Positions 1 through 64,000 of a stretch of 64,000 bases of DNA are shown here, one piece after another. The stretch covers positions 99,558 to 163,557 of the forward strand of contig JAFEBQ010000004.1 of NCBI GenBank assembly GCA_018242585.1, given 5' to 3'. Position 1 is the stretch's first letter; the number at the start of each line of letters is the position of its first letter. The stretch comes from Planctomycetota bacterium. Lineage in GTDB: Bacteria; Planctomycetota; Planctomycetia; Pirellulales; PNKZ01. Under the pieces are notes generated by a model. It did not search any database, was not told the origin of the DNA, and saw nothing but the letters and a program-made list of their open reading frames with translations. The position numbers and the translations under genes were made by a program.

Positions 1-805
1 CCAGCCGCGGATCGAATAAATAGAGTTCCCCTTCGTGGGCGAGCGCTGCCGTCCACACACGCAGCTTTGTCAGCTCTTGCGGATCGCCGATCGACAGCAC
101 GACGACGTCGAGTTGCTGTTGCCGAGCCAACAGGGTGAACACCCAGGCCCGTTCTTCAGCCGTGCCGCGTCCGAGGAGCATTGTTCGCCAAGGGACCGAA
201 TCGAACTTGGTCGTTTCGCCGCTGCGATTCTCCAGCAGTGCAATGTTACGGATAGTCCAATCGAACAAGCGTTCGGCCCGGGCCACCGGTTCCGTCTCGC
301 GATCGACGGCATGACGTGCCGCCTCGCGCAGCCAAACGGCCTCTTGCAGCACCAGGCCGTCTTCGTTGGCGAAGGTCTGATTGTTCAGCCCTTGCATCGG
401 CCCCGACTCACGCCAAGCCTTGGGCAAGCTGTCGACCAGCGGATCGACTTGCCAATCCTTGGTCGCCGGCTGGGCGAGGAGCCATTGATTGAGCCGGTCG
501 ACGACTTGCTGCGTGGCGTCATCGGTCTCGAAGTCGTCGAGCACGTTCAGCAACTGGAATGCGTTGTTGAACAACTCTTCGGAAATTTCCTCGTTTAGCG
601 TCCGGTGACGAGTCTCGTAGCCGTTCGAGTCGCAACCCAGAAACAACGCCGCCAGCAACAAGGCGATCACCGCGGCCAACTCGTACCAGGCGCTGCCGCG
701 CCAGGCGAGCGACACGGCTTGGGCCGTGGGCGCGCGCCGGGCCGCGACCTTGGCCGGTTCGGCGAGCGATGCGCCTGCGTCGTCCTGAAGCGTGTCGTCG
801 TTCAT
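1..805 (-). CDS. Partial lipoprotein-like protein with transglutaminase-like core
   Basis: A minus-strand frame starts at ATG 805-803 and runs off the left edge after about 268 codons. Residues about 40-60 are a hydrophobic stretch ending in LFLGC, which may be a lipoprotein or membrane anchor. Downstream is a helical region and then the segment GRGTAEERAWVFTLLARQ. This resembles the transglutaminase core motif G-x-C-x-E-x-A, but the catalytic Cys position is not Cys here, so it is probably a non-catalytic relative. It lies 15 bases after kdsA on the same strand and is likely co-transcribed with it. The exact family is not recognised and the C-terminus is outside the window. Confidence 0.6.
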   Translation of the reverse strand, partial: MNDDTLQDDAGASLAEPAKVAARRAPTAQAVSLAWRGSAWYELAAVIALLLAALFLGCDSNGYETRHRTLNEEISEELFNNAFQLLNVLDDFETDDATQQVVDRLNQWLLAQPATKDWQVDPLVDSLPKAWRESGPMQGLNNQTFANEDGLVLQEAVWLREAARHAVDRETEPVARAERLFDWTIRNIALLENRSGETTKFDSVPWRTMLLGRGTAEERAWVFTLLARQQQLDVVVLSIGDPQELTKLRVWTAALAHEGELYLFDPRL

Positions 806-820
806 TTCGCTATTCGCCAA

Positions 821-1648
821 TCACAAGGCTTCGACCGCGGCGCGCAATTTAAGTATCCGCTGCAACACCCCGGGAAAGTCCGCCAGCGGGACCATGTTGG
901 GACCGTCGCTGGGCGAGCGATCGGGCTCGGGATGGGTCTCGAAGAACAAGCCATCGACGCCGACGGCCACGGCCGCCCGGGCCAGCGGCTCGACAAAGGC
1001 TCGATTACCGCCGGTGGCCGCCCCCAGGCCCCCCGGCTCTTGCACGCTATGCGTGGCGTCGAAGATCACCGGCACGCCGTGAGTTTGCATTTGGCTGATG
1101 CTGCGAAAGTCGTTGACCAGCCGGCCATAGCCAAAGAAAGTTCCTCGCTCGCACAGCATCACGCGCGAGCAACCAGCGCCGGCCAGCTTGTCGACCACGT
1201 GGCGCATGTCCCAGGGGGCCATGAACTGCCCCTTCTTCACGTGGACCACGCGGCCGGTCTTGGCAGCGGCGACCAGCAAGTCGGACTGCCGCGCCAGGAA
1301 GGCCGGAATTTGCAGCACGTCGCAGACTTCGGCCACCGGGGCTGCCTGGTGTGATTCGTGAATGTCGGTCGTAACGGGGAGGCCCGTTTTTTCTTTCACG
1401 CGTTGCAAGACTTCAAGGCCCCCGTCGAGCCCCGCGCCGCGGAAAGCGGCGCCGCTGGTACGATTCGCCTTGTCGAATGAAGCTTTGAAGACCAACTGTA
1501 CGCCGAGTGTGTCGGCCAACTCGCGCAGTCGTCCAGCAATCGACAGTGTCAGCTCAAGCGATTCGATCACGCACGGTCCAGCGATGACCAAGAGCGGCTG
1601 CCCACGACCGCAACGGTAAGAACCAATCTGAACCGGATTGTCGGGCAC
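821..1648 (-). CDS. kdsA: 3-deoxy-8-phosphooctulonate (KDO-8-P) synthase
   Basis: KdsA condenses phosphoenolpyruvate with arabinose-5-phosphate to give KDO-8-phosphate, the precursor of the inner-core sugar of lipopolysaccharide; it is cytosolic. The 275-residue length fits the family. Visible hallmarks are [10 protein letters not shown] near residue 22, [12 protein letters not shown] near 55, TTDIHE near 97, a [13 protein letters not shown] segment, [12 protein letters not shown] and [11 protein letters not shown]. The start is a GTG at 1648-1646 preceded by AAGG about 8 bases upstream. It is the first gene of a short minus-strand pair with the partial gene ending at 1. LPS synthesis is expected in planctomycetes. 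Confidence 0.95.
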
Positions 1649-1900
1649 CGCACACGCCTTTCGAGAAGTCCTGCCATCGACCCGCGGCGCAGCCTTGCGC
1701 CACTTTTTCCTGGGGGTCGAGTTTGCCAGTGGCCCGTACCGCCGCGCGGCCGATCGAGCCCAAGCTGTGAATATAACTGTCCGCGTGTGAGTTGATAATC
1801 GTCACAACCGGCAGAATCGGCTCGCAAACGAGACGTTTACTGTGCAGGCCGCGCGTCAAAACACCAGGGCGCCCGCAAATCGTTCGCTCGACCGGGGTGC

Positions 1901-1917
1901 GAAAACACCGTGTTTTC
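1901..1917. repeat. Perfect 17-bp palindrome upstream of kdsA
   Basis: Two 8-base arms, GAAAACAC and GTGTTTTC, surround a single C. The palindrome lies in the 381-base gap (1649-2029) between divergent kdsA and the gene at 2030, where nothing else stands out. No T-run follows, so an operator is a better guess than a terminator. Confidence 0.5.
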
Positions 1918-2029
1918 CCGAGCGTGCTAGCTTTGAATAGTAAGGCGCGGTGGTAGATCGGCGAGTGAACTACGACGGCCCAACGTGCCGCGCTCGCCAT
2001 TTTCAAAGCTCAGCGTTCTAGGTGACCCG

Positions 2030-2581
2030 ATGTCCAAAGAAGCCAAAACCGAAGCAGCGGCCAAGCCAGCCACGAATTGGAAAACCCGACTCGTCGGGGC
2101 CGGCGGTTGGCTGCGTCAGCATTGGATCGGCTCGCTGCTAAGCGTGTCGCTGGGCGCCCACGCCATCGGCTATTGGTATCTGCAAACGCACCTGGCGCCC
2201 CCCAAGGCGATGTCTCCCGAGGTGTCGCTGGGGCAGTTCGAGTACGTAGCCGCGCCGCACGTGCAAGGGCTGAAGCGGGCGCGGTTCCAATTGCACGTCG
2301 AGTTGAACGATCCGCGTAATGAGATGGCCCGCCGGCAGTTGTCGTTCCACCAGTTCCGCCTGCGTCAGCAACTGGAAGAGACGCTCCGCAATCTGCGCGG
2401 CGCCGACTTCGAGGACACTAAGCTCGGCGAAGTGAAGCGGCTGCTGATGGCGCAGATCGAAAACGTGGTGGGCACCGACCTGACGCACGCGCTGTTGATC
2501 ACGGAATTGACGCTCGACTACGGCCCCCAAGCGCCGCCGCGCACCATGACCCAAGCGGCGGACGAATCCCCGCGACTCTAA
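2030..2581 (+). CDS. Single-pass membrane protein with FliL-like periplasmic domain
   Basis: The 183-residue protein starts at ATG 2030, which has AGGTGA five bases upstream; an upstream in-frame ATG at 1985 has no comparable site. A single membrane segment (about residues 36-52, IGSLLSVSLGAHAIGYWYL) is followed by a periplasmic domain. Its pattern is a beta strand, a helix rich in RxQLEETLR, LGEVKRLLMAQIENVVG and a closing LLITELTLDY strand. This resembles the FliL fold, whose members stabilise flagellar stators or related membrane complexes. No flagellar genes are nearby, so the role is not known. FliL-like is an inference from pattern only. Confidence 0.5.
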   Translation: MSKEAKTEAAAKPATNWKTRLVGAGGWLRQHWIGSLLSVSLGAHAIGYWYLQTHLAPPKAMSPEVSLGQFEYVAAPHVQGLKRARFQLHVELNDPRNEMARRQLSFHQFRLRQQLEETLRNLRGADFEDTKLGEVKRLLMAQIENVVGTDLTHALLITELTLDYGPQAPPRTMTQAADESPRL

Positions 2582-2806
2582 AATGCGCTAGGCTAGCCAC
2601 TTCACGGGTCGTGCCCTGTTCCAACGGGACTCTCCGCAGCCAGCTTAACGGCCCTGCGATCGCACCGATCAACAAGTGTTGATCTTTTCTTCCGTCTGTG
2701 CGACACTGGACCAGTCGATCCTACCTGCCGCCGGCCCCCCGCGTCGCGCATCGACGAGTCAATCGCGCCCCCGCCGAAACCCTTTTACCTCGGATTTGGT
2801 GATTCG

Positions 2807-4135
2807 ATGAATCAACCGAGCCGCTGTCGCGGACCAATCACCCGTCGCGATGTTCTCAAGCTTGGCGCTTTAGGTCTGGGCGGACTGACGCTTTCGGATC
2901 TACTGCGCGGCGAGGCCCAGGCCGGGATCGGTCGCTCCGCGAAAGCGATCATCATGGTCTACATGGCCGGCGCGCCGTCTCACCAAGACACGTTTGATCT
3001 CAAGCCCAACGCGCCGAGCGAAATCCGTGGCGAGTTCGAGCCGATCGACACCAACGTGCCTGGCATTCGCATTTGCGAGCACTTGCCACGGCTGGCCGGC
3101 ATGATGGACAAGCTGGTGCCCATTCGCTCGATGCACGGCTCGCCGAGCGGCGACCACGATTCGTTCATTTGCTACACTGGCCGCTCCAAGCTGCGCCAGC
3201 CCCCCGGCGGCTGGCCGGCAATCGGCTCGGTGGTGTCGCGATTGTTGGGGCCCACCGACCCGTCGGTGCCGCCATTTGCGGGCTTGGCGCCCAAGGCGGG
3301 GCATCCGCCCTATGGATCGCCGGGATTGCCGGGGTTCTTGGGGCCCGCCCATGCCGCCTTCCGGCCGTTTGGCGAAACAATGGACGATCTGGTGTTGCAA
3401 GGCATCACGGTTGATCGGCTGCGCGAGCGCAAAACGCTGCTTGCCAAGCTCGATCGATATCGCCGTGTAGCCGATCGGACGGGCACGATGAGCGCTTTTG
3501 ACGAGTACGCGCAACAGGCGTTCGGCCTGCTCACTTCCAGTCGCGTGGTTGATGCGCTCGACCTGTCGAAAGAATCGCCCCAGATTCGCGAGCGCTATGG
3601 AAAAGGAGACTCCAAGAACTTTGGGGACGGCGCGCCGCGCAATCTGGAACACTTTTTGATGGCCCGCCGACTGGTCGAGGCCGGCGTGCGCGTCGTCACC
3701 TTGAACTTTGGCCGCTGGGATTTCCACAGCAATAACTTCAACGGCATGCGCGACACCCATCTCCCTCAATTCGATCAGGGGCTCTCGGCCTTGATCGAGG
3801 ACTTGCACGCGCGCGGCATGGCCCGCGACGTGGCCGTGGTGGCCTGGGGCGAATTTGGCCGCACGCCGATCATCAACAAGGACGCCGGCCGCGACCATTG
3901 GCCGCAAGTGGGTTGCGCCCTCTTGGCTGGTGGCGGTTTCCGCACGGGCCAAGTGATCGGCGCGACAGATCGGTTGGGGGCCACGATTGCGCAGCGTCCG
4001 GTCCACTTTGGCGAAGTCTTCGCTTCCCTCTATCGCCACCTGGGAATCGAACTCAACCAGGCGCCCGTCCAGGATCTGGCCGGTCGGCCACAATACCTGA
4101 CCGACGAGCATGCCCCATTGCCCGAATTGGGCTAA
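2807..4135 (+). CDS. DUF1501 protein, Tat-exported
   Basis: The 442-residue protein starts with a twin-arginine signal (ITRRDVLKLGALGLGGL) ending near residue 38. DUF1501 proteins share the alkaline-phosphatase/sulfatase-like fold and are expanded in planctomycetes, often beside DUF1549/DUF1553 cytochrome proteins, though none is present here. Visible family segments are MVYMAGAPSHQDTFDLKP near residue 50, SMHGSPSGDHDSF near 108, LNFGRWDFHSN near 300 and VAWGEFGRTP near 347. The export signal places it in the periplasm. Its substrate is unknown. It is convergent with the sulfatase at 4136; the two stop codons are adjacent. Confidence 0.9.
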   Translation: MNQPSRCRGPITRRDVLKLGALGLGGLTLSDLLRGEAQAGIGRSAKAIIMVYMAGAPSHQDTFDLKPNAPSEIRGEFEPIDTNVPGIRICEHLPRLAGMMDKLVPIRSMHGSPSGDHDSFICYTGRSKLRQPPGGWPAIGSVVSRLLGPTDPSVPPFAGLAPKAGHPPYGSPGLPGFLGPAHAAFRPFGETMDDLVLQGITVDRLRERKTLLAKLDRYRRVADRTGTMSAFDEYAQQAFGLLTSSRVVDALDLSKESPQIRERYGKGDSKNFGDGAPRNLEHFLMARRLVEAGVRVVTLNFGRWDFHSNNFNGMRDTHLPQFDQGLSALIEDLHARGMARDVAVVAWGEFGRTPIINKDAGRDHWPQVGCALLAGGGFRTGQVIGATDRLGATIAQRPVHFGEVFASLYRHLGIELNQAPVQDLAGRPQYLTDEHAPLPELG

Positions 4136-5575
4136 CTATTTCGCGGCGCCCATCTGGTCGCGAAACAGCACCTTGAACGGATTCTCGGCGGGACCGACAG
4201 CGGTTTCGTTGACCAGTTGCGGTTGCACCGAGTCCCACCAGCGATCGTAGGCCGCTTCGAGCCTTGCCACTACTTCCGGGTGTGACGCCGCCACGTCAAT
4301 CTGCTCGCCGTAGTCGCTGCGGGTGTCGAACAGTTCCCAGTCGCGCTCGCCGTTCTTGGTCGTACAGACCAGGTGCCAGGCGCTGTCGCGCACGCCGCAG
4401 CGCAGATACTTCGACTCGGCCGCCTTGCCGTGCGGCCAGCGGCCGACGTGCGTGAACAGGACACGATCGGCCCAATCGGCGTTGTGGTTTTTCAGCAGCG
4501 GCACCAGGCTGCGCCCCGCGACCTGCTCTTTCACCTCGGCCGTCAGCGAAGCGCCGGCCAGTTCGGCGATCGTGGGAAAAAAATCGATGTGCGCCGTCAA
4601 GGCGTCGCACTCCCCCGGCTGTAGCGCGCCCGGCCAGCGCCAAAAGCTCGACGCTCGCGTGCCGCCGAGCCAGGGAGTTCCTTTCGCGCCGCGCATGCCG
4701 GCGTTGTAGACCTGGGTCCCGACGGTCGCGCCATTGTCATTCATGAAGATCACCAGCGTCGATCGCTCCAAGTCCCACGCGGCCAGCCGATCGAGCAGCC
4801 GGCCGACGTTGTCGTCGATGTTGGCGACCATACCAAAGTACTTGGCGACGTTTTTGTTGGGCGACTTGCCGGCATAGCGGGCTTCGTCCTCGGGTCGCAC
4901 GTCCAGCGGCCCGTGCGGTGCGTTGGTTGGGATGTAACAAAAGAACGGCTGCTTGCCGCGGACGCTGTCGATCCACTTCATCGCCTGGGCGAAGAAGACG
5001 TCGGTGCAATAGCCGTGCGTCTTTTCAAACCGGCCGTTGTGCAAAATGTAAGGATCAAAGTAGCTGTTGCCCGGCGCGTCGCCGCAACTCCCCGGATAGC
5101 TTTGCCCGATGCCGCCGGCGCCGTGGATGAACACTTCGTCAAAGCCGCGCCGGTTCGGCTGGTACTCGGCCTCGTCTCCCAAGTGCCACTTGCCAAAGAT
5201 ACCGGTGGTGTAACCGGCTGACTTCAACACCTCGGCCAAGGTCGTGGCCGACAGGGTCAACCGCTCGCGCTCTTCGATGGTGTGGGTGACGCCGTTGCGG
5301 AACTCGTGCCGACCGGTGAACAGGGCGCTGCGTGTCGGTGCGCAAGTCGGGCTGACGTGAAAGTCGGAAAAGTGGACTCCTTCGCGGTACAACCGATCGA
5401 TGTTCGGCGTCTTCAGCGTGGGGTTGCCATGACAAGACAGATCGCCGTAGCCCTGATCATCGGTGAGGATGAATACAATGTTCGGCCGCGAGGGCAGTTC
5501 GGCCGTCCGTGCCAGGCGCGGCAGCGATCCCGACATCATCACGACTGACAGAATTAAAAACCAACGCTGCAACAT
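4136..5575 (-). CDS. Sulfatase (arylsulfatase A-like), exported
   Basis: The enzyme hydrolyses sulfate esters, in planctomycetes typically on algal or animal polysaccharides. The 479-residue protein has an N-terminal signal peptide (about residues 1-24). NIVFILTDDQGYGD supplies metal-binding aspartates at about residues 39-40, and the active-site motif CAPTR begins at Cys78, the residue expected to become formylglycine. GKWHLG follows near 127, and NDNG near 280 completes the metal and sulfate pocket. A C-terminal subdomain ends the protein. No formylglycine-generating enzyme is in the window, so maturation must come from elsewhere. The particular substrate cannot be told from sequence. Confidence 0.93.
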   Translation of the reverse strand: MLQRWFLILSVVMMSGSLPRLARTAELPSRPNIVFILTDDQGYGDLSCHGNPTLKTPNIDRLYREGVHFSDFHVSPTCAPTRSALFTGRHEFRNGVTHTIEERERLTLSATTLAEVLKSAGYTTGIFGKWHLGDEAEYQPNRRGFDEVFIHGAGGIGQSYPGSCGDAPGNSYFDPYILHNGRFEKTHGYCTDVFFAQAMKWIDSVRGKQPFFCYIPTNAPHGPLDVRPEDEARYAGKSPNKNVAKYFGMVANIDDNVGRLLDRLAAWDLERSTLVIFMNDNGATVGTQVYNAGMRGAKGTPWLGGTRASSFWRWPGALQPGECDALTAHIDFFPTIAELAGASLTAEVKEQVAGRSLVPLLKNHNADWADRVLFTHVGRWPHGKAAESKYLRCGVRDSAWHLVCTTKNGERDWELFDTRSDYGEQIDVAASHPEVVARLEAAYDRWWDSVQPQLVNETAVGPAENPFKVLFRDQMGAAK

Positions 5576-5714
5576 GGCGCTACTCGGCGTGCGAAGAAAC
5601 GAAGCCGTCCATCTGCCGTTATTGTCGTCGCGTTAGTCGAGCCGGTCAAATCCGGGCCAGAAGTGTTTGGCCAAGCACTGATCGATGTACGAAGCTCACC
5701 CGAGATACGGGCGA

Positions 5715-6038
5715 CTAATCCAGTTCTTCGCGAGTGAACAGCGGCTGACCAGGGCGGCGGATAGCTAGGATTTGCACTTCCTTGCCGACGATTCGATAGA
5801 GCGCGCGATTGGCAAATCGGCTCTTCGTCCGAAACAGGAATTGGCGCAGCTCGAACGGAAACTCGGCGCTCTCCGGTGCCAAGGAACGCGACTCAGGATT
5901 TACTTCTAACCTCAACAGCGCCGTCAGAAAGTTTCCATACCAGCGATCAGCAGCCTCGGGCGCCGCTTGCCGCAAATAATCGCGCGCGCGTTCAAGATCG
6001 CGAATCGCCCGTGCCGTGAGAACAACGTCGAATCGCAC
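5715..6038 (-). CDS. RelE/ParE-family toxin
   Basis: The 107-residue basic protein matches the ParE/RelE toxin pattern: an N-terminal strand (VVLTARAIRDLERARDYL), a central helical hairpin and the closing strand VQILAIRRPGQP. ParE-type members poison DNA gyrase, RelE-type members cleave mRNA on the ribosome; sequence alone does not decide which. It lies 15 bases after its presumed antitoxin in the usual antitoxin-first order. Toxin activity is inferred from family and context. Confidence 0.8.
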   Translation of the reverse strand: MRFDVVLTARAIRDLERARDYLRQAAPEAADRWYGNFLTALLRLEVNPESRSLAPESAEFPFELRQFLFRTKSRFANRALYRIVGKEVQILAIRRPGQPLFTREELD

Positions 6039-6053
6039 GAGGCAGCCTTATTG

Positions 6054-6311
6054 TTAAGACTGGTTGCGGTGCTCTTCGATCAGAACACGTAACGGCCGGA
6101 CGCGCCCGTTGTCGGCATCGACCGCGCCTTCTTGAACCGCGGCTACCGTGTTTCGGTATTCGTCGTCCATCTCTGCTGCCGAGTGATCGAACGCTCCTAG
6201 CGCACGCAAGGCGTCTCGAAGAACTTCGTCCTCCGAAGCATAACCTCCGGCGGCCATGCGGTCTTGCACAAGCTTCTCGAGGTCAGGCGGGAATTGGTAA
6301 CTCATTGGCAA
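6054..6311 (-). CDS. ParD-like ribbon-helix-helix antitoxin
   Basis: The 85-residue protein has an N-terminal ribbon-helix-helix segment (strand YQFPPDLEKLV, then helices around GGYASEDEVLRDALRAL). The acidic, probably unstructured tail would bind and neutralise the toxin. This is the typical ParD/CopG layout. The RHH dimer normally represses its own promoter, so the pair is likely autoregulated from the 6312-6435 gap. An alternative ATG lies two codons downstream at 6305. Confidence 0.8.
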   Translation of the reverse strand: MPMSYQFPPDLEKLVQDRMAAGGYASEDEVLRDALRALGAFDHSAAEMDDEYRNTVAAVQEGAVDADNGRVRPLRVLIEEHRNQS

Positions 6312-6435
6312 GTCTCCACTCCGTCAGTATAGCTTGTCCGTTCGCTTGTTTCACCGTCTTGGCCTTACAGACCAAACACGGCAAGGGCTTGGTTCACCGA
6401 CCAATATTCCTTGAGGTATTATAGCGAAAAAGCCT

Positions 6436-7851
6436 TCACACTCCGTGGATGACCACCGTCTTCAGCTCGGTCATCTCGTGGATCGCGTACTTCGGCCCTT
6501 CCTTGCCGAAGCCGCTTTCCTTCAGGCCGCCGTAGGGCATCAGGTCGGCGCGCCACGCAGGGCCCCAGTTGATGTGAATGTTGCCTGACTCGACCTCTCG
6601 GGCAAAGCGCAGCGCCGCGTCGAGCGATTGGGTAAACACACCAGCGCTGAGCCCATAGCGTGAATCGTTGGCCAATCGAATAGCCGACTCGACATCCGCC
6701 GCTCGGGTCAGCCCCACGGCCGGCCCGAACAGCTCGTCGCAACTGATGCGCATCTCGGGCGCCACGTCGGCCACCAGCGTCGGCGCAACAAGTGACTCGC
6801 GCCGCGTACCGCCAGCCAGCACCTTGGCGCCACCACGTACCGCGTCGCCGATCCATTGCTCGACGCGCACGGCATCCCCCTCGCGGATCATCGGCCCCAT
6901 CTGAGTTTTCTCATCCAACTGGTTACCAAACACCAGCGAGTTCACACGACTTGGCAACGTCTCGACCAGCGCGTCGTAAGCATTGCCAACGCCGATCACA
7001 CGCTGCGCCGAGATGCAGACCTGGCCGGCGTTGCCATAGCCGGTGGCGATGACCGCATCGGCCACTCGTTTCATATCGGCGTCGGGCAAAATCACCAACG
7101 GGCTGTTCGAGCCGAGTTCCATGGTGATGCGCTTCAGGCCCGCGACCTGGCACAGGTGTTCGCCAACGTCGCGGCTGCCGGTGAAGCTGATCTTGCGCAC
7201 CCGCGGATCGCGCGCAATCGCGTCACCCACCGTCTTACCCGAGCCCGCCAGGCAAGCGATCCCCTCGGCCGGCAAGCCCGCTTCGAGCAGCAACTCGACC
7301 AGCTTCAACGCGGTGAGCGGCGTATCGCTCGCGGGCTTCAGCATCACGGCATTTCCCGCCGCCAGCGCTGGCCCGACCTTGTGACAAACCAGGTTCAACG
7401 GAAAGTTGAACGGCGTGATCGCCGCGACCACGCCGCACGGCACGCGGAGCGTGAACCCCAGCTTGCCAGCGCCGCCAGGCGCTCCGTCCAACGGCAGCAC
7501 CTCGCCACCCAGCCGCTTGGCCTCTTCGGCCGAAAGCTGCAACGTCTCGGCCGCGCGCGAGACCTCGAACCGTCCCTCGGCCAGCGTCTTGCCTTCCTCG
7601 CTGCTGATCGTGCGCCCAAAGGCATCGGCACGGCTGGCCAGCAACTCGGCCGCGCGATGCAGAATCTTGGACCGGTCATAGGCCGTCGTGCGGCGCATCA
7701 CCTCGGCGCCATGCACCAAAGCAGCCAAGGCCCGATCGATGTCGGCCGTGTCGGCCTTGGGAACCGTGTCGATCAGCGTGCTGTCGAACGGATTGCGGAC
7801 CTCGATCTGCTCGGCCTTGTCGACCCATCGACTGTCGTAATACATCCGCAT
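6436..7851 (-). CDS. NAD(P)-dependent aldehyde dehydrogenase
   Basis: The 471-residue protein is a standard-length member of the aldehyde dehydrogenase superfamily, which oxidises aldehydes to carboxylates. The proton-abstracting glutamate is E245 in MELGSNSPL and the catalytic cysteine is C279 in GNAGQVCISAQR. The cofactor region ITPFNFPLNLVCHKVGPALA begins near 145, and FTGSRDVGEHL near 223. The start at 7851 has GAGGAG 10 bases upstream. Substrate is not certain; the sequence style resembles succinate-semialdehyde, lactaldehyde and phosphonoacetaldehyde dehydrogenases. It stands alone, divergent from the gene at 8013. Confidence 0.9.
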   Translation of the reverse strand: MRMYYDSRWVDKAEQIEVRNPFDSTLIDTVPKADTADIDRALAALVHGAEVMRRTTAYDRSKILHRAAELLASRADAFGRTISSEEGKTLAEGRFEVSRAAETLQLSAEEAKRLGGEVLPLDGAPGGAGKLGFTLRVPCGVVAAITPFNFPLNLVCHKVGPALAAGNAVMLKPASDTPLTALKLVELLLEAGLPAEGIACLAGSGKTVGDAIARDPRVRKISFTGSRDVGEHLCQVAGLKRITMELGSNSPLVILPDADMKRVADAVIATGYGNAGQVCISAQRVIGVGNAYDALVETLPSRVNSLVFGNQLDEKTQMGPMIREGDAVRVEQWIGDAVRGGAKVLAGGTRRESLVAPTLVADVAPEMRISCDELFGPAVGLTRAADVESAIRLANDSRYGLSAGVFTQSLDAALRFAREVESGNIHINWGPAWRADLMPYGGLKESGFGKEGPKYAIHEMTELKTVVIHGV

Positions 7852-8012
7852 GATTGGCGGTCTCCTCGAACGGTGGCACGGCGTGTTGACCTATTGTTCG
7901 GCCTGGCGATGGGTAATTCAACCCAACGACTGCGAAACCAGCGACTATCCAGTAGACGGCCATTCCAGTAGAGTCGGACCAGGCGGATCGTTCCATTTCC
8001 TGCGAGTTGACG

Positions 8013-8987
8013 ATGAGCGCGGCAAGCGAACTCAAAACCGGAGCACGGTTGCAGCGGATTGCCTCGTTGCTGTCGAGCGCTACCGAAATGCTCTATGGCC
8101 TCGGCCTGGGGGACCAGATCGTGGCCGTCAGTCACGAGTGCAACTTCCCCCCCGAGTGCCTGAGCAAACCGCGCGTCACGCGGACCAGCATCGCCGCGGC
8201 GGCTTCGAGCGCCTCGATCGACGCCCAGGTGCAGACCATGCTCGCGGCCGGCGAACCGTTGTACTCGATCGACACCGAGTTGCTGGCCTCGCTGCGCCCC
8301 GATCTGATCGTGACCCAGGCCCAATGCGATGTCTGTGCCGTCAAGTATGACGACGTGTTGCAAGTCGTCGCCCCCCAGGGGCCGCTGCCGGGCGTGCCGG
8401 TCGTGGCGCTGAATCCTTACTCGCTCGAAGCCGTGCTGAGCGACATTCTGCGCGTCGGTCGCGCCGTCGATCGGGCCGAAGCCGCCAAGGACTACGTCGC
8501 CCGGCTGCGCGAGCGCATCGCCCAGGTGGTCGAACGCACGGCCGATGTGCCGGCGAGCGAGCGTCCCACGGTCGGCTGCATCGAATGGATCGAGCCATTG
8601 ATGATCGCGGCCAACTGGATGCCCGAGATGATCGAGATGGCCGGCGGTCGCCAGCAATTGTCGGTCGGCGGCCAGCACAGCACGTACACGCCGTGGCAGT
8701 CGCTGGTCACGAACGATCCGGACGTGATTCTGATCATGCCCTGCGGGTTCAACTTGGAACGGACACTTGCCGAGGCGGAATCGCTGCGCACCAAGCCGGG
8801 ATGGCAAGATTTGCGAGCCGTGCAAACGGGGCGAGTCTTTGCCTGCGACGGCGATGCGCTGTTCAACCGCTCGGGGCCGCGACTGGTCGACAGCCTGGAA
8901 CTGATGGCCCGGCTGTTTCATCCGCAGCGCTGGAAGCTTGATGCCAAGGTCACCGGCGAGACGGGCATGTGGCAGCAGTTTTCCTAA
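8013..8987 (+). CDS. BtuF-like cobalamin/iron-type substrate-binding protein
   Basis: The 324-residue protein has the two-lobed periplasmic-binding fold of vitamin B12 and siderophore binding proteins. Landmarks are RIASLLSSATEMLYGLGLGD near the start, LIVTQAQCDVCAV near residue 95, the long linker helix region and DVILIMPCGFNLERT near 240. No clear signal peptide is seen, and no permease or ATPase gene adjoins it. It may therefore act in the cytoplasm or with a distant transporter; members of this orphan group are annotated as cobalamin-binding proteins. ATG 8013 is chosen over the in-frame TTG at 8007. Confidence 0.75.
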   Translation: MSAASELKTGARLQRIASLLSSATEMLYGLGLGDQIVAVSHECNFPPECLSKPRVTRTSIAAAASSASIDAQVQTMLAAGEPLYSIDTELLASLRPDLIVTQAQCDVCAVKYDDVLQVVAPQGPLPGVPVVALNPYSLEAVLSDILRVGRAVDRAEAAKDYVARLRERIAQVVERTADVPASERPTVGCIEWIEPLMIAANWMPEMIEMAGGRQQLSVGGQHSTYTPWQSLVTNDPDVILIMPCGFNLERTLAEAESLRTKPGWQDLRAVQTGRVFACDGDALFNRSGPRLVDSLELMARLFHPQRWKLDAKVTGETGMWQQFS

Positions 8988-9127
8988 ACGCCCTACTTCC
9001 CATTCATCGATGGCACATACGATTCCCTAACAAGCAGCGCCCTTTGCTCCCCCTGCCCAATCGGCGTGTGGCCCGGTAAAATCGTGGCTCGGGTCAAAGA
9101 TTTCTGACTTACTGGCTGCGGATCACG

Positions 9128-10801
<1,674 letters not shown>

Positions 10802-10835
10802 TTCATCCCATTACCCCCAGCGCGAGTGCCGACCG

Positions 10836-11633
10836 ATGAAAGCGCCCGAGTTGCTCCGTCGCCAGGAATTCGCCATTCGCATCGCGCTCGAGGCGGGCGC
10901 CCTGACGCTGCGGTACTATCGCAACGCCACGCTGGCCGTCGAGCTTAAAGGGGACCAATCGCCGGTGACCGTGGCCGACAAGAACGCCGAGCTGTTTTTG
11001 CGTGAAAAGATTGCCGCCGAGTTCCCCGATGACGCCATCCTGGGCGAAGAGTTCCCCGAGAAGTCGGGCACGTCGGGCTTTCGTTGGATTCTGGACCCGA
11101 TTGACGGGACCAAGAGCTTCATCTCGGGCGTCCCCATCTACGCCAACCTGGTCGGCGTCGAGTACGAACGGCGCAGCGTCGTCGGCGTGATCAACATTCC
11201 AGCCCTCAACGAGTTGGCCTACGCCGCCGTGGGGCATGGGGCCTGGTACGTCCTGGGGGCCGGCGAGCCGGTCGCCGCCCGCGTCTCGGAAAAGAAAACG
11301 CTTGGCGAAGGGTTGTTCGTCACGTCAGAGGTGAAGACGTATTACGACATGGGGCGCGGCGAGGCCTGGATGCGCTTGCAGTCGGCGGCCCGGCTGACGC
11401 GCACCTGGGGCGACGCATACGGCTATCTGCTGGTCGCGACCGGGCGGGCCGAGCTGTGCGTCGATCCCAAGATGAACCTGTGGGATTGCGCCGCGCTGCA
11501 GCCGGTGCTCGAGGAAGCCGGCGGCACGTTCACCGACTGGCAAGGGCGACCGACGATCTATGCGCCCGAGGCGATTGCCACCAATGGATTGGTGCTGGAC
11601 GAGACGTTGAAGCTCATCGCCGCCGCGAAGTAA
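10836..11633 (+). CDS. Inositol monophosphatase-family phosphatase (HisN-like)
   Basis: The 265-residue protein belongs to the Mg-dependent inositol monophosphatase superfamily. Metal-binding motifs are visible: GEEFPE near residue 70, DPIDGTKSF near 89 and WDCAAL near 222. SFISGVPIYANLVGVEY and WGDAYGYLLVATGRAE favour the histidinol-phosphatase (HisN) or 3'-phosphoadenosine branch over true inositol phosphatases. ATG 10836 follows ettA by 34 bases, so the two may be co-transcribed. The exact substrate needs biochemical or phylogenetic evidence. Confidence 0.85.
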   Translation: MKAPELLRRQEFAIRIALEAGALTLRYYRNATLAVELKGDQSPVTVADKNAELFLREKIAAEFPDDAILGEEFPEKSGTSGFRWILDPIDGTKSFISGVPIYANLVGVEYERRSVVGVINIPALNELAYAAVGHGAWYVLGAGEPVAARVSEKKTLGEGLFVTSEVKTYYDMGRGEAWMRLQSAARLTRTWGDAYGYLLVATGRAELCVDPKMNLWDCAALQPVLEEAGGTFTDWQGRPTIYAPEAIATNGLVLDETLKLIAAAK

Positions 11634-11648
11634 CGGTATCGTGGTGAC

Positions 11649-11951
11649 TTGCCTTACCAGCAGCCCGCTCAACTGCGGTACAAGGAGTTGGCCTGGCTTT
11701 CGGATGCTCGCGCGGACGACGCGGTGCATACCGTGCTGAATAATCCCGACCTGCACGCTCCGCTGGGGATTACCGACACCGACTCGACTCGTGTCAGCAA
11801 ACAGATTTGGGATATACTCAAGGAAGGCAAGCGGGGGCCGCTGGAACTGGACAATCCGGGCGTGGTCGATTACGCCCGTCACCATTACGAGTCGCCGGGA
11901 CCAGAACATGAGCAAGCTGACTCCGGAGCAGGCCCGAAAGACGATGCTGAA
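11649..11951 (+). pseudogene. Truncated phage-like fragment (C-terminal piece)
   Basis: This frame begins just after the phosphatase stop with only a TTG (11649) as start and no ribosome site. It encodes a compositionally normal segment with GITDTDSTRVSKQIWDILKE and GPLELDNPGVVDYARHH. It then overlaps the small gene at 11908 in a different frame. The abrupt start suggests the 3' end of a larger gene whose 5' part is lost. The family is not recognised. The same frame stays open to 15038, but see the finding on substitutions: it is probably not coding through the small gene. Confidence 0.45.
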
Positions 11952-12114
11952 TCATCTTTCGAAGACACTCCGTTCGGACCCCCTGTCGAACGCGCCGGGG
12001 CTGACGAACGAGCAGCGACGCGAGCTACGGCGGGAAGCCGAGGCGCGGTGGTTCAAGGTGAACGCCCGGGCGTACCTGAACGGTCGGCCGGATATGCTGA
12101 AGGAACTCAGCTAG
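11908..12114 (+). CDS. Small helical protein, copy 1 of a duplicated module
   Basis: The 68-residue charged, mostly helical protein starts at ATG 11908 and ends at TAG 12112. A second copy lies at 13840-14049. Over the 56 aligned codons (including stop) I count 19 third-position, 9 first-position and 7 second-position differences; 16 codons differ only by a synonymous third base. That pattern shows this frame is the one under protein-level selection, although a longer frame is open through it. Conserved parts are LRSDPLSNAPGLT and VNARAYLN-RPD-LKELS. The function is unknown. Its position in front of phage-type modules suggests a virion- or mobility-related small protein. Confidence 0.7.
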   Translation: MSKLTPEQARKTMLNHLSKTLRSDPLSNAPGLTNEQRRELRREAEARWFKVNARAYLNGRPDMLKELS

Positions 12115-12158
12115 GGCCAGCGTGGCGGCCGTGGAAGTCGCGAACTTGGCATGCCTCG

Positions 12159-13875
12159 ATGGGGTCGTTTATCGATGCGGCCAGCAAGTCGGCCGCCCAC
12201 GCTCCACGACAGGCTGTCGACCTAGGGCAGGTTACTGCCGATCAAGTGCAGGCGATCTCGACCGCCGCCAATGGTGATGTCAGCGGCTTTCATCATGTAC
12301 TTGATGGCTCCGCCTACCGCCACATCTTGGCGGAGCACGGCAGCGAACAGGAAAGGCTTCGGGGCCAGGAACCTATCGGCGACGCGGACTTTGAACGTCT
12401 TCCGGAAATTCTCGCTTCGCCCGATCGCGTTACTGCCGCGGGGGTGAGCAACCTCGGGCAACCGCTCATTCGTTACGAGAAACGGTTCAACGGCACGACA
12501 TACTACGTCGAGGAAGTTCGGCAAGCAAAAAATGAACTTGCCGCCAAGTCGTTATGGAAAAGAAAGACGCCCCCTCCGCCCGTAGACCCAACGTCCGAAA
12601 CGACACGGCATGGTGACCGTGCGACCCATGTTGCAGAGGAAGGCGCCAGTCCAAGTATCGGCCAGCGGCCCGGCGAAATCAAGTCGAACACTGTCGCAGG
12701 CGGATTCGACCTGCGCAAGTTCGCGGCCGATAGCGTGGCGGAAGGGCTAACTCGCAGCCAGGCCAAGGCCAAGCTCCAGCGACTGGGGCAAGGACACTTG
12801 CGCAGCGAGTTGTCGCCGATCATGCGTGAACTGATGGGCGTGCCGGTACCGAAGCAGAACTTCGCTCAACGCATGGCAGCGAAGCAACGGGCCAACTCAG
12901 AGACTCGTAGCGACGCGCAAGAAGAGGCCATTAACGAGGGTTTCGAGGAAACCGATCGGGCGTTACGCGCGGCCGGGGCGACCCTGGACAAGGAAAGCGA
13001 CAGCGGCAGCCGCTACTACACCCTGGCCGGCCGTAAAATCCGCGTGGCCGATCACGAGGCCACCGCAGGCACGCGGCACTGGCTGGACAACCAGGATGAC
13101 AGCGCGGAGATTCGCGTCGATCAACGCAACTGGCAAGCGGCCCTCGACCAGGCGATTCACGGCGAAAACTCGACTACCAATGAGGTGGGGCAGGAAGTCA
13201 AGCAGCCCATTAAGGTAAATCACCTCGACGTTGCTAGGGCAATTATCTACGTCAAACAGAAATACGGAATTGAATTGCACCCCAAGGAGGCGACCGGCGA
13301 CATTCAGGAGGACTTGCAATATCTCGCCAAGAGCTTCGGGGCAATTCCAGTGTTTTTTGAGGACAGTAACGGGCGATTGAAAAGTCCATTCCGGCTTGGA
13401 AAAGCCATCTTTCTGCCACACAACGCCACTGACGCGGCGTTGACTGAGGCAACCATGCACGAAGTGTTTCATGCCACTGGAATCGATCAAGACCCAGCGT
13501 TTGACGATGAATACGTCAAACAGTGGTCTGATTATTATGAAAAACGCCTAGAAGCTGACGAAAAAAATGGAAGCCCAGTAGCGTCAGACATGTTGCAAGC
13601 AATTCGGAGCAACCCCGAACTCCGCCGCAGTGAGGGGATCGCAACGATGGGCGGCAAGTTTTTTCTTGACCCAAAGTTCCAGAAGAAACTGCGCAGCGAC
13701 AAGCCGACGCTGGCCGAACGCCTAGAATATGCAATCAGAAAGATATTCGGCTTATACACGCCGATGTCGGAGGCGATGCGAGTCGCCCTGGATCGACTCA
13801 GAGGCATCAGGGCCGTTGTGCAACAGGAAGCAGGCAAAGGTCAGCCGGGAGAATGGGGAGAGGGATCCTCAGGAA
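12159..13875 (+). CDS. Phage-type polyvalent protein fragment: PBECR-like nuclease plus HExxH domain
   Basis: About 570 residues are read from ATG 12159 until the frame meets the second small-gene copy. The first domain (roughly residues 30-130; FHHVLDGSAYRHILAEHGS, then DFERLPEILASPDRV and YYVEEVRQAKNELA) resembles PBECR, the phage barnase-EndoU-colicin-RelE-like nuclease domain. A middle linker is rich in charged residues. Near residue 430, TMHEVFHATG contains HEVFH, an HExxH zinc-peptidase signature. Such domains occur in large polyvalent proteins that phages and plasmids inject with their DNA. The 3' limit is uncertain, because the frame continues into DNA that codes in another frame. It could be a decaying prophage gene. 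Confidence 0.55.
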
Positions 13876-14049
13876 GTGATTCTGGATCATCTGGATCAGA
13901 CACTCCGCTCGGACCCGCTGTCAAACGCGCCGGGACTGACCAGCGAACAACGCTGGGAACTGCGCAAGGAAGCGTCGCGGCGGTGGGCCAAGGTCAACGC
14001 GCGGGCGTACCTGAACGACCGGCCGGACCTGCTGAAGGAACTCAGCTAG
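13840..14049 (+). CDS. Small helical protein, copy 2 of a duplicated module
   Basis: This paralogue of the gene at 11908 aligns along its whole length, including an identical last 16 bases up to the TAG at 14047. The codon at the position of copy 1's ATG is GTC here (13840). Initiation would have to use GTG 13876 or an upstream start, so the copy may be non-functional. Preserved residues are TLRSDPLSNAPGLT and VNARAYLNDRPDLLKELS. Most differences from copy 1 are synonymous in this frame. The longer overlapping frame reads a low-complexity Gly/Ser/Thr-rich peptide here that is not conserved between copies. Confidence 0.6.
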   Translation, partial: VSRENGERDPQEVILDHLDQTLRSDPLSNAPGLTSEQRWELRKEASRRWAKVNARAYLNDRPDLLKELS

Positions 14050-14057
14050 GACCGCCG

Positions 14058-15038
14058 GTTGTCATTAAGGGGGACGAACTGGGAGACCCGTCCGACCCAG
14101 AGAAGTTTCGCGAGACGGTTTATGAATATGCCATGTCCCACTTTCGTGGGCATCCATTCATCAATCTCGCAACCAAAACTCCGGTCTTTTTTTCTCGCAA
14201 CGGCCTTCGGAAAATCAAAAGTTTCAGCGGCGACATTCGCCGTATGCAGCTATTGGCCAAAGCTCCCGAGCTAATTGAGCGTGCAGAGTACGTGGACAGC
14301 GCCCCTGCTGACGAGCCGGGATACGATCGTTTTCACTATTTTCGAGTGCCGGTGGAGATTGCTGGCCATCGCGATGTGGCCCACCTGACGTTTGCCCAAG
14401 ACAAAAACGGGCATTGGTACTACTGGCAACTGCTCGAAAGCGACCAGGCGGAAGAAAAAGAGAAGGCCCGCCATCCAAACCAGGTGCTTGGCGACAAGTT
14501 GCCGAGCGGTCCTGAAACAAGCGGGCCTTCCCAAGAAAAAAGTATCGGCTCGGGCGATCAGGAAATCAAGCCAAAAGCCAGCAGTAGCGAGGCCGCCGAC
14601 GGCGAAACCAATTTGGGGCCGCGGCTGAAAGAAGCGGGCCAGCAGGTCGGCTCGCTGGCACGGCATTTCCTCACGTCGCGCGGCGATTTGCCGCAAGAGG
14701 CGTTCATCCATAAGGAACAAATGGCCCAGTTCGAGACGGCCCAGGATATTAGCACCGGGTTCGCGCTGCGCGATTTCAAGCAAGCGATGAAGCGAGAGTA
14801 CGGCGGCGAGCTCAAGGCCGGCGACCCGCGATTATTGGCGTTGAACACGGCCCTGCACGGTGGCCCGGTCGGGAACATTCCCGTGGCGATGCGCGGCGTG
14901 GTGCAGCAGATGATCCCGAGGCGATTTTCGTTTCCCCGCGCGCCGATTCGGACTATAACGGGAGCCGACCCGCGCGCCGCTACGCCACGCGCGGCTTCCC
15001 TTTCCCATCGCACCCACCCCCAGGCACGTACACCATGA
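14058..15038 (+). pseudogene. LPD3-like domain plus phage-type C-terminal fragment
   Basis: The frame resumes recognisable protein right after the small-gene stop with VVIKGDELG, then ETVYEYAMSHFRGHPF, FFSRNGLRKIKSFSG and DVAHLTFAQDKNGHWYYWQ. This order resembles LPD3, a large-polyvalent-protein-associated domain of phage and plasmid proteins. A linker and a second segment (TNLGPRLKEAGQQVGSLARH, then LPQEAFIHKEQMAQF) follow. No ATG, GTG or TTG lies at the domain start, so the 5' end is missing or joined by an unknown mechanism. The last 30 or so codons before TGA 15036 are probably untranslated leader of the next gene. Confidence 0.5.
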
Positions 15039-16438
15039 GCGACGTTCGCAATTTCGGCGCGGCCGGCGACGGCCAGAACGACGACACCGAGGCCGTGGAA
15101 CACACCATTGCCCAAGGGGAAGGCCCGGTCGAATTCCCACCGGGGACGTATCTGCTGCGACGGACGGTGCGGGTCGATCTGGCCAAGACTGGCCGGCTGG
15201 CCATCACCGGCGCGGCGGGGACGCCCAAGATCATCATGGCCGGCGAAGGCCCGGCGTTTCACATCGTCGGCACCCACGACAAGAACGCCGACCCAGCAGG
15301 TTTCTCGCACGATGTTTGGCGCAAGGAGCGGATGCCGACGGTCTCGAACTTGGAGATCGAAGGGACGACCGAGAAGGCCGGCGGCATTCTGATCGACGGC
15401 GTGATGCAACCGACGTTTACCGGAGTGCTGATCCGCAAGGTGAACCACGCCATCCACGTCCGCCGCCGCTGTCGCAACGTGCTGATCTCGCATTGCCACC
15501 TTTACAATAATCACGGCATCGGCGTGTACTTCGATGATCTGAATCTGCACCAGGCGATCATCATCGGCTCGCACATCAGTTACTGCCTGCAAGGGGGCAT
15601 CGTCATCCGCGGCTCCGAGATTCGCAACTTGCACATCACCGGCAATGACATCGAATACAACTTCGACGTGAACGCTCCGACCAGCGCCGATCTGTTGATC
15701 GACTGCCGCAAGGCCGGCAGCAGCGTCCGCGAAGTGACGATCGTCAGCAATACAATCCAGGCCAAGTACAGCCCCGGCGGCGCGAACGTGCGGTTGCTGG
15801 GTCTGAACCGGGACAACAATCGCAAGGTCGGCATCATTGCCCTGGCCAACAACGTGCTGGGGAGCGAAGAGGTCAATCTGCACATCGCCGATTGCCGCGG
15901 CATTACCGTGACGGGCAACACGCTCTACAGCGGCCACCGCGGCAACATGTTGATCGAAGGTTCGCAGAACATCACCGTCACCGGCAACAGCTTCGACCAC
16001 AACAGCGACTATGGCGACAAGGAACTGTGTACCGGCGTGAAGATCAAGGAAAGTCAGGATGTCTTGTTCGGCAATAACATCGTGCAAGACGCGCTGGCCG
16101 GCAAGAACACCGTTCTGGACGCGGTCGACGCCCAGCGCGAAGCGCTGGTCCAGTTGACCGATTGCGACCGGGCCACGGTCTCGGGCTGTCAGATTCTCGA
16201 CGGGCAGCCCTACGCCTTGCTCGTGGAAAAGAGCAACCGAGTGAATGTCTCGGGGAGCACCATCGTCGAGACCCGCACCGACAAGATGATGCGTGCGGCC
16301 GTTTGCTTCCGCGGCGCTGGCCGGGCGAACTTTGTCTCGGGCAATACGCTGGGGCGCGGGCTGGACGAGGCCCTGGTCGCCGACGCCGAGTCGAACGTCA
16401 AGCGCGGCGACAATCTGATCGATGAGAGCAAGACGTAA
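15035..16438 (+). CDS. Right-handed beta-helix (pectate-lyase-like) protein
   Basis: The 467-residue protein begins with the classic opening of pectate-lyase-superfamily and tail-spike proteins: VRNFGAAGDGQNDDTEAVEH, followed by FPPGTYLLRRTV. After that come many short parallel-helix coils with repeating N-x-I-x-G-N patterns such as ITVTGNTLYS and ITVTGNSFDHN. No signal peptide is visible. Placed directly after phage-like modules it may be a tail-spike-type polysaccharide-binding or depolymerising protein. Free-standing planctomycete beta-helix proteins are also common. The ATG overlaps the TGA of the preceding frame (ATGA), although that frame may not be translated there. Confidence 0.75.
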   Translation: MSDVRNFGAAGDGQNDDTEAVEHTIAQGEGPVEFPPGTYLLRRTVRVDLAKTGRLAITGAAGTPKIIMAGEGPAFHIVGTHDKNADPAGFSHDVWRKERMPTVSNLEIEGTTEKAGGILIDGVMQPTFTGVLIRKVNHAIHVRRRCRNVLISHCHLYNNHGIGVYFDDLNLHQAIIIGSHISYCLQGGIVIRGSEIRNLHITGNDIEYNFDVNAPTSADLLIDCRKAGSSVREVTIVSNTIQAKYSPGGANVRLLGLNRDNNRKVGIIALANNVLGSEEVNLHIADCRGITVTGNTLYSGHRGNMLIEGSQNITVTGNSFDHNSDYGDKELCTGVKIKESQDVLFGNNIVQDALAGKNTVLDAVDAQREALVQLTDCDRATVSGCQILDGQPYALLVEKSNRVNVSGSTIVETRTDKMMRAAVCFRGAGRANFVSGNTLGRGLDEALVADAESNVKRGDNLIDESKT

Positions 16439-16495
16439 ATGTGACGTCTGTTATAATTGAGCGCTTTGCATGATTCTTCCGGGAGCAAGCGCTCG

Positions 16496-16852
16496 ATGCG
16501 GTGTGAAGAAGGCTATCTGTGTGACGTTTGCGGCGGCGACGTCGAGGAGATGGTCGACAGCGACCTGTACCTGCGGTTCGTGATCGGCATGGCCGACCCC
16601 GAGACGTTGCACACCTCGCGCGAGCGTCACATCCGCTGCAACCCAGCACTGGCGCAATTCATTGTCGACGAGCGGTTCGAGCCGATCACCTGTGAAGGAC
16701 CGTTCGACAAGCGGCAACTCGACCCCCAGTTCGTCCGCGAGCGCGAAAGCCTGGTCACCCGCGGCTGGCAACGGCTGGTCTCGCTAGCCGGCCAGGACGT
16801 GAGCATCGTCGAGTACCCGCTGCCGGAAGCGCGAGCGCTTTATCAGCGCTGA
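16496..16852 (+). CDS. Conserved small CxxC protein of unknown function
   Basis: The 118-residue protein is read from ATG 16496, with GGGAG about 11 bases upstream. It opens with MRCEEGYLCDVCGGDVEEM, where Cys3 and the CxxC pair may bind zinc. It continues with SDLYLRFVIG, a segment with His and Cys (RERHIRCNPALAQFI) and an acidic C-terminus. The remaining Cys/His residues (HIRC, ITCEGPF) could complete a metal site. I do not recognise a named family. It is likely transcribed alone, as both neighbours are unrelated. Confidence 0.65.
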   Translation: MRCEEGYLCDVCGGDVEEMVDSDLYLRFVIGMADPETLHTSRERHIRCNPALAQFIVDERFEPITCEGPFDKRQLDPQFVRERESLVTRGWQRLVSLAGQDVSIVEYPLPEARALYQR

Positions 16853-16995
16853 ATGAAAGACAAGCCACGGAGGCACGGAGACGCGGAGGTTTGCACGGAG
16901 AATGAGGAACGAACAGGAATCCTAAGCCTCAATGGCCAAGGGTCTGATGGACACCTAGACACAAGGCTTCTAATCTCCACTCTCTCGCATCTCCT

Positions 16996-17275
16996 CTCGA
17001 TCCCGATCACGATCGAGTCTTGGGGCAGCTCACACAGCTTGCGGCGCGGATGATACAGGCCGTCTTCGCGCGGCTCATAGACAAACACCGCCTCGCGTCA
17101 TCCGACGAACAGGCGTCCTTCACTGTCGACCTTCACACCCATCAGCGCATCGTCTTCCGACTGGTCGATGAGCACGACTTTCAACTTCGGACTTGCCGGC
17201 TTCAACGCCACGCCTTTGGGCAACGGCGCCGCGGGCGACTTGGGCTTGGCCGGCGCACCCGCCGCCGCGCCCGAC
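16996..17275 (-). pseudogene. Remnant of a planctomycetal heme-binding/dehydrogenase protein
   Basis: On the minus strand the frame reads PLPKGVALKPASPKLKVVL, IDQSEDDALMGVKVDSEGR, LFVG, then a TGA (17098-17100), and continues in the same frame with REAVFVYEPREDGLYHPRR and KLCELPQD. This is the start of the mature region of large PVC-type membrane-bound dehydrogenase/heme-domain proteins. The expected residue at the stop is Gly, so a single substitution would explain the TGA. The rest of a gene normally over 2 kb is gone. Similarity is lost at about 16996. Confidence 0.7.
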
Positions 17276-17935
17276 GTGAACGATCATCACACGCTCTGCA
17301 TGACGTTCGAGGAAATGCACGCGGTGGTGCAAACTGCCCATAATCACGTCCTTAAGGTTACCGGTCACTGCCGGGCGACCGAGGGGATCAAGAACGCGCT
17401 CTTGGCCGGCTACGACGCACTCGAACATGGAATGTTCATCGATGACGAAACACTGGAACTGTTGTTGAATCGCGACGTGCCCGTGGTGCCGGCGCTCTAC
17501 TTTGAACAAGCGAGCATTGAACACGGCCCCGAGTTCGGCATGTCGCAACGAGTGATCGATGGCCACCGCGAAACGCTCGAAGGGGGCGCCGAAAGCGCCC
17601 GGCGCATTCTCAAGGCCGGCGGCCGCCTGGGCATGGGGGGCGACTACGGCTTTGCCTGGAACCCGCACGGAGACTACGCCAAAGAACTCGAATTCTTCGT
17701 CCGCTACGTCGGCTTCAGCCCGTTGGAAGTGATCACTTGCGCGACGAAGACGGGGGCCGAAATCATGGGACGCGGCCACGAGTTGGGAACTCTCGAAGCG
17801 GGCAAGCTGGCCGACGTGCTGGTGGTCGATGGCAACGTGACGGCCGATATCACCCTGCTGCAGCGGCGCGAAAAGTTCGTCGCCGTCATGCAAGGGGGCG
17901 TCGTCAAAGCCGGGCAATTGGCCCACTCGTCGTAA
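17276..17935 (+). pseudogene. N-terminally truncated imidazolonepropionase-like amidohydrolase
   Basis: About 220 residues match the C-terminal half of metal-dependent amidohydrolases: VTGHCRATEGIKNALLAGYD with the metal-binding His, then ALEHGMFIDDETLELL, GMGGDYGFAWNPHG with the catalytic Asp region, and GTLEAGKLADVLVVDGN. Whole enzymes are about 400-450 residues. The N-terminal half with the HxH motif is missing, and the open frame instead continues upstream into the antisense of the pseudogene at 16996-17275. The junction near 17275 marks a deletion fusing two gene remnants. A start at ATG 17300 would give a protein lacking half the metal site. Confidence 0.75.
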
Positions 17936-18029
17936 ATGTGGCCGCTCACGTGTAACCGGGCGGGTGTGGCCGGCGTTATCATGGGTGAGGCGCTGTGCCC
18001 GTTGGTTCCCTCCACTCTTGAGGCTCTCC

Positions 18030-19088
18030 GTGAACCGCTATTGTTTGGCTCGTGCATTGTTCCTGGTCTTTGCTGCCCTGTCACTGGCCGCGCCGGCTTG
18101 GGCTTCGGAACCCAGCGATCCGTTGACGGCGTTTTTCGAGCAAGCGGGCCCCAGCCCAGTGGCCACGGTCAGCTACACCTGGCACGACGAGAAGCGCGAT
18201 CGGGACGTGCCGGTCAAAATCTATTTCCCCACCTCGGGTGAGAAACTGCCGGTGATCATTTTCTCGCACGGGCTTGGCGGGTCGCGCGAGGGGTACAGCC
18301 ACCTGGGCAATCAATGGGCCGGCCACGGCTATGTCTCGATCCACGTCACGCACATCGGCAGCGACACCGACGTGTTTCGCGGCCAGGCCAACCCGATGGA
18401 AGCCCTCAGAAAGTCGGCCGCCGATTTGCGCAACGCGCTCGACCGGCCGCGCGATGTCAGCTTTGCCATCGACCAGTTGGCGCGGTTGAACTCCGATGAC
18501 TCGCCGTTGAAAGGTCGCTTGGACGTGGCCAATGTCGGCGTGGCCGGGCACTCGTTCGGCGGCTATACGACAATGGCCATCGCCGGCCAGGTGTTCCTGA
18601 CACCCGCGGGGCAACAATCGCTCGGCGACCCGCGAGTCAAAGCGGCCATTCCAATGAGCGCGCCAGCGCCAAAGCGCATGGAAAAGCTCGACCAGGTCTA
18701 CGGCAAGATCACGATCCCGATCTATGCCATGACCGGGACGCTGGACGACAGCCCGATCGGCGACACCAAGCCGGCCGATCGGCGCGTGCCGTATGACAAC
18801 ATTTCCCAGGCCGACAAGTTGCTGCTGATTTTGAACGGCGGAGATCACATGGTCTTTGGCGGCCCGCGTGGCAAGGGCCTGCGCGCCATGCGCGGCAAGG
18901 TCTCGCCCGAGCAGGACGAGGTATTTCAAAAGCTGATCCGCGGCAGCACGACGGCCTTTTGGGACATGACGCTGAAGGGCGATTCCAACGCCCGCCAGTG
19001 GCTGCTCGGCTCGGGCTTTCGCGAGGCACTCGGCTCGAACGGGACGCTGGAAATGAAATTGCTCGAGAAGGCGGGCGCAGCGCAGTAA
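18030..19088 (+). CDS. Secreted alpha/beta hydrolase (chlorophyllase/PET-hydrolase-like)
   Basis: The 352-residue protein starts at GTG 18030, with GAGG seven bases upstream; this puts a clean signal peptide (LARALFLVFAALSLAAPAWA) at the N-terminus. The mature part has the alpha/beta-hydrolase fold: PVIIFSHGLGGSREGY carries the oxyanion loop near residue 80, and GVAGHSFGGYT holds the nucleophile serine near 175. GDHMVF gives a candidate catalytic histidine near 274. The family includes chlorophyllases, dienelactone hydrolases and lipases, so the ester substrate is open. A strong terminator follows at 19132. Confidence 0.82.
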   Translation: MNRYCLARALFLVFAALSLAAPAWASEPSDPLTAFFEQAGPSPVATVSYTWHDEKRDRDVPVKIYFPTSGEKLPVIIFSHGLGGSREGYSHLGNQWAGHGYVSIHVTHIGSDTDVFRGQANPMEALRKSAADLRNALDRPRDVSFAIDQLARLNSDDSPLKGRLDVANVGVAGHSFGGYTTMAIAGQVFLTPAGQQSLGDPRVKAAIPMSAPAPKRMEKLDQVYGKITIPIYAMTGTLDDSPIGDTKPADRRVPYDNISQADKLLLILNGGDHMVFGGPRGKGLRAMRGKVSPEQDEVFQKLIRGSTTAFWDMTLKGDSNARQWLLGSGFREALGSNGTLEMKLLEKAGAAQ

Positions 19089-19131
19089 GGTTCAAGGAAT
19101 CATTCCTCTCAGGCCGACGCACGTAAACAAA

Positions 19132-19159
19132 AAGCCCAGGGGATGAGACCCCTGGGCTT
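19132..19159. terminator. Bidirectional hairpin between convergent genes
   Basis: An 11-bp perfect stem (AAGCCCAGGGG at 19132-19142 pairing with 19149-19159) has a 6-base loop. It is preceded by an A-run and followed by TGTT. It lies between the convergent hydrolase and DUF1080 genes and can serve both strands. Confidence 0.8.
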
Positions 19160-19189
19160 GTGTTGAGCAAACTCCAGCGCACGCTCGGC

Positions 19190-20008
19190 TTACTTCTTCA
19201 GCGGCAGCATGTCGATCTTGCGGAAAAAGATCTCAGCGTATTCGGTCTGCACGATGATCTTGCCGGCCGAGGGAAAGGCGTCGAAGCCTTCATTCACCAG
19301 CGTGCCATTGACATAGATCGTCACCCGGCCGCCGTCACAGACGACTTCCATTTGCGTCCACTGGCCGTCCGGGCTTTCGACGTCTTGCTTGCCGCGGAAG
19401 CCGAGCACGTCCTTCCAGTCGGGATCGCGTCCCCACCAGTTGACGCGCCCCTTGGTGAACGTCTTCTTTTCGCCCCCCTTGTGCCACACACTTTCGCCGT
19501 CGCGGTCCTTGGTCACTTCACAGGTCAAGCTCATGGGCACTGACGAGCCGTCCTCGTATTTGCCTGGCACGACGATGAAATCGCCGATGCCTCCTTCGAT
19601 GATCTGAGCTTCGATCGAAGCGGGCCATGCGCCGTTATAGTTGCCATCCGGGCCTACCCCGTGAACCAACACACCGGAATCCTTGGTCTTTTCGACGCGA
19701 GGTTTCCAAGTGCGCGGGCCCCATTTGAATTCCGTGACCAGACGGTAGTTCTTGTACTCGCGCTCGGTGTAGATGCCGCCGAGCCCATCGCCCGAGATGT
19801 GCAACAGGCCGTCGTGGACCGTGAAGACGCGCTTGGGGTCTTCCCGCTTGGTATCGCTGAGCCAGGTGTACCAGTTGGTCAGATCCTTGCCATTGAACAA
19901 GTGAATGGTCTCGCTCGGCGTGGCAGGCTCGGGCTTGTCGGCAGCTTGGGCCACCAACGCCAACAGACCTGACAACAACAATGACGTGCTAACAAATCGA
20001 AGCTGCAT
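19190..20008 (-). CDS. DUF1080 / 3-keto-disaccharide hydrolase family, exported
   Basis: The 272-residue protein has a signal peptide ending near residue 22. The DUF1080 domain has a concanavalin-like jelly-roll fold. It opens with HLFNGKDLTNWYTWL and includes GDGLGGIYTEREYKNYRL, FKWGPRTWKPRVEKTKDSGV, LVHGVGPDGNYNGAWPASIE and a closing QTEYAEIFFRKIDMLPL strand. Family members act on 3-keto-glycosides or glucosides in the periplasm. Planctomycetes carry dozens of copies, which fits polysaccharide degradation. Its start and signal are clear; substrate specificity is not. Confidence 0.9.
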   Translation of the reverse strand: MQLRFVSTSLLLSGLLALVAQAADKPEPATPSETIHLFNGKDLTNWYTWLSDTKREDPKRVFTVHDGLLHISGDGLGGIYTEREYKNYRLVTEFKWGPRTWKPRVEKTKDSGVLVHGVGPDGNYNGAWPASIEAQIIEGGIGDFIVVPGKYEDGSSVPMSLTCEVTKDRDGESVWHKGGEKKTFTKGRVNWWGRDPDWKDVLGFRGKQDVESPDGQWTQMEVVCDGGRVTIYVNGTLVNEGFDAFPSAGKIIVQTEYAEIFFRKIDMLPLKK

Positions 20009-20060
20009 CGTTTGATCTCCGCCTTCAAATAGTTTGTGACATGATCCTCATCCGGCGTTC

Positions 20061-20088
20061 CGGCCACCTTCTCCCGGTGGGAGGGATG
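20061..20088. repeat. Small interspersed hairpin
   Basis: CTCCC-GGT-GGGAG within a CCACCTTCTCCCGGTGGGAG context resembles short dispersed intergenic hairpins found in many bacterial genomes. It lies in the 97-base gap upstream of the DUF1080 gene. No other copy was seen in this window. Confidence 0.3.
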
Positions 20089-20105
20089 GCGAATAGCCGA
20101 ATGTG

Positions 20106-21830
20106 TTAATCCTTCTTGAACACCAACTTCCCGGCGGCGTACGTCCGCACCGGGCGAATCTTGACAATCTCGTCCAGAGGACAGGTCAGCAAGTCGCGGC
20201 TCAACACCGCGAAGTCGGCCTGTTTGCCCACCTCGAGCGAACCGATCTGATCGTCCAGAAACATCAACCTCGCGTTGTTGATCGTATACATCCGCAACGC
20301 CTGCTCGCGAGTCAACGCTTCCTCAGGGTGCAACGGCTCGGCCAGGTCGCGCCCGCGGCGCGTGATGGCAATCCACATCCCCAAGTACGGATCGTACGAA
20401 TTCACGGCCCGCAGCGCGCCGATCTTCTGCATATGATCGGACCCACCGCCGACATTCACGCCGGCGGCGAACAAGCTCTTCAACGGCTGAAAGTACCGCA
20501 GCCGGTCATAGCCGAACTGAGCCAGCAACGTATGGCCGTCCAAATACAACCAGATTGGTTGAATATCGAACATCACTCCCAACCGGGCCGCCTTTTCAAC
20601 CGCTTCGCGGCTTTGAAAGTTGGCGTGGGTAATGCTCGGCCGGGTCGGCGCAATCGGCGTCGAGCGATTCACCTCTTCATAGGCGTCGAGCAGCGTGTGG
20701 ACCGCGCCGTCGCCAACGCTATGGGCGGTGAATTGCATGCCCGACTCAACCGTGGCGCGGACGACCGGCACGAGCACCTCGGGTTCGATGTACAGCAGCC
20801 CACGGTAGCGTGGATCGTCGATCGAGTAGATCTTGCTCAAACCCCACGGTTCGCGCATATAGGCGCTGCCGGTGAGCATTCCGCCGTCCAGGTACATCTT
20901 GATGCCAATGATTCGCAGCCAGGGGTCAGGCTTGCGCAGCGGGTGAGCCGCGATTTCGGCTATCTTCTTTCGCAAGTCTTCCACCGAAAGCTGATTGCTG
21001 ACTCCGTGCGAGACCGCGATACGGATCGAAAGTTCACCTTGGTCGCGCAGCCGCGAATATTGAGCAATTGCACCCGGCGAACAGTCGCGGTCGACAATGC
21101 CCGTGATACCCACCGAATTGTAATCGGCGAATAGCGTGCGCAGGCGTTCGTCGGCTTCGGCCTGGGTAGGCTTGCGCGACACGGCTTTGGTCTTCAAATA
21201 ATGTGAAGCGCTGCGCAAGATGCCCGTCGGATCGCCATTGGCGTCGCGCTCGATCTTGGCCCCCCCCGAGGTCTTGGTATCCCGGTCGATGTTGCTCAGC
21301 TTGAGGGCCAGCGAGTTGACGCTGGCGTCGGGACCGGTGGCGTAGACAACCGGATTGTTGGGTGCCGCGGCGTCCAACTCGGCGCGCGTTGGGTAGCGCT
21401 GTTCCTTGAGCCGGGTGATGAACACTTGGCGCAGCACGATCCAATCGCCCGCCTTGACCACGGCGGCGCGGCCACGAAGATAGTCGAGCACATCGGCAAT
21501 CGTGTTCATCGGCGGGATCGGATGGTCGAACTCGGTCAGACAGGCCCCGGTCGGATGAACGTGCGAGTCAATCAGCCCCGGGATCACCAGCCGGCCTTGG
21601 AGGTCGATGAGTTCCGTGTTAGGCCCGCGCGTGGCAAGCGCTTCGTCGTTGGTCCCGACACGCAAAATTCGGCCATCACGGACGGCCAGAGCCTGGGCCA
21701 CGGCATTGTCGACGTTGACGGTGGCCACGCGGCCGTGATGAAGGATCAGGTCGGCTTGCTCGGCCGCCCACAGCGGCAGCCCAGAACTCCAAGCCAGCGC
21801 CACGGCAAGGCAGGTGTTGCGCAGGTTCAT
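20106..21830 (-). CDS. Exported YtcJ-like amidohydrolase
   Basis: The 574-residue protein is read from ATG 21830, which places a signal peptide (NTCLAVALAWSSGLPLWA) at the N-terminus; longer in-frame extensions lack one. It belongs to the amidohydrolase-3 group. LILHHGRVATVN begins the N-terminal beta-sandwich, and GLIDSHVHPTGACL gives the HxH metal motif near residue 95. FTAHSVGDGAVHTLLDAYE carries metal-binding His residues near 365. GGGSDHMQ carries the catalytic Asp near 455, and GSLEVGKQADFAVLSRDLL closes the sandwich. Substrates of this group are usually N-acyl or amide compounds but are unassigned here. Confidence 0.88.
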   Translation of the reverse strand: MNLRNTCLAVALAWSSGLPLWAAEQADLILHHGRVATVNVDNAVAQALAVRDGRILRVGTNDEALATRGPNTELIDLQGRLVIPGLIDSHVHPTGACLTEFDHPIPPMNTIADVLDYLRGRAAVVKAGDWIVLRQVFITRLKEQRYPTRAELDAAAPNNPVVYATGPDASVNSLALKLSNIDRDTKTSGGAKIERDANGDPTGILRSASHYLKTKAVSRKPTQAEADERLRTLFADYNSVGITGIVDRDCSPGAIAQYSRLRDQGELSIRIAVSHGVSNQLSVEDLRKKIAEIAAHPLRKPDPWLRIIGIKMYLDGGMLTGSAYMREPWGLSKIYSIDDPRYRGLLYIEPEVLVPVVRATVESGMQFTAHSVGDGAVHTLLDAYEEVNRSTPIAPTRPSITHANFQSREAVEKAARLGVMFDIQPIWLYLDGHTLLAQFGYDRLRYFQPLKSLFAAGVNVGGGSDHMQKIGALRAVNSYDPYLGMWIAITRRGRDLAEPLHPEEALTREQALRMYTINNARLMFLDDQIGSLEVGKQADFAVLSRDLLTCPLDEIVKIRPVRTYAAGKLVFKKD

Positions 21831-22063
21831 GGACGAACGCCTTGAGGAGAGCGATTGAGGGGGGATGGCGGGAACCGACGACGCGATTATCGGTCGCCCG
21901 CCGCGCGGGGTCAACTTCTCGGCCCTCCCACTCCCGGTGATAACCTGGCCCCTGCCCGCACGCCGCCGCTGGCAGTGTTTCCCAGAGATTTAGGCGGTTG
22001 AACCTCAGGGCAAACATTGCCACAATGGCTCGCTCAATTTTGACGCGGACGAGGAGGTTGAGG

Positions 22064-23521
22064 ATGCTCGATTTCGGCAAGCGAATCTTAATGGTGGGCT
22101 ATGGGTCCGTGGCGCAATGTACGCTGCCGGTGCTGTTTAAACACCTGAACGTCCCTCCCAAGAATATCACGGTGATCGACTTTGAAGACCGCGGCCGGCA
22201 ACTTCAATCGTGGCTCGACCAGGGGGTGAAGTTCCAACGGGAACGGCTCGCGCCGGAAAACCTGGGCGCGATCCTGGGCCGGTATCTTTCGGCCGGCGAC
22301 GTGCTGATTGACCTGGCCTGGAATATCGACTGCTGCGACATCGTCCGCTGGTGCCACGATCACGGGGTGTTGTACGTCAACACGTCGGTTGAAGTCTGGG
22401 ATCCGTACGATCTGAATCTGTACGCCCATCCCACGCGGCGCACGCTGTACGCCCGACATATGGACGTTCACGCCATGACCGCCAAGTGGAAGGACAAGGG
22501 CCCGACCGCGGTGCTCGAACACGGAGCCAACCCGGGCCTGATCTCGCACTTTGTCAAGCACGCGTTGCTCGAAATCGGCCATCGCGCCTTGGCCGACCGC
22601 AAATACCGCGGCGCCAATGCCGAGGAATTGAAGCAATTCATCGCCGACCGCGCGTTCAACCGACTGGCCCAGAAGTTAAACGTCAAGGTCATTCACTGCT
22701 CCGAGCGCGACACGCAGATCACCCACCGCCCCAAGGAAGTCGACGAGTTCGTCAACACCTGGAGCGTCGAGGGCTTTCGCGAGGAAGGGACCACGACGGC
22801 CGAGTTGGGCTGGGGAACGCACGAAAAGGAATTGCCGCCGCGGGCGTACTTGCACGAGGAAGGCCCCAAGAACCAGATTTGCTTGGCCCAGATGGGGATG
22901 AACACTTGGGTCCGCTCGTGGGTGCCGCATGATACGGTTCGCGGCATGGTCATTCGCCACGGCGAAGCCTACACCATTAGCGAGCGATTGACCGTCTGGG
23001 ACGGCGAGCAAGCGGTGTATCGCCCCACGGTTCACTATGCCTACTGCCCGTGCGACGCGGCCATCGCCTCGTTGCAGGAGCTGCGCGGCAACGATTATGA
23101 GCTGCAGCGTAAGGTGCGGATCATGGGCGACGAAATCGTCACCGGCTCCGACACGCTCGGCGCGCTGCTGATGGGTCATGCCTACAACTCGTGGTGGACC
23201 GGCAGCAGCCTGAGCATTGAGGAGTCGCGCCGGCTGATTCCAAATCAGAACGCCACCACGATGCAGGTGGCGATATCGGTCGTGGCGGCGGTGATGTGGA
23301 TGATCGAGCACCCGAACGAAGGCGTCGTCGTGCCCGACGATCTACCGCATGACCAGATCCTGGAAACCTGCAAGCCGTACCTGGGCAAGTTCATCACGAC
23401 GTCCAGCGACTGGACGCCGTTGAAGTATTACGCCAATGCCTTCGAAGGCTATGCCGAAGCGAATATCGATCCGACCGACCCGTGGCAGTTCAAGAACTTT
23501 TTGGTAGGAGACCGGAACTAA
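22064..23521 (+). CDS. hss: Homospermidine synthase (saccharopine-dehydrogenase fold)
   Basis: Bacterial homospermidine synthase makes sym-homospermidine from putrescine units using NAD as a bound catalyst. The 485-residue protein starts at ATG 22064, with GAGGAGG about 6 bases upstream. The Rossmann motif ILMVGYGSVAQCTLPVLFKH opens the protein. GDVLIDLAWNIDCCDIVRW, YVNTSVEVWDPY and AVLEHGANPGLISHFVKH are characteristic segments of the family. Its stop overlaps the start of the decarboxylase gene (TAATG), so the two are translationally coupled. Together they give a complete putrescine-to-homospermidine route. Carboxynorspermidine dehydrogenase, the other polyamine enzyme of this fold, is shorter. 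Confidence 0.85.
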   Translation: MLDFGKRILMVGYGSVAQCTLPVLFKHLNVPPKNITVIDFEDRGRQLQSWLDQGVKFQRERLAPENLGAILGRYLSAGDVLIDLAWNIDCCDIVRWCHDHGVLYVNTSVEVWDPYDLNLYAHPTRRTLYARHMDVHAMTAKWKDKGPTAVLEHGANPGLISHFVKHALLEIGHRALADRKYRGANAEELKQFIADRAFNRLAQKLNVKVIHCSERDTQITHRPKEVDEFVNTWSVEGFREEGTTTAELGWGTHEKELPPRAYLHEEGPKNQICLAQMGMNTWVRSWVPHDTVRGMVIRHGEAYTISERLTVWDGEQAVYRPTVHYAYCPCDAAIASLQELRGNDYELQRKVRIMGDEIVTGSDTLGALLMGHAYNSWWTGSSLSIEESRRLIPNQNATTMQVAISVVAAVMWMIEHPNEGVVVPDDLPHDQILETCKPYLGKFITTSSDWTPLKYYANAFEGYAEANIDPTDPWQFKNFLVGDRN

Positions 23522-24660
23522 TGGTCAGCCGCGAGCAACTGCAGGAGCTGGCGCGCGAGCACGGCACGCCGCTGTTTGTGATCGACCACGAAGAACTGCG
23601 CCGCAACTATGCGACGTTCAAGAAGTACCTGCCCCGGGTGCAGGCCTACTTTGCCGTCAAAGCCAACTCGCACCCGGCCATTGTCGAGACGTTCTACAAG
23701 GCCGGCGCCAGCTTCGACGTGGCGTCGATCGCCGAGTTCCGGACGGTCTACGACAACATCAAGTCGCTGCCCGAGAAAGAGCGGCAGGACTATATCTGGG
23801 ACAAGATCATCTACGCCAACCCGATCAAGGACATCAAAACCTTGGAGGAGTTGGACCAGTACAAGCCGTTGGTCACGTACGACAATCTGGACGAAGTCAA
23901 GAAAGTGCGCAAGCACGCGCCACAGGCCGGGCTGGTGTTGCGCATCCGGGTGCCGAACACCGGCGCGGTCGTCGAGCTGTCGTCCAAGTTCGGCGCCAGC
24001 TCGGGCGAAGCCGTTGACCTGATCGAAGCGGGCTTCAAGGCCGGCCTGATCGTCGAGGGCCTGAGCTTCCACGTCGGCAGCCAGAGCACGAACTTCACCA
24101 ACTACCTCCAGGCCCTGAACCTGGCGTCCAGCATCTTCAAAGAGGCCCACAGCCGCGGGTATCCACAGGTGAAGATTCTGGACATCGGCGGCGGCTTTCC
24201 AGCGCCGTACGACGAACACGTCAAGCCGTTCGATCAGTTAGCCTCGGTGTTGAACGCCGAGTTCGACCGGCTGTTCCCCAAGGATATGGAGATCGTGGCC
24301 GAGCCGGGGCGGTTCCTGGTGGCGACGGCGGCGACGGCCGTCTCGGGAGTGGTGGGCAAGGCAGTTCGCGATGGACGCCGCTGCTACTACATCAACGACG
24401 GCGTCTATCACACCTTCTCGGGCGTGATCTTCGACCACACTCAGTATCACTTCAAGGCGTTCAAGGACGGCCCGCCGCACCACTCGGCCGTGTTCGGCCC
24501 GACGTGCGACGCGCTGGACACCGTGTCACTGCAAGAGCAGTTGCCCGAGCTGGAAATCGGCGATTTCATGTACGCCGAGAACGTGGGAGCCTACACGCAC
24601 GCATCGTCGACCCACTTCAACGGCTTCCCGCCAGCGAAAGTGGTGCATGTGAACCGCTAG
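23521..24660 (+). CDS. Ornithine decarboxylase, PLP fold type III
   Basis: The enzyme decarboxylates ornithine to putrescine, the substrate for the adjoining homospermidine synthase. It has 379 residues from ATG 23521, with GGTAGGAG upstream. AYFAVKANSHPAIVE holds the PLP-binding lysine near residue 50. SFHVGSQS and ILDIGGGFPAPY bind the phosphate, and EIVAEPGRFLVATAA follows near 260. FGPTCDALD near 323 is the catalytic-cysteine loop of true ornithine decarboxylases, and MYAENVGAYTHASSTHFNGF closes the active site as in eukaryotic-type enzymes. Lysine/ornithine dual specificity remains possible. Confidence 0.88.
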   Translation: MVSREQLQELAREHGTPLFVIDHEELRRNYATFKKYLPRVQAYFAVKANSHPAIVETFYKAGASFDVASIAEFRTVYDNIKSLPEKERQDYIWDKIIYANPIKDIKTLEELDQYKPLVTYDNLDEVKKVRKHAPQAGLVLRIRVPNTGAVVELSSKFGASSGEAVDLIEAGFKAGLIVEGLSFHVGSQSTNFTNYLQALNLASSIFKEAHSRGYPQVKILDIGGGFPAPYDEHVKPFDQLASVLNAEFDRLFPKDMEIVAEPGRFLVATAATAVSGVVGKAVRDGRRCYYINDGVYHTFSGVIFDHTQYHFKAFKDGPPHHSAVFGPTCDALDTVSLQEQLPELEIGDFMYAENVGAYTHASSTHFNGFPPAKVVHVNR

Positions 24661-24670
24661 CGGGGAAATG

Positions 24671-24751
24671 ACCAATGACCAAGTCACAATGATCAAAACT
24701 TAGTAAGATAGCCGAGCCAATCAGCCCCGCAGCCCCTTGTTGGTCATTGGT
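24671..24751. repeat. Inverted repeat of ACCAATGACCAA in a 151-base gap
   Basis: ACCAATGACCAA at 24671-24682 is inverted exactly as TTGGTCATTGGT at 24740-24751. Partial further copies follow (ACATTGGTCATTC near 24759, and CATTCGTCAT near 24791). Such low-complexity CAATGAC/GTCATTG tracts between genes can form long hairpins. The gap holds no ORF. Confidence 0.55.
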
Positions 24752-24811
24752 GCTTGGACATTGGTCATTCGTTAGACATTTGAACTTCGTCATTCGTCAT
24801 TTCCCGCGCCG

Positions 24812-26437
24812 ATGGACCTTTCGCACTACCCGTACAACAACTGGGTGATCGTCGGCATTCTTGGCTTCTTTGCCGTGCGCATGGCGATTGGTTATTGGGC
24901 CTCGCGCCATGTGAGCAACGCCGCCGACTACATCGTGGCCGGCCGCGGCATGCCAATTTACATGACGTCGGCGTCGATCATGGCCACCTGGTTCGCTGCC
25001 GAGACGCTGATGGGGGCCAGCTCCAAAGCCTATACCCACGGCTTTCAAGGCATCGTCTTCGACCCGTTCGGGGCGGTGCTGTGCTTGTTCGTGTCGGGGC
25101 TGTTCTTCATCCGGCTGATGCGCCGCGCGCGCTACCTGACGGTGGTCGACTTCTTTGAAAAGCGGTTCGGGCTCTCGGTCGGCTCAATTGGCGCGGTGAT
25201 CCAGATTGTCGCCTACCTGGTCTGGACGGCGGCCCAATTCGTGGCCGGCAGCAAAGTCGTCCACTCGCTACTGGATTGCCCACCTTGGGTCGGCGTGATC
25301 GTCGTCGGCCTGATCGTGACCGGCTATACAACCATGGGGGGCATGCTGGCCGACACGCTGCTCGACTTCATTCAGATGTTCTTCACCGCTGGCGGAATCA
25401 CGGTCGTCTTTCTGTACGTGTTGCAAGCGGTCGGCGGCGTGGACGGATTGGTCGATCACGGTGGCGCGCGTCACGTGCCGGCCCCTTACACCATCTTCCC
25501 GCTGGGCGAGCCGCACGGCTACCTGGGCTACACCGGACACATGGGGACGTTCTATTGGATTGCCGCGTGGTTGACGATCGGACTGGGAAGCGTGGCGACG
25601 CAAGACCTGATGCAACGCTCGATGTCGGCGCGCAACGAAGCCACGTCGGTCTGGGGAAGCTACTTCGCCGCCGTCCTCTATTTCACGTTCGGCGTGATGT
25701 CGCCGCTGATCGGCATCATGATGCACAAGCTCAACCCGAACATTCCCGAGGAGCAGGTCGAGAGTCTGCTGCTGATGGTTTCACAACAATACCTGCCGGT
25801 ATGGCTCAACGTGCTATTCATCGCGGCCCTGACCTCGGCCATGATGAGCACGTCGGACAGCGCCATTCTGGCCGGGGCGTCGGTCTTTACCGAAAACCTG
25901 CTGCCGCGCTTTCACAAACACGTCGACGAAGTGCAAAAACTGTGGTGGACGCGACTGATGGTCGTCGTCATCGGTTGTGGCTGCATCGGCATCGCGCTGG
26001 CGATTGGCGAGACGTACCGGCTGGCGCTGATGGCCTGGTCGGTGCCGCTGGTGGGGCTGTTCGTGCCGTTTGCCTTTGGCATGTACTGGCGCAAGGCCAA
26101 TCGCAACGGGGCGCTGGCTTCGATTCTGGGGGGCATCGCCACCTGGGTCGTGGCGTCGGCGTGTTACTACCCACACACGGCCGCCGAACATACCGCCAAT
26201 GGCGAAGTGGCGATCGCCGACGCGATGTGGGACGCCGTGTACATCGCCTCGACGCCCGCGTTTGCCGTGTCGCTGGTGCTGATGGTGGTCGTGTCGCTGC
26301 TCACTCAGCGCGCGAATCCGCCACAGCCGCTGACCGATGTTGATGGTCAGCCCCTCGAAATGCGCCGCCGGCTGGGGCTGGTGTCGCTGCTCGACGTGTT
26401 TCGACGCGAGCCGGCCAACCAGGACAAGCCGGCTTAA
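24812..26437 (+). CDS. Sodium:solute symporter (SSS family)
   Basis: The 541-residue inner-membrane protein has about 13 hydrophobic segments. The family start is clear: WASRHVSNAADYIVAGRGMP near residue 28, followed by ATWFAAETLMGASSKAYTHG, the sodium-site region of TM1. TGYTTMGGMLADTLLDFIQM is the conserved TM5-6 part, and FIAALTSAMMSTSDSAILAG near residue 345 is the TM8 sodium-binding signature with paired serines. It is placed 151 bases after the polyamine genes in the same direction, so a polyamine or amino-acid substrate is a reasonable guess but not shown by sequence. Confidence 0.88.
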   Translation: MDLSHYPYNNWVIVGILGFFAVRMAIGYWASRHVSNAADYIVAGRGMPIYMTSASIMATWFAAETLMGASSKAYTHGFQGIVFDPFGAVLCLFVSGLFFIRLMRRARYLTVVDFFEKRFGLSVGSIGAVIQIVAYLVWTAAQFVAGSKVVHSLLDCPPWVGVIVVGLIVTGYTTMGGMLADTLLDFIQMFFTAGGITVVFLYVLQAVGGVDGLVDHGGARHVPAPYTIFPLGEPHGYLGYTGHMGTFYWIAAWLTIGLGSVATQDLMQRSMSARNEATSVWGSYFAAVLYFTFGVMSPLIGIMMHKLNPNIPEEQVESLLLMVSQQYLPVWLNVLFIAALTSAMMSTSDSAILAGASVFTENLLPRFHKHVDEVQKLWWTRLMVVVIGCGCIGIALAIGETYRLALMAWSVPLVGLFVPFAFGMYWRKANRNGALASILGGIATWVVASACYYPHTAAEHTANGEVAIADAMWDAVYIASTPAFAVSLVLMVVVSLLTQRANPPQPLTDVDGQPLEMRRRLGLVSLLDVFRREPANQDKPA

Positions 26438-26445
26438 CGGCGAAT

Positions 26446-26796
26446 TCAGCCGTGGGCCGGCAAGGCCTCAACGACCACGGCCGTGCCGTAGGCCAGCACT
26501 TCGGTGACGCCGGCGGTGACTTCGTTCGCGTCGTAACGAGCGCCGATGACCGCGTTGCCACCCACTTCGGCGGCGTGCTGCAACATCAAGTCGAATGCGT
26601 CGGCCCGCGCTTTCTCGCACAACTCGGTGTAGATCGAGATGTTGCCGCCGATCAGCGTCTGGAGCCCGGCGGCAAAGTTGCCGACCACGCTCCGCGAGCG
26701 GACCACGATGCCGCGCACCACGCCCAAGCTACGCACGATGTGGCAGCCTGGTAACTCGAACGCCGTCGTCACCCAGCGCGGATCAACAGCAGCCAT
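26446..26796 (-). CDS. YbjQ/UPF0145 family protein
   Basis: The 116-residue protein starts at ATG 26796, with GAGGAG upstream. It matches the YbjQ (DUF74) family, which forms pentameric barrels of unknown function. The sequence has [41 protein letters not shown] and [20 protein letters not shown] followed by GARYDANEV. The longer open frame upstream has no support. It is convergent with the symporter, nine bases apart. Confidence 0.85.
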
Positions 26797-26843
26797 CGAT
26801 AACTCCTCGAACAACGAACAGGGGCCAGTGACCATTGAAACGC

Positions 26844-27527
26844 TCAGCGGCGTTTGGCGCCAAGCGAAGGCAGGTACTTCTCGGGACGGTCCATCAAGTC
26901 GTTCGGCAAATACTCGATAATGGCCCAATGATCGTCGCCGCGCAGCACGTTGAGCGAATACGACCAGCGATACCAATGCACGCCGGCGTCGCCAAAATAG
27001 CGGGTGTGCCGCCAGTCTTCCTCGCCGACATAGACAAAGATCTTGTCGAACTTGTGCGGCTGATCGTCGTGCATCGCCAAGTCGAACGTATCGAATAGCA
27101 ACCGATCGGGAACCAGATTCTGAAAGTGGTCGGGGAACCGCCGCCTCGGCGTACACCAGGCGTGCAACATCGGCAGCGACCAGCGCGTTTCGAGATACTC
27201 GATCAATACGTCACGATCCAACGGCGTGGCCAGCATGTGCTCGGCCTGCTTCGGCGCGAACGTGTAGAACACGCCCCCGTCCGTCTCGTGCTTCACCTCC
27301 GGCGCATAGCCCTCGGGCTGTTCGATCGGCGGGACGGGCACCGGCGCTTCGCCGGGCGGAATGGGAACCTCGGCCGACGCGACCCGCACGCCGCCTCGTT
27401 CCTCGGCCGCTGAGTCTTCTTCGCGCCGATTGTCACGCACCGAGCCGCGCAACAGCCACCAGGCTCCAACCCCAATCAGGCAGGCCACCACCAGGACACG
27501 AACGAACTCGGGCCGGGTCGACGACAT
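26844..27527 (-). CDS. Hypothetical membrane-anchored protein
   Basis: The 227-residue protein has one N-terminal membrane segment ([18 protein letters not shown]). A Pro/Glu-rich linker (about residues 45-75) follows, then a globular domain with aromatic residues: [32 protein letters not shown] and HWAIIEYLP. No known family is recognised. It ends 47 bases before the YbjQ gene on the same strand and may share its transcript. The type II membrane topology is inferred from the single segment. Confidence 0.65.
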
Positions 27528-27699
27528 CGGGCGACGTTCGCCTTTGCTAGACTTGAAGACAAGAACCGCGCGTCATATTGAAAAATGCGTCAGCGTGGCG
27601 GAACCATGAGCTTATTAGACCGTCGCGCTCGCCGAAAGTAAAATGATCCACGTTGATGGATGAACCGTCGGTCAAGTCGCCCGTCGCAAACAGAATACC

Positions 27700-28359
27700 A
27701 TGCGCGAAATCGCTCCCGACGTCTGGCAATTGGCCGGCTTTCCGCCGCACGCCATTAACATTTACCTGGTCGGCGACGTGCTGATCGACGCCGGCACGCG
27801 CTGGTCGCCGGGGCGGATCGGCCGGCAACTGGAGGACCAGCCGATCCGGTTGCTCGCGCTGACTCATGTGCATCCCGATCACCAAGGGGCGGCTCGCTGG
27901 GTCTGCGAGCGATATGGCGCGCCGCTGGCTTGTCACGCCGACGATCGGCCGACCATGGAAGGGACGCGACCGATGCTCCCCGCCAATCGATTCATCGCCC
28001 TCTCGACGGCATTCTTCGCGGGGCCGCCGCGCCCAGTAACGCGCGAGCTGAAACCCGACGACGAGGTGGCCGGATTTCGCGTGCTGCACCTGCCCGGGCA
28101 CACGCCGGGGCACGTCGTTTTCTTTCGCGAGCGCGATCGCGTGGCGATTGTCGGCGACGTGCTGAACGGGATGAACTTGCTGACAACAATGCCGGGCTTG
28201 CACGAGCCGCCATCGTTCTTCTGTACCGATCCGGCCGAAAACCGCCGTTCGATCCGCCGGCTGGTCGAGTTGAAGCCAAGCCTGCTGTGCTTCGGCCACG
28301 GGCCGCCGCTTTCTGATATGGCCCAGTTAGGGCGTTTCGTCGAGCGACTTGCCGATTGA
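27700..28359 (+). CDS. MBL-fold metallohydrolase
   Basis: The 219-residue protein carries the metallo-beta-lactamase fold motif LTHVHPDHQG (HxHxDH) near residue 54. LPGHTPGHVVFF near 130 holds the second metal-site His, VAIVGDVLNGMNL near 150 holds the bridging Asp, and LCFGHGPPL near 205 the last His. The family covers glyoxalase II-like, lactonase and thiolesterase activities; this sequence does not decide among them. ATG 27700 is used. It is the last clear chromosomal protein gene before the tRNA insertion site. Confidence 0.88.
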   Translation: MREIAPDVWQLAGFPPHAINIYLVGDVLIDAGTRWSPGRIGRQLEDQPIRLLALTHVHPDHQGAARWVCERYGAPLACHADDRPTMEGTRPMLPANRFIALSTAFFAGPPRPVTRELKPDDEVAGFRVLHLPGHTPGHVVFFRERDRVAIVGDVLNGMNLLTTMPGLHEPPSFFCTDPAENRRSIRRLVELKPSLLCFGHGPPLSDMAQLGRFVERLAD

Positions 28360-28762
28360 ATGGATTTAGGTTTGCGAGCCGCAGCGAGGCGATCGTGTCG
28401 GAGGTTAGAGCAGTTCTCGGGATCCTGTAGCGGGGGTGGCACGTCCCAAGTGCAGCAGCGGGCGTGGGGAATCGCCACTCAAATATCGGGGTCGGCACAT
28501 GCTTCCCCACGCCCGAAGGACGGGCGTGCCCCCCAGCCGCTAGAACGTGTGAGGCCCATTCTGGTTCATGCCGATCGTTCAATGCGCCATTCCAACTCGC
28601 CGCGCCGAACGGCGCAATGACGGCGGCATCGGTATCAACGTGCGCCAAATGCCAGCGGGCACGTTTTCGTCGGGAAAACAGGGCAAACGCGGGGGGGGTG
28701 GCCAAGCAAGGTGACGTTGACCCGGACGACGATCCGGCTAAAATGTCGGCTTCGGCATCCCT
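28360..28762. other. Intergenic region with one GC-rich hairpin
   Basis: This is a 403-base gap between the MBL gene and the tRNA. It holds an 8-bp perfect hairpin, CACGCCCG-AAGGA-CGGGCGTG (28508-28528). Part of the same sequence motif (GCGTGGGGAA) recurs nearby at about 28461. No ORF in it looks coding. Such CACGCCCG-type hairpins look like dispersed repeat units rather than terminators, because no T-run follows. Confidence 0.5.
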
Positions 28763-28837
28763 CGGGGCGTAGCTCAGCCTGGCTAGAGCGCTACGTTCGG
28801 GACGTAGAGGTCGCAAGTTCAAATCTTGTCGCCCCGA
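28763..28837 (+). tRNA. tRNA-Pro (anticodon CGG)
   Basis: A complete cloverleaf can be drawn by hand: acceptor CGGGGCG/CGCCCCG with discriminator A, D-stem GCTC/GAGC, anticodon stem CTACG/CGTAG with loop TTCGGGA, and T-stem GCAAG/CTTGT with loop TTCAAAT. The length is 75 bases without CCA. The anticodon is CGG. It marks the left edge of the mobile element: the serine recombinase gene on the other strand ends inside its T-arm. Confidence 0.92.
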
Positions 28838-30309
28838 CTTGATGAGACGAGAAGCCCTTCGACGAGAACGTCGAAGGGCTTTCTCATTTCCGGGCAAAGA
28901 GTTACGCCGTCGAGTTTGCAGTTCAAAAACACGATTTCGAGCAAACGACGCTTCGCGGCGTAATCGGCGGTAAGCCATTGATTGCGAAGAGTTTGCGAGA
29001 GTTCAAAAACTTTCGCGGCCAACTCGGCCGTTTCGTCATGTGATCGGTCCAGAACATCCAGTTGCAGCTTGATGGATGCCAGCCGGTCCCGCATTTCCGT
29101 GTGCTTCCGAGCGAAGACTTCCTGGTCGATGTCGTCAGCTAGCCGCATGTTGAGCAGCCGATCCTGCTGTTGGATGATGAGCGTCTCCTGCCGGGTCAGT
29201 TCGGCACGTTGAGCACGCGAGTCGGCCTGAGCGTCGCGGGTTTGCGAGGCCAGCACCATGCGGAACCAGTCACGGACGGATTCGTCCTCGACCTTCATCT
29301 TGTCGAAGATCGCCATGACCTGCGATTCGATGTCAGCTTCGCGCACGCGGGTGCGGGGATGGTCCTCGCGGTTGTAGTAGGTGCAGCGGTAGTAAACGTG
29401 GTGTCGAACGCCGTCCTTCGTCTTCTTCTTCACCACCTCGCCGGTAATCGGGTGACCGCAGTGGCCGCACTGGATGAGTTGCCCGGCGTAGGTGAGGGAG
29501 TGTGCATGATAGACATGCCCGCCGAGTAATGCCTGCACGCGGTCCCACGTCGCACGGTCAATCAGCGGCTCATGCTTGCCGGGATACCACTCGCCCTGGT
29601 ACAGCAACTCGCCGATGTAGGCCCGGTCCTTGAGGATGTTGTGGACCGAACTGCGCGGGAACGTCTTCTGCGTCTTACGCCAGGATCGCCCTTCGGCGTT
29701 GATTCGTTCAACGACGCCATCGAGTGTCAGATTCTCGTAGGCGTAGAGATAAAAGATGCGTTTGACGTTAGCGGCGGCGTCGGGATCGACCTCGACGACG
29801 CCCCGGCCATCCTTGCGAATGTTGCGGTAGCCGTAAGGAGCCAGGCCGACGAACCAGCCTTCCTGCACGCGACGGGACAAACCCTCGCGGACATCGACCG
29901 ATTGCTGTTCGGTGTAGAAGCTGGCCATGTTGGCGAGCGTCCGCCGCATCATCCGGCCAGCGGGTGTGCTTTCGGTCGGCTGCGAGACGGAAATGAACGG
30001 CAGGTCGTATTCCGACTCCAGCCGTTCGAGTTCGACGTAATCGAAAAGATTGCGGGACGCCCGGTCCACCTTGTAGAAGAGCAGACCGTCAAGGAAGGGA
30101 GCGTTCTTCTTGGCGTAGGCGATCAGTTCGCGGAACGTTTTGCGTTCCTCGCCCTTGCTGGCGGTCTCGGCGATCTTGAAGAACTTGACGATCTCGCCGC
30201 CAGCCTGCGTCGCGTATCGCCGGAGGCCCTCTTCTTGCACTTCGAGGCTGAAGCCTTCGCGTTCCTGTTCCCTGCTGCTGACCCGAGCCAGTGCGGCAAA
30301 CCGTTTCAT
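28819..30309 (-). CDS. Large serine recombinase (resolvase/integrase)
   Basis: The 496-residue protein integrates or excises DNA through a serine nucleophile. The resolvase domain comes first: ALARVSSREQEREGFSLEVQ contains the catalytic Ser near residue 11. It is followed by YKVDRASRNLFDYVELE, then the recombinase domain (GLAPYGYRNIRKDGRG, SVHNILKDRAYIGELLYQGE) and the zinc ribbon CGHCGHPITG with a later YRCTYY. A coiled-coil segment (about 380-430) precedes the C-terminus. Its last six codons and stop (ending 28819) lie inside the tRNA-Pro gene. The start overlaps the upstream 74-residue gene (ATGA). It is the best candidate for the integrase of the element starting here. Confidence 0.92.
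   Translation of the reverse strand: MKRFAALARVSSREQEREGFSLEVQEEGLRRYATQAGGEIVKFFKIAETASKGEERKTFRELIAYAKKNAPFLDGLLFYKVDRASRNLFDYVELERLESEYDLPFISVSQPTESTPAGRMMRRTLANMASFYTEQQSVDVREGLSRRVQEGWFVGLAPYGYRNIRKDGRGVVEVDPDAAANVKRIFYLYAYENLTLDGVVERINAEGRSWRKTQKTFPRSSVHNILKDRAYIGELLYQGEWYPGKHEPLIDRATWDRVQALLGGHVYHAHSLTYAGQLIQCGHCGHPITGEVVKKKTKDGVRHHVYYRCTYYNREDHPRTRVREADIESQVMAIFDKMKVEDESVRDWFRMVLASQTRDAQADSRAQRAELTRQETLIIQQQDRLLNMRLADDIDQEVFARKHTEMRDRLASIKLQLDVLDRSHDETAELAAKVFELSQTLRNQWLTADYAAKRRLLEIVFLNCKLDGVTLCPEMRKPFDVLVEGLLVSSSRGDKI
28852..28881. terminator. Hairpin downstream of tRNA-Pro, inside the recombinase gene
   Basis: A perfect 13-bp stem (AAGCCCTTCGACG paired with 28869-28881), loop AGAA, then TTCTC, lies 14 bases after the tRNA. 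On the plus strand it can end tRNA transcription. On the minus strand the same bases encode the recombinase segment KPFDVLVEGLL. Confidence 0.7.
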
Positions 30310-30530
30310 GGCGGCGACCCCGAAGAAAGAGCCTGATACAACCGACCCACGCTCTGGATGATTGTAACGGCTTCTTCGGGCGAGAGAAGATCGGCGTAGT
30401 ACGGCTGCCAGACGCGAATGGTCGCCTCGATCAGCTCAGCGGTAATCCAGTCGGGCGTCCCGGCCGGAACGATGCTCGGGCGAGCATCCTTCGCGAGCTT
30501 GCAATCCTTCTTTCGATTGCGTTGGGACAT
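30306..30530 (-). CDS. Small accessory protein preceding the recombinase
   Basis: The 74-residue protein has a basic N-terminus (MSQRNRKKDCKLAKDARPSI), followed by a helical region (PDWITAELIEATIRVWQPYY, LSPEEAVTIIQSVGRLYQAL). Its stop overlaps the recombinase start by four bases, which implies translational coupling and a shared role, such as directionality control or stabilising the recombinase. I do not recognise a named family. Confidence 0.7.
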   Translation of the reverse strand: MSQRNRKKDCKLAKDARPSIVPAGTPDWITAELIEATIRVWQPYYADLLSPEEAVTIIQSVGRLYQALSSGSPP

Positions 30531-30619
30531 GCCTGATTACCACCACCGTCGCGAATGCGCGCACGGTCCTTGCGGTCCCGCGAGACAGAAACACCGAATA
30601 ACACAAGCGGGCTTGCCGA

Positions 30620-30880
30620 TCAGCGACCGGGCAACAAGCCCTCTCGCTGATACCGTTGCAGTTCTTCATGCGAGATGACCCATGCAGCATGGGCTCCCCG
30701 GCCACTGCCTTGTTTCATGGCGTTGATTCGCCGATGCCGTGCCCACTCCCTCACGGTGAAGCACGCCCGGCCGACCCTCCGTGCGAACTCCTCGACGGAA
30801 AGCCATTTCGGTATCTGCTGGCGTTCCATGAGAGCCGCCAACATCAGCTCGATTTTTTCCAGCCGTTGTTCCACCGTCAT
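30620..30880 (-). CDS. Excisionase-like helix-turn-helix protein
   Basis: The 86-residue protein has an N-terminal helix (EQRLEKIELMLAALMERQQI) and then a MerR/excisionase-type winged helix: PKWLSVEEFARRVGRACFTV, REWARHRRINAM and AAWVISHEELQRY. Such proteins bind DNA to steer recombinases toward excision or regulate element genes. It lies 90 bases upstream of the accessory gene and recombinase on the same strand. The pairing with a serine recombinase is inferred from context. Confidence 0.75.
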   Translation of the reverse strand: MTVEQRLEKIELMLAALMERQQIPKWLSVEEFARRVGRACFTVREWARHRRINAMKQGSGRGAHAAWVISHEELQRYQREGLLPGR

Positions 30881-30987
30881 GATGGCTACACATCCTCACG
30901 TTTTCCGCCGATTAACAGCACGACCAGGGCGACGATTACCCACTCCATGTTTGCGACTCCGATAATGCGAGAAGGTCCGACTCAGAG

Positions 30988-31251
30988 TTACTTCTTCAAG
31001 AACTTCGCGATAACCCTTGCAGCCGTGGCGCCAGTGGCTGCTGCATCAGCCATTCGCTTCTTATGGCGCTCCCGTTCTTCTTCCTCGTAGGCGACCATGC
31101 GACGGTATTTCTCTGGGTCGTTGATGGCCATATTTCGACGCCGGATTGCCACCGGAATCGTTATCAAAAGGGCAATCGCGGAGATAATCAGTGGACCTGC
31201 GAGGATTCGTAAGATCGCTTCGTCGGGCGAGATGAACGCAAGGAATTCCAT
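30988..31251 (-). CDS. Small membrane protein of the element
   Basis: The 87-residue protein begins at ATG 31251, preceded by GGAGGA. It has one membrane segment (ILAGPLIISAIALLITIPVA) followed by a long charged helix (YEEEERERHKKRMADAAATG) and a basic end. No family is recognised. Together with the genes at 31314 and 31565 it forms a set of small proteins downstream of the coupling protein, consistent with a transfer-accessory role. Confidence 0.65.
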   Translation of the reverse strand: MEFLAFISPDEAILRILAGPLIISAIALLITIPVAIRRRNMAINDPEKYRRMVAYEEEERERHKKRMADAAATGATAARVIAKFLKK

Positions 31252-31313
31252 GATTCGTCCTCCAGTGTTGAAGAGGGCGGGCAGGGACAATCAGTCCCCG
31301 CCCGGCCCACGGG

Positions 31314-31502
31314 TTACCTTTTCAGAACGGCTGCGAGCAGCTTGCCGATGAAGTGAATCGCTGCTGACGATGTGGCCTTGGTCGCGGCATTACGAACTTC
31401 GGGATTGTGCCGCACGAACTTCTTCAATTGGTAAATCCAGTAGCCCAGAACCACCATCACCACGAGCAATCCGAATTGCATGTCGAAGATCAGAGAATTC
31501 AT
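31314..31502 (-). CDS. Small single-pass membrane protein
   Basis: The 62-residue protein has an N-terminal membrane segment (FGLLVVMVVLGYWIYQL) followed by a basic tail containing AAIHFIGKLLAAVLKR. The C-terminal pattern A-T-A-x2-K-x4 resembles the tail of the neighbour at 30988 (ARVIAKFLKK), so the two may be distant relatives. AGGAGG lies upstream. The function is unknown. Confidence 0.6.
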   Translation of the reverse strand: MNSLIFDMQFGLLVVMVVLGYWIYQLKKFVRHNPEVRNAATKATSSAAIHFIGKLLAAVLKR

Positions 31503-31564
31503 CGCGTTAACCTCCTTTCCTGGCGTTGGGGAAACGGTGTGCGAGCCTCGCCAAAGGCCGACCG

Positions 31565-31780
31565 TTACATTTCGATACCGTGACTCTGTTCCTCAATCTG
31601 TTGCTGCGGCTCGGCCTGCTCCGGGCCGCCTTCACGGCCCGCGTCTTTCCATTGGCCAGGGCCGTAGGGAACGAACCCACTTCCGTTGAACAGTGCGTTC
31701 GCCAGTTCCATCTGTCCCTGCACTCCGAGCCGAGACATTTCCTCACCGACTTCCGTCAGAATCTTTTTGAACGCTGACAT
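31565..31780 (-). CDS. Small hypothetical protein
   Basis: The 71-residue protein is read from ATG 31780, which has AAAGGAG upstream. The N-terminal half is an amphipathic helix (FKKILTEVGEEMSRLGVQGQ); the C-terminal half is rich in Gly, Pro, Glu and Gln and probably disordered. It follows the coupling protein gene by 13 bases, so it is very likely in the same operon. No family is recognised. Confidence 0.6.
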   Translation of the reverse strand: MSAFKKILTEVGEEMSRLGVQGQMELANALFNGSGFVPYGPGQWKDAGREGGPEQAEPQQQIEEQSHGIEM

Positions 31781-31793
31781 GAGAATTTCTCCT

Positions 31794-33569
31794 TTACCTT
31801 TGCACGGAACTGCCTGACGACCTGTACGGGCTGCCGTGCTGTTCCTTGACCTTGACCACACACACCGTCATCAGGATCGCCGCCAGCAAGACCGCCACAC
31901 ATCCCGCTACGATCCTGGCTTTTGCCCGAAGTCCATCCAGTCTGCCTGGCGTTCGGACTTGCTCCTCGTAGTACCGCACGAGCGTCGTCCACAGGGGTGG
32001 AATGCCTGGCGTAAACGTGATCGCGACCCTTGGCGACAGCGCCGCCACTTCTTCCGGCTTCAGCAGCTTGCGGGCCTGCTGCTGCCAGCCACTGTTCCAG
32101 TTTTCGGAATGGCTGGTGCTCCCTGGAGTGGCTCCCGGCACTTGGACTGATTTCCCACTGCCGCTTCCGCCGCTATCCACAACGATGGTTTCCTCACCCA
32201 ACCGGGCACTCACATATTCCGCTGTCTGCGGATCGTTGACTCCGAAGAAAACCTGGCTGGTGTTGCTCAGCAATGTCTGATCCTGATCTTCAGGAAAACA
32301 CTTCTTGAGCTGGCCGAGCGACTGGTAATAAAACTGAAGTCGCACGCCATAACCTCTGAACTTGTCCACGGCATCATCGAGGCAGTCGAGATGGCCGAGG
32401 CTTGCTGCTTCGTCCAACACGAAATGCACCTTGTTCGCTTCCTGCAAACCACCCCGCACCACCGACCGCAGCAATCCACTGATCCACATTCGCAACAGCG
32501 GCGATTGCGCCCGCATGTGTTCGGGCGGCAGCACCAGGTACACGGTCAACTTTCCCTTGCGTAGTTCCGCCGGTTCAAAGCTGCTGTCTTTCGTGTTCTC
32601 CACAATCGGCAGCGTGTCGAGGAAACGCAGGAAGCGGTTTGTCGTTGTGAGCGTCGAACCAAGCTCTCTGTCCTTGAAATAGGTGAGTTGATTCCCCATG
32701 CGGGCCAACATCCCGTTCCACACCTCGGGCGATCCGCGCATCAGCTCGATGACGGCTTCCATCTTGGCCGAGTTGGAAAGCAGAGTCCGCACGGTTTGCA
32801 GCGACCGGTCGCCCGGCTCGCCGAAGTGAACCACCACCGCGAGCATCGACGCGATCCAGGCTTCCGCCGAGTCCACGAAATGTGGGTCCTTCTCCTGCCC
32901 GGTCCTTATGACGAATGCTTCGGCCAGGGCCCGGCAATCATCAATCGCCAGCGGCGATGCCTTGTCGATGGAATCAAGGACGTTGAACCGGTCAGGTGTC
33001 TGCGTTACCACTTTGAACGGATCGAGAAGAACGATCTTGTGCCCGAACACATCGCGCCTGTGTTTCGCTGTCAGGTTGGCCAATTCGCCCTTGAAATCCA
33101 CGACAACGCAGGAATCGGGGCACCGTTGCAGGAAGGGAATCACACAAGACACACCCTTGCCAACACCGGTCGGGGCAAAAATCGCCGTATGCACGGCGTT
33201 CGACAAGCTCACCATTACCTGCTCAGATCGACCGAACACGGCCAGGAAGTCCTTGCACGCGTTCGTGTCATCAATCCGCTTATCGAACAGCTTCCAAAGC
33301 GCCGGCAAGAGCTTCTTCGGCCCAGCGGAGAGCCGTCCGAGAATCAGTCCGCTCGTGCCGCCCAGCATCCCGGCCCGACTCAGGTCGCTCGCGTCGGCCC
33401 AACGGGCCGATCCCAGCGTGGTCAGGCGGGCATAGCCTTTTTTCGCATGGGCGATGCACAGAGCGACGACGGCCGCGACCATGAACCACGGCGACATCGA
33501 CCCCAACATGATGATGCAGCAGACCAGCAGCAGCACGGCCAGTACCAGCATCGTTCGGCACGTTTTCAT
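31794..33569 (-). CDS. VirD4/TraG-type conjugative coupling protein (T4CP)
   Basis: T4CPs are inner-membrane ATPases that bring the relaxase-DNA complex to a type IV secretion channel. The 591-residue protein is read from ATG 33569, with GGAG upstream. Two N-terminal membrane segments (TMLVLAVLLLVCCIIMLGSM and SPWFMVAAVVALCIAHA) are followed by the ATPase domain with Walker A FAPTGVGKGVSC near residue 133 and Walker B VHFVLDEAASLG near 385. A third hydrophobic segment near the C-terminus (IVAGCVAVLLAAILMTVCVV) is unusual for the family. Its start overlaps the upstream gene's stop (ATGA). No VirB genes are in view, so the channel is presumably borrowed. Confidence 0.9.
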   Translation of the reverse strand: MKTCRTMLVLAVLLLVCCIIMLGSMSPWFMVAAVVALCIAHAKKGYARLTTLGSARWADASDLSRAGMLGGTSGLILGRLSAGPKKLLPALWKLFDKRIDDTNACKDFLAVFGRSEQVMVSLSNAVHTAIFAPTGVGKGVSCVIPFLQRCPDSCVVVDFKGELANLTAKHRRDVFGHKIVLLDPFKVVTQTPDRFNVLDSIDKASPLAIDDCRALAEAFVIRTGQEKDPHFVDSAEAWIASMLAVVVHFGEPGDRSLQTVRTLLSNSAKMEAVIELMRGSPEVWNGMLARMGNQLTYFKDRELGSTLTTTNRFLRFLDTLPIVENTKDSSFEPAELRKGKLTVYLVLPPEHMRAQSPLLRMWISGLLRSVVRGGLQEANKVHFVLDEAASLGHLDCLDDAVDKFRGYGVRLQFYYQSLGQLKKCFPEDQDQTLLSNTSQVFFGVNDPQTAEYVSARLGEETIVVDSGGSGSGKSVQVPGATPGSTSHSENWNSGWQQQARKLLKPEEVAALSPRVAITFTPGIPPLWTTLVRYYEEQVRTPGRLDGLRAKARIVAGCVAVLLAAILMTVCVVKVKEQHGSPYRSSGSSVQR

Positions 33570-33991
33570 GATGCACTCTCCTCCGAGGTGTTCTGAGCGT
33601 TCACGGGAACTGCTTGCTTGGTTTCCTGCAAATGCCCCAGGAGACAACCAGTGAGCACGGGGATAATCATGGCCAGGAGGAAGCATCCATCGCGGATAGT
33701 GCGGTACGGTTCATCCGCCGCCCGTACCTTTTTCACTTGCGCCTCACTCGGAACGAGCTTTCCGTTCGCACGCTTCGCGAATGGGTTCCCCTCAAACGTC
33801 GAGACTGTCGGCTGCTCGCCTACTGGCGGCGGTGGCCCCGGAGGTCCGGCGTCCACGGGAGGAATGTTGGCCGCAATGCGTGCCGACTCCTCTTCGGTAA
33901 GCATCATGCTCCCGGCGATCTTGCTCGCGATCATCGCGAGCAGCATGACCGAGGCTGCCACGAGCACGATCTTGTTCTTGCGGTTGAACAT
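33566..33991 (-). CDS. Bitopic membrane protein upstream of the coupling protein
   Basis: The 141-residue protein has an N-terminal membrane segment (IVLVAASVMLLAMIASKIAG), a Pro-rich stretch (PPVDAGPPGPPPPVGEQP), and a second hydrophobic segment near residue 105 (GCFLLAMIIPVLTGCLLG). Overlap with the T4CP start suggests the two proteins are made together and may form a membrane complex. No family is recognised. Confidence 0.65.
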   Translation of the reverse strand: MFNRKNKIVLVAASVMLLAMIASKIAGSMMLTEEESARIAANIPPVDAGPPGPPPPVGEQPTVSTFEGNPFAKRANGKLVPSEAQVKKVRAADEPYRTIRDGCFLLAMIIPVLTGCLLGHLQETKQAVPVNAQNTSEESAS

Positions 33992-33993
33992 GC

Positions 33994-34782
33994 TTATCCC
34001 TTTCTGCTCTTATCCTTCATGACCGCCTGAAACGTTTTGGCGTCCAGACCCTGCTCGCGGGCTTTCTTGGCTTCCTTGTGGGCTTCCGCGAACGACTCGA
34101 TCAGGTCATCCAATGACAGCTTTTCCCCGCTGGTGACGATGCAAACTCCCGACGGCAACATGCACCTGACGCGGGACATCCTGACCGCCGGCACGTTCGC
34201 CTTGCGGCTCTTGCGTCCGGCTTGCTCGATGGCGTCCCGGCTGGCACCGGAGAGCTTCATGGTCAGAAGAGCGGCCTGTTCCTTTTCCGGCAGCTTCGAG
34301 GCCGCATAGCAGTCGGATATGCCGACTCTCCCCTCCTTCAGCGCTTCCTGCCACTCCAACGTGCATTTCGAGGGTGACAAGAGTCGCGTCACCATACTGG
34401 GATCGATGTGTAGAAGCTTGGCGATTTCCTGCATCCCCGATTCAGGATGCACTCGCTTGAATTCCTCCAAGGCTTGCCACTTCTCACTCGCCTTCAGGTC
34501 CGCCTTGTGGAAGACCGTCGCCATTCGAATGCCTGGAATCTCAGCTTCCGGCCTGTCGGTGATGATGACTGGGAGTTCTTTGATTCCCTTTCGCTGTGCT
34601 GCCAGCCATCGTCTCCAGCCGTCGATCAGCGTCCCGTCCGGTCGAGCCAGGAGCGGCACCAATATTCCCCGGCACACCAGGTCGTCGCCCAAATGGCCCA
34701 ACTCTGGTTCGTCCGCCTCTTTTCGATAATTCCCCGGATCGGCCTTCAAGTGACCGGTTGGCATCATCTTGATCGTTGACAT
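33994..34782 (-). CDS. ParB/RepB-like nuclease-fold partition protein
   Basis: The 262-residue protein has the ParB N-terminal domain: LVCRGILVPLLARPDGTLID and GWRRWLAAQRKG, the CTP/arginine-patch region. A helix-turn-helix follows (MQEIAKLLHIDPSMVTRLLS). ParB proteins segregate or regulate plasmids and integrative elements. No ParA partner is present in the window, so a regulatory role in the transfer operon is possible. It lies two bases upstream of the next gene in the operon. Confidence 0.8.
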   Translation of the reverse strand: MSTIKMMPTGHLKADPGNYRKEADEPELGHLGDDLVCRGILVPLLARPDGTLIDGWRRWLAAQRKGIKELPVIITDRPEAEIPGIRMATVFHKADLKASEKWQALEEFKRVHPESGMQEIAKLLHIDPSMVTRLLSPSKCTLEWQEALKEGRVGISDCYAASKLPEKEQAALLTMKLSGASRDAIEQAGRKSRKANVPAVRMSRVRCMLPSGVCIVTSGEKLSLDDLIESFAEAHKEAKKAREQGLDAKTFQAVMKDKSRKG

Positions 34783-35291
34783 CTTGGCCTCCGACTTCTC
34801 GATTGCGTGTCCTCGTTCCGATAATCGAAGTCTTCTTCGGAGCGCTCAAATCAACAAAGGGCCAACGTCGTCATTCAGCGGGCGCGGTCAGACACCGGTA
34901 TGGGCAAAGCGAAATGGCACGACCTTTGGCTGCACCAGGCAGACGCATTTGCGTCGCCGACCGTTAGCGCAACATGCCATTGTCAGAGGAGTTATCTGGT
35001 CCACCGCCCCTGAACCCTAAAGCCGATGCCTGTTTGGTCCAGTACGAAACACACAACACCGGTGCCGAATGAACTCATTGCGGAACTGGGTGTGGCACTC
35101 CGGCTCATTCGTGTCCTTGAGAGAAGACCCGTCTGGAAGCCGCTTCGCAGAGGGCTGGGTTCAGCAGACGTGACGGGGGCGATGCCTTCCAAACCCGCAG
35201 CCAGAGCCACTTTCAGCGCGACAATGCCGCTGAACTGTGATATTCTGAAACAATAGTTGCTATGGAACACTGGCCAGGGAGGGGCCACCGT
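34783..35291. other. Intergenic region between divergent element genes
   Basis: About 510 bases separate the ParB-like operon (minus) from the AlpA-like gene (plus). Small open frames exist on both strands (for example 35026-35256 plus) but none has a ribosome site or clear composition. The region should hold the divergent promoters. A GGAGTTATCTGG-containing stretch near 34988 is the only purine-rich site noted. Confidence 0.5.
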
Positions 35292-35495
35292 ATGCAGGAC
35301 GTGCCAGAAACGGGGTTTCTTCGATTACCCCAAGTGCTCAGCATCATTCCTCTGGGGAAAACCAGTTGGTGGAAGGGTGTGAAATCAGGGCGGTTTCCGA
35401 AGCCTGTCAAACTTTCAGAGCGATGCACAGCCTGGCGCGCTGAGGACATCCGCGAACTGGTAAAGCAGTTGTCTGAGCATACACCGATCGTATAA
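35292..35495 (+). CDS. AlpA-like DNA-binding regulator
   Basis: The 67-residue protein starts at ATG 35292, with GGGAGGGG nine bases upstream; the in-frame ATG at 35262 lacks a site. The AlpA/MerR-like winged helix is evident: FLRLPQVLSIIPLGKTSWWK, GVKSGRFPKPVKLSERCTAW and RAEDIRELVKQL. AlpA proteins regulate P4-type integrase genes and act as excision factors. The integrase gene is 335 bases downstream in the same direction, which supports that role. Confidence 0.85.
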   Translation: MQDVPETGFLRLPQVLSIIPLGKTSWWKGVKSGRFPKPVKLSERCTAWRAEDIRELVKQLSEHTPIV

Positions 35496-35569
35496 CGGTT
35501 GACGAAGGCGACAGATTCTGCTGTTACTGACAGGCTCTTTGAGAAGTTCGGCCTTCGCTTTCGTTGGTA

Positions 35570-35829
35570 GGGGTACAAAACTGGGGTATCTGATTGTAAC
35601 GGCGGTAACATTAGCCACTTTTATCAAATGCTTGTCGTCCCAATATGATTCCTGCATTGCCCACCACAACTTGGCCCCGATTGACGTGCCGGCCACCGGG
35701 TAACGTAGTCTGGGAGCCATTCCTACACCGACTCGCTGTTGTTGGCGTTCATCGAAACTTGTTGACATCCACAAAAAATTCGGGGTACATATCTGCCCAT
35801 ATACCCCACCGGATGACAACTTGTACCCC
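35570..35829. promoter_or_regulatory. Five GGGGTA repeats in front of the integrase (candidate arm sites)
   Basis: GGGGTAC occurs at 35570 and 35782 and GGGGTAT at 35583 on the plus strand. Inverted copies ATACCCC (35801-35807) and GTACCCC (35823-35829) follow; the last directly abuts the integrase ATG. The pair at 35782 and 35807 forms a dyad. Spaced direct and inverted heptamers next to an integrase gene look like integrase-binding arm sites or an autoregulatory operator. No other feature fills the 334-base gap. Confidence 0.55.
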
Positions 35830-37035
35830 ATGCCCAAGTCTCTTTCTGATGCACAAATCCGCAACGCCAAGCCAAAACCGAGGCCCTACAAGCTTTCTGA
35901 CGGCGAAGGGCTCTTTCTCGTCGTTATGCCGACCGGCAGCAAATACTGGCGGCTGCGGTACTTTGTCGCAGGCAAAGAAAAGCTGCTGGCCTTGGGCGTT
36001 TATCCTGAAGTCAATTTGGCAGATGCACGCGAGAAGCGAGCAGAAGCACGTAAGGCACTCGCAGGCGGGAGCGATCCTAGCGAGCTGAAGAAGGAGGTAA
36101 AACGACAGGTCATTCTAAAGAGCGCAAACGTGTTTGAGGTGATCGCCCGCGAATGGTTGACAATGCGCGAACACGAATGGGCACCCTCGCACGCTCTTCG
36201 CCAACGGGGCCAAGTCGAAAAGCATATCCTTTCCAAGCTCGGCAACAGGCCTGTTGCGGAAATTACAGCGCCGGAAGTCTTAGCAATGCTTCGCGTCATT
36301 GAAGCGAGGGGCACTCTTGATACCGCCCACCGCATGATGCAGGTGACGGGCCAAATCTTCATGTATGCCATTGCCACTGGCCGGGCAGAACGCAATCCGG
36401 TTCCTGATCTGCGAGGTGCCCTTAAAACCCCGGTTGTCAGTCATCACTCCTTCCTGACCGAGAGTGAATTGCCCGATTACCTGGGAAAGCTCGACGCATA
36501 CAACGGGAGCCCACAAACCAAGTTGGCACTGCGTCTTCTGCTCCTCACGTTCGTCCGTACCAATGAGCTCCGCGGCGCACTATGGACGGAAATTGATTGG
36601 GATAAAGCGGAATGGCGAATTCCTGCCGAACGCATGAAGATGAACCGGCTACACATTGTTCCGTTATCGACGCAGGCAATCGGAGTTCTCCGGGAACTGC
36701 AAAAGATCTCTGGCAATCGGAGCTTTGTTTTTCCAAATGAGCACAACCCTGCTACCTACATGAGCGAAAACACAATGCTGTATGCCCTGTATCGCATGGG
36801 CTATCATTCTCGCGCTACCGGGCATGGCTTTCGCAGCACGGCAAGCACGATTCTGAACGAGCATGGGTTCCGTGCGGATATAATCGAGCGGCAGCTTGCC
36901 CACAGCGAACGGAATAACGTCCGTGCTGCCTACAACCATGCCCAATACCTCCCGGAACGCCGGGAAATGATGCAGTGGTGGGCAGACTTTCTTGACAAGG
37001 CTGGAACAAAGAATGAAAAGCCCCGCCGCAAATAA
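35830..37035 (+). CDS. P4-type tyrosine integrase
   Basis: The 401-residue protein starts at ATG 35830; the TTG at 35821 only extends it by three codons. The N-terminal DUF4102-type arm-binding domain reads SLSDAQIRNAKPKPRPYKLS, and GEGLFLVVMPTGSKYWRLRY follows. The catalytic domain has LTFVRTNELRGALW with the first Arg, HGFRSTASTILNEHG with HxxR, LAHSERNNVRAAYNH and the nucleophile Tyr in that region. P4-type integrases use tRNA genes as attachment sites in proteobacterial islands. Its presence alongside a serine recombinase suggests two fused or nested elements. Confidence 0.92.
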   Translation: MPKSLSDAQIRNAKPKPRPYKLSDGEGLFLVVMPTGSKYWRLRYFVAGKEKLLALGVYPEVNLADAREKRAEARKALAGGSDPSELKKEVKRQVILKSANVFEVIAREWLTMREHEWAPSHALRQRGQVEKHILSKLGNRPVAEITAPEVLAMLRVIEARGTLDTAHRMMQVTGQIFMYAIATGRAERNPVPDLRGALKTPVVSHHSFLTESELPDYLGKLDAYNGSPQTKLALRLLLLTFVRTNELRGALWTEIDWDKAEWRIPAERMKMNRLHIVPLSTQAIGVLRELQKISGNRSFVFPNEHNPATYMSENTMLYALYRMGYHSRATGHGFRSTASTILNEHGFRADIIERQLAHSERNNVRAAYNHAQYLPERREMMQWWADFLDKAGTKNEKPRRK

Positions 37036-37042
37036 GCCCATA

Positions 37043-37600
37043 TTATCGACTTCGTGTCGGGATCGTAGGTGGTTCTGATTCAATGGAACGAGCAAACAGG
37101 AACGCGGGAGCATTCTTTGTGAGCCATGCCTTGATTGCCTCATGCGACTCAAACTCCGCGACTTCAATGCTGTCGATGGTCGGCCCCGTGTCGCCTACCT
37201 TCCTGATTTCGTCTTCGCTCATTTCGCGGATAAACAAGACCCGGTGACGCTGCAAGCCGGCGTGCGTCAGATTGATCGCTCCTTCGTTCAAAGGTTTTGC
37301 GAGATTGGAGCCCCTTATAAGAACCACATACACCGCTGCGGAATTGAAGGTGAGCAGCAAACCTTCTGATGGATCGTATTTCCACGGTCCCATCTGTGAG
37401 TAGGGAAACCACATGCTGGTCCCGTTCCTGAATCGAAACTCCAGCGCCGCAGATTGGTCGCGAAGTCCGCGTAAGTAGCCAAACGCTCCGCACGTGGCTT
37501 CCCCCTCATCATCCGCTTCCTTCGACTGCAAGATGCCACTCAGGCCCGATGCGGCCCCACCGCGTTTAAGACGATCCTGATGTGTTGTGTCATCCGGCAT
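37043..37600 (-). CDS. Hypothetical protein coupled to the relaxase
   Basis: The 185-residue protein is read from ATG 37600, inside the last codons of the relaxase gene (overlap of 11 bases), so it is translated from the same message. The central part has alternating strands: ALEFRFRNGTSMWFPYSQMG, GLLLTFNSAAVYVVLIRGSN and HRVLFIREM. The protein ends in a charged tail. No family is recognised. Convergent with the integrase, its stop is seven bases from the integrase stop. Confidence 0.7.
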   Translation of the reverse strand: MPDDTTHQDRLKRGGAASGLSGILQSKEADDEGEATCGAFGYLRGLRDQSAALEFRFRNGTSMWFPYSQMGPWKYDPSEGLLLTFNSAAVYVVLIRGSNLAKPLNEGAINLTHAGLQRHRVLFIREMSEDEIRKVGDTGPTIDSIEVAEFESHEAIKAWLTKNAPAFLFARSIESEPPTIPTRSR

Positions 37601-40259
37601 GGTCCAATCCTCGATCCGGGGTGATGGCATCTTTGCCGTTACCGAAAACCGAAAGCCCGCGTGCAAACGCAAGCTGTTTCAAACGATCCTTCAATCCGGG
37701 CTGCTTTGCAGCCTCGGAAAGTTCCGTTGCCGACATCGGCTCGTCAGGCCGTCCTACTGCCTTCAGCAAGCTGATCCTGTCATCCGTGAAAACGACGGCC
37801 TGCTCTTTGCCGCGTGTCAGCGCCACGTAAGCTGTTCGCTGCGTCGTCGCCGGCAGCGACTCGCTGGCGATGGCCACGAATACCTTGTTGACCGTATCGC
37901 CCTGGCTGGCATGGCTGGTCGTGCAGTAGCCGTGTGTCAGATGGCCGAATTCCCGGTCAATGACCCAGCCATGATCCACGACAACATCGCCTCGCCTGGT
38001 GAATCCCTGGACGTTGAACAACGACCCGTTGCTCAGGCGATGCTTTCCATCCTTGGTTTTGCCGCCCGCTGTGACGCGAATTCGGTCGCCGACCGCCAAT
38101 GTAAGTTGAGTTGGACGATACACCTCGAACCGGTCTGCAAGCCCGGTCGGCAATCGAATGCCGTCGCCCACAACAAGCCTATCGCCTTTCGTGAACCCCT
38201 TCGCATTCTGCTGAAATTGCACCAGGTATCCCGGCTCATATTCGGTGGAGTCGGTTTTCTGTGAATCTGTCAGGTGAGTCGGAACCCAGGCATCAACAAC
38301 CTGCTCTTTACTGAGCCTGCCTCGTGCCTTCAGGCCATCACGGATTGACGCCGTAACGCGATCACCTTCGGCGTGCGTTGGCGACACAACGAGAGCGGTT
38401 TTGAAATCACCGGTTGCCTTTTTCTCAGACACCGCCGCGATGTAGGTTTCGGCGAGTTGCTTGTACCGGTCCTCATCCGACACCTGTTTGATCCACCCGA
38501 GCTGGTCGAGCAACCCGAACGCTTTATCGGTGTGACCTTCGCTCAACTGCTGCGCCACCTTTCGGTAATCGGCAGCTTCCTGCCTGAGAATCTGCGTTAC
38601 CGCCGCCACCTTCAACCCTGCCGTTTCTTCCAACAGCTTGAGCGGTTCGCCAGCAGTGACGCTGCGATGCTGCCTTCGGTCGCCCACGAGTACAACGCGG
38701 GCATTGGCCATTTCGGCGACCTCAAACAACCTGAGCATTTCTCTTGTGCCAAGCTGGCTTGCTTCATCCACGAGCAGCACGCCGCCACGTACCGCTTCCT
38801 GCATTTTCTTGTCCTTCAGAAACATGGCTACCGTGTCAGCATCTTTGAAGCCTGCGTCGTTTCGCAGCACTTCACGGCTGGCTTTCACAGATTGAGCGAT
38901 GGCAACCACGGGTTTGCCCGCCTCAACAATCGCTTCGCCGAGTTCCTGTTCCAGCGTTGTTTTTCCGGTTCCGGCCACGCCGCGAATAATCATCACCCGG
39001 TCGCGGGAGCCAATCACATGGGCGACGGCTGCCTTCTGTTCGTCGTTGAGCCACTCACGGGAAACCGGGCGCTTCGGATCGCCAAGAGGACGGCAGCGGC
39101 CGCGTCCATCACGAGCGAACGCAATGAGCTGCGATTCCATATCCCGCATCAACCGCGTGGTTGCCATCGTGCGGCCCTCGAATTCGCTGCGTATGAGCGG
39201 CCGGTTCGCTGTTTCGCGCGCCACATCCTCGACGGTCACACTGCCGAGGCCGCGTTTCAACGCTTCGGTCACGAGCTTGCGTTCTGGAACCACTGCCTCG
39301 CGCACATAACTGTGCTCGATGGCGTGATCGACCGCCGCCGCTTCCTGATGGAATTGCCGGGCATAGTTTGTCGCACGGCAGGACGTGCCTTCCAGGCCAT
39401 GCCGCTCCTCGACTGTCATCCGGCTTGCCCAGGCATCACGAAGTTCTTCGATGGTCAATGCCTTGCTCTTCTTCTCGCGGGTTTCGGCCCCCAGTTCGGC
39501 TTTGCGATCCGGGTCGGTTATCCCTTTCTCGGCGGCAATCTTCTCAATCAGTGCTGTCCGGCGCGAGAAGCGTTGGAGCAAATCCTTGGGAATCCCGGCG
39601 ATTTCAAAATCGTCACGCTTACGGGCCACACCGAAGCCTATATCCTGGAGTTTGTTGGCCAGTCGCACACGGAACGCGGCCTGGAAATACGGTGCATCCT
39701 GCTTCAATTCGCGGAACTGACCTGCCTTCCAACGCTCTTCTTCCTGGTCCCACGTAGTGTTGAAGGTGAATACGTGGGCGTGCAACTGGGGGTCGGGCAC
39801 GCCATCGACGGGTCGTGACGTGGTATGGATGAATTCCGCCCACACCATGTTGCCGGTCGTGCGGTTCGCATCCTGGCCTTTGCGGCGCACGCGGGTTTTC
39901 ATCTCAGTTTCGACCTCCCGCATCGTCTCATCGACGCTATTGCGGAAGGCATCCAGAATGCCCTGATCACCGCTCATCGCATAGAGCAGGGACACTGACT
40001 TAGGAACCGAGAATGTGAAATCGTAACCAACCGTCCGTTCGGTGCGCGACCGAACCGTCAGTTGCATTCCCGTCCGTGGGTCGAGATTGTCGCAGAGACG
40101 CTCGAAGGATTGCTTGTCAACGGTGCCTTCAAGGCCGAGCCGGGAAGCTCCTCTGCCGCCCCAGGAGCCGATGATCTCTTGGCCCTCGCTGTAATAATCA
40201 GCCGTCGCGTAGTAGCGCTTGGCTCCCTGGGCACTGTTCTGTTGCGTGATTCGCATCAT
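37590..40259 (-). CDS. MobF-family conjugative relaxase-helicase (TrwC/TraI-like)
   Basis: The relaxase nicks the transfer origin, stays bound to the 5' end, and unwinds the strand. The 889-residue protein begins with MRITQQNSAQGAKRYYATAD, whose YY pairs are the candidate catalytic tyrosines. YDFTFSVPKSVSLLYAMSGD is the TrwC signature near residue 75, and DPQLHAHVFTFN near 165 gives the metal-binding histidines. The helicase half has Walker A IRGVAGTGKTTLEQELG near 420, and GGVLLVDEASQLG near 500. HGYCTTSHASQGDTVNKVF near 800 is a late helicase motif. At 889 residues it is closer to TrwC than to the much longer F TraI. The start is 40259 or the adjacent ATG at 40256. Confidence 0.92.
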   Translation of the reverse strand: MMRITQQNSAQGAKRYYATADYYSEGQEIIGSWGGRGASRLGLEGTVDKQSFERLCDNLDPRTGMQLTVRSRTERTVGYDFTFSVPKSVSLLYAMSGDQGILDAFRNSVDETMREVETEMKTRVRRKGQDANRTTGNMVWAEFIHTTSRPVDGVPDPQLHAHVFTFNTTWDQEEERWKAGQFRELKQDAPYFQAAFRVRLANKLQDIGFGVARKRDDFEIAGIPKDLLQRFSRRTALIEKIAAEKGITDPDRKAELGAETREKKSKALTIEELRDAWASRMTVEERHGLEGTSCRATNYARQFHQEAAAVDHAIEHSYVREAVVPERKLVTEALKRGLGSVTVEDVARETANRPLIRSEFEGRTMATTRLMRDMESQLIAFARDGRGRCRPLGDPKRPVSREWLNDEQKAAVAHVIGSRDRVMIIRGVAGTGKTTLEQELGEAIVEAGKPVVAIAQSVKASREVLRNDAGFKDADTVAMFLKDKKMQEAVRGGVLLVDEASQLGTREMLRLFEVAEMANARVVLVGDRRQHRSVTAGEPLKLLEETAGLKVAAVTQILRQEAADYRKVAQQLSEGHTDKAFGLLDQLGWIKQVSDEDRYKQLAETYIAAVSEKKATGDFKTALVVSPTHAEGDRVTASIRDGLKARGRLSKEQVVDAWVPTHLTDSQKTDSTEYEPGYLVQFQQNAKGFTKGDRLVVGDGIRLPTGLADRFEVYRPTQLTLAVGDRIRVTAGGKTKDGKHRLSNGSLFNVQGFTRRGDVVVDHGWVIDREFGHLTHGYCTTSHASQGDTVNKVFVAIASESLPATTQRTAYVALTRGKEQAVVFTDDRISLLKAVGRPDEPMSATELSEAAKQPGLKDRLKQLAFARGLSVFGNGKDAITPDRGLDHAG

Positions 40260-40274
40260 GCCCTATTTTATCGT

Positions 40275-40313
40275 AGCACAACATCGTTAACGGAACGTTA
40301 ACACTTTTGTGCT
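40275..40313. promoter_or_regulatory. 39-bp nested dyad upstream of the relaxase (candidate oriT or operator)
   Basis: Two concentric inverted repeats share one centre at 40294: inner arms GTTAACG/CGTTAAC around GAA, and outer arms AGCACAA/TTGTGCT, with 4-base spacers on both sides. The dyad ends 16 bases upstream of the relaxase start codon. This fits either a repressor operator or the hairpins of a transfer origin recognised by the relaxase. Confidence 0.6.
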
Positions 40314-40722
40314 CCACCGCAGAAACTCTACGTTTGCGACGATTCAACATCACGCAAATGTGACTCACGCGCGACTGCGACGCCGATGGCTTGTGATGAA
40401 CCGCGTTGGCCATGTGTCACGTTTTTATTGTGTTGGGTCCTGGACACCTGGGGCTTCTATAGTCTCCAGAAACCGGACGTTTTCTTTCCGCTCCAACCGT
40501 TCTGCATAGTTACGCGGCGTTTCATCGTCAGTATTCCTGACACTCAGATCAGCCCCTGCTTTTACCAGCATCTGAATTATTCTGGAATCCGCAAACCCTG
40601 CTGCGCAATGTAGTGGTGTCTTGCCTTGAAAGTCCTGTGCATGAATATCCGCGCCTTGACCTGCTTCATGTTTTTCGGACAGTCGAGAGGCTTATTCTGG
40701 AGGGGTCCAGGAGAGCCAGCCG

Positions 40723-41034
40723 ATGTCGAAGCAGCCGTCTGGGAAGGTGAAGTTGCCGGAGCGTCGGAAGCGTCGTCGATTCACGGAGGAGTTCAAGGCC
40801 GAGGCGGTGCAGATGCTGCTGGATGGTCATTCGGCAGGTTCGATTTCCGCACGACTGGGGCTGTCGAGTCCCACCGTGTTGTATCGCTGGAAGCGGGCAG
40901 CGATTCAGCAGGGAGGCCGCACGGCGGTCGGTCTGGAAGGTCGCGTGCGGGAGCTCGAAGCGGAGCTCAGGCGGGTGGAGCGGGAGCGTGACATCCTAAA
41001 AAAAGCGCTCTCCATTTTCGGCCGCGACGGGTGA
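40723..41034 (+). CDS. IS3-family OrfA (helix-turn-helix protein)
   Basis: The 103-residue protein has a helix-turn-helix (RRFTEEFKAEAVQMLLDGHS, then ISARLGLSSPTVLYRWKRAA) and a leucine-zipper-like C-terminal helix (LEGRVRELEAELRRVERERD). OrfA binds the IS ends and, alone, modulates transposition. An A7 run near its end can shift ribosomes into orfB to make the transposase. A purine-rich GGAGAG site precedes the ATG. Confidence 0.92.
   Translation: MSKQPSGKVKLPERRKRRRFTEEFKAEAVQMLLDGHSAGSISARLGLSSPTVLYRWKRAAIQQGGRTAVGLEGRVRELEAELRRVERERDILKKALSIFGRDG
40998..41004 (+). other. A7 slippery site for -1 frameshifting
   Basis: Seven consecutive A residues followed by G lie 30 bases before the orfA stop. 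The orfB frame is -1 relative to orfA, as needed to produce an OrfAB fusion, the active transposase of IS3-family elements. Confidence 0.75.
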
Positions 41035-41921
41035 GAGACGTGTATGCGGGGATCGACCAGTTGGTGCTGACGGAATCGTTCGCGGCCTCGGCGGTGTGCG
41101 ATGCGCTCGACGTGAGCCGGTCGGGGTTTTACGCCTGGCGGAGCGAGGAAGAGTCTCACAGAGAGGAAGCAGATCGGGAGTTGACGCCGGTGATTTGCGA
41201 CGTGTTCTGGCATCATCGTCGGCGGTACGGAGCACGGAGGATCGCGGTGGCGTTGTCCGAGCGCGGGATCGTCTGTGGCGTGGCGCGGGTCGCCAGGCTG
41301 CTGAAAAACCAGGGTTTGCGTGCGATTCAGCCCCAGTCGTTCACGCCGCGCACGACCGACAGCCGGCACAGCCTGGGCTACAACGAAAACCTGTTGAAAG
41401 GCAGAAAGGCGCCTTTGAGGGTTGATGAAGTGTGGGTCGGTGACATCACGTACATTCCGCTGGCCACGCGCACGTCAGGCAGCCGGTTCGGTTATCTGGC
41501 ACTGTTGATGGACCTGTTTTCGCGGCGGATCGTGGGCTGGGATTTCGGGCTGACGATGGATGAGGAACTGGTTCTCGGCGCACTGCGACGCGCGATTCGA
41601 GACCGGCAACCGGAGTCGGGCTTGATCCATCACACGGACCGGGGCGGCCAGTACGCCTCGGCGAGATATCGGGCCGTGCTGCGGCGTGCCGGGATCTCTC
41701 AGAGCATGAGCGCCGCGGCGAACTGTTACGACAATGCCTTCATGGAATCGTGCTTTGGGACGATCAAGCAGGAGTTGGAACTGGTCGAATATGAGAGCAG
41801 CGCCGACGCGCTGCGCGAGCTGTCGAGCTACATCCGCTACTACAACGCCGAGCGCATCCATTCGTCGCTGGGGTACGTCTCCCCGGCCCAGTTTGAAACC
41901 CAACACCCTCCCGGAAAATAA
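41031..41921 (+). CDS. IS3-family OrfB (DDE transposase domain)
   Basis: The 296-residue product carries an N-terminal HTH_21-like region (HHRRRYGARRIAVALSERGI) and an rve integrase core. The DDE triad is visible: Asp in VDEVWVGDITYIPLA, Asp in LIHHTDRGGQYAS, and Glu in NAFMESCFGTIKQELE. SAAANCYDNAFMES and IRYYNAERIHSSLGYVSPAQ are typical of the family. It overlaps orfA by four bases (ATGA/GTGAGAG region) and is expected to be expressed as an OrfAB frameshift product. It appears intact, so the element may be active. Confidence 0.93.
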   Translation: MRDVYAGIDQLVLTESFAASAVCDALDVSRSGFYAWRSEEESHREEADRELTPVICDVFWHHRRRYGARRIAVALSERGIVCGVARVARLLKNQGLRAIQPQSFTPRTTDSRHSLGYNENLLKGRKAPLRVDEVWVGDITYIPLATRTSGSRFGYLALLMDLFSRRIVGWDFGLTMDEELVLGALRRAIRDRQPESGLIHHTDRGGQYASARYRAVLRRAGISQSMSAAANCYDNAFMESCFGTIKQELELVEYESSADALRELSSYIRYYNAERIHSSLGYVSPAQFETQHPPGK

Positions 41922-42116
41922 GACACTGGACTGTCCAGGAAACCTGAAGCACCCCACCTGACGACAGCAGCAGCTCAACCACTTCTGGAACAGGTTCATA
42001 GGATGCCATGTGCAAGGCTGTTTCTTGGTAAATTGTCCGCGTGTTTACGTGACTACCCGCCCCGAGCAGAATCTCTACAACGCGCGTTTTGCTTTCAAGT
42101 GCTGCTCTATGCAGAG

Positions 42117-42290
42117 GCAGGGCAATCGCATGTTGAACCTCATGCCCGTGAATGACTTGCGATTCCGGCGGAAAATGCCGGTAAAAAACGATCGAAATCT
42201 CGCTGGTTTAAGGGGGTGTTTTTTATCGGCACGAATTGCCGAAGCCGCAAGTGCTTTTCCAACAACGGATTGCACATGCGATTGCCCTGT
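42117..42290. mobile_element. MITE-like 174-bp insert with target duplication
   Basis: The insert is bounded by 15-bp perfect inverted repeats CAGGGCAATCGCATG (42118-42132) and its complement (42275-42289). It is flanked by direct repeats ATGCAGAGGC at 42109-42118 and 42291-42300; 8 to 10 bp of this is target duplication, depending on where the ends are set. It has no coding capacity. Deleting one copy of the repeat plus the insert restores the ankyrin reading frame. The ends begin CAGGGC as in ISAs1-type elements, including the remnant at 58436. Confidence 0.85.
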
Positions 42291-42741
42291 ATGCAGAGGC
42301 GTTTCTCCAAGGTCCGTCTGGGCGTTTACGTATACGCCAGTCTCCAGCAATTGCTGTACTGTAACTGCATCCCCATTCTGCGCAGCTATATGTAAAGGGG
42401 TCCAAAACGGTCCCCAGTGTCCGTCATCGCGCATATTTACCTCCACTATTTCATAACTTACGCACCGATCAGATGCGACCCGCTGAGTGTTGTCTGCTCA
42501 GGTAACTTCGTAATAGCACGGAACATTGCCGATGTCATGCGCATAGTGCTCGCTGGTCGTGATTCCTGCGTCTGATGCACAGTTTGGGCCGCCGTGTTGC
42601 CGACGCCGACCTATTTTCTGATCTCAGCAATGACCTTGCAGGACTTGGCTTTGTCGTCTGGTCAACATGCCGTCTTCCTTCTTCGGGGCTTTTAGTCCGA
42701 CCGCACACACGGCCTTTTCACCGGGCACGCTTAAAGCCGCC

Positions 42742-42829
42742 GCCGGTCCGCGCAAGCTGCCAAGGCCGCTTTCCTGAAGGAAGCCTTCGGCCTTTCGCTT
42801 GCCCGCGTTGGGCTTGAAAGCCTACCGGC
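42742..42829 (+). ncRNA. Nested-helix structured leader upstream of the gene at 42905
   Basis: Inverted segments are nested around one centre near 42778: GCCGGT/ACCGGC (42742, 42824), GCAAGC/GCTTGC (42752, 42797), AAGGCCG/CGGCCTT (42762, 42788) and an imperfect inner stem around TTCCTGAAGGAA. It lies in a 470-base ORF-poor stretch. It could be a regulatory 5' leader of the small gene cluster or a separate RNA. No known riboswitch consensus was recognised. Confidence 0.5.
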
Positions 42830-42904
42830 CTGTTGCGGCTTTTGGGTGCGTCCCGTAAGGCCGCGATAGTCGCAGCCGGAAACTTAAATCAGAAGGAGAA
42901 CACC

Positions 42905-43165
42905 ATGTCACAACCAGCACACAAAATCCGTATCGGAGTCCTGCAAGTCACGATCTGGAGAAACCACGGCGAAAAGGGCAACTGGTACAGCGTCATTCCG
43001 AGCCGCAGCTACAAGCAGGATGACGCCTGGAAGGAGACCGACAGCCTCGGCTTTGACGACCTGCTGACGATGGCCAAGCTGTTCGACCTGGCCCACACCT
43101 GGATCATGCACCAGCAGCAGGCTGACGCCAAGGGCCGCAAGGAAGCGGCGAAGGTTGCCGCCTGA
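42905..43165 (+). CDS. Small hypothetical protein, element-associated
   Basis: The 86-residue protein starts at ATG 42905, with AGAAGGAGA upstream. The N-terminal part reads KIRIGVLQVTIWRNHGEKGN, WYSVIPSRSYKQDDAWKETD, SLGFDDLLTMAKLFDLAHTW. This beta-strand set followed by a helix is reminiscent of small ssDNA-binding PC4-type proteins, but I cannot confirm the family. It is followed by a strong terminator at 43174. High expression is plausible given the good ribosome site and private terminator. Confidence 0.7.
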   Translation: MSQPAHKIRIGVLQVTIWRNHGEKGNWYSVIPSRSYKQDDAWKETDSLGFDDLLTMAKLFDLAHTWIMHQQQADAKGRKEAAKVAA

Positions 43166-43173
43166 CGCGGATG

Positions 43174-43208
43174 CCGGCGGGCGGTCCAACCGCCCGCCGG
43201 TTTTCTTT
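43174..43208 (+). terminator. Rho-independent terminator
   Basis: A 12-bp perfect stem (CCGGCGGGCGGT, 43174-43185, with 43189-43200), a 3-base loop and TTTTCTTTC form a textbook terminator nine bases after the stop of the gene at 42905. Confidence 0.9.
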
Positions 43209-43240
43209 CATCCTCAACACTTTCAGAAAGGAATCGCAAT

Positions 43241-43576
43241 ATGACTGCTCTTAACCATTCCCCGGCACCTTGGAGCTACGGATACAACCCGTACACCGTC
43301 CGCTCAGAGTCCAGCCCACTCGGCGTCGATGCCGAAATCCCGGCTTTTGAAATCTTCGATGCTGACCACATCAAACTGTTCGACACCAATGAGAATATGG
43401 CCCCCGACTTGCAGGAGTCCAATGCCCGCCTTGTATCAACGGCACCGAGATTGCTGGCCTCACTTGTCGTTTGTGCCGATCTCCTTGCCGATTACGACGA
43501 GTCGGAAGGTGAAGAAGGAGATGCCTATCGCGAGGCAATTGCTGTCATCGCCAAAGCGACAGGGAGGGCAGCATGA
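43241..43576 (+). CDS. Hypothetical protein, first of a three-gene overlap cluster
   Basis: The 111-residue acidic protein contains HSPAPWSYGYNPYTVRSES and the C-terminal ALIVCADLLADYDE-like helix (LVSTAPRLLASLVVCADLLA). The pattern 'SPAPW...DADG...NARLVSTAPRLLASL' is common in small phage and plasmid proteins of unknown function. AGAAAGGA precedes the ATG. It overlaps the next gene by four bases. Confidence 0.7.
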   Translation: MTALNHSPAPWSYGYNPYTVRSESSPLGVDAEIPAFEIFDADHIKLFDTNENMAPDLQESNARLVSTAPRLLASLVVCADLLADYDESEGEEGDAYREAIAVIAKATGRAA

Positions 43577-44007
43577 CGAACGTGAATTGCCTGGAAGGCA
43601 TCCGCTGCCCGCAGTGTGCGCAGGAAGACCGATTCAAGATCACCGCTCTGATTTCCTGCCTCGTGACCGACGATGGCAGCGAGCCGACGGGGGATCATGA
43701 ATGGGATGACGACAGCAGCACCCATTGCCCAGACTGTGGCTTTGACGGAAAGCTGCGGAACTTCCGCACGCGAAGCCACCTGCCGCCCGACCCGGACGGC
43801 ATGAACGACAGCCGCGCCCAATGGGCCGGTTCTGCCCTACTCGCATTCATGTTTGAAACCGGAACCGATCTGGAAGACGCACTCGGCGACCTACTGGCTG
43901 ACCTGATGCACTGGGCTGATCGTCACAACTTTGATTTCGACTTGGCCCTTGACCGCGCCCGCTCACATTACGCGGAGGAAACTGCCGGGGAAGGGAGTCC
44001 AGCATGA
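43573..44007 (+). CDS. Hypothetical zinc-ribbon protein
   Basis: The 144-residue protein has two CxxC knuckles: IRCPQCAQEDRFKI near residue 9 and THCPDCGFDGKL near 51. Together they likely bind one zinc ion. The region between (CLVTDDGSEPTGDHEWDDD) is acidic, and the C-terminal half is helical. It overlaps both neighbours by four bases (ATGA), so the three genes at 43241-44315 form one translationally coupled unit. The function is not known. Confidence 0.72.
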   Translation: MTNVNCLEGIRCPQCAQEDRFKITALISCLVTDDGSEPTGDHEWDDDSSTHCPDCGFDGKLRNFRTRSHLPPDPDGMNDSRAQWAGSALLAFMFETGTDLEDALGDLLADLMHWADRHNFDFDLALDRARSHYAEETAGEGSPA

Positions 44008-44315
44008 CCGATACTGACATCAAATCACCACTCGTATTACCCAGCGGTACGCCTCTGCAACCGGGCAAGCTGTACCTGCGGCTGTATCATGGCCGCAGAG
44101 ACCCCAATCAGGAAATGGACGACTGGGGATTCAACGGGCCGACGTTCGGTCCTCTTTCCTGCTATGTCCACACGTACTGCTCGACGTTCCGAATCCACGG
44201 CGAGTCTGACAACAGCGAAATCTGGTTAGAAACGCATGAAGACATGATACGGTGGGGAGGTTCTTTCTACGGCGACATGGAGCTATTCATCGCCAGCCCG
44301 AATGACCGAGCCTGA
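44004..44315 (+). CDS. Hypothetical protein, last of the coupled cluster
   Basis: The 103-residue protein contains LYLRLYHGRRDPNQEMDDWG, FNGPTFGPLSCYVHTYCSTF and ETHEDMIRWGGSFYGDMELF. The aromatic-rich composition and 'DDWGF-GP-FGPL' pattern occur in small plasmid and ICE proteins of unknown role. It overlaps the preceding gene by four bases and is followed by a long noncoding interval. Confidence 0.7.
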   Translation: MTDTDIKSPLVLPSGTPLQPGKLYLRLYHGRRDPNQEMDDWGFNGPTFGPLSCYVHTYCSTFRIHGESDNSEIWLETHEDMIRWGGSFYGDMELFIASPNDRA

Positions 44316-45282
44316 TTCAGCATTTGGGCACATCGCCATCCCGGCGACCGCGTGCTCACGGGCTGTGCTCCGCTCCGGTCCTCTTCGAGGGACGGCTACC
44401 GCCCCCTCACGCCCGCTTGTGCTGCGGCCTGCCGGCCTGGAAGCGGACACCTGCGGTGCTGACGTCTTGTAACGCAAGCCGGGGGAGCATCCCCCGCCCG
44501 TCAAGGACCGGGGCAAGCGACCGTTCGCGGCCTCCTCCCCAATCTTCCGCGCTCCCAAAACCTCGCTTGTGCAGACCGGGTGCCCCTCCGCTCCGGTCGT
44601 CCTTGACTGGCTCCCCCCTTTCACATTTGGGCTTTCGCCCCCCTTCCGCCAAAAAACGCTGTTCGCGTTTCGCGTAAGGGGCCATTCCAACCAGAGGCCC
44701 TGCAACATGCCGCCCCCTTCGGGCATGGCGGCTCCAATACATCTTTGATTCCGAACTGGCTGACCACGGACAGTCGGCTGCATCATCCCGCTATCCTCAC
44801 GCGACCGCCGTAGCTGGCGGACGGCGGTTTGCTCGACCAAAAGCCACGGCATCGGGGAGAGATCGCGCTTCGCCACCCAATTGAGACATTGTGAATTCCT
44901 GACAACATTCTCAAGCACGTTTTTGAACAGGCGTCTTCCCTATGCACAGCATAGGCTCGCTGGAACCGTTCCAGCGGTTCAGACGCCTGGCAACCTCGAC
45001 TCGCTGCGGTGCTAACCGGCTGCTTTCGGTGGAGCGCCGGTTAGCACGCGTGTTCGTGGTTGCAATGTCGCGTGCGATCGCGCTTCGTGCGAACGCCAGC
45101 GGACAAATGAGTGCCCATGTAAGCGCACTCAATGATGGCGACGAACTCGTCCGCCAACGTCCACAGAGAGAATGAAGACTGCGCAAAACTTGCAACAGCG
45201 ATTCTCGGAGACACTAGGTTTTCTGCGGGTTTCAGCGTCTTCGCAAGTTGCGCGAGCATTTCAGCAGTGATACACTTTGCTT
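44316..45282. other. 967-base noncoding interval dense in inverted repeats
   Basis: No convincing ORF lies here. The structures I can place are as follows. CGGGGGA-GCA-TCCCCCG is at 44480-44496. Nine-base arms GTCAAGGAC lie at 44500-44508 and 44599-44607. A 13-base direct repeat CTCCGCTCCGGTC is at 44368 and 44586. An 8-bp stem AGGCGTCT/AGACGCCT (44929-44936, 44981-44988) encloses two hairpins (CTATGC-ACA-GCATAG and GCTGGAA-CCG-TTCCAGC). A 12-bp hairpin GTGCTAACCGGC lies at 45009-45020 with 45036-45047, and GAGTGC/GCACTC at 45109-45130. It may be a long structured RNA or an origin/transfer site. Confidence 0.55.
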
Positions 45283-45492
45283 ATGTCCATGCCTCCAACA
45301 TATCACTTCAACGATCTGGGCAATCAGGCCCAGATGATGTCGAAGAATTGCGGCAACGAGCGCATGGCGATGATCCTCCAGTATGTGGCAGTCGGTTCCA
45401 TGATCATTATGGCCGGCGTTGCCGCCAGCCAGGTCTTGAGAGATGCCTTCGGTCCGACCGACCATCATCGGGGCCGTGGCTGGTCGAGGTAG
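45283..45492 (+). CDS. Small membrane protein upstream of the methylase region
   Basis: The 69-residue protein is read from ATG 45283. It has a hydrophilic N-terminus and one membrane segment (MILQYVAVGSMIIMAGVAAS), ending in DAFGPTDHHRGRGWSR. The His/Arg-rich tail may lie in the cytoplasm. No family is recognised. It precedes the methylase-helicase unit on the same strand. Confidence 0.55.
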   Translation: MSMPPTYHFNDLGNQAQMMSKNCGNERMAMILQYVAVGSMIIMAGVAASQVLRDAFGPTDHHRGRGWSR

Positions 45493-45590
45493 CCATGCCG
45501 CACCAGTCTCGTCCGGATCGAATCTTTCCACCGCGCCGATACTTTGGCCAGAACGGGCATCCAAAACGGGCGGAGGCATACCCTTGACGT

Positions 45591-46286
45591 ATGCCGAAGA
45601 AGCCGCCTTCGTGGGATCAGCCCACTTTATTTCCTCTCGATGGAAACGGTTCACCCGAACCGGCAAACGAAGTAAAATCAACCTCACCAGTCAAAGGAGA
45701 TGACCATGCACTACAAGACCATCGTCCTAACACTCCTCCAGCAACGGACGGAGATGCACGAACGCCTGCGGAAGGAACGCAGGTTGCTGACAACACTGGA
45801 GCGGTACGCCCACGAGTTGAAGCAGAGTCACGAAGCCTTCATCGACCTGCTGTCGGCGATACCGGGCCACGACCCGAGCCAGATCCGAAGCACGGCAATG
45901 GAGATGGCGGTCGAGCAATTGCAGGAACGTTTGCAGAGCGAGTCACCGCAGGACGACAGGGAACTGCCTACGCTCGATCAGGCAATGGCGTTTCTCGTTG
46001 GTCCCATGTCGAGAGACTGAAGCACTCCCGAGGACAGCGAAGCCTTTTTGATTCGCTATCGGACGACCAATCTCCCGACGTGCCGACCCCGCCTGGGGCA
46101 TCAGATGACGGCACGCTAATCAGCCCGCCGGGCCGTGCAAGCGGAATTCCGGTTCCCCCTGAAGGTCTCCCCCAAAATTCCGCTGGCACGGTCGCGACGC
46201 GAGCGGAGCCCCGGACTGCGGCTGATTCCTCCGCGAGCCGTCAGGCCCCAGTTGCGGGGCCGGTAACACAAGGAGGAGACCGCGAC
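45591..46286 (+). other. In-frame upstream extension of the methylase-helicase frame
   Basis: The methylase frame stays open upstream to ATG 45591. The first 20 codons look protein-like (KKPPSWDQPTLFPLDGNG). After that the frame reads low-complexity sequence while a well-initiated gene (45706-46020) occupies another frame. Either the methylase truly starts at 45591 and the two genes overlap completely for 315 bases, or this is a chance extension and the GTG at 46287 is the start. Confidence 0.45.
45706..46020 (+). CDS. Small coiled-coil protein overlapping the methylase upstream frame
   Basis: The 104-residue protein starts at ATG 45706, with AAAGGAG six bases upstream; the ATG at 45700 is too close to that site. 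It is strongly helical and charged: TIVLTLLQQRTEMHERLRKE, RRLLTTLERYAHELKQSHEA and AMEMAVEQLQERLQ, likely a coiled coil. It lies completely inside an open part of the methylase frame, in a different frame. The good initiation site and amino-acid composition support it as a real gene. Its function is unknown. Confidence 0.7.
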   Translation: MHYKTIVLTLLQQRTEMHERLRKERRLLTTLERYAHELKQSHEAFIDLLSAIPGHDPSQIRSTAMEMAVEQLQERLQSESPQDDRELPTLDQAMAFLVGPMSRD

Positions 46287-49200
46287 GTGCAAGGAACACA
46301 ACTCAGCTTTCAGTTAGACCTACCGCCACCGATTCGATTCACCGACCCGCCGCCACGACCGGCAGCAAGGGATCTGTTCTCAATTCCGTCGTCGCCGACA
46401 CCAGCGAACATTTCAAGCGGAGAGAAATCGAAGGCGCGCGACATCATCGCCGCCATCCGCACGCTAGAGGCCATCGAGCAGGAACAGCGACGCGCTACCG
46501 ATGCCGAACGGCAGGTACTCGCCCGTTTCGGCGGCTTCGGTGCCGTGGCTCTCTCAATCTTTCCCGATCCCGTGACTGGCAAACACAAGGACACTGGCTG
46601 GCAAGCTCTCGGCGAGGAACTGCAATCACTGCTCACGCCCCAGGAATATGACAGTGCCAAACGCACCACGTTCAACGCCTTCTACACATCACCCACCGTC
46701 ATCGACGGCATCCATGATGCTATCGGTCGCCTGGGCGTGCCGGAGGGCGCGACGATTCTTGAGCCAGGCTGCGGCACCGGCAATTTCATGAGCCAGGGGA
46801 AACCGGGCAATCGCTTTATCGGTGTCGAACTCGATTCTATCTCCGGTCGCATCGCCCGCGCCCTCCATCCCGAACACGACATCCGCATCGAAAGTTTCCG
46901 CGACACAACGCTGCCGGAAAACCGCATCGACGCCGTAATCGGCAACGTGCCGTTTGCCGATCTGAAGCTCGATTACCACGGGCAGAAGTATTCGCTGCAT
47001 GATTATTTCTTCGCCAAATCCATCGACACACTGAAACCCGGTGGCGTGCTGGCGCTGGTCACTTCCCACTTCACGCTCGACAAGCAGAACGCCGCGATCC
47101 GCGAGTACCTGGCGTCGAAAGCCGACTTCGTGGGAGCGATCCGGTTGCCGTCGGATGCGTTCAAGCGGGAAGGAACCGCCGTGGTGACCGACATCGTATT
47201 TCTTCGGAAGCGTGACCGGGGCGAACCTGCCCACCACGTCGATCCCGACTGGCTGGGCATCGCACCGCTGACGATCGATGGCGCAGAGGTTCCGGTAAAC
47301 CGCTACTTCCTGAACCATCCCGAAATGGTGCTGGGCAACTGGTCCCGCAAGGACACGCTCTATGGAGGCGAAGGGTTCAGCGTCATTGGTAATGGCGACC
47401 TGCAAGGAAAACTCAGGCAAGCGATTGACCGGCTTCCAAAATTCGAGCCGCTGCAATCAACGCAAGCCGAAACTGAAGCCGCTCCGGCATTCGTACCGCC
47501 GCCACCGGAACGCCACATCAGCGAAGGCAGCTTCTTCCTGGGTGACGACAAGGTCATTTATCAATCGCAAGGCGGACAAGGCGTTCCCGTTGTCTATGGC
47601 GGCACGACGCTCAAAGCTGATGGCACGATGACCGGCAAACGCATGGCCGCTCTGGTCGAACTGCGTGACCGCGCTCGCCGCGTGCTGCAATCGCAGAACG
47701 AAGGATGGCCGCAATCGCACCGTGACGATGCCCGCCGCGAACTCAATCGCACTTATGACCGTTTCGTTGCTGCCTACGGCCCGATCAACAAGACCACCTT
47801 CGGCGAAACAGCCGATGGCAGCGTCATCCGCCGGATGCCCAACCTTGTAAAATTCAAGGAAGACCCGGACGCGATGCTGGTCATGTCGCTCGAAGATTAC
47901 GACGAAGTGACCGGCAAGGCGACCAAAGCCGCCATCATGTCGAAGGACGTGGTAGGCAAGAACCCGCCCGTTACGCAAGTACGCTCCGCCGAGGAAGGCT
48001 TGCTGGTATCGCTCAATCAGCGCGGCACGGTGGATCTCGCCTATATCGCATCCCTGTACGGTAAGCCGGAGCAGCAGATTATCACCGAACTGGGCGACCT
48101 GATCTTTCAGGAACCGCAATCGCAGGAATGGCAGACCGCCGACGCCTACCTGTCCGGTAACGTGCGGGCAAAACTCGCCGCCGCCGAAGCGGCAGGCTCG
48201 CAATACCAACGCAACGTCAACGCCTTGCGGCAGGTGCAGCCCGAGGACGTGCTACCGGGCGACATCGACGCCGGGCTTGGGGCACCGTGGATTCCGGCAA
48301 GCGATATTCAGGCATTTGCCGCCGACCTGTTCCATGTTGAGCCGTCTTCCGTGCCGGTGGCCCACCTGAAGAAAGATGCCGTCTGGAGCCTGGACGCCGG
48401 ATACGCCGCCAAGGCATCCGTCGCCGCAACATCGGAATTCGGAACGTCGCGAGCCAACGGCACCTGGCTGCTCGAACTGGCCCTCAACATGAAGTCGCCG
48501 ACCATTTACGACACCATCCAGAATGGCGACTGTGAGGAGAGGGTGGTCAACCAGGAAGAGACGATGGCAGCCCGCGAGAAGCAGAAGCTCATTAAGGAGC
48601 GTTTCCGTTCGTGGGTGTTCACCGACCCGGAACGCACCGAACGCCTCGTGCGGATTTACAACGACACCTATAACAATCTGCGTCCCCGGCTGTTCGACGG
48701 CTCGCATCTCGATTTCCAGGGGATGAATCAGGCATTGACGCTCCGCCCGCATCAGAAGGATGCCGTCTGGCGGGGCATGAGCAGCGGCAACACCTTGCTG
48801 GCCCACGTCGTCGGTGCCGGCAAGACATTCACGATGGCCGCAACCGGCATGAAGATGAAACAGGCCGGGCTTGTCAAAAAGCCGATGTACGTCGTCCCCA
48901 ATCACCTGCTGGAGCAATTCGCCCGCGAATTCATGCAGTTGTATCCGAATGCGAAGCTGCTGGTTGCCGCCAAGGAAGACCTGACCCGCGACCGCCGCAA
49001 GTTCCTCACCGCCAAGATTGCCAGCGGCGAATGGGATGGCATCGTCGTCACGCATTCATCCTTCGAGCGCATCGGCATGTCACGGGATTATCAGGAGAAG
49101 TTCCTGCTGGAGCAGATCGCGGAATACGACGCATTGCTCCGCGAACACGCTGCCGACAAGGGCGCCAACCGCAACCTCATCAAGCAGATCGAAAAGCAGA

Positions 49201-51431
49201 AGGCGGCCCGCGCTGAGCGGCTCAAGAACCTTTTGGCCGAGGACAAGAAGGATGACGGGCTGGTATTCGATGAACTGGGGGTCGATCACGTCTTCATCGA
49301 CGAGGCCCATTATTTCAAGAACCTGGAAACCCCGACCAAGATGGAACGTGTCGCCGGTATCCAGACTGGAGGCAGCGAACGCGCCTTCGACGTGTACATG
49401 AAGGCCCGCTTCCTCGACGAGCAGCACGCTGGCCACGGCGTCACATTTGCCACAGGAACGCCGATCAGCAACACGATGGTGGAGATGTACACCATGCAGC
49501 GATTCCTCGACCCAGAGGGCCTCAGAAGCCGGGGAATCGAGCATTTCGACGCCTGGGCAGCCACCTTCGGCGAAGTCGTGGACACGATGGAGATTTCCCC
49601 GGATGGTGCCGGGCTTCGCCCCCGCAGCCGGTTTGCCCGGTTCACAAACCTGCCGGAGCTTCAGCAGATGTTCCGGGCATTCTCCGATGTGCAGACCGCC
49701 GAGATGCTCAACCTGCCGCGTCCGCGACTGCGAGGCGACAAGCCCATCGTGGTTGCCTGCCCCATGTCCGATGAACAGTGCGAACTGCAAAGGGAGTTGG
49801 TGGAACGCTACGAACGGCTGCGGTCGGAGAAGATCGACCCGCGTATTGATAACGCACTGGCAATTACAACCGACGGCCGCAAGCTCGCCACCGATGCCCG
49901 GATGCTTTCGGCCACGGCCCCTGATTTTCCGGGATCGAAGGTCAACCGTCTTGTGGAAAACGTTGTGGAAATCTGGAGGAAGAGCACGCCAACACGCGGA
50001 ACGCAAATGATTTTTGCCGACATGGGCGTGAATCCGACAGCGTGGGGTTACTCGCCGTATGACGAGATCATCGAGAAGCTGATCGCCCAGGGCATTCCCC
50101 GCGAGCAGATTGCCACCATCGGCGAAGCCGAATCCGACGCCAAGAAGCAGGCATTGTTCGAGAAGGTTCGCCAAGGTTCAGTGCGGGTGCTGATCGGCAG
50201 TACGCAAAAGATGGGCACGGGCACCAACGTCCAGAAACGGTTGGTCGCCCTGCATCACCTCGATGCACCGTGGAAACCGGCGGAAGTCGAACAGCGTGAC
50301 GGCCGCATTCTCCGCCAGGGCAATGAAAACAAGGAAGTGGCGATTTACCGTTACGTTACCGAGGGTTCGTTCGATGCCTATATGTGGCAGGCCCTCGAAA
50401 CCAAGGCCCGGTTCATTGGCCAGGTCATCACCGGTGACAATGCCGCCCGACGCGCCGAGGACATCGGCGGACAGGAACTCTCCTATGCCGAGGTCAAAGC
50501 AATCGCATCCGGAAACCCGGCAGTGCTCACACTGGCCGAAGCTGATGCCGAGTTGCAGCGGCTCAACCTCCTGAAAAAGAACCATCTCGACGAGCAATAC
50601 GTCGCCCGTCGAAACGTGAAGAGTTTGCCGGCTACCATCACGAGCCTCACCGAACGGCTGTCAAATCTGACCACCGACGAGGCGACCGTCACGGGCCATG
50701 CCCAGGACCGCATCGTCATTGGCAAGCAACCCTGGAACCGCGAAGACGCACCTGCTGCTCTTGCGGGCAAGCTGGAACTGCTGCCGACCAACGTCCGCGA
50801 GAATACCCGCGTTCCGCTTGGCACCTTCCGGGGCCTGCAATTCGGTTTGGTCCTGCATCCGCAGTTTCCACCCGACGTATATCTCGAAGGTGCGATCATT
50901 CGGCATGACTCGCTTTCGCGGGAGCATCAGGGACCACGCGCCGTGCTCAATGCCCTGGAACGGATTGCCACCGGCTACGCGGCTGAGACCGTCCGCGTCC
51001 GGCAGGATCTGTCGATTGCCGAATCGCAGTTACGCGACTATCAAGCCCGGCTGGGAAAAGCATTTCCGCACGATGCGTACCTGTTGCAACTGACTGACTT
51101 ACGGGACCAGCTCAAGGCCGGGCTATCGGCTACCGCACACAATTCCCGTGATCAGTCCGGTCCGAGCGTTTCTGAACTGGCCGACCAGATCAAATCGCTG
51201 AAATCTGCGAACACCATTGAGGCAACTCCGCAGCGCGTGCAACGCAAGCACGTATCTGCTGAGGAGCCAATCACCGCCCGCATCCGCCGTCGGCAGGAAG
51301 AGGTCGCGTCGGCGGACGAATCCAGCCCAAATGAAGACGGATCGCCGGAGCCGAAGACAATGACATTCCAGGAACGCATCCTGAGGGAACGCCAGCAGCG
51401 CACCGATGGTGAATCGCAAAGCCCATCCTGA
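46287..51431 (+). CDS. N12-class adenine DNA methylase fused to an SNF2-like helicase
   Basis: About 1714 residues are read from GTG 46287, which follows AGGAGGAG by eight bases; the open frame extends up to 45591. The N-terminal third is an N6-adenine methylase: TILEPGCGTGNF near residue 158 binds S-adenosylmethionine, and GNVPFADL near 220 replaces the usual NPPY motif. The C-terminal half is a helicase/translocase: HVVGAGKTFTMA near 843, VFIDEAHYFKNLE near 1004, GTQMIFADMG and TQKMGTGTNVQKRL, then PAEVEQRDGRILRQGN near 1333. A coiled-coil tail follows. Such proteins occur on ICEs and plasmids, probably protecting incoming DNA or aiding transfer. Confidence 0.88.
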   Translation: MQGTQLSFQLDLPPPIRFTDPPPRPAARDLFSIPSSPTPANISSGEKSKARDIIAAIRTLEAIEQEQRRATDAERQVLARFGGFGAVALSIFPDPVTGKHKDTGWQALGEELQSLLTPQEYDSAKRTTFNAFYTSPTVIDGIHDAIGRLGVPEGATILEPGCGTGNFMSQGKPGNRFIGVELDSISGRIARALHPEHDIRIESFRDTTLPENRIDAVIGNVPFADLKLDYHGQKYSLHDYFFAKSIDTLKPGGVLALVTSHFTLDKQNAAIREYLASKADFVGAIRLPSDAFKREGTAVVTDIVFLRKRDRGEPAHHVDPDWLGIAPLTIDGAEVPVNRYFLNHPEMVLGNWSRKDTLYGGEGFSVIGNGDLQGKLRQAIDRLPKFEPLQSTQAETEAAPAFVPPPPERHISEGSFFLGDDKVIYQSQGGQGVPVVYGGTTLKADGTMTGKRMAALVELRDRARRVLQSQNEGWPQSHRDDARRELNRTYDRFVAAYGPINKTTFGETADGSVIRRMPNLVKFKEDPDAMLVMSLEDYDEVTGKATKAAIMSKDVVGKNPPVTQVRSAEEGLLVSLNQRGTVDLAYIASLYGKPEQQIITELGDLIFQEPQSQEWQTADAYLSGNVRAKLAAAEAAGSQYQRNVNALRQVQPEDVLPGDIDAGLGAPWIPASDIQAFAADLFHVEPSSVPVAHLKKDAVWSLDAGYAAKASVAATSEFGTSRANGTWLLELALNMKSPTIYDTIQNGDCEERVVNQEETMAAREKQKLIKERFRSWVFTDPERTERLVRIYNDTYNNLRPRLFDGSHLDFQGMNQALTLRPHQKDAVWRGMSSGNTLLAHVVGAGKTFTMAATGMKMKQAGLVKKPMYVVPNHLLEQFAREFMQLYPNAKLLVAAKEDLTRDRRKFLTAKIASGEWDGIVVTHSSFERIGMSRDYQEKFLLEQIAEYDALLREHAADKGANRNLIKQIEKQKAARAERLKNLLAEDKKDDGLVFDELGVDHVFIDEAHYFKNLETPTKMERVAGIQTGGSERAFDVYMKARFLDEQHAGHGVTFATGTPISNTMVEMYTMQRFLDPEGLRSRGIEHFDAWAATFGEVVDTMEISPDGAGLRPRSRFARFTNLPELQQMFRAFSDVQTAEMLNLPRPRLRGDKPIVVACPMSDEQCELQRELVERYERLRSEKIDPRIDNALAITTDGRKLATDARMLSATAPDFPGSKVNRLVENVVEIWRKSTPTRGTQMIFADMGVNPTAWGYSPYDEIIEKLIAQGIPREQIATIGEAESDAKKQALFEKVRQGSVRVLIGSTQKMGTGTNVQKRLVALHHLDAPWKPAEVEQRDGRILRQGNENKEVAIYRYVTEGSFDAYMWQALETKARFIGQVITGDNAARRAEDIGGQELSYAEVKAIASGNPAVLTLAEADAELQRLNLLKKNHLDEQYVARRNVKSLPATITSLTERLSNLTTDEATVTGHAQDRIVIGKQPWNREDAPAALAGKLELLPTNVRENTRVPLGTFRGLQFGLVLHPQFPPDVYLEGAIIRHDSLSREHQGPRAVLNALERIATGYAAETVRVRQDLSIAESQLRDYQARLGKAFPHDAYLLQLTDLRDQLKAGLSATAHNSRDQSGPSVSELADQIKSLKSANTIEATPQRVQRKHVSAEEPITARIRRRQEEVASADESSPNEDGSPEPKTMTFQERILRERQQRTDGESQSPS

Positions 51432-51531
51432 TAATCCACTCGTGCAAAGGAAGAACCCCCGCTCAGAATCCACCTCAGGCTCTGGTGAATGGTTCAGAAG
51501 GACCAGCAGCTTCACCTCTGCCTCTGTCGCA

Positions 51532-51566
51532 TTTCGTCGCGGGGCTTGTGAACCCCCGCGACGAAA
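51532..51566 (+). terminator. Strong hairpin after the methylase-helicase gene
   Basis: Perfect 13-base arms TTTCGTCGCGGGG and CCCCGCGACGAAA surround a 9-base loop, 100 bases after the methylase stop. No U-run follows, so factor-independent termination is uncertain. The 325-base gap 51432-51756 holds nothing else that I can identify. Confidence 0.6.
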
Positions 51567-51756
51567 CACTCCGACGGCGACGGTGAATAAAACGTCCGAA
51601 TCAGGTTGCGACAGGCTGGTGGCCGCTCTTTCACCCTAAGGCACAGCTGAATACACGCCTGCGAGAGGCTGATTGTCGGCCAAGGCTGCCACGCACTCAC
51701 GGTGGCACTCTAACAAAACGATTGCATCTATGCGATCGTTGTGATAGCCATGTCCC

Positions 51757-52071
51757 ATGAGCCGAATCGTACTTCTTTTTACCATCATCATGAGCCTTGT
51801 GGTTGTACCCACCTATCACGGATATCAGTGCGTCCTGCACCATTCGTCTATGCAACTCGCCAGTGTCTCTGACAATCATATTACCCAGAAATCTGAGAAG
51901 CCTGGAGAATCCGACCATTTCTGCTGCCAACATCATCAGTCACTCCGGCAAACACTCGAATTGTTCTCTTATCATCGCAGTGCGATAAGCCAGCCTTTCT
52001 TGTTTTTCACAGACAGCAACCTCAGATCATTCTCGCCCCGTCCACTCTTAGAGCCTCCATCGCACGCTTAA
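51757..52071 (+). CDS. Small exported His/Cys protein preceding the efflux operon
   Basis: The 104-residue protein has a signal peptide (RIVLLFTIIMSLVVVPTYHG) and then His/Cys-containing stretches: YQCVLHHSSMQL and SDHFCCQHHQSLRQ. Small periplasmic proteins of this sort (CzcI-like) often precede Czc-type efflux genes and may sense or buffer metal. The placement 79 bases before the outer-membrane factor gene supports that reading. No strong family signature is present beyond length, export signal and composition. Confidence 0.6.
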   Translation: MSRIVLLFTIIMSLVVVPTYHGYQCVLHHSSMQLASVSDNHITQKSEKPGESDHFCCQHHQSLRQTLELFSYHRSAISQPFLFFTDSNLRSFSPRPLLEPPSHA

Positions 52072-52150
52072 CGCTTAATTATCCATCAGCTGACGCGCCT
52101 CATTCGCGCGCTCAATGACAAATCCTGTTACGGAATTATGTGTTTGCGTT

Positions 52151-53512
52151 ATGAGACGATGTGTTTTGATCACTTCTTTAATTGGCATTTCTGTGCCAAC
52201 AACGGCTTCAGCTACGCGCGTTCAGCTGCTTGCGGAAACAAGTAATGTGACGCAGACCGAAGCCCATGACCCTGGCACCGCGAGTGATACGATTGCACGC
52301 CCCACGACGCCGATGGTGGTCACACTGGAAACTGCGATCACGAATGCTCTTGCTGCTTCACCGCGACTTAGGTCAGTAAAAGCGTCACTTGCAGCGAGTA
52401 AAGGTGAACGCGACCAAGCCAGTGCATGGGCAAATCCTGAGGCCTCCGTGGAAGCGGAGAATATCGGCGGCGAAGGCCAGTATCGCGGATTGCGATCGGC
52501 AGAGGTAACGTATGGGGTGTCACAGCTGATAGAGATTGGCGGCAAACGTTCTGCCCGCATCGACGTTGCTGAGCAAGGCGCAACACTTGCGGGATTCGAT
52601 TACGAAACGGCGCGGCTGGATCTGGTGCGCGAAGTGCAGCTCGCTTATATCGACGCCATCGCCGCGCAGGAACAGGCACAAATCACCTCCGAGCAACAGG
52701 AATTGGCAAAAGACGTATTGAGCGTGGTGAGCCAGCGCGTCGGCGCGGCGCGTGAGCCGTTGATTCAGAAAAGCAAGGCGGAAGTAGCGCTTTCCACCAG
52801 CACCATCGCACATGACAAAGCGGAACTCGCTCTTGTGACCGCCAAGCGCGCGCTGGCCTCGCTATGGGGCGGCACAAATGAGGCGTATGAGCTCGACAAC
52901 GCCGCTTTCTTTACGATTACACAACCGGCGCCGCTGGCCGTAGCAATGGATGAGTGGAAGAAAAACCCGGATTTCGCCCGCTTCGATGCGGAAGTTGCGC
53001 GCAGCAAAGCAGCGCTGGATTTGGAAAAAGCCAATGCGGTGCCGGACCCGCGCATCAGCGCCGGTGTGCGGGATTTCCGCGAGAGCAATGACCGCGCCTT
53101 CGTAGTCGGCCTGTCGCTGCCGATTCCGGTATTCAATCTGAATCGCGGCAATATTGAGACAGCCCGCCAGGAAGTCACCCGCACCGAAAGCATCAGGGAA
53201 AATGCGGCGCTGACGCTCAATACCGAACTGACGCGCGCGCAGGCTGAACTGGAAATAGCATACAACCAGGCCGTCACTCTTAAAGATACCATTCTGCCCG
53301 CTGCGCAGAAGGCTTTTACCTTGTCGCGCCGGGGCTATGGCGAAGGCAAGTTTTCCTATCTGGAAGTGCTTGACGCCCAGCGAACGCTTTATGAAACCCG
53401 CTCCAGCTACCAGGATGCCTTGCGCGATTACCACCGCAACCGCGCCGAAGTGGAGCGCCTGACCGCCACCCATACCACGCCAGCCAGTTATAACGAGGAG
53501 CCTCATGAGTAA
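52151..53512 (+). CDS. czcC: Outer-membrane efflux factor, CzcC/CusC (TolC) type
   Basis: The 453-residue product from ATG 52151 has a signal peptide (CVLITSLIGISVPTTASA); the in-frame ATG at 52115 is an alternative start. Two TolC-like repeats are visible: one with TLETAITNALAASPRLRSVK and SQLIEIGGKRSARIDVAEQG, another with FVVGLSLPIPVFNLNRGNIE and AFTLSRRGYGEGKFSYLEVL. The trimer forms the outer-membrane exit duct of a tripartite pump. The end overlaps the adaptor gene by eight bases, giving a czcCBA operon order. Base composition and codon style look unlike the planctomycete genes, suggesting proteobacterial origin. Confidence 0.88.
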   Translation: MRRCVLITSLIGISVPTTASATRVQLLAETSNVTQTEAHDPGTASDTIARPTTPMVVTLETAITNALAASPRLRSVKASLAASKGERDQASAWANPEASVEAENIGGEGQYRGLRSAEVTYGVSQLIEIGGKRSARIDVAEQGATLAGFDYETARLDLVREVQLAYIDAIAAQEQAQITSEQQELAKDVLSVVSQRVGAAREPLIQKSKAEVALSTSTIAHDKAELALVTAKRALASLWGGTNEAYELDNAAFFTITQPAPLAVAMDEWKKNPDFARFDAEVARSKAALDLEKANAVPDPRISAGVRDFRESNDRAFVVGLSLPIPVFNLNRGNIETARQEVTRTESIRENAALTLNTELTRAQAELEIAYNQAVTLKDTILPAAQKAFTLSRRGYGEGKFSYLEVLDAQRTLYETRSSYQDALRDYHRNRAEVERLTATHTTPASYNEEPHE

Positions 53513-54482
53513 TAAATCGCTAGTTATTATTTTGTTGTTGGCGGCGTTGATTGGCGGTGGCTACTGGCTTATGGGCGGCAAGGCTGAAAATGCGCTCGCG
53601 CAGGCCGAACCGGAAAGGAAAGAAGAAGGCAATGCCGAGGAAGGCCATAAGGAAGGTGAGCCCGCCGGCGACAGCACGGAGATCGCCAAGGACGCCGCCG
53701 ATGCTGCGGGCATTAAGACGGAAACCGCTGGCGGTGCCACTGTTGCGGAAACCGTAACGCTGACCGGGCGCATCACGCTGAACCAAAACACCATTGCACA
53801 GGTAAAAGCGCGCTTTCCGGGCATCGTGCGCGATGTGAAAAAAGGCCAAGGCGAAACCGTCGATGTGGGCGATGTGCTGGCGACGGTGGAAAGCAATGAT
53901 AGCCTTCAGGTCTATCCGGTGAAAGCGCCGATTCATGGCGTCATCCTCGCGCGCAATACCAATATTGGCGATGTCGCAGGCGATTCGCCGCTCTTTACCA
54001 TCGTCAACGTGTCGAACGTATGGGCGGAATTTCACGTTTTCCCGCGCGATATCGACAAGATTAAGAACGGGCAAACTGTCCGCGTCATTAGCTTTGAAGG
54101 ACAGCATGAAGGTGAAGCGCCGATCTCGGTGGTATCGCCGATCGCTGAATCTTCCAGCCAAACCATAGTTGCGCGCGTGACGCTGCCGAATGACGAAGGC
54201 CTATGGCATTCGGGCATGACGGTGCGCGGCGACGTGGCGGTGCGTGAGAAGCAAGTGCCGCTTGCCGTCAAAACATCCGCGATTCAGCGAATGGAAGGCA
54301 AAACGGTGGTGTTCGTGCGAGACGGCGATAAGTACCTCATGCGCCCTATCAAGGCGGGGATTGCCGACAACGAATGGACGGAAGTGCGCGATGGGCTGAA
54401 ACCCGGCGAATCATATGTCAGCGGCAACAGCTTTTTAATTAAGGCCGACATCGGCAAAGCCGGTGCCGAGCATGAGGACTAA
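53505..54482 (+). CDS. czcB: RND periplasmic adaptor, CzcB type
   Basis: The adaptor links the inner-membrane pump to the outer-membrane duct. The 325-residue protein has an N-terminal membrane anchor or signal (LVIILLLAALIGGGYWLMGG), an acidic stretch with EEGHKEGEPAG, a lipoyl/barrel-sandwich region (ARFPGIVRDVKKGQGETVDV) and a beta-barrel region (NVWAEFHVFPRDIDKIKNGQ). A membrane-proximal domain (IQRMEGKTVVFVRDGDKYLM) ends it. It overlaps czcC and lies three bases before czcA. Confidence 0.9.
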   Translation: MSNKSLVIILLLAALIGGGYWLMGGKAENALAQAEPERKEEGNAEEGHKEGEPAGDSTEIAKDAADAAGIKTETAGGATVAETVTLTGRITLNQNTIAQVKARFPGIVRDVKKGQGETVDVGDVLATVESNDSLQVYPVKAPIHGVILARNTNIGDVAGDSPLFTIVNVSNVWAEFHVFPRDIDKIKNGQTVRVISFEGQHEGEAPISVVSPIAESSSQTIVARVTLPNDEGLWHSGMTVRGDVAVREKQVPLAVKTSAIQRMEGKTVVFVRDGDKYLMRPIKAGIADNEWTEVRDGLKPGESYVSGNSFLIKADIGKAGAEHED

Positions 54483-54485
54483 ATC

Positions 54486-57400
54486 ATGATCGAGCGCATT
54501 TTAGGCTTTTCCCTCCATCACCGTTACCTGGTCGCATTGCTCAGCGCAGCGGTTGCCGTGTTTGGTCTGTATTCGCTCAAAGCTCTGCCGATCGACGCCG
54601 TGCCGGATATCACCAACGTACAGGTGCAGATCAATACGGTCGCACCCGCGCTTTCTCCGATGGAAATCGAAAAGCAGGTTACTTTCGCAGTGGAAACGGC
54701 GCTGGCTGGCATTCCAGGCTTGGAGAGCACCCGCTCGATCTCGCGCAACGGGTTCAGCCAGGTGACGGCGGTTTTTCATGATGACGTCGATATTTATTTT
54801 GCTCGCGCGCAGGTAAATGAACGCTTGGCCGAAGCGAAGGAATCGCTACCGACCGGCACCGACCCGCGCATGGGAGCAATCTCGACAGGCTTGGGTGAAA
54901 TTTATATGTGGACGGTGCGCTATGCGCATCCAAAAGGCGAAGGCGCGGCGGTAAAGGACGGCGAAGCGGGTTGGCAAAGCGACGGCAGTTATTTAACACC
55001 AGAAGGACAGAAGCTCAAAGGGGATATGGAATTAGCATCCTACCTGCGCACGGTGCAGGACTGGATTATCCGCCCGCAGCTTAAAAGCGTAGCGGGCGTG
55101 GCCGGCGTCGATGCCATCGGCGGCTATAAGCGCGAGTACCATGTGCAGCCATACCCGGAAAAGCTGGTGGCGCTAGGACTTAGTTTTAAGGACATCGTAG
55201 AGGCCCTTGAAAAGAACAATCAAAGCGTCGGCGCTGGCTATATCGAAAAAGCCGGTGACTCTTATGTGGTGCGCGCCGATGGACGTATCAGCACGGCGGA
55301 GGAAATTGGCGATATCGTCGTCACCACGCGCCGAGGCGTGCCGGTCTATTTGCGCGACATTGCCCAGGTCGGAATTGGCAAGGAACTCCGCACGGGCTCC
55401 GCATCGGAGAACGGTCAGGAGGTCGTGGTTGGCACATCGCTGATGCTGATCGGCGCGAACAGTCGCACCGTATCGGAAGCGGTGGACACGAAGCTGAAAG
55501 AAATCGTCAAATCCCTGCCGCCGGATATCGAAGCCAAGACAGTATTGAACCGCACCAACCTGGTGAACCGGACCATCGGCACGGTGGAGAAAAATCTGAC
55601 CGAAGGCGCGCTACTGGTCATCGCTGTGCTGTTCCTTGTGCTTGGCAACATCCGCGCCGCCATGATTACGGCGCTGGTCATCCCGATTTCAATGCTGATG
55701 ACTTTTATCGGAATGATTAAGCTAGGTATTTCCGGCAATCTGATGAGCTTGGGCGCGCTCGACTTCGGCCTGATCGTGGACGGCGCGATCATCATCACAG
55801 AAAACTGCCTGCACCGACTGGCACATGCGCAGAAACATTGCAGCCGCGTACTGAATCTGAAAGAACGCCTGCACGAGGTAATGCTGGCGGGCAAGGAAAT
55901 CATTAAGCCCATCGTGTTCGGCCAAGCCATCATCATCATGGTGTATGTGCCGATGCTCACCTTCACTGGCATCGAAGGCAAGATGTTCGAGCCGATGGCG
56001 ATCACCGTCATTCTGGCGCTGGTTGCCTCCTTCGTGCTTTCTATCACGTTCGTACCGGCAATGATTGCCATCTTCGTCACTGGCAAGGTGAAGGAAGGCG
56101 AAGGCCGTATGGTGGAAAAAGCCAAGGAGTATTATCTGCCTTGGCTGGAACGTACAATCGCGCGCCCCGGCAAAACCGCTGGCATCGCTACCGCGCTGGT
56201 GCTGCTGGCGATCGTCACTTTCAACTTCCTCGGCCGCGAGTTCATTCCGACGCTCGACGAGAAGGATATGGCGATGCAGGCGCTGCGTATCCCTTCCACC
56301 TCACTCACGCAATCGCAGACAATGCAGTTTGAAGTGGAAAAAGCGGTCAGCGGTTTCAAGGAAGTGGCGTTCGTTTTCAGCAAAACCGGCTCGGCGGAAA
56401 TGGCATCCGACCCGATGCCGCCAAACGCCACGGATACCTTCATTATCCTGAAAGACCAGAAAGAATGGCCTGACCCGAAACTGCCGAAATCCGAACTGAT
56501 TAAGCGGGTGGAGGAAGCCGTGCGCAAGGTGCCGGGCAACAATTATGAATTTACCCAGCCGATTCAGATGCGCTTCAACGAGCTGATCGCCGGCGTGCGC
56601 GGCGACGTGGCGGTGAAGATCTATGGCGACGATTTCGGCGCGATGGGGAAAACCGGCGGGCAGATCATGCAGCAGCTCCAGGCCATTCCCGGCGCGGCGG
56701 ACGTCAAGGAGGAGCAAGCCAGCGGCCTGCCGTTCTTGGAAATCAATCTGGATAGGCCAGCGATTGCGCGCTACGGCCTCAATGTCAGCGATGTGCTCGA
56801 TGTGGTGGCGATCGCCGTGGGCGGGCGAGAATCCGGACTCGTGTTCCAGGGTGACAGGCGCTTCGATATTCTGGTGCGGCTGCCAGATAACCTCCGCGGT
56901 GATATAGCGGTGATTGAAAACCTGCCGATTCTGCTGCCGGAGGAAACTGAAAACTCCGACGAAAACGCCAATCTGCCGCACAGCCGCCCGCGCTATCTCC
57001 CCTTACGCGAAGTGGCGAAGCTGGAAATGGTGGAAGGTCCGAACCAGATCAGCCGCGAGAACGGCAAGCGCCGTATGGTAGTGCAGGCCAACGTGCGCGG
57101 GCGCGACATCGGCTCATTCGTCGCTGATGCTCAGGCGGCGGTGGATGCCAAGGTGAAGCTCCCAGCCGGATACTGGCTGGAATGGGGCGGGCAGTTTAAG
57201 AATTTGAAGGAAGCCAGCGACCGCCTGATGATCGTGGTGCCTACCTGCTTCTTCTTCATTTTCCTGCTGCTCTTTGCCGCGCTCAATTCCGTGAAGCAGG
57301 CGCTGCTGGTGTTCTCCGGCATTCCGCTGGCGGTGGTGGGCGGCGTGTTCACGCTGCTGTTGATCAACATGCCGTTTTCGATTTCGGCGGGCGTGGGCTT

Positions 57401-57731
57401 TATCGCGCTGTCCGGTATCTCGGTGCTTAACGGCTTGGTGATGATCAACAGCATCAACCAGCTCGTGCAGGAAGGCCTGCCGAAAGAGGAAGCCGTGCGC
57501 CAAGGCACATTAAACCGCTTGCGCGCCATGATTATGGCAACGGTGGTGCCGTCGCTCGGTTATGTGCCGATGGCACTTTCCAACGGCGCGGGCGCAGAAG
57601 TGCAGAAGCCGCTGGCCGTCGTGGTGATCGGCGGGCTCATCGCAGCAACCATCTTGACGCTCCTGGTGCTTCCCGCTCTCTACAACCGCTTTAATCTAGC
57701 CCAAGAATTGACCGAGAAGGAGGAACTATGA
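54486..57731 (+). CDS. czcA: HME-RND heavy-metal efflux pump, CzcA type
   Basis: This 1081-residue proton-driven inner-membrane pump starts ILGFSLHHRYLVALLSAAVA and shows NVQVQINTVAPALSPMEIEK near residue 45. The proton-relay motif LGALDFGLIVDGAIIITEN in TM4 (about residues 420-437) retains the two Asp and one Glu of HME-RND proteins. NGLVMINSINQLVQEGL and PSLGYVPMALSNGAGAEVQK occur in the second half. The family exports Zn, Co, Cd, Ni or Cu/Ag; the metal cannot be fixed by eye. The stop overlaps the next gene (ATGA). Confidence 0.93.
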   Translation: MIERILGFSLHHRYLVALLSAAVAVFGLYSLKALPIDAVPDITNVQVQINTVAPALSPMEIEKQVTFAVETALAGIPGLESTRSISRNGFSQVTAVFHDDVDIYFARAQVNERLAEAKESLPTGTDPRMGAISTGLGEIYMWTVRYAHPKGEGAAVKDGEAGWQSDGSYLTPEGQKLKGDMELASYLRTVQDWIIRPQLKSVAGVAGVDAIGGYKREYHVQPYPEKLVALGLSFKDIVEALEKNNQSVGAGYIEKAGDSYVVRADGRISTAEEIGDIVVTTRRGVPVYLRDIAQVGIGKELRTGSASENGQEVVVGTSLMLIGANSRTVSEAVDTKLKEIVKSLPPDIEAKTVLNRTNLVNRTIGTVEKNLTEGALLVIAVLFLVLGNIRAAMITALVIPISMLMTFIGMIKLGISGNLMSLGALDFGLIVDGAIIITENCLHRLAHAQKHCSRVLNLKERLHEVMLAGKEIIKPIVFGQAIIIMVYVPMLTFTGIEGKMFEPMAITVILALVASFVLSITFVPAMIAIFVTGKVKEGEGRMVEKAKEYYLPWLERTIARPGKTAGIATALVLLAIVTFNFLGREFIPTLDEKDMAMQALRIPSTSLTQSQTMQFEVEKAVSGFKEVAFVFSKTGSAEMASDPMPPNATDTFIILKDQKEWPDPKLPKSELIKRVEEAVRKVPGNNYEFTQPIQMRFNELIAGVRGDVAVKIYGDDFGAMGKTGGQIMQQLQAIPGAADVKEEQASGLPFLEINLDRPAIARYGLNVSDVLDVVAIAVGGRESGLVFQGDRRFDILVRLPDNLRGDIAVIENLPILLPEETENSDENANLPHSRPRYLPLREVAKLEMVEGPNQISRENGKRRMVVQANVRGRDIGSFVADAQAAVDAKVKLPAGYWLEWGGQFKNLKEASDRLMIVVPTCFFFIFLLLFAALNSVKQALLVFSGIPLAVVGGVFTLLLINMPFSISAGVGFIALSGISVLNGLVMINSINQLVQEGLPKEEAVRQGTLNRLRAMIMATVVPSLGYVPMALSNGAGAEVQKPLAVVVIGGLIAATILTLLVLPALYNRFNLAQELTEKEEL

Positions 57732-58009
57732 ACCGGCGAACGACAGTTGCATTGACCTTTGTGATACTGCTCTTTGGATGCAGCCAACCAGCGCAACAAT
57801 CTTTAGATGAGAAGCTGGCAGACAAGACGCCCGAGGAAAAACAGGAAATACTGCGCCTGGCCTGTCTCAACGAGGCGGAATATACCACCAGGATCAAGAG
57901 GGCCAAATTTGAGCGCCAATACGGTGGTAGGCGACTATCTTCGGTGCACAACACAAGCGAAACCAACCGGTTGAAACAATTATGCCGTGAGATGATGCGG
58001 CTTAATTAA
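57728..58009 (+). CDS. Small lipoprotein, first of two paralogues after czcA
   Basis: The 93-residue protein starts inside the last codons of czcA (ATGA overlap), with GAAGGAGGA upstream. The signal peptide ends in LLFGCS, a lipobox, so it should be lipidated on Cys. The mature part reads QQSLDEKLADKTPEEKQEIL and LACLNEAEY, with two more Cys. A second protein with the same layout follows. The layout (lipobox, KT-EEK-EIL pattern, paired Cys) resembles small TrbK-type or efflux-accessory lipoproteins, but the role is unassigned. Confidence 0.7.
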   Translation: MNRRTTVALTFVILLFGCSQPAQQSLDEKLADKTPEEKQEILRLACLNEAEYTTRIKRAKFERQYGGRRLSSVHNTSETNRLKQLCREMMRLN

Positions 58010-58025
58010 AGGAGAGAGACAGTGT

Positions 58026-58310
58026 ATGAATAGAATGAAAAACTTGGTGCGTTTTCTTGTATTGTGCGGGGGATTGCTTTTGGTTGCTTGCGATTCGAGT
58101 TATCAGGAAAAACTCAATGAGATGTTGCGAGGGAAAACCGTTGCGGAAAAACGCCTCATTCTTGCAGATGAATGCGCCGCACAGATCAACAATGGTTCGA
58201 CGCCGAAAGCCCGTGGAAATGCAAGTCATTACGAGCGTATGAAGCACATCTGCGAGGAGATGACCGGAGAAACGGTCGATGCGAATCCACCCGTCCAACT
58301 TCACAAATAG
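58026..58310 (+). CDS. Small lipoprotein, second paralogue
   Basis: The 94-residue protein has a lipobox (LLLVACDS) after a hydrophobic signal. Its YQEKLNEMLRGKTVAEKRLI and LADECAAQIN align with the preceding gene's LDEKLADKTPEEKQEILRLA. Near the end YERMKHICEEMTGE matches the neighbour's RLKQLCREMMRL. The two thus share Cys positions and arose by tandem duplication. A GGAGAGAGA site precedes the ATG. It is the last gene of the czc operon before the ISAs1-type remnant. Confidence 0.7.
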   Translation: MNRMKNLVRFLVLCGGLLLVACDSSYQEKLNEMLRGKTVAEKRLILADECAAQINNGSTPKARGNASHYERMKHICEEMTGETVDANPPVQLHK

Positions 58311-58435
58311 AATGACTGATGGATAGCCCTGCCTCAACAAATCATTCGAGGATCGTTTCAATTCGCTTTGCGAAGCCCTGGGACGAAGAGATCGATGTGC
58401 GAATCCGGCCGCACCCATACCACCGCAACTCTTTG

Positions 58436-59131
58436 CAGGGCTATTCGCTTATTCAAGTTGAGGGAGATTGAGAAGTTCCAGGGCTTCATTCGGGTGGCTG
58501 TTAAGGCGGCGGATGGCGGCCGCACTCGATGACGATACGATTCCAGACTGGCAGAATGCCCAGCATTTTCAGGGCGGCCTTATGCTCGTTGGTCTTTGCA
58601 TCGACACGAGCTTGAACCAGGACCGCCTCGACGAGCGGCGAGTAAGCCGCGACCAAATGCCGCCCGGACACGACGTCCCGACTGCTCGCAAAGTTTTGCC
58701 GTCAATGGAGAGCAGCTCTTTCTGCTCTCTTGCCGCTTCTCCTTCGGGAGTTGGCCGCAGGCGGGACTGTATCCATAGCGGTAGAGCGGCTTTCAAGGCA
58801 ATCGCGTCCAGACGGCTGAACAGGTCGGAAAAGCACGAGGCGGCCAGCGTCTTGCCACGGGTAAAGCCGAGAGCATGGGTGAGAGCCGGGCCGAACTGGG
58901 CAACGGCCACCGGCTACTTGCGTCCCCGCAACATAGCGAGGACAGTCAAAGCGAGGATGGCGGACAAGGGGTGGACGCGACCGCGACGGTTGCGGGGGGG
59001 GGGGCGGGTACTTCGGCCAGGACTTCGAGCAGGGAAAGGCCAGGCATAACGGGGCTCCGCTCCGGAGGGCACTTGCGCCCTTCTTACTCAGTCTCTCTCG
59101 ATCTGCCAACCTGAATCGGCGAATAGCCCTG
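58436..59131 (-). mobile_element. Internally deleted ISAs1-family element
   Basis: The 696-bp element is bounded by 25-bp imperfect inverted repeats, CAGGGCTATTCGC-TT-ATTCA at 58436 and its mirror CAGGGCTATTCGC-CG-ATTCA ending at 59131. On the minus strand a transposase start (MPGLSLLEVLAEVP at 59047) continues as HPLSAILALTVLAMLRGRK, hits a stop, then reads VAQFGPALTHALGFTRGKT and LSIDGKTLR. The extreme C-terminus LNSHPNEALELLNLPQLE ends at 58449. A frameshift (in a long G-run near 58995), an in-frame stop and loss of the central catalytic region show it is dead. Confidence 0.85.
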
Positions 59132-59226
59132 TTTAGCCCCTGGGGACGATGCGGTTTTTGTTATGGACGAGAACCGCATTTGCCGATAAAATCAAATACT
59201 TGGCAAAATCTGTCTGCGGTGTTTTT

Positions 59227-59712
59227 ATGGCCCGGCTGTTGCTCATTCTGATGCTGATGACGACGCAACTCCTCACGGGGAGTGGCGCTTCCGTCTATCT
59301 ATGCGTCGGCAGCAACGGCTCGTACTGCTTTGACTCTGGCCCTGACTCCTGCAGCTGCTGCCATGAGGAGCACGAAACTACGGGCGATGGTTGCAAGCAC
59401 GAACACGACGATGCCGCTTGCAATCACCATGACGAGTCGCAGCCAGTTCAACCTGGAACGGATAGGCTCACGGCGCTCGATCCGTGTGGATGCACGCACA
59501 TCCCCGTTATGTTGCCGTCCGACCAGCCAACAAATGCCTCCCGTGCTGCCGTCAAGGTGGACGTTGAGCGGCTCACCGCGCTCATTACCCTGCCGCTGTT
59601 GAGTAGCTTCGATGGCTGGCTGGCATCTCAGCCCGCGATCCATTGGTCCGATCCACCGCCAGACGGCAATTTCGCGCTGACCATTGTCTCCACGGTTGTC
59701 ATTCGCTGCTAA
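59227..59712 (+). CDS. Exported His/Cys-rich metal-binding leader protein
   Basis: The 161-residue protein is read from ATG 59227, giving a signal peptide (ARLLLILMLMTTQLLTGSGA). The mature region is packed with metal ligands: SGPDSCSCCHEEHETTGDGC, KHEHDDAACNHHDESQP and DPCGCTHIPV. The rest is Pro/Leu-rich with an AALITLPLLSSFDGW-like helix. It is likely a periplasmic metal buffer or sensor for the pump that follows. It plays the same positional role as the protein at 51757 before the other pump. Confidence 0.7.
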   Translation: MARLLLILMLMTTQLLTGSGASVYLCVGSNGSYCFDSGPDSCSCCHEEHETTGDGCKHEHDDAACNHHDESQPVQPGTDRLTALDPCGCTHIPVMLPSDQPTNASRAAVKVDVERLTALITLPLLSSFDGWLASQPAIHWSDPPPDGNFALTIVSTVVIRC

Positions 59713-59865
59713 ACCAGCCTCTCTCCTCGGCGTTGTCGCGCTGAGTCGATGATCCGCGCGATCATCATCCTCGCTCGACGTTCTCAGCCGTGTCTTCGAT
59801 CACGCTGCACGACCGTTTTCGTGCTGCTGTCGGTCGGGAAATCACCCTTCACTTTCGGAGAGAGT

Positions 59866-61491
59866 ATGTCTGCAACCGTTATGGCCCCGCCGCGCCCTGT
59901 GGGCGGTCTGCCACAGGCCGAAGCCCAAACCGTGCCAAGGCCACGCCGTCGCTGGTGGATGGCGGCTTTGAATACCGTGCCTAACCTCGTGGTGTTTTCT
60001 ATCCTGGGCGGTGTGATGTACCTCGGGCATCACACCGGCTGGAAGCTGCCGAAAATGTCTTCCCTCATGGGAACCGCGCCGGTCGCAGCCGACGACTGGT
60101 GTGCCGAACATCTCGTCCCGGAAACTGCGTGCATCGAGTGCCGTACCGATCTGCTTCCGAAAGACAAGCCGCAAGGCTTTTGCCGGGAGCACGGTGTCGC
60201 TGAGTGCGTAATCCATCACCCGGATCTCGCGCAGGTGAAGGGTGATCCGCAGCTTCCCAAGTACGACACAGTGAGAGCGATCTCACTCGTTGCCCGACCT
60301 GAAAATAACAGCCGCAACACGATGCACTCCCGCCGAGTACAGTTTTCGTCCGCCGAGAGCGTCACCAAGGCGGGGATCGACGTGGACGTGGTGCAAGAAC
60401 GTCCGATTCTCGATGCAATCACCGCCAACGGCGAACTGATGTTTGATCCAACCCGCGTAGGACATCTTTCAGCGAGAGTTCCCGGCAGTGTCGCGGCAGT
60501 CTTCAAAATGATCGGCGACGAAGTGGCTGCGGACGACGTGCTGGCGCTGATTGACGCCAACCAGGTCGGACAAGCGAAGTCACAGTTTCTGCAAGCCGTG
60601 GTGCAGCATAAGCTGCGAAAGACCACCGTAGAACGCCTCAAACCGATTGCGACGAATGGTGCGCTCCCTCAAAAGTCGTTGATCGAAGCTGAAGCCGCCC
60701 TCCAGGAATCCGAAGTCGCTCTTATCGCCGCTCGCCAGGCTCTTGCGAACCTTGGCTTCGACCTGCCCGAAGATATAGAAGATCGCGACGCGCGTTTACT
60801 CGCCGATGATTTGCGATTTCTCGGCGTACCCAAGAATGCACTCACGTCGATTCCAGAGGGAACAAAAACCGCCAACCTGATCCCCGTTCGCGCCCGCTAC
60901 AAAGGAGTGCTGATCGCATCGCAGGTCGTCGCAGGAGAAGTCGTCGATACCTCGAAGTCCCTGTTCACCGTCAGCGATCCTCACCGGATGTGGCTCATCC
61001 TGAATGTTCGCCAGGAGGACGCCAAGTACGTTCGGCGCGGCCAATCAGTCCGGTTTCGCGCCGACAACGGCGACCAGTTGGTAGTGGGCACAGTGTCGTG
61101 GATCAGCCCAGCCGTTGACGAACAAACCCGCACCATGCAGGTCAGAGTCGCCGTCGCAAACGAAGATGGCGCACTCCAGGACAAGACGTTTGGCACCGGC
61201 CGGATCATCCTCCGCGAAGAACCTAACGCCATCGTCGTGCCTCGTGATGCCGTGCAATCGACGCCCGACGCATCATTCGTCTTCGTGCGCGACAAGAACT
61301 ACTTCGACGAAAAGTCGCCGAAGTTCTTTCATGTGCGGCAGGTTCGCATCGGTGCACGCGATGATCAGTATGTCGAACTCCTCGCTGGCGTCTTGCCGGG
61401 GGAAGTCATTGCATCCAAGGGAAGTAACGTCCTGCTTGCTCAGCTACTTCGCAGCAATCTCGGTGCGGGTTGCGGCTGCCACGAACATTAA
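59866..61491 (+). CDS. RND adaptor (CusB/CzcB type) with an extra Cys/His N-terminal domain
   Basis: The 541-residue product is read from ATG 59866, preceded by CGGAGAGAG. One membrane segment (TVPNLVVFSILGGVMYLGHH) is followed by an added domain of about 60 residues with DDWCAEHLVPETACIECRTD and FCREHGVAECVIHHPDLAQV; these CxxC and CxxH pairs probably bind metal. The adaptor core follows: GHLSARVPGSVAAVFKMIGD, a coiled-coil hairpin, and LFTVSDPHRMWLILNVRQED. The protein ends in GAGCGCHEH. This N-terminal domain is absent from the adaptor at 53505. Confidence 0.85.
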   Translation: MSATVMAPPRPVGGLPQAEAQTVPRPRRRWWMAALNTVPNLVVFSILGGVMYLGHHTGWKLPKMSSLMGTAPVAADDWCAEHLVPETACIECRTDLLPKDKPQGFCREHGVAECVIHHPDLAQVKGDPQLPKYDTVRAISLVARPENNSRNTMHSRRVQFSSAESVTKAGIDVDVVQERPILDAITANGELMFDPTRVGHLSARVPGSVAAVFKMIGDEVAADDVLALIDANQVGQAKSQFLQAVVQHKLRKTTVERLKPIATNGALPQKSLIEAEAALQESEVALIAARQALANLGFDLPEDIEDRDARLLADDLRFLGVPKNALTSIPEGTKTANLIPVRARYKGVLIASQVVAGEVVDTSKSLFTVSDPHRMWLILNVRQEDAKYVRRGQSVRFRADNGDQLVVGTVSWISPAVDEQTRTMQVRVAVANEDGALQDKTFGTGRIILREEPNAIVVPRDAVQSTPDASFVFVRDKNYFDEKSPKFFHVRQVRIGARDDQYVELLAGVLPGEVIASKGSNVLLAQLLRSNLGAGCGCHEH

Positions 61492-61512
61492 GCGAAGGAA
61501 CGGAGGCTTGTC

Positions 61513-64000
61513 ATGGACTTCCTCAATCGGATTATCGACTTTTCCCTGCACAACCGGATGGTGGTCATCCTGGGCGTGTTGGCTGCCGCTGTCGCCGGCG
61601 TGTTCGCCTTGCAGCATCTTGACATTGATGCTTTCCCGGACACGACGCCGGTGCAAGTGCAGATTAATACGATTGCGCCGTCGCTGGGGCCGGAAGAAGT
61701 CGAACGGCAAATCACGTTTCCCATCGAGCAAGCCATCGGCGGCCTGCCGGCATTGGAACAACTGCGCTCCATCTCCAAGTTCGGGCTGTCGCAGGTCGTC
61801 GTCGTGTTCAAGGACGGAGTGGATATTTACTTCGCCCGGCAACTCATCAATGAACGCCTGGCGTCGGTCGAGATGCCGCAAGGCATTGAGCGACCCAAGA
61901 TGGGCCCGGTGGCCACGGGCCTGGGAGAGGTTTTCCACTACGTCGTGACCGGCCAGGGAACGGATGTAACGGAACTGCGAACGATCCACGACTGGGTAGT
62001 CAAGCCGCCGATGAAAACGGTTCCCGGCACGGCGGAAATCAACAGTTGGGGCGGGTACGTCAAGCAGTACCAGATTCGTCTCAACCCCGACCGCCTGATT
62101 AAGCACGGCCTGACGTTCGACCAAGTCATTGCAGCAGTCCAGAAGAATAATTTCAACGTCGGCGGCGGCAACATCAGCCAACCGAGCGGCATGCTGCTCG
62201 TTCAAGGGCTTGGACGGACCACAAACATCGAGCAGATTCGGCAGATTGTCATTCATGCCAAGGACGGCGTACCGATCCGTGTGTCCGATGTGGGCGATGT
62301 CGTCATTGGGCACGAAATCCGCCGTGGTGCCGTAACCGCCAACGGCCAGGGGGAAGTTGTACTCGGCCTGGGCTTCATGCTGATGGGCGAGAATAGTCAC
62401 GAAGTCACGTGGGCGATGAAGGAGAAGCTGAAGACGCTGGAGTCCAATCTGCCCCCCAACGTGCAGGTTAAGCCGGTTTACGACCGCACCCAGCTTGTTG
62501 ACTTCGTGATCGACACGGTGCGAAAGAACCTCTTCGAGGGTGGCCTGTTCGTCGTCGCCGTGTTGTTCGCTTTTCTGGGCAACTTGCGGGCGGCTGCCAT
62601 CGTGGCCTTGGCCATTCCGCTATCGATGCTGTTTGCTTTCACCGGCATGTATCGCTTCGGGATTGCGGCCAGCCTGCTCAGTCTCGGTGCCATCGACTTC
62701 GGACTCGTAGTCGATAGCTCCGTGGTGATGATCGAAAACTGTGTGCGGCATCTGGCACACGACTCTAATAGCGGTAAGAGCCGATTGGACATCATTCGAG
62801 ATGCTGCCGTCGAAGTTCGCAAACCGACCATGTTCGGCGAACTCATCATCATGATCGTCTACCTGCCGATCCTGACGCTGGAAGGGATCGAGGGAAAGAT
62901 GTTTCGGCCAATGGCACTCACGGTCATTTTCGCCCTGATGGGGTCGATGGTTCTCTCGCTCACGCTGATGCCGGTGCTGGCGAGCTTGCTCCTGCCAAAG
63001 AAGGTTGAGGAGCATGAACCATTCCTGATGCGAATTGCCCATGCAATTCACTACCCGATCCTCCAGTTCGCGATGCACCACAAGTTGGCGGTGATGGGCT
63101 TTGCCGCCAGTGTCCTGATTCTGGCGTTCGGGATGATTGCCCCGAACTTGGGCTCCGAGTTCGTGCCCCGGCTCTCAGAAGGGGCGATTGCCATTGGCGT
63201 GGTACGATTGGCGGGAACTGATCTCAGCGAATCGGTGCGCTATAACACGGAAATGGAGAAAGTGCTGCTCGCCACCTTTCCTGACGAAATCGAAAACGTC
63301 TGGAGTCGTATCGGTACGGCCGAAGTCGCAACGGACCCGATGGGCGTCGAACTCACCGACACGTTCATCACTCTCAAGCCACGTACACAGTGGAAAAAGG
63401 CAAGGACGCAGGCTGATCTCACCGAACTCATCGACAAAGCGCTGCGGGACATGCCGGGACAGCGGCTCGCCTACTCGCAGCCCATCGAGATGCGGATCAA
63501 TGAAATGGTATCCGGGGTGCGCGCAGACCTTGGCGTCAAGCTCTTCGGCGACGACTTCACCATCCTCGTCAGTAAGGCCCAGGAGATTGAGCGGGCGCTT
63601 AATTCCATCGAAGGTGCCGCAGATGTTGCCGTCGAGCAAGTCACCGGTCAGCCGATGCTACAAATCAAGGTGAATCAAGATCAGATTGCCCGCTACGGCG
63701 TGTCAGCACAGGAAGTGCTTGACCTGGTCCAGTCCATTGGCAGTAAGCCGGTGGGAGAGATCGTCGAAGGGCAGCTTCGCTTCCCATTGATCGTACGGCT
63801 TCCCGAGCAATACCGGGAAAGCCCGCTATCCATCGGCAACATGCTAATCTCAACTCCCAAAGGAGAACGCATTCCGCTGTCGAGGCTAGCGGCAGTCGAG
63901 ATTGTCGAAGGCCCGTCCACGATCACACGCGAATGGGGCCAGCGGCGAATCACGATCACCGCCAATGTGAGAGGGCGGGATTTGGGAAGTTTCGTCGCCG
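61513..64000 (+). CDS. HME-RND heavy-metal efflux pump, CusA/CzcA type (partial)
   Basis: The gene starts at ATG 61513, with GGAGG six bases upstream, and is open to the window end (829 codons seen of about 1040-1100). The N-terminus reads RIIDFSLHNRMVVILGVLAA; VQVQINTIAPSLGPEEVERQ follows near residue 45. SLGAIDFGLVVDSSVVMIEN in TM4 keeps the Asp, Asp and Glu of the HME-RND proton relay. It shares the family layout with the pump at 54486 but differs widely in sequence. With the adaptor at 59866 it forms a second, separate export system; an outer-membrane factor may lie beyond the window or be borrowed. Confidence 0.92.
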   Translation, partial: MDFLNRIIDFSLHNRMVVILGVLAAAVAGVFALQHLDIDAFPDTTPVQVQINTIAPSLGPEEVERQITFPIEQAIGGLPALEQLRSISKFGLSQVVVVFKDGVDIYFARQLINERLASVEMPQGIERPKMGPVATGLGEVFHYVVTGQGTDVTELRTIHDWVVKPPMKTVPGTAEINSWGGYVKQYQIRLNPDRLIKHGLTFDQVIAAVQKNNFNVGGGNISQPSGMLLVQGLGRTTNIEQIRQIVIHAKDGVPIRVSDVGDVVIGHEIRRGAVTANGQGEVVLGLGFMLMGENSHEVTWAMKEKLKTLESNLPPNVQVKPVYDRTQLVDFVIDTVRKNLFEGGLFVVAVLFAFLGNLRAAAIVALAIPLSMLFAFTGMYRFGIAASLLSLGAIDFGLVVDSSVVMIENCVRHLAHDSNSGKSRLDIIRDAAVEVRKPTMFGELIIMIVYLPILTLEGIEGKMFRPMALTVIFALMGSMVLSLTLMPVLASLLLPKKVEEHEPFLMRIAHAIHYPILQFAMHHKLAVMGFAASVLILAFGMIAPNLGSEFVPRLSEGAIAIGVVRLAGTDLSESVRYNTEMEKVLLATFPDEIENVWSRIGTAEVATDPMGVELTDTFITLKPRTQWKKARTQADLTELIDKALRDMPGQRLAYSQPIEMRINEMVSGVRADLGVKLFGDDFTILVSKAQEIERALNSIEGAADVAVEQVTGQPMLQIKVNQDQIARYGVSAQEVLDLVQSIGSKPVGEIVEGQLRFPLIVRLPEQYRESPLSIGNMLISTPKGERIPLSRLAAVEIVEGPSTITREWGQRRITITANVRGRDLGSFVA

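Follow-up and report, generated by a model that had tools for sequence, protein, structure and literature searches.

A phage-type polyvalent reading frame in a planctomycete with two paralogous small ORFs nested in another frame

In polymorphic toxin cassettes, a conserved segment precedes variable toxin modules. The long open reading frame (ORF) that we describe here from a planctomycete resembles them in that different modules (PBECR3 and LPD3) come after a conserved repeat, as recombination-driven swapping would give. It differs from them in that selection on its conserved segment acted in a different frame from the one encoding the modules, and neither a secretion signal nor an immunity gene was identified. 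PBECR3 and LPD3 are domain families of polyvalent proteins, in which zincin-like peptidases are the commonest domain (PMC5512222). Like the phage-type polyvalent proteins (Iyer et al. 2017, PMC5512222), the long ORF has a modular make-up, with PBECR3 and LPD3 in one frame, an HEXXH motif between them, and relatives in phage contigs. Unlike them, it is a fragment of ~1100 codons without a start or phage neighbors, and two of its joints are at the same time small-gene copies lying in a different frame. Neither "overlapping" nor "frameshift" appears in the main text of that work. The locus also resembles overlapping genes born by overprinting (PMC2268670, PMC4683798), with signs of constraint, tentative for the long frame, in two frames of one DNA stretch and one frame, here the small one, that looks older by codon usage. 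It differs from these in that the long frame seems to be newer and to serve as an interdomain linker, and in that the arrangement occurs twice, in paralogous copies.

The window, i.e., the whole stretch of 64,000 nucleotides that was analyzed, belongs to a genome of 5.57 Mb in 56 contigs. Its ORF at 11649-15038 (+) comprises 1129 codons, the first being a TTG directly 3′ of the preceding gene, and no credible start codon was found at the left end. According to the codon-usage track, its coding character fades at ~14930, yet the frame stays open to 15038. The features of the locus are as follows.

11649..14930, +, long polyvalent-protein reading frame (codon-usage track, Pfam domains, open frame)
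11649..11880, +, N-terminal module, coding in the long frame (codon-usage track)
11908..12114, +, small ORF copy 1, starting with ATG, 68 aa, +1 relative to the long frame and inside the first linker (dN/dS and synonymous-codon test against copy 2; codon usage)
11967..12119, +, long-frame linker 1, T-P-F-G-P ... T-Q-L-G-P (motif listing)
12249..12566, +, PBECR3 nuclease-like domain, long frame (Pfam PF18812, E 1.8e-18; relatives in other genomes and viral contigs)
13458..13472, +, HEVFH motif, candidate zincin-like metallopeptidase module (motif seen in the long frame)
13876..14049, +, small ORF copy 2, best start GTG 13876, 57 aa, inside the second linker (dN/dS and synonymous-codon test against copy 1; codon usage; start codons)
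13902..14054, +, long-frame linker 2, T-P-L-G-P ... T-Q-L-G-P (motif listing)
14055..14423, +, LPD3 domain, long frame (Pfam PF18798, E 5.4e-19; alignments to L038/L055 and L066)
14607..14930, +, C-terminal orphan module, beginning T-N-L-G-P, 3′ end truncated (codon usage)
15035..16438, +, right-handed beta-helix gene, second part of a probable 4.8-kb island (ORF list; Pfam; tail-spike PHROGs, E 4e-11; family homologues)

In the Pfam matches, PBECR3 occupies residues 201-306 and LPD3 residues 817-925 of the long-frame protein; they share one polypeptide frame, and both lie far above the Pfam cutoffs. The HEVFH motif sits between them. A zincin-like peptidase, which is not obligatory in polyvalent proteins, stays a proposal there, because the HEVFH module matched no Pfam profile and the AF2 model of the presumed peptidase module failed (pLDDT 39, unusable). 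Homology searches with the N-terminal and C-terminal modules returned no relatives. In each of two viral contigs, L065 and L066, a single uninterrupted ORF contains both PBECR3 and LPD3; that of L065 has 2305 aa and extends beyond both ends of the locus, and that of L066 has 2738 aa and extends beyond one end. Relatives of PBECR3, found in other genomes as well as in viral contigs, belong to ORFs as long as 2869 aa, and LPD3 also matches PHROG 18222, whose profile has 2118 positions; no match was confirmed in an LPD3 profile scan of the viral contigs. Together, these matches indicate that the long frame is not empty and that a fusion of the two domains is normal for the family.

Two segments within this frame proved to be paralogous, as a preliminary description of the DNA had proposed. 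The repeat, which we call D1 (11943-12118 and 13878-14053), spans 176 nt with 79% identity and no gaps. Read in the +1 frame relative to the long one, both copies end on a common TAG, and the similarity ceases 4 nt past it. The bounds originally given to the segments (11908-12114 and 13840-14049) needed correction, as DNA homology proper begins ~12 codons inside copy 1, at 11943, and 13840 is a GTC rather than a start codon. The frame of copy 2 is open from 13729 without an ATG, which leaves the GTG at 13876 as the best start, and no obvious ribosome-binding site was seen for it.

Over the ungapped block, the differences between the copies fall on codon positions 1/2/3 of the small frame in the numbers 9/8/20, close to the 9/7/19 counted previously over 56 codons; 16 codons differ only synonymously, exactly as had been reported, and 13 change the amino acid. 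Read in the long frame, these differences fall mainly on first positions (20/9/8) and mostly alter the amino acid, again in agreement with the earlier account, with only 2 synonymous-only codons against 23 nonsynonymous ones. The NG86 dN/dS between the copies was 0.26 in the small frame, 1.64 in the long frame, and 1.55 in the third. Random reassignment of the 37 substitutions among columns with the same letter yielded, on average, 6.2 synonymous-only codons in the small frame (P[>=16] = 5e-5; P = 5e-4 for the best of the three frames), and a Fisher test of synonymous versus nonsynonymous changes gave p = 2e-4. While the copies diverged, purifying selection in the two segments thus acted on the nested small frame. 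The preference of a codon-usage score trained on the other genes of the window changes from the long frame to the small one at two places only, ~11874-12100 and 13824-14048. Outside these segments the long frame is mostly clearly coding by this score, and inside the joints its codon usage is poor (-4 to -13 nats).

The long frame is nevertheless open through both copies. Given the small protein and local codon usage, the probability of this was 0.11 and 0.18 for the two copies, compared with 0.001 and 0.007 for the third frame, although these odds come from only two sequences and are weakened because the case was picked for being open. When divergence was simulated so as to preserve the small protein, a stop arose in the long frame in 57-93% of the runs, and among stop-free runs 0.06-3.5% matched the observed long-frame BLOSUM similarity (P = 0.0006-0.035; two sequences). 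The long-frame identity between the copies was not significant in the simulation (P 0.06-0.18; two sequences). The openness and the BLOSUM similarity together may point to constraint on both frames.

The peptide that the long frame would encode in the linkers is rich in G, A, R, E, and P. Both blocks contain the motif T-x-[LF]-G-P close to their start and once more at their end, and it recurs ahead of the C-terminal module; as it was spotted after the fact, its shuffle statistic can serve only as a rough guide. The two ends of linker 2 carry an imperfect direct repeat of 14 bp (12/14), which was equalled in 2/60 shuffles. LPD3 homology begins ~2 codons past the stop of small ORF 2, and the nearest in-frame starts upstream of it are GTG 13983, inside small ORF 2, and GTG 13818, before it. 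GTG 13983 and GTG 12048 occupy equivalent positions in the two copies, and ATG 12159 could start the PBECR3 part. No relative spanning either joint was found in the genomes of the order, phylum, and class, or among phages, plasmids, and viral contigs.

The small protein was modeled as two helices (pLDDT 76), and a fold search with this predicted structure gave no significant match. Relatives were likewise found neither by tblastn in the genomes of the order, phylum, and class, phages, and plasmids, nor by pattern scans of viral and genome contigs, nor with a two-sequence profile over 358 class genomes. All matches were at chance level, given the number of genomes searched. Among those examined, some align within the N-terminal portion of long ORFs, and two of these ORFs may, at a guess, encode amidases. 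This echoes a weak match of copy 1 to an NCBIfam amidase (E 0.018), which was judged coincidental, and the pattern VNARAYLN matched in two viral contigs where the protein is unrelated. Across the genomes, phages, plasmids, and viral contigs searched, the small gene is carried by two sequences only, i.e., both copies here.

The locus is flanked by an inositol monophosphatase gene and the beta-helix gene, and does not lie in a phage or conjugative element. The inositol monophosphatase gene, 5′ of the locus, is complete, conserved to approximately residue 260 of 265 in relatives, and the ATG of the beta-helix gene overlaps the TGA of the long ORF (ATGA). In a relative, G062, the inositol monophosphatase gene is followed directly by a homologue of window positions 16457-16852, which indicates that ~4.8 kb was either gained here or lost in G062. 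From this comparison, positions 11630-16480 probably constitute an island of ~4.8 kb. The long ORF is best explained as a displaced fragment of a phage gene, rather than an intact polyvalent member in place, and is probably a stranded remnant in this genome. An exact 12-bp direct repeat, CCCGAGGCGATT, is present at 11565-11576 (the 3′ end of the inositol monophosphatase gene) and at 14915-14926 (where the long frame loses its coding character); it is possibly a trace of insertion, or else due to chance. Homologues of the beta-helix gene with 35-54% identity occur in most genomes of the family, at other genomic sites where checked.

We favor the reading that a polyvalent gene was transplanted and that its linkers are the two small-gene copies read out of frame, both frames having once been constrained, and we give this reading about an even chance of being right. 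Starting from the presence of two domains in one frame, the paralogy, the selection on the small frame, and the openness of the long frame, we infer the remaining steps as follows. The small frame would be the older one, swept up during module shuffling in a donor phage, where recombination would have placed effector modules on either side of the small-gene copies. Because the composition of the small gene leaves the long frame stop-free at times, the modules on both sides would have been able to fuse through it, and the out-of-frame peptide would have been turned into a linker. If both frames were constrained for some time, the arrangement would be one of nested dual coding, present or past. 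By analogy with polyvalent proteins, the product may enter the host with the phage DNA, where its own candidate peptidase module perhaps cuts it to release the nuclease. This reading has to contend with the small number of small-gene sequences (two), the lack of joint-spanning relatives, the poor codon usage of the long frame in the joints, the missing ATG of copy 2, and a long-frame identity not above expectation.

The same missing ATG, together with the lack of an obvious ribosome-binding site in copy 2 and of relatives of the small protein in all searches, would fit a different history, in which once-separate small genes were swallowed in a module fusion and are now silent, so that the selection signal predates the fusion and only the long frame is meaningful. 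Such fossil linkers would also agree with the truncated look of the ORF at either end, which suggests that the entire fragment may be in decay; we consider this history possible but doubtful, as both small frames are intact and have good codon usage. That codon usage and the small-frame selection could instead be taken to mean that the locus consists of separately translated genes (small gene 1, PBECR3, small gene 2, and LPD3) and that the continuous long frame is accidental, with ATG 12159 as a possible start for the PBECR3 part and the equivalent GTGs 12048 and 13983, one in each copy. The preliminary description had gone in this direction, regarding the long protein as a chain of modules, which our results support, and the giant protein as simply false, which is probably wrong. 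Outside the small gene, LPD3 lacks a start codon of its own, every module lies in one frame that is mostly coding outside the segments and remains open in both copies at the odds given above, and PBECR3 and LPD3 belong to single large proteins elsewhere; we therefore regard separate translation as unlikely. Finally, the predicted two-helix structure, such as an in-frame domain might have, could be a sign that the small peptide was formerly in frame and that compensating frameshifts or assembly errors have arisen at both ends of each copy. This is very improbable, because matching indels would be needed at both ends of two independently diverged copies, and the copies share the TAG end, with similarity stopping 4 nt later.

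The transplanted gene with out-of-frame linkers can be carried one step further, to a mobile small gene that forms the joint of a modular phage effector and encodes a putative protein of its own as well as the out-of-frame linker. One repeat would then provide homology for module swapping, a linker, and a putative separate small product, but we hold this version to be decidedly unlikely. If both frames are used, modular phage effectors could gain linkers by out-of-frame reading of an existing small gene, without new sequence, and the repeat would double as a recombination handle. The nested arrangement would also mark a blind spot, since those gene callers that do not allow long overlaps output just one of the two proteins. 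Even if only a fossil, the locus would still document that a fusion took place as polyvalent proteins evolved.

Just 3′ of PBECR3, positions 12568-12646 are 84% identical to a 76-nt piece on another contig of the same genome (G000, C1:1914-1989). This second copy corresponds to a P-rich TSETTRHGDRA tail encoded by the window piece and is perhaps what remains of a second gene of this kind. Elsewhere, the window carries conjugative-element genes, with a T4SS coupling protein at 31794-33686 (-), a TrwC relaxase with helicase at 37590-40259 (-), and, at 45591-51431 (+), a 1946-aa ORF with ResIII/SNF2 helicase domains.
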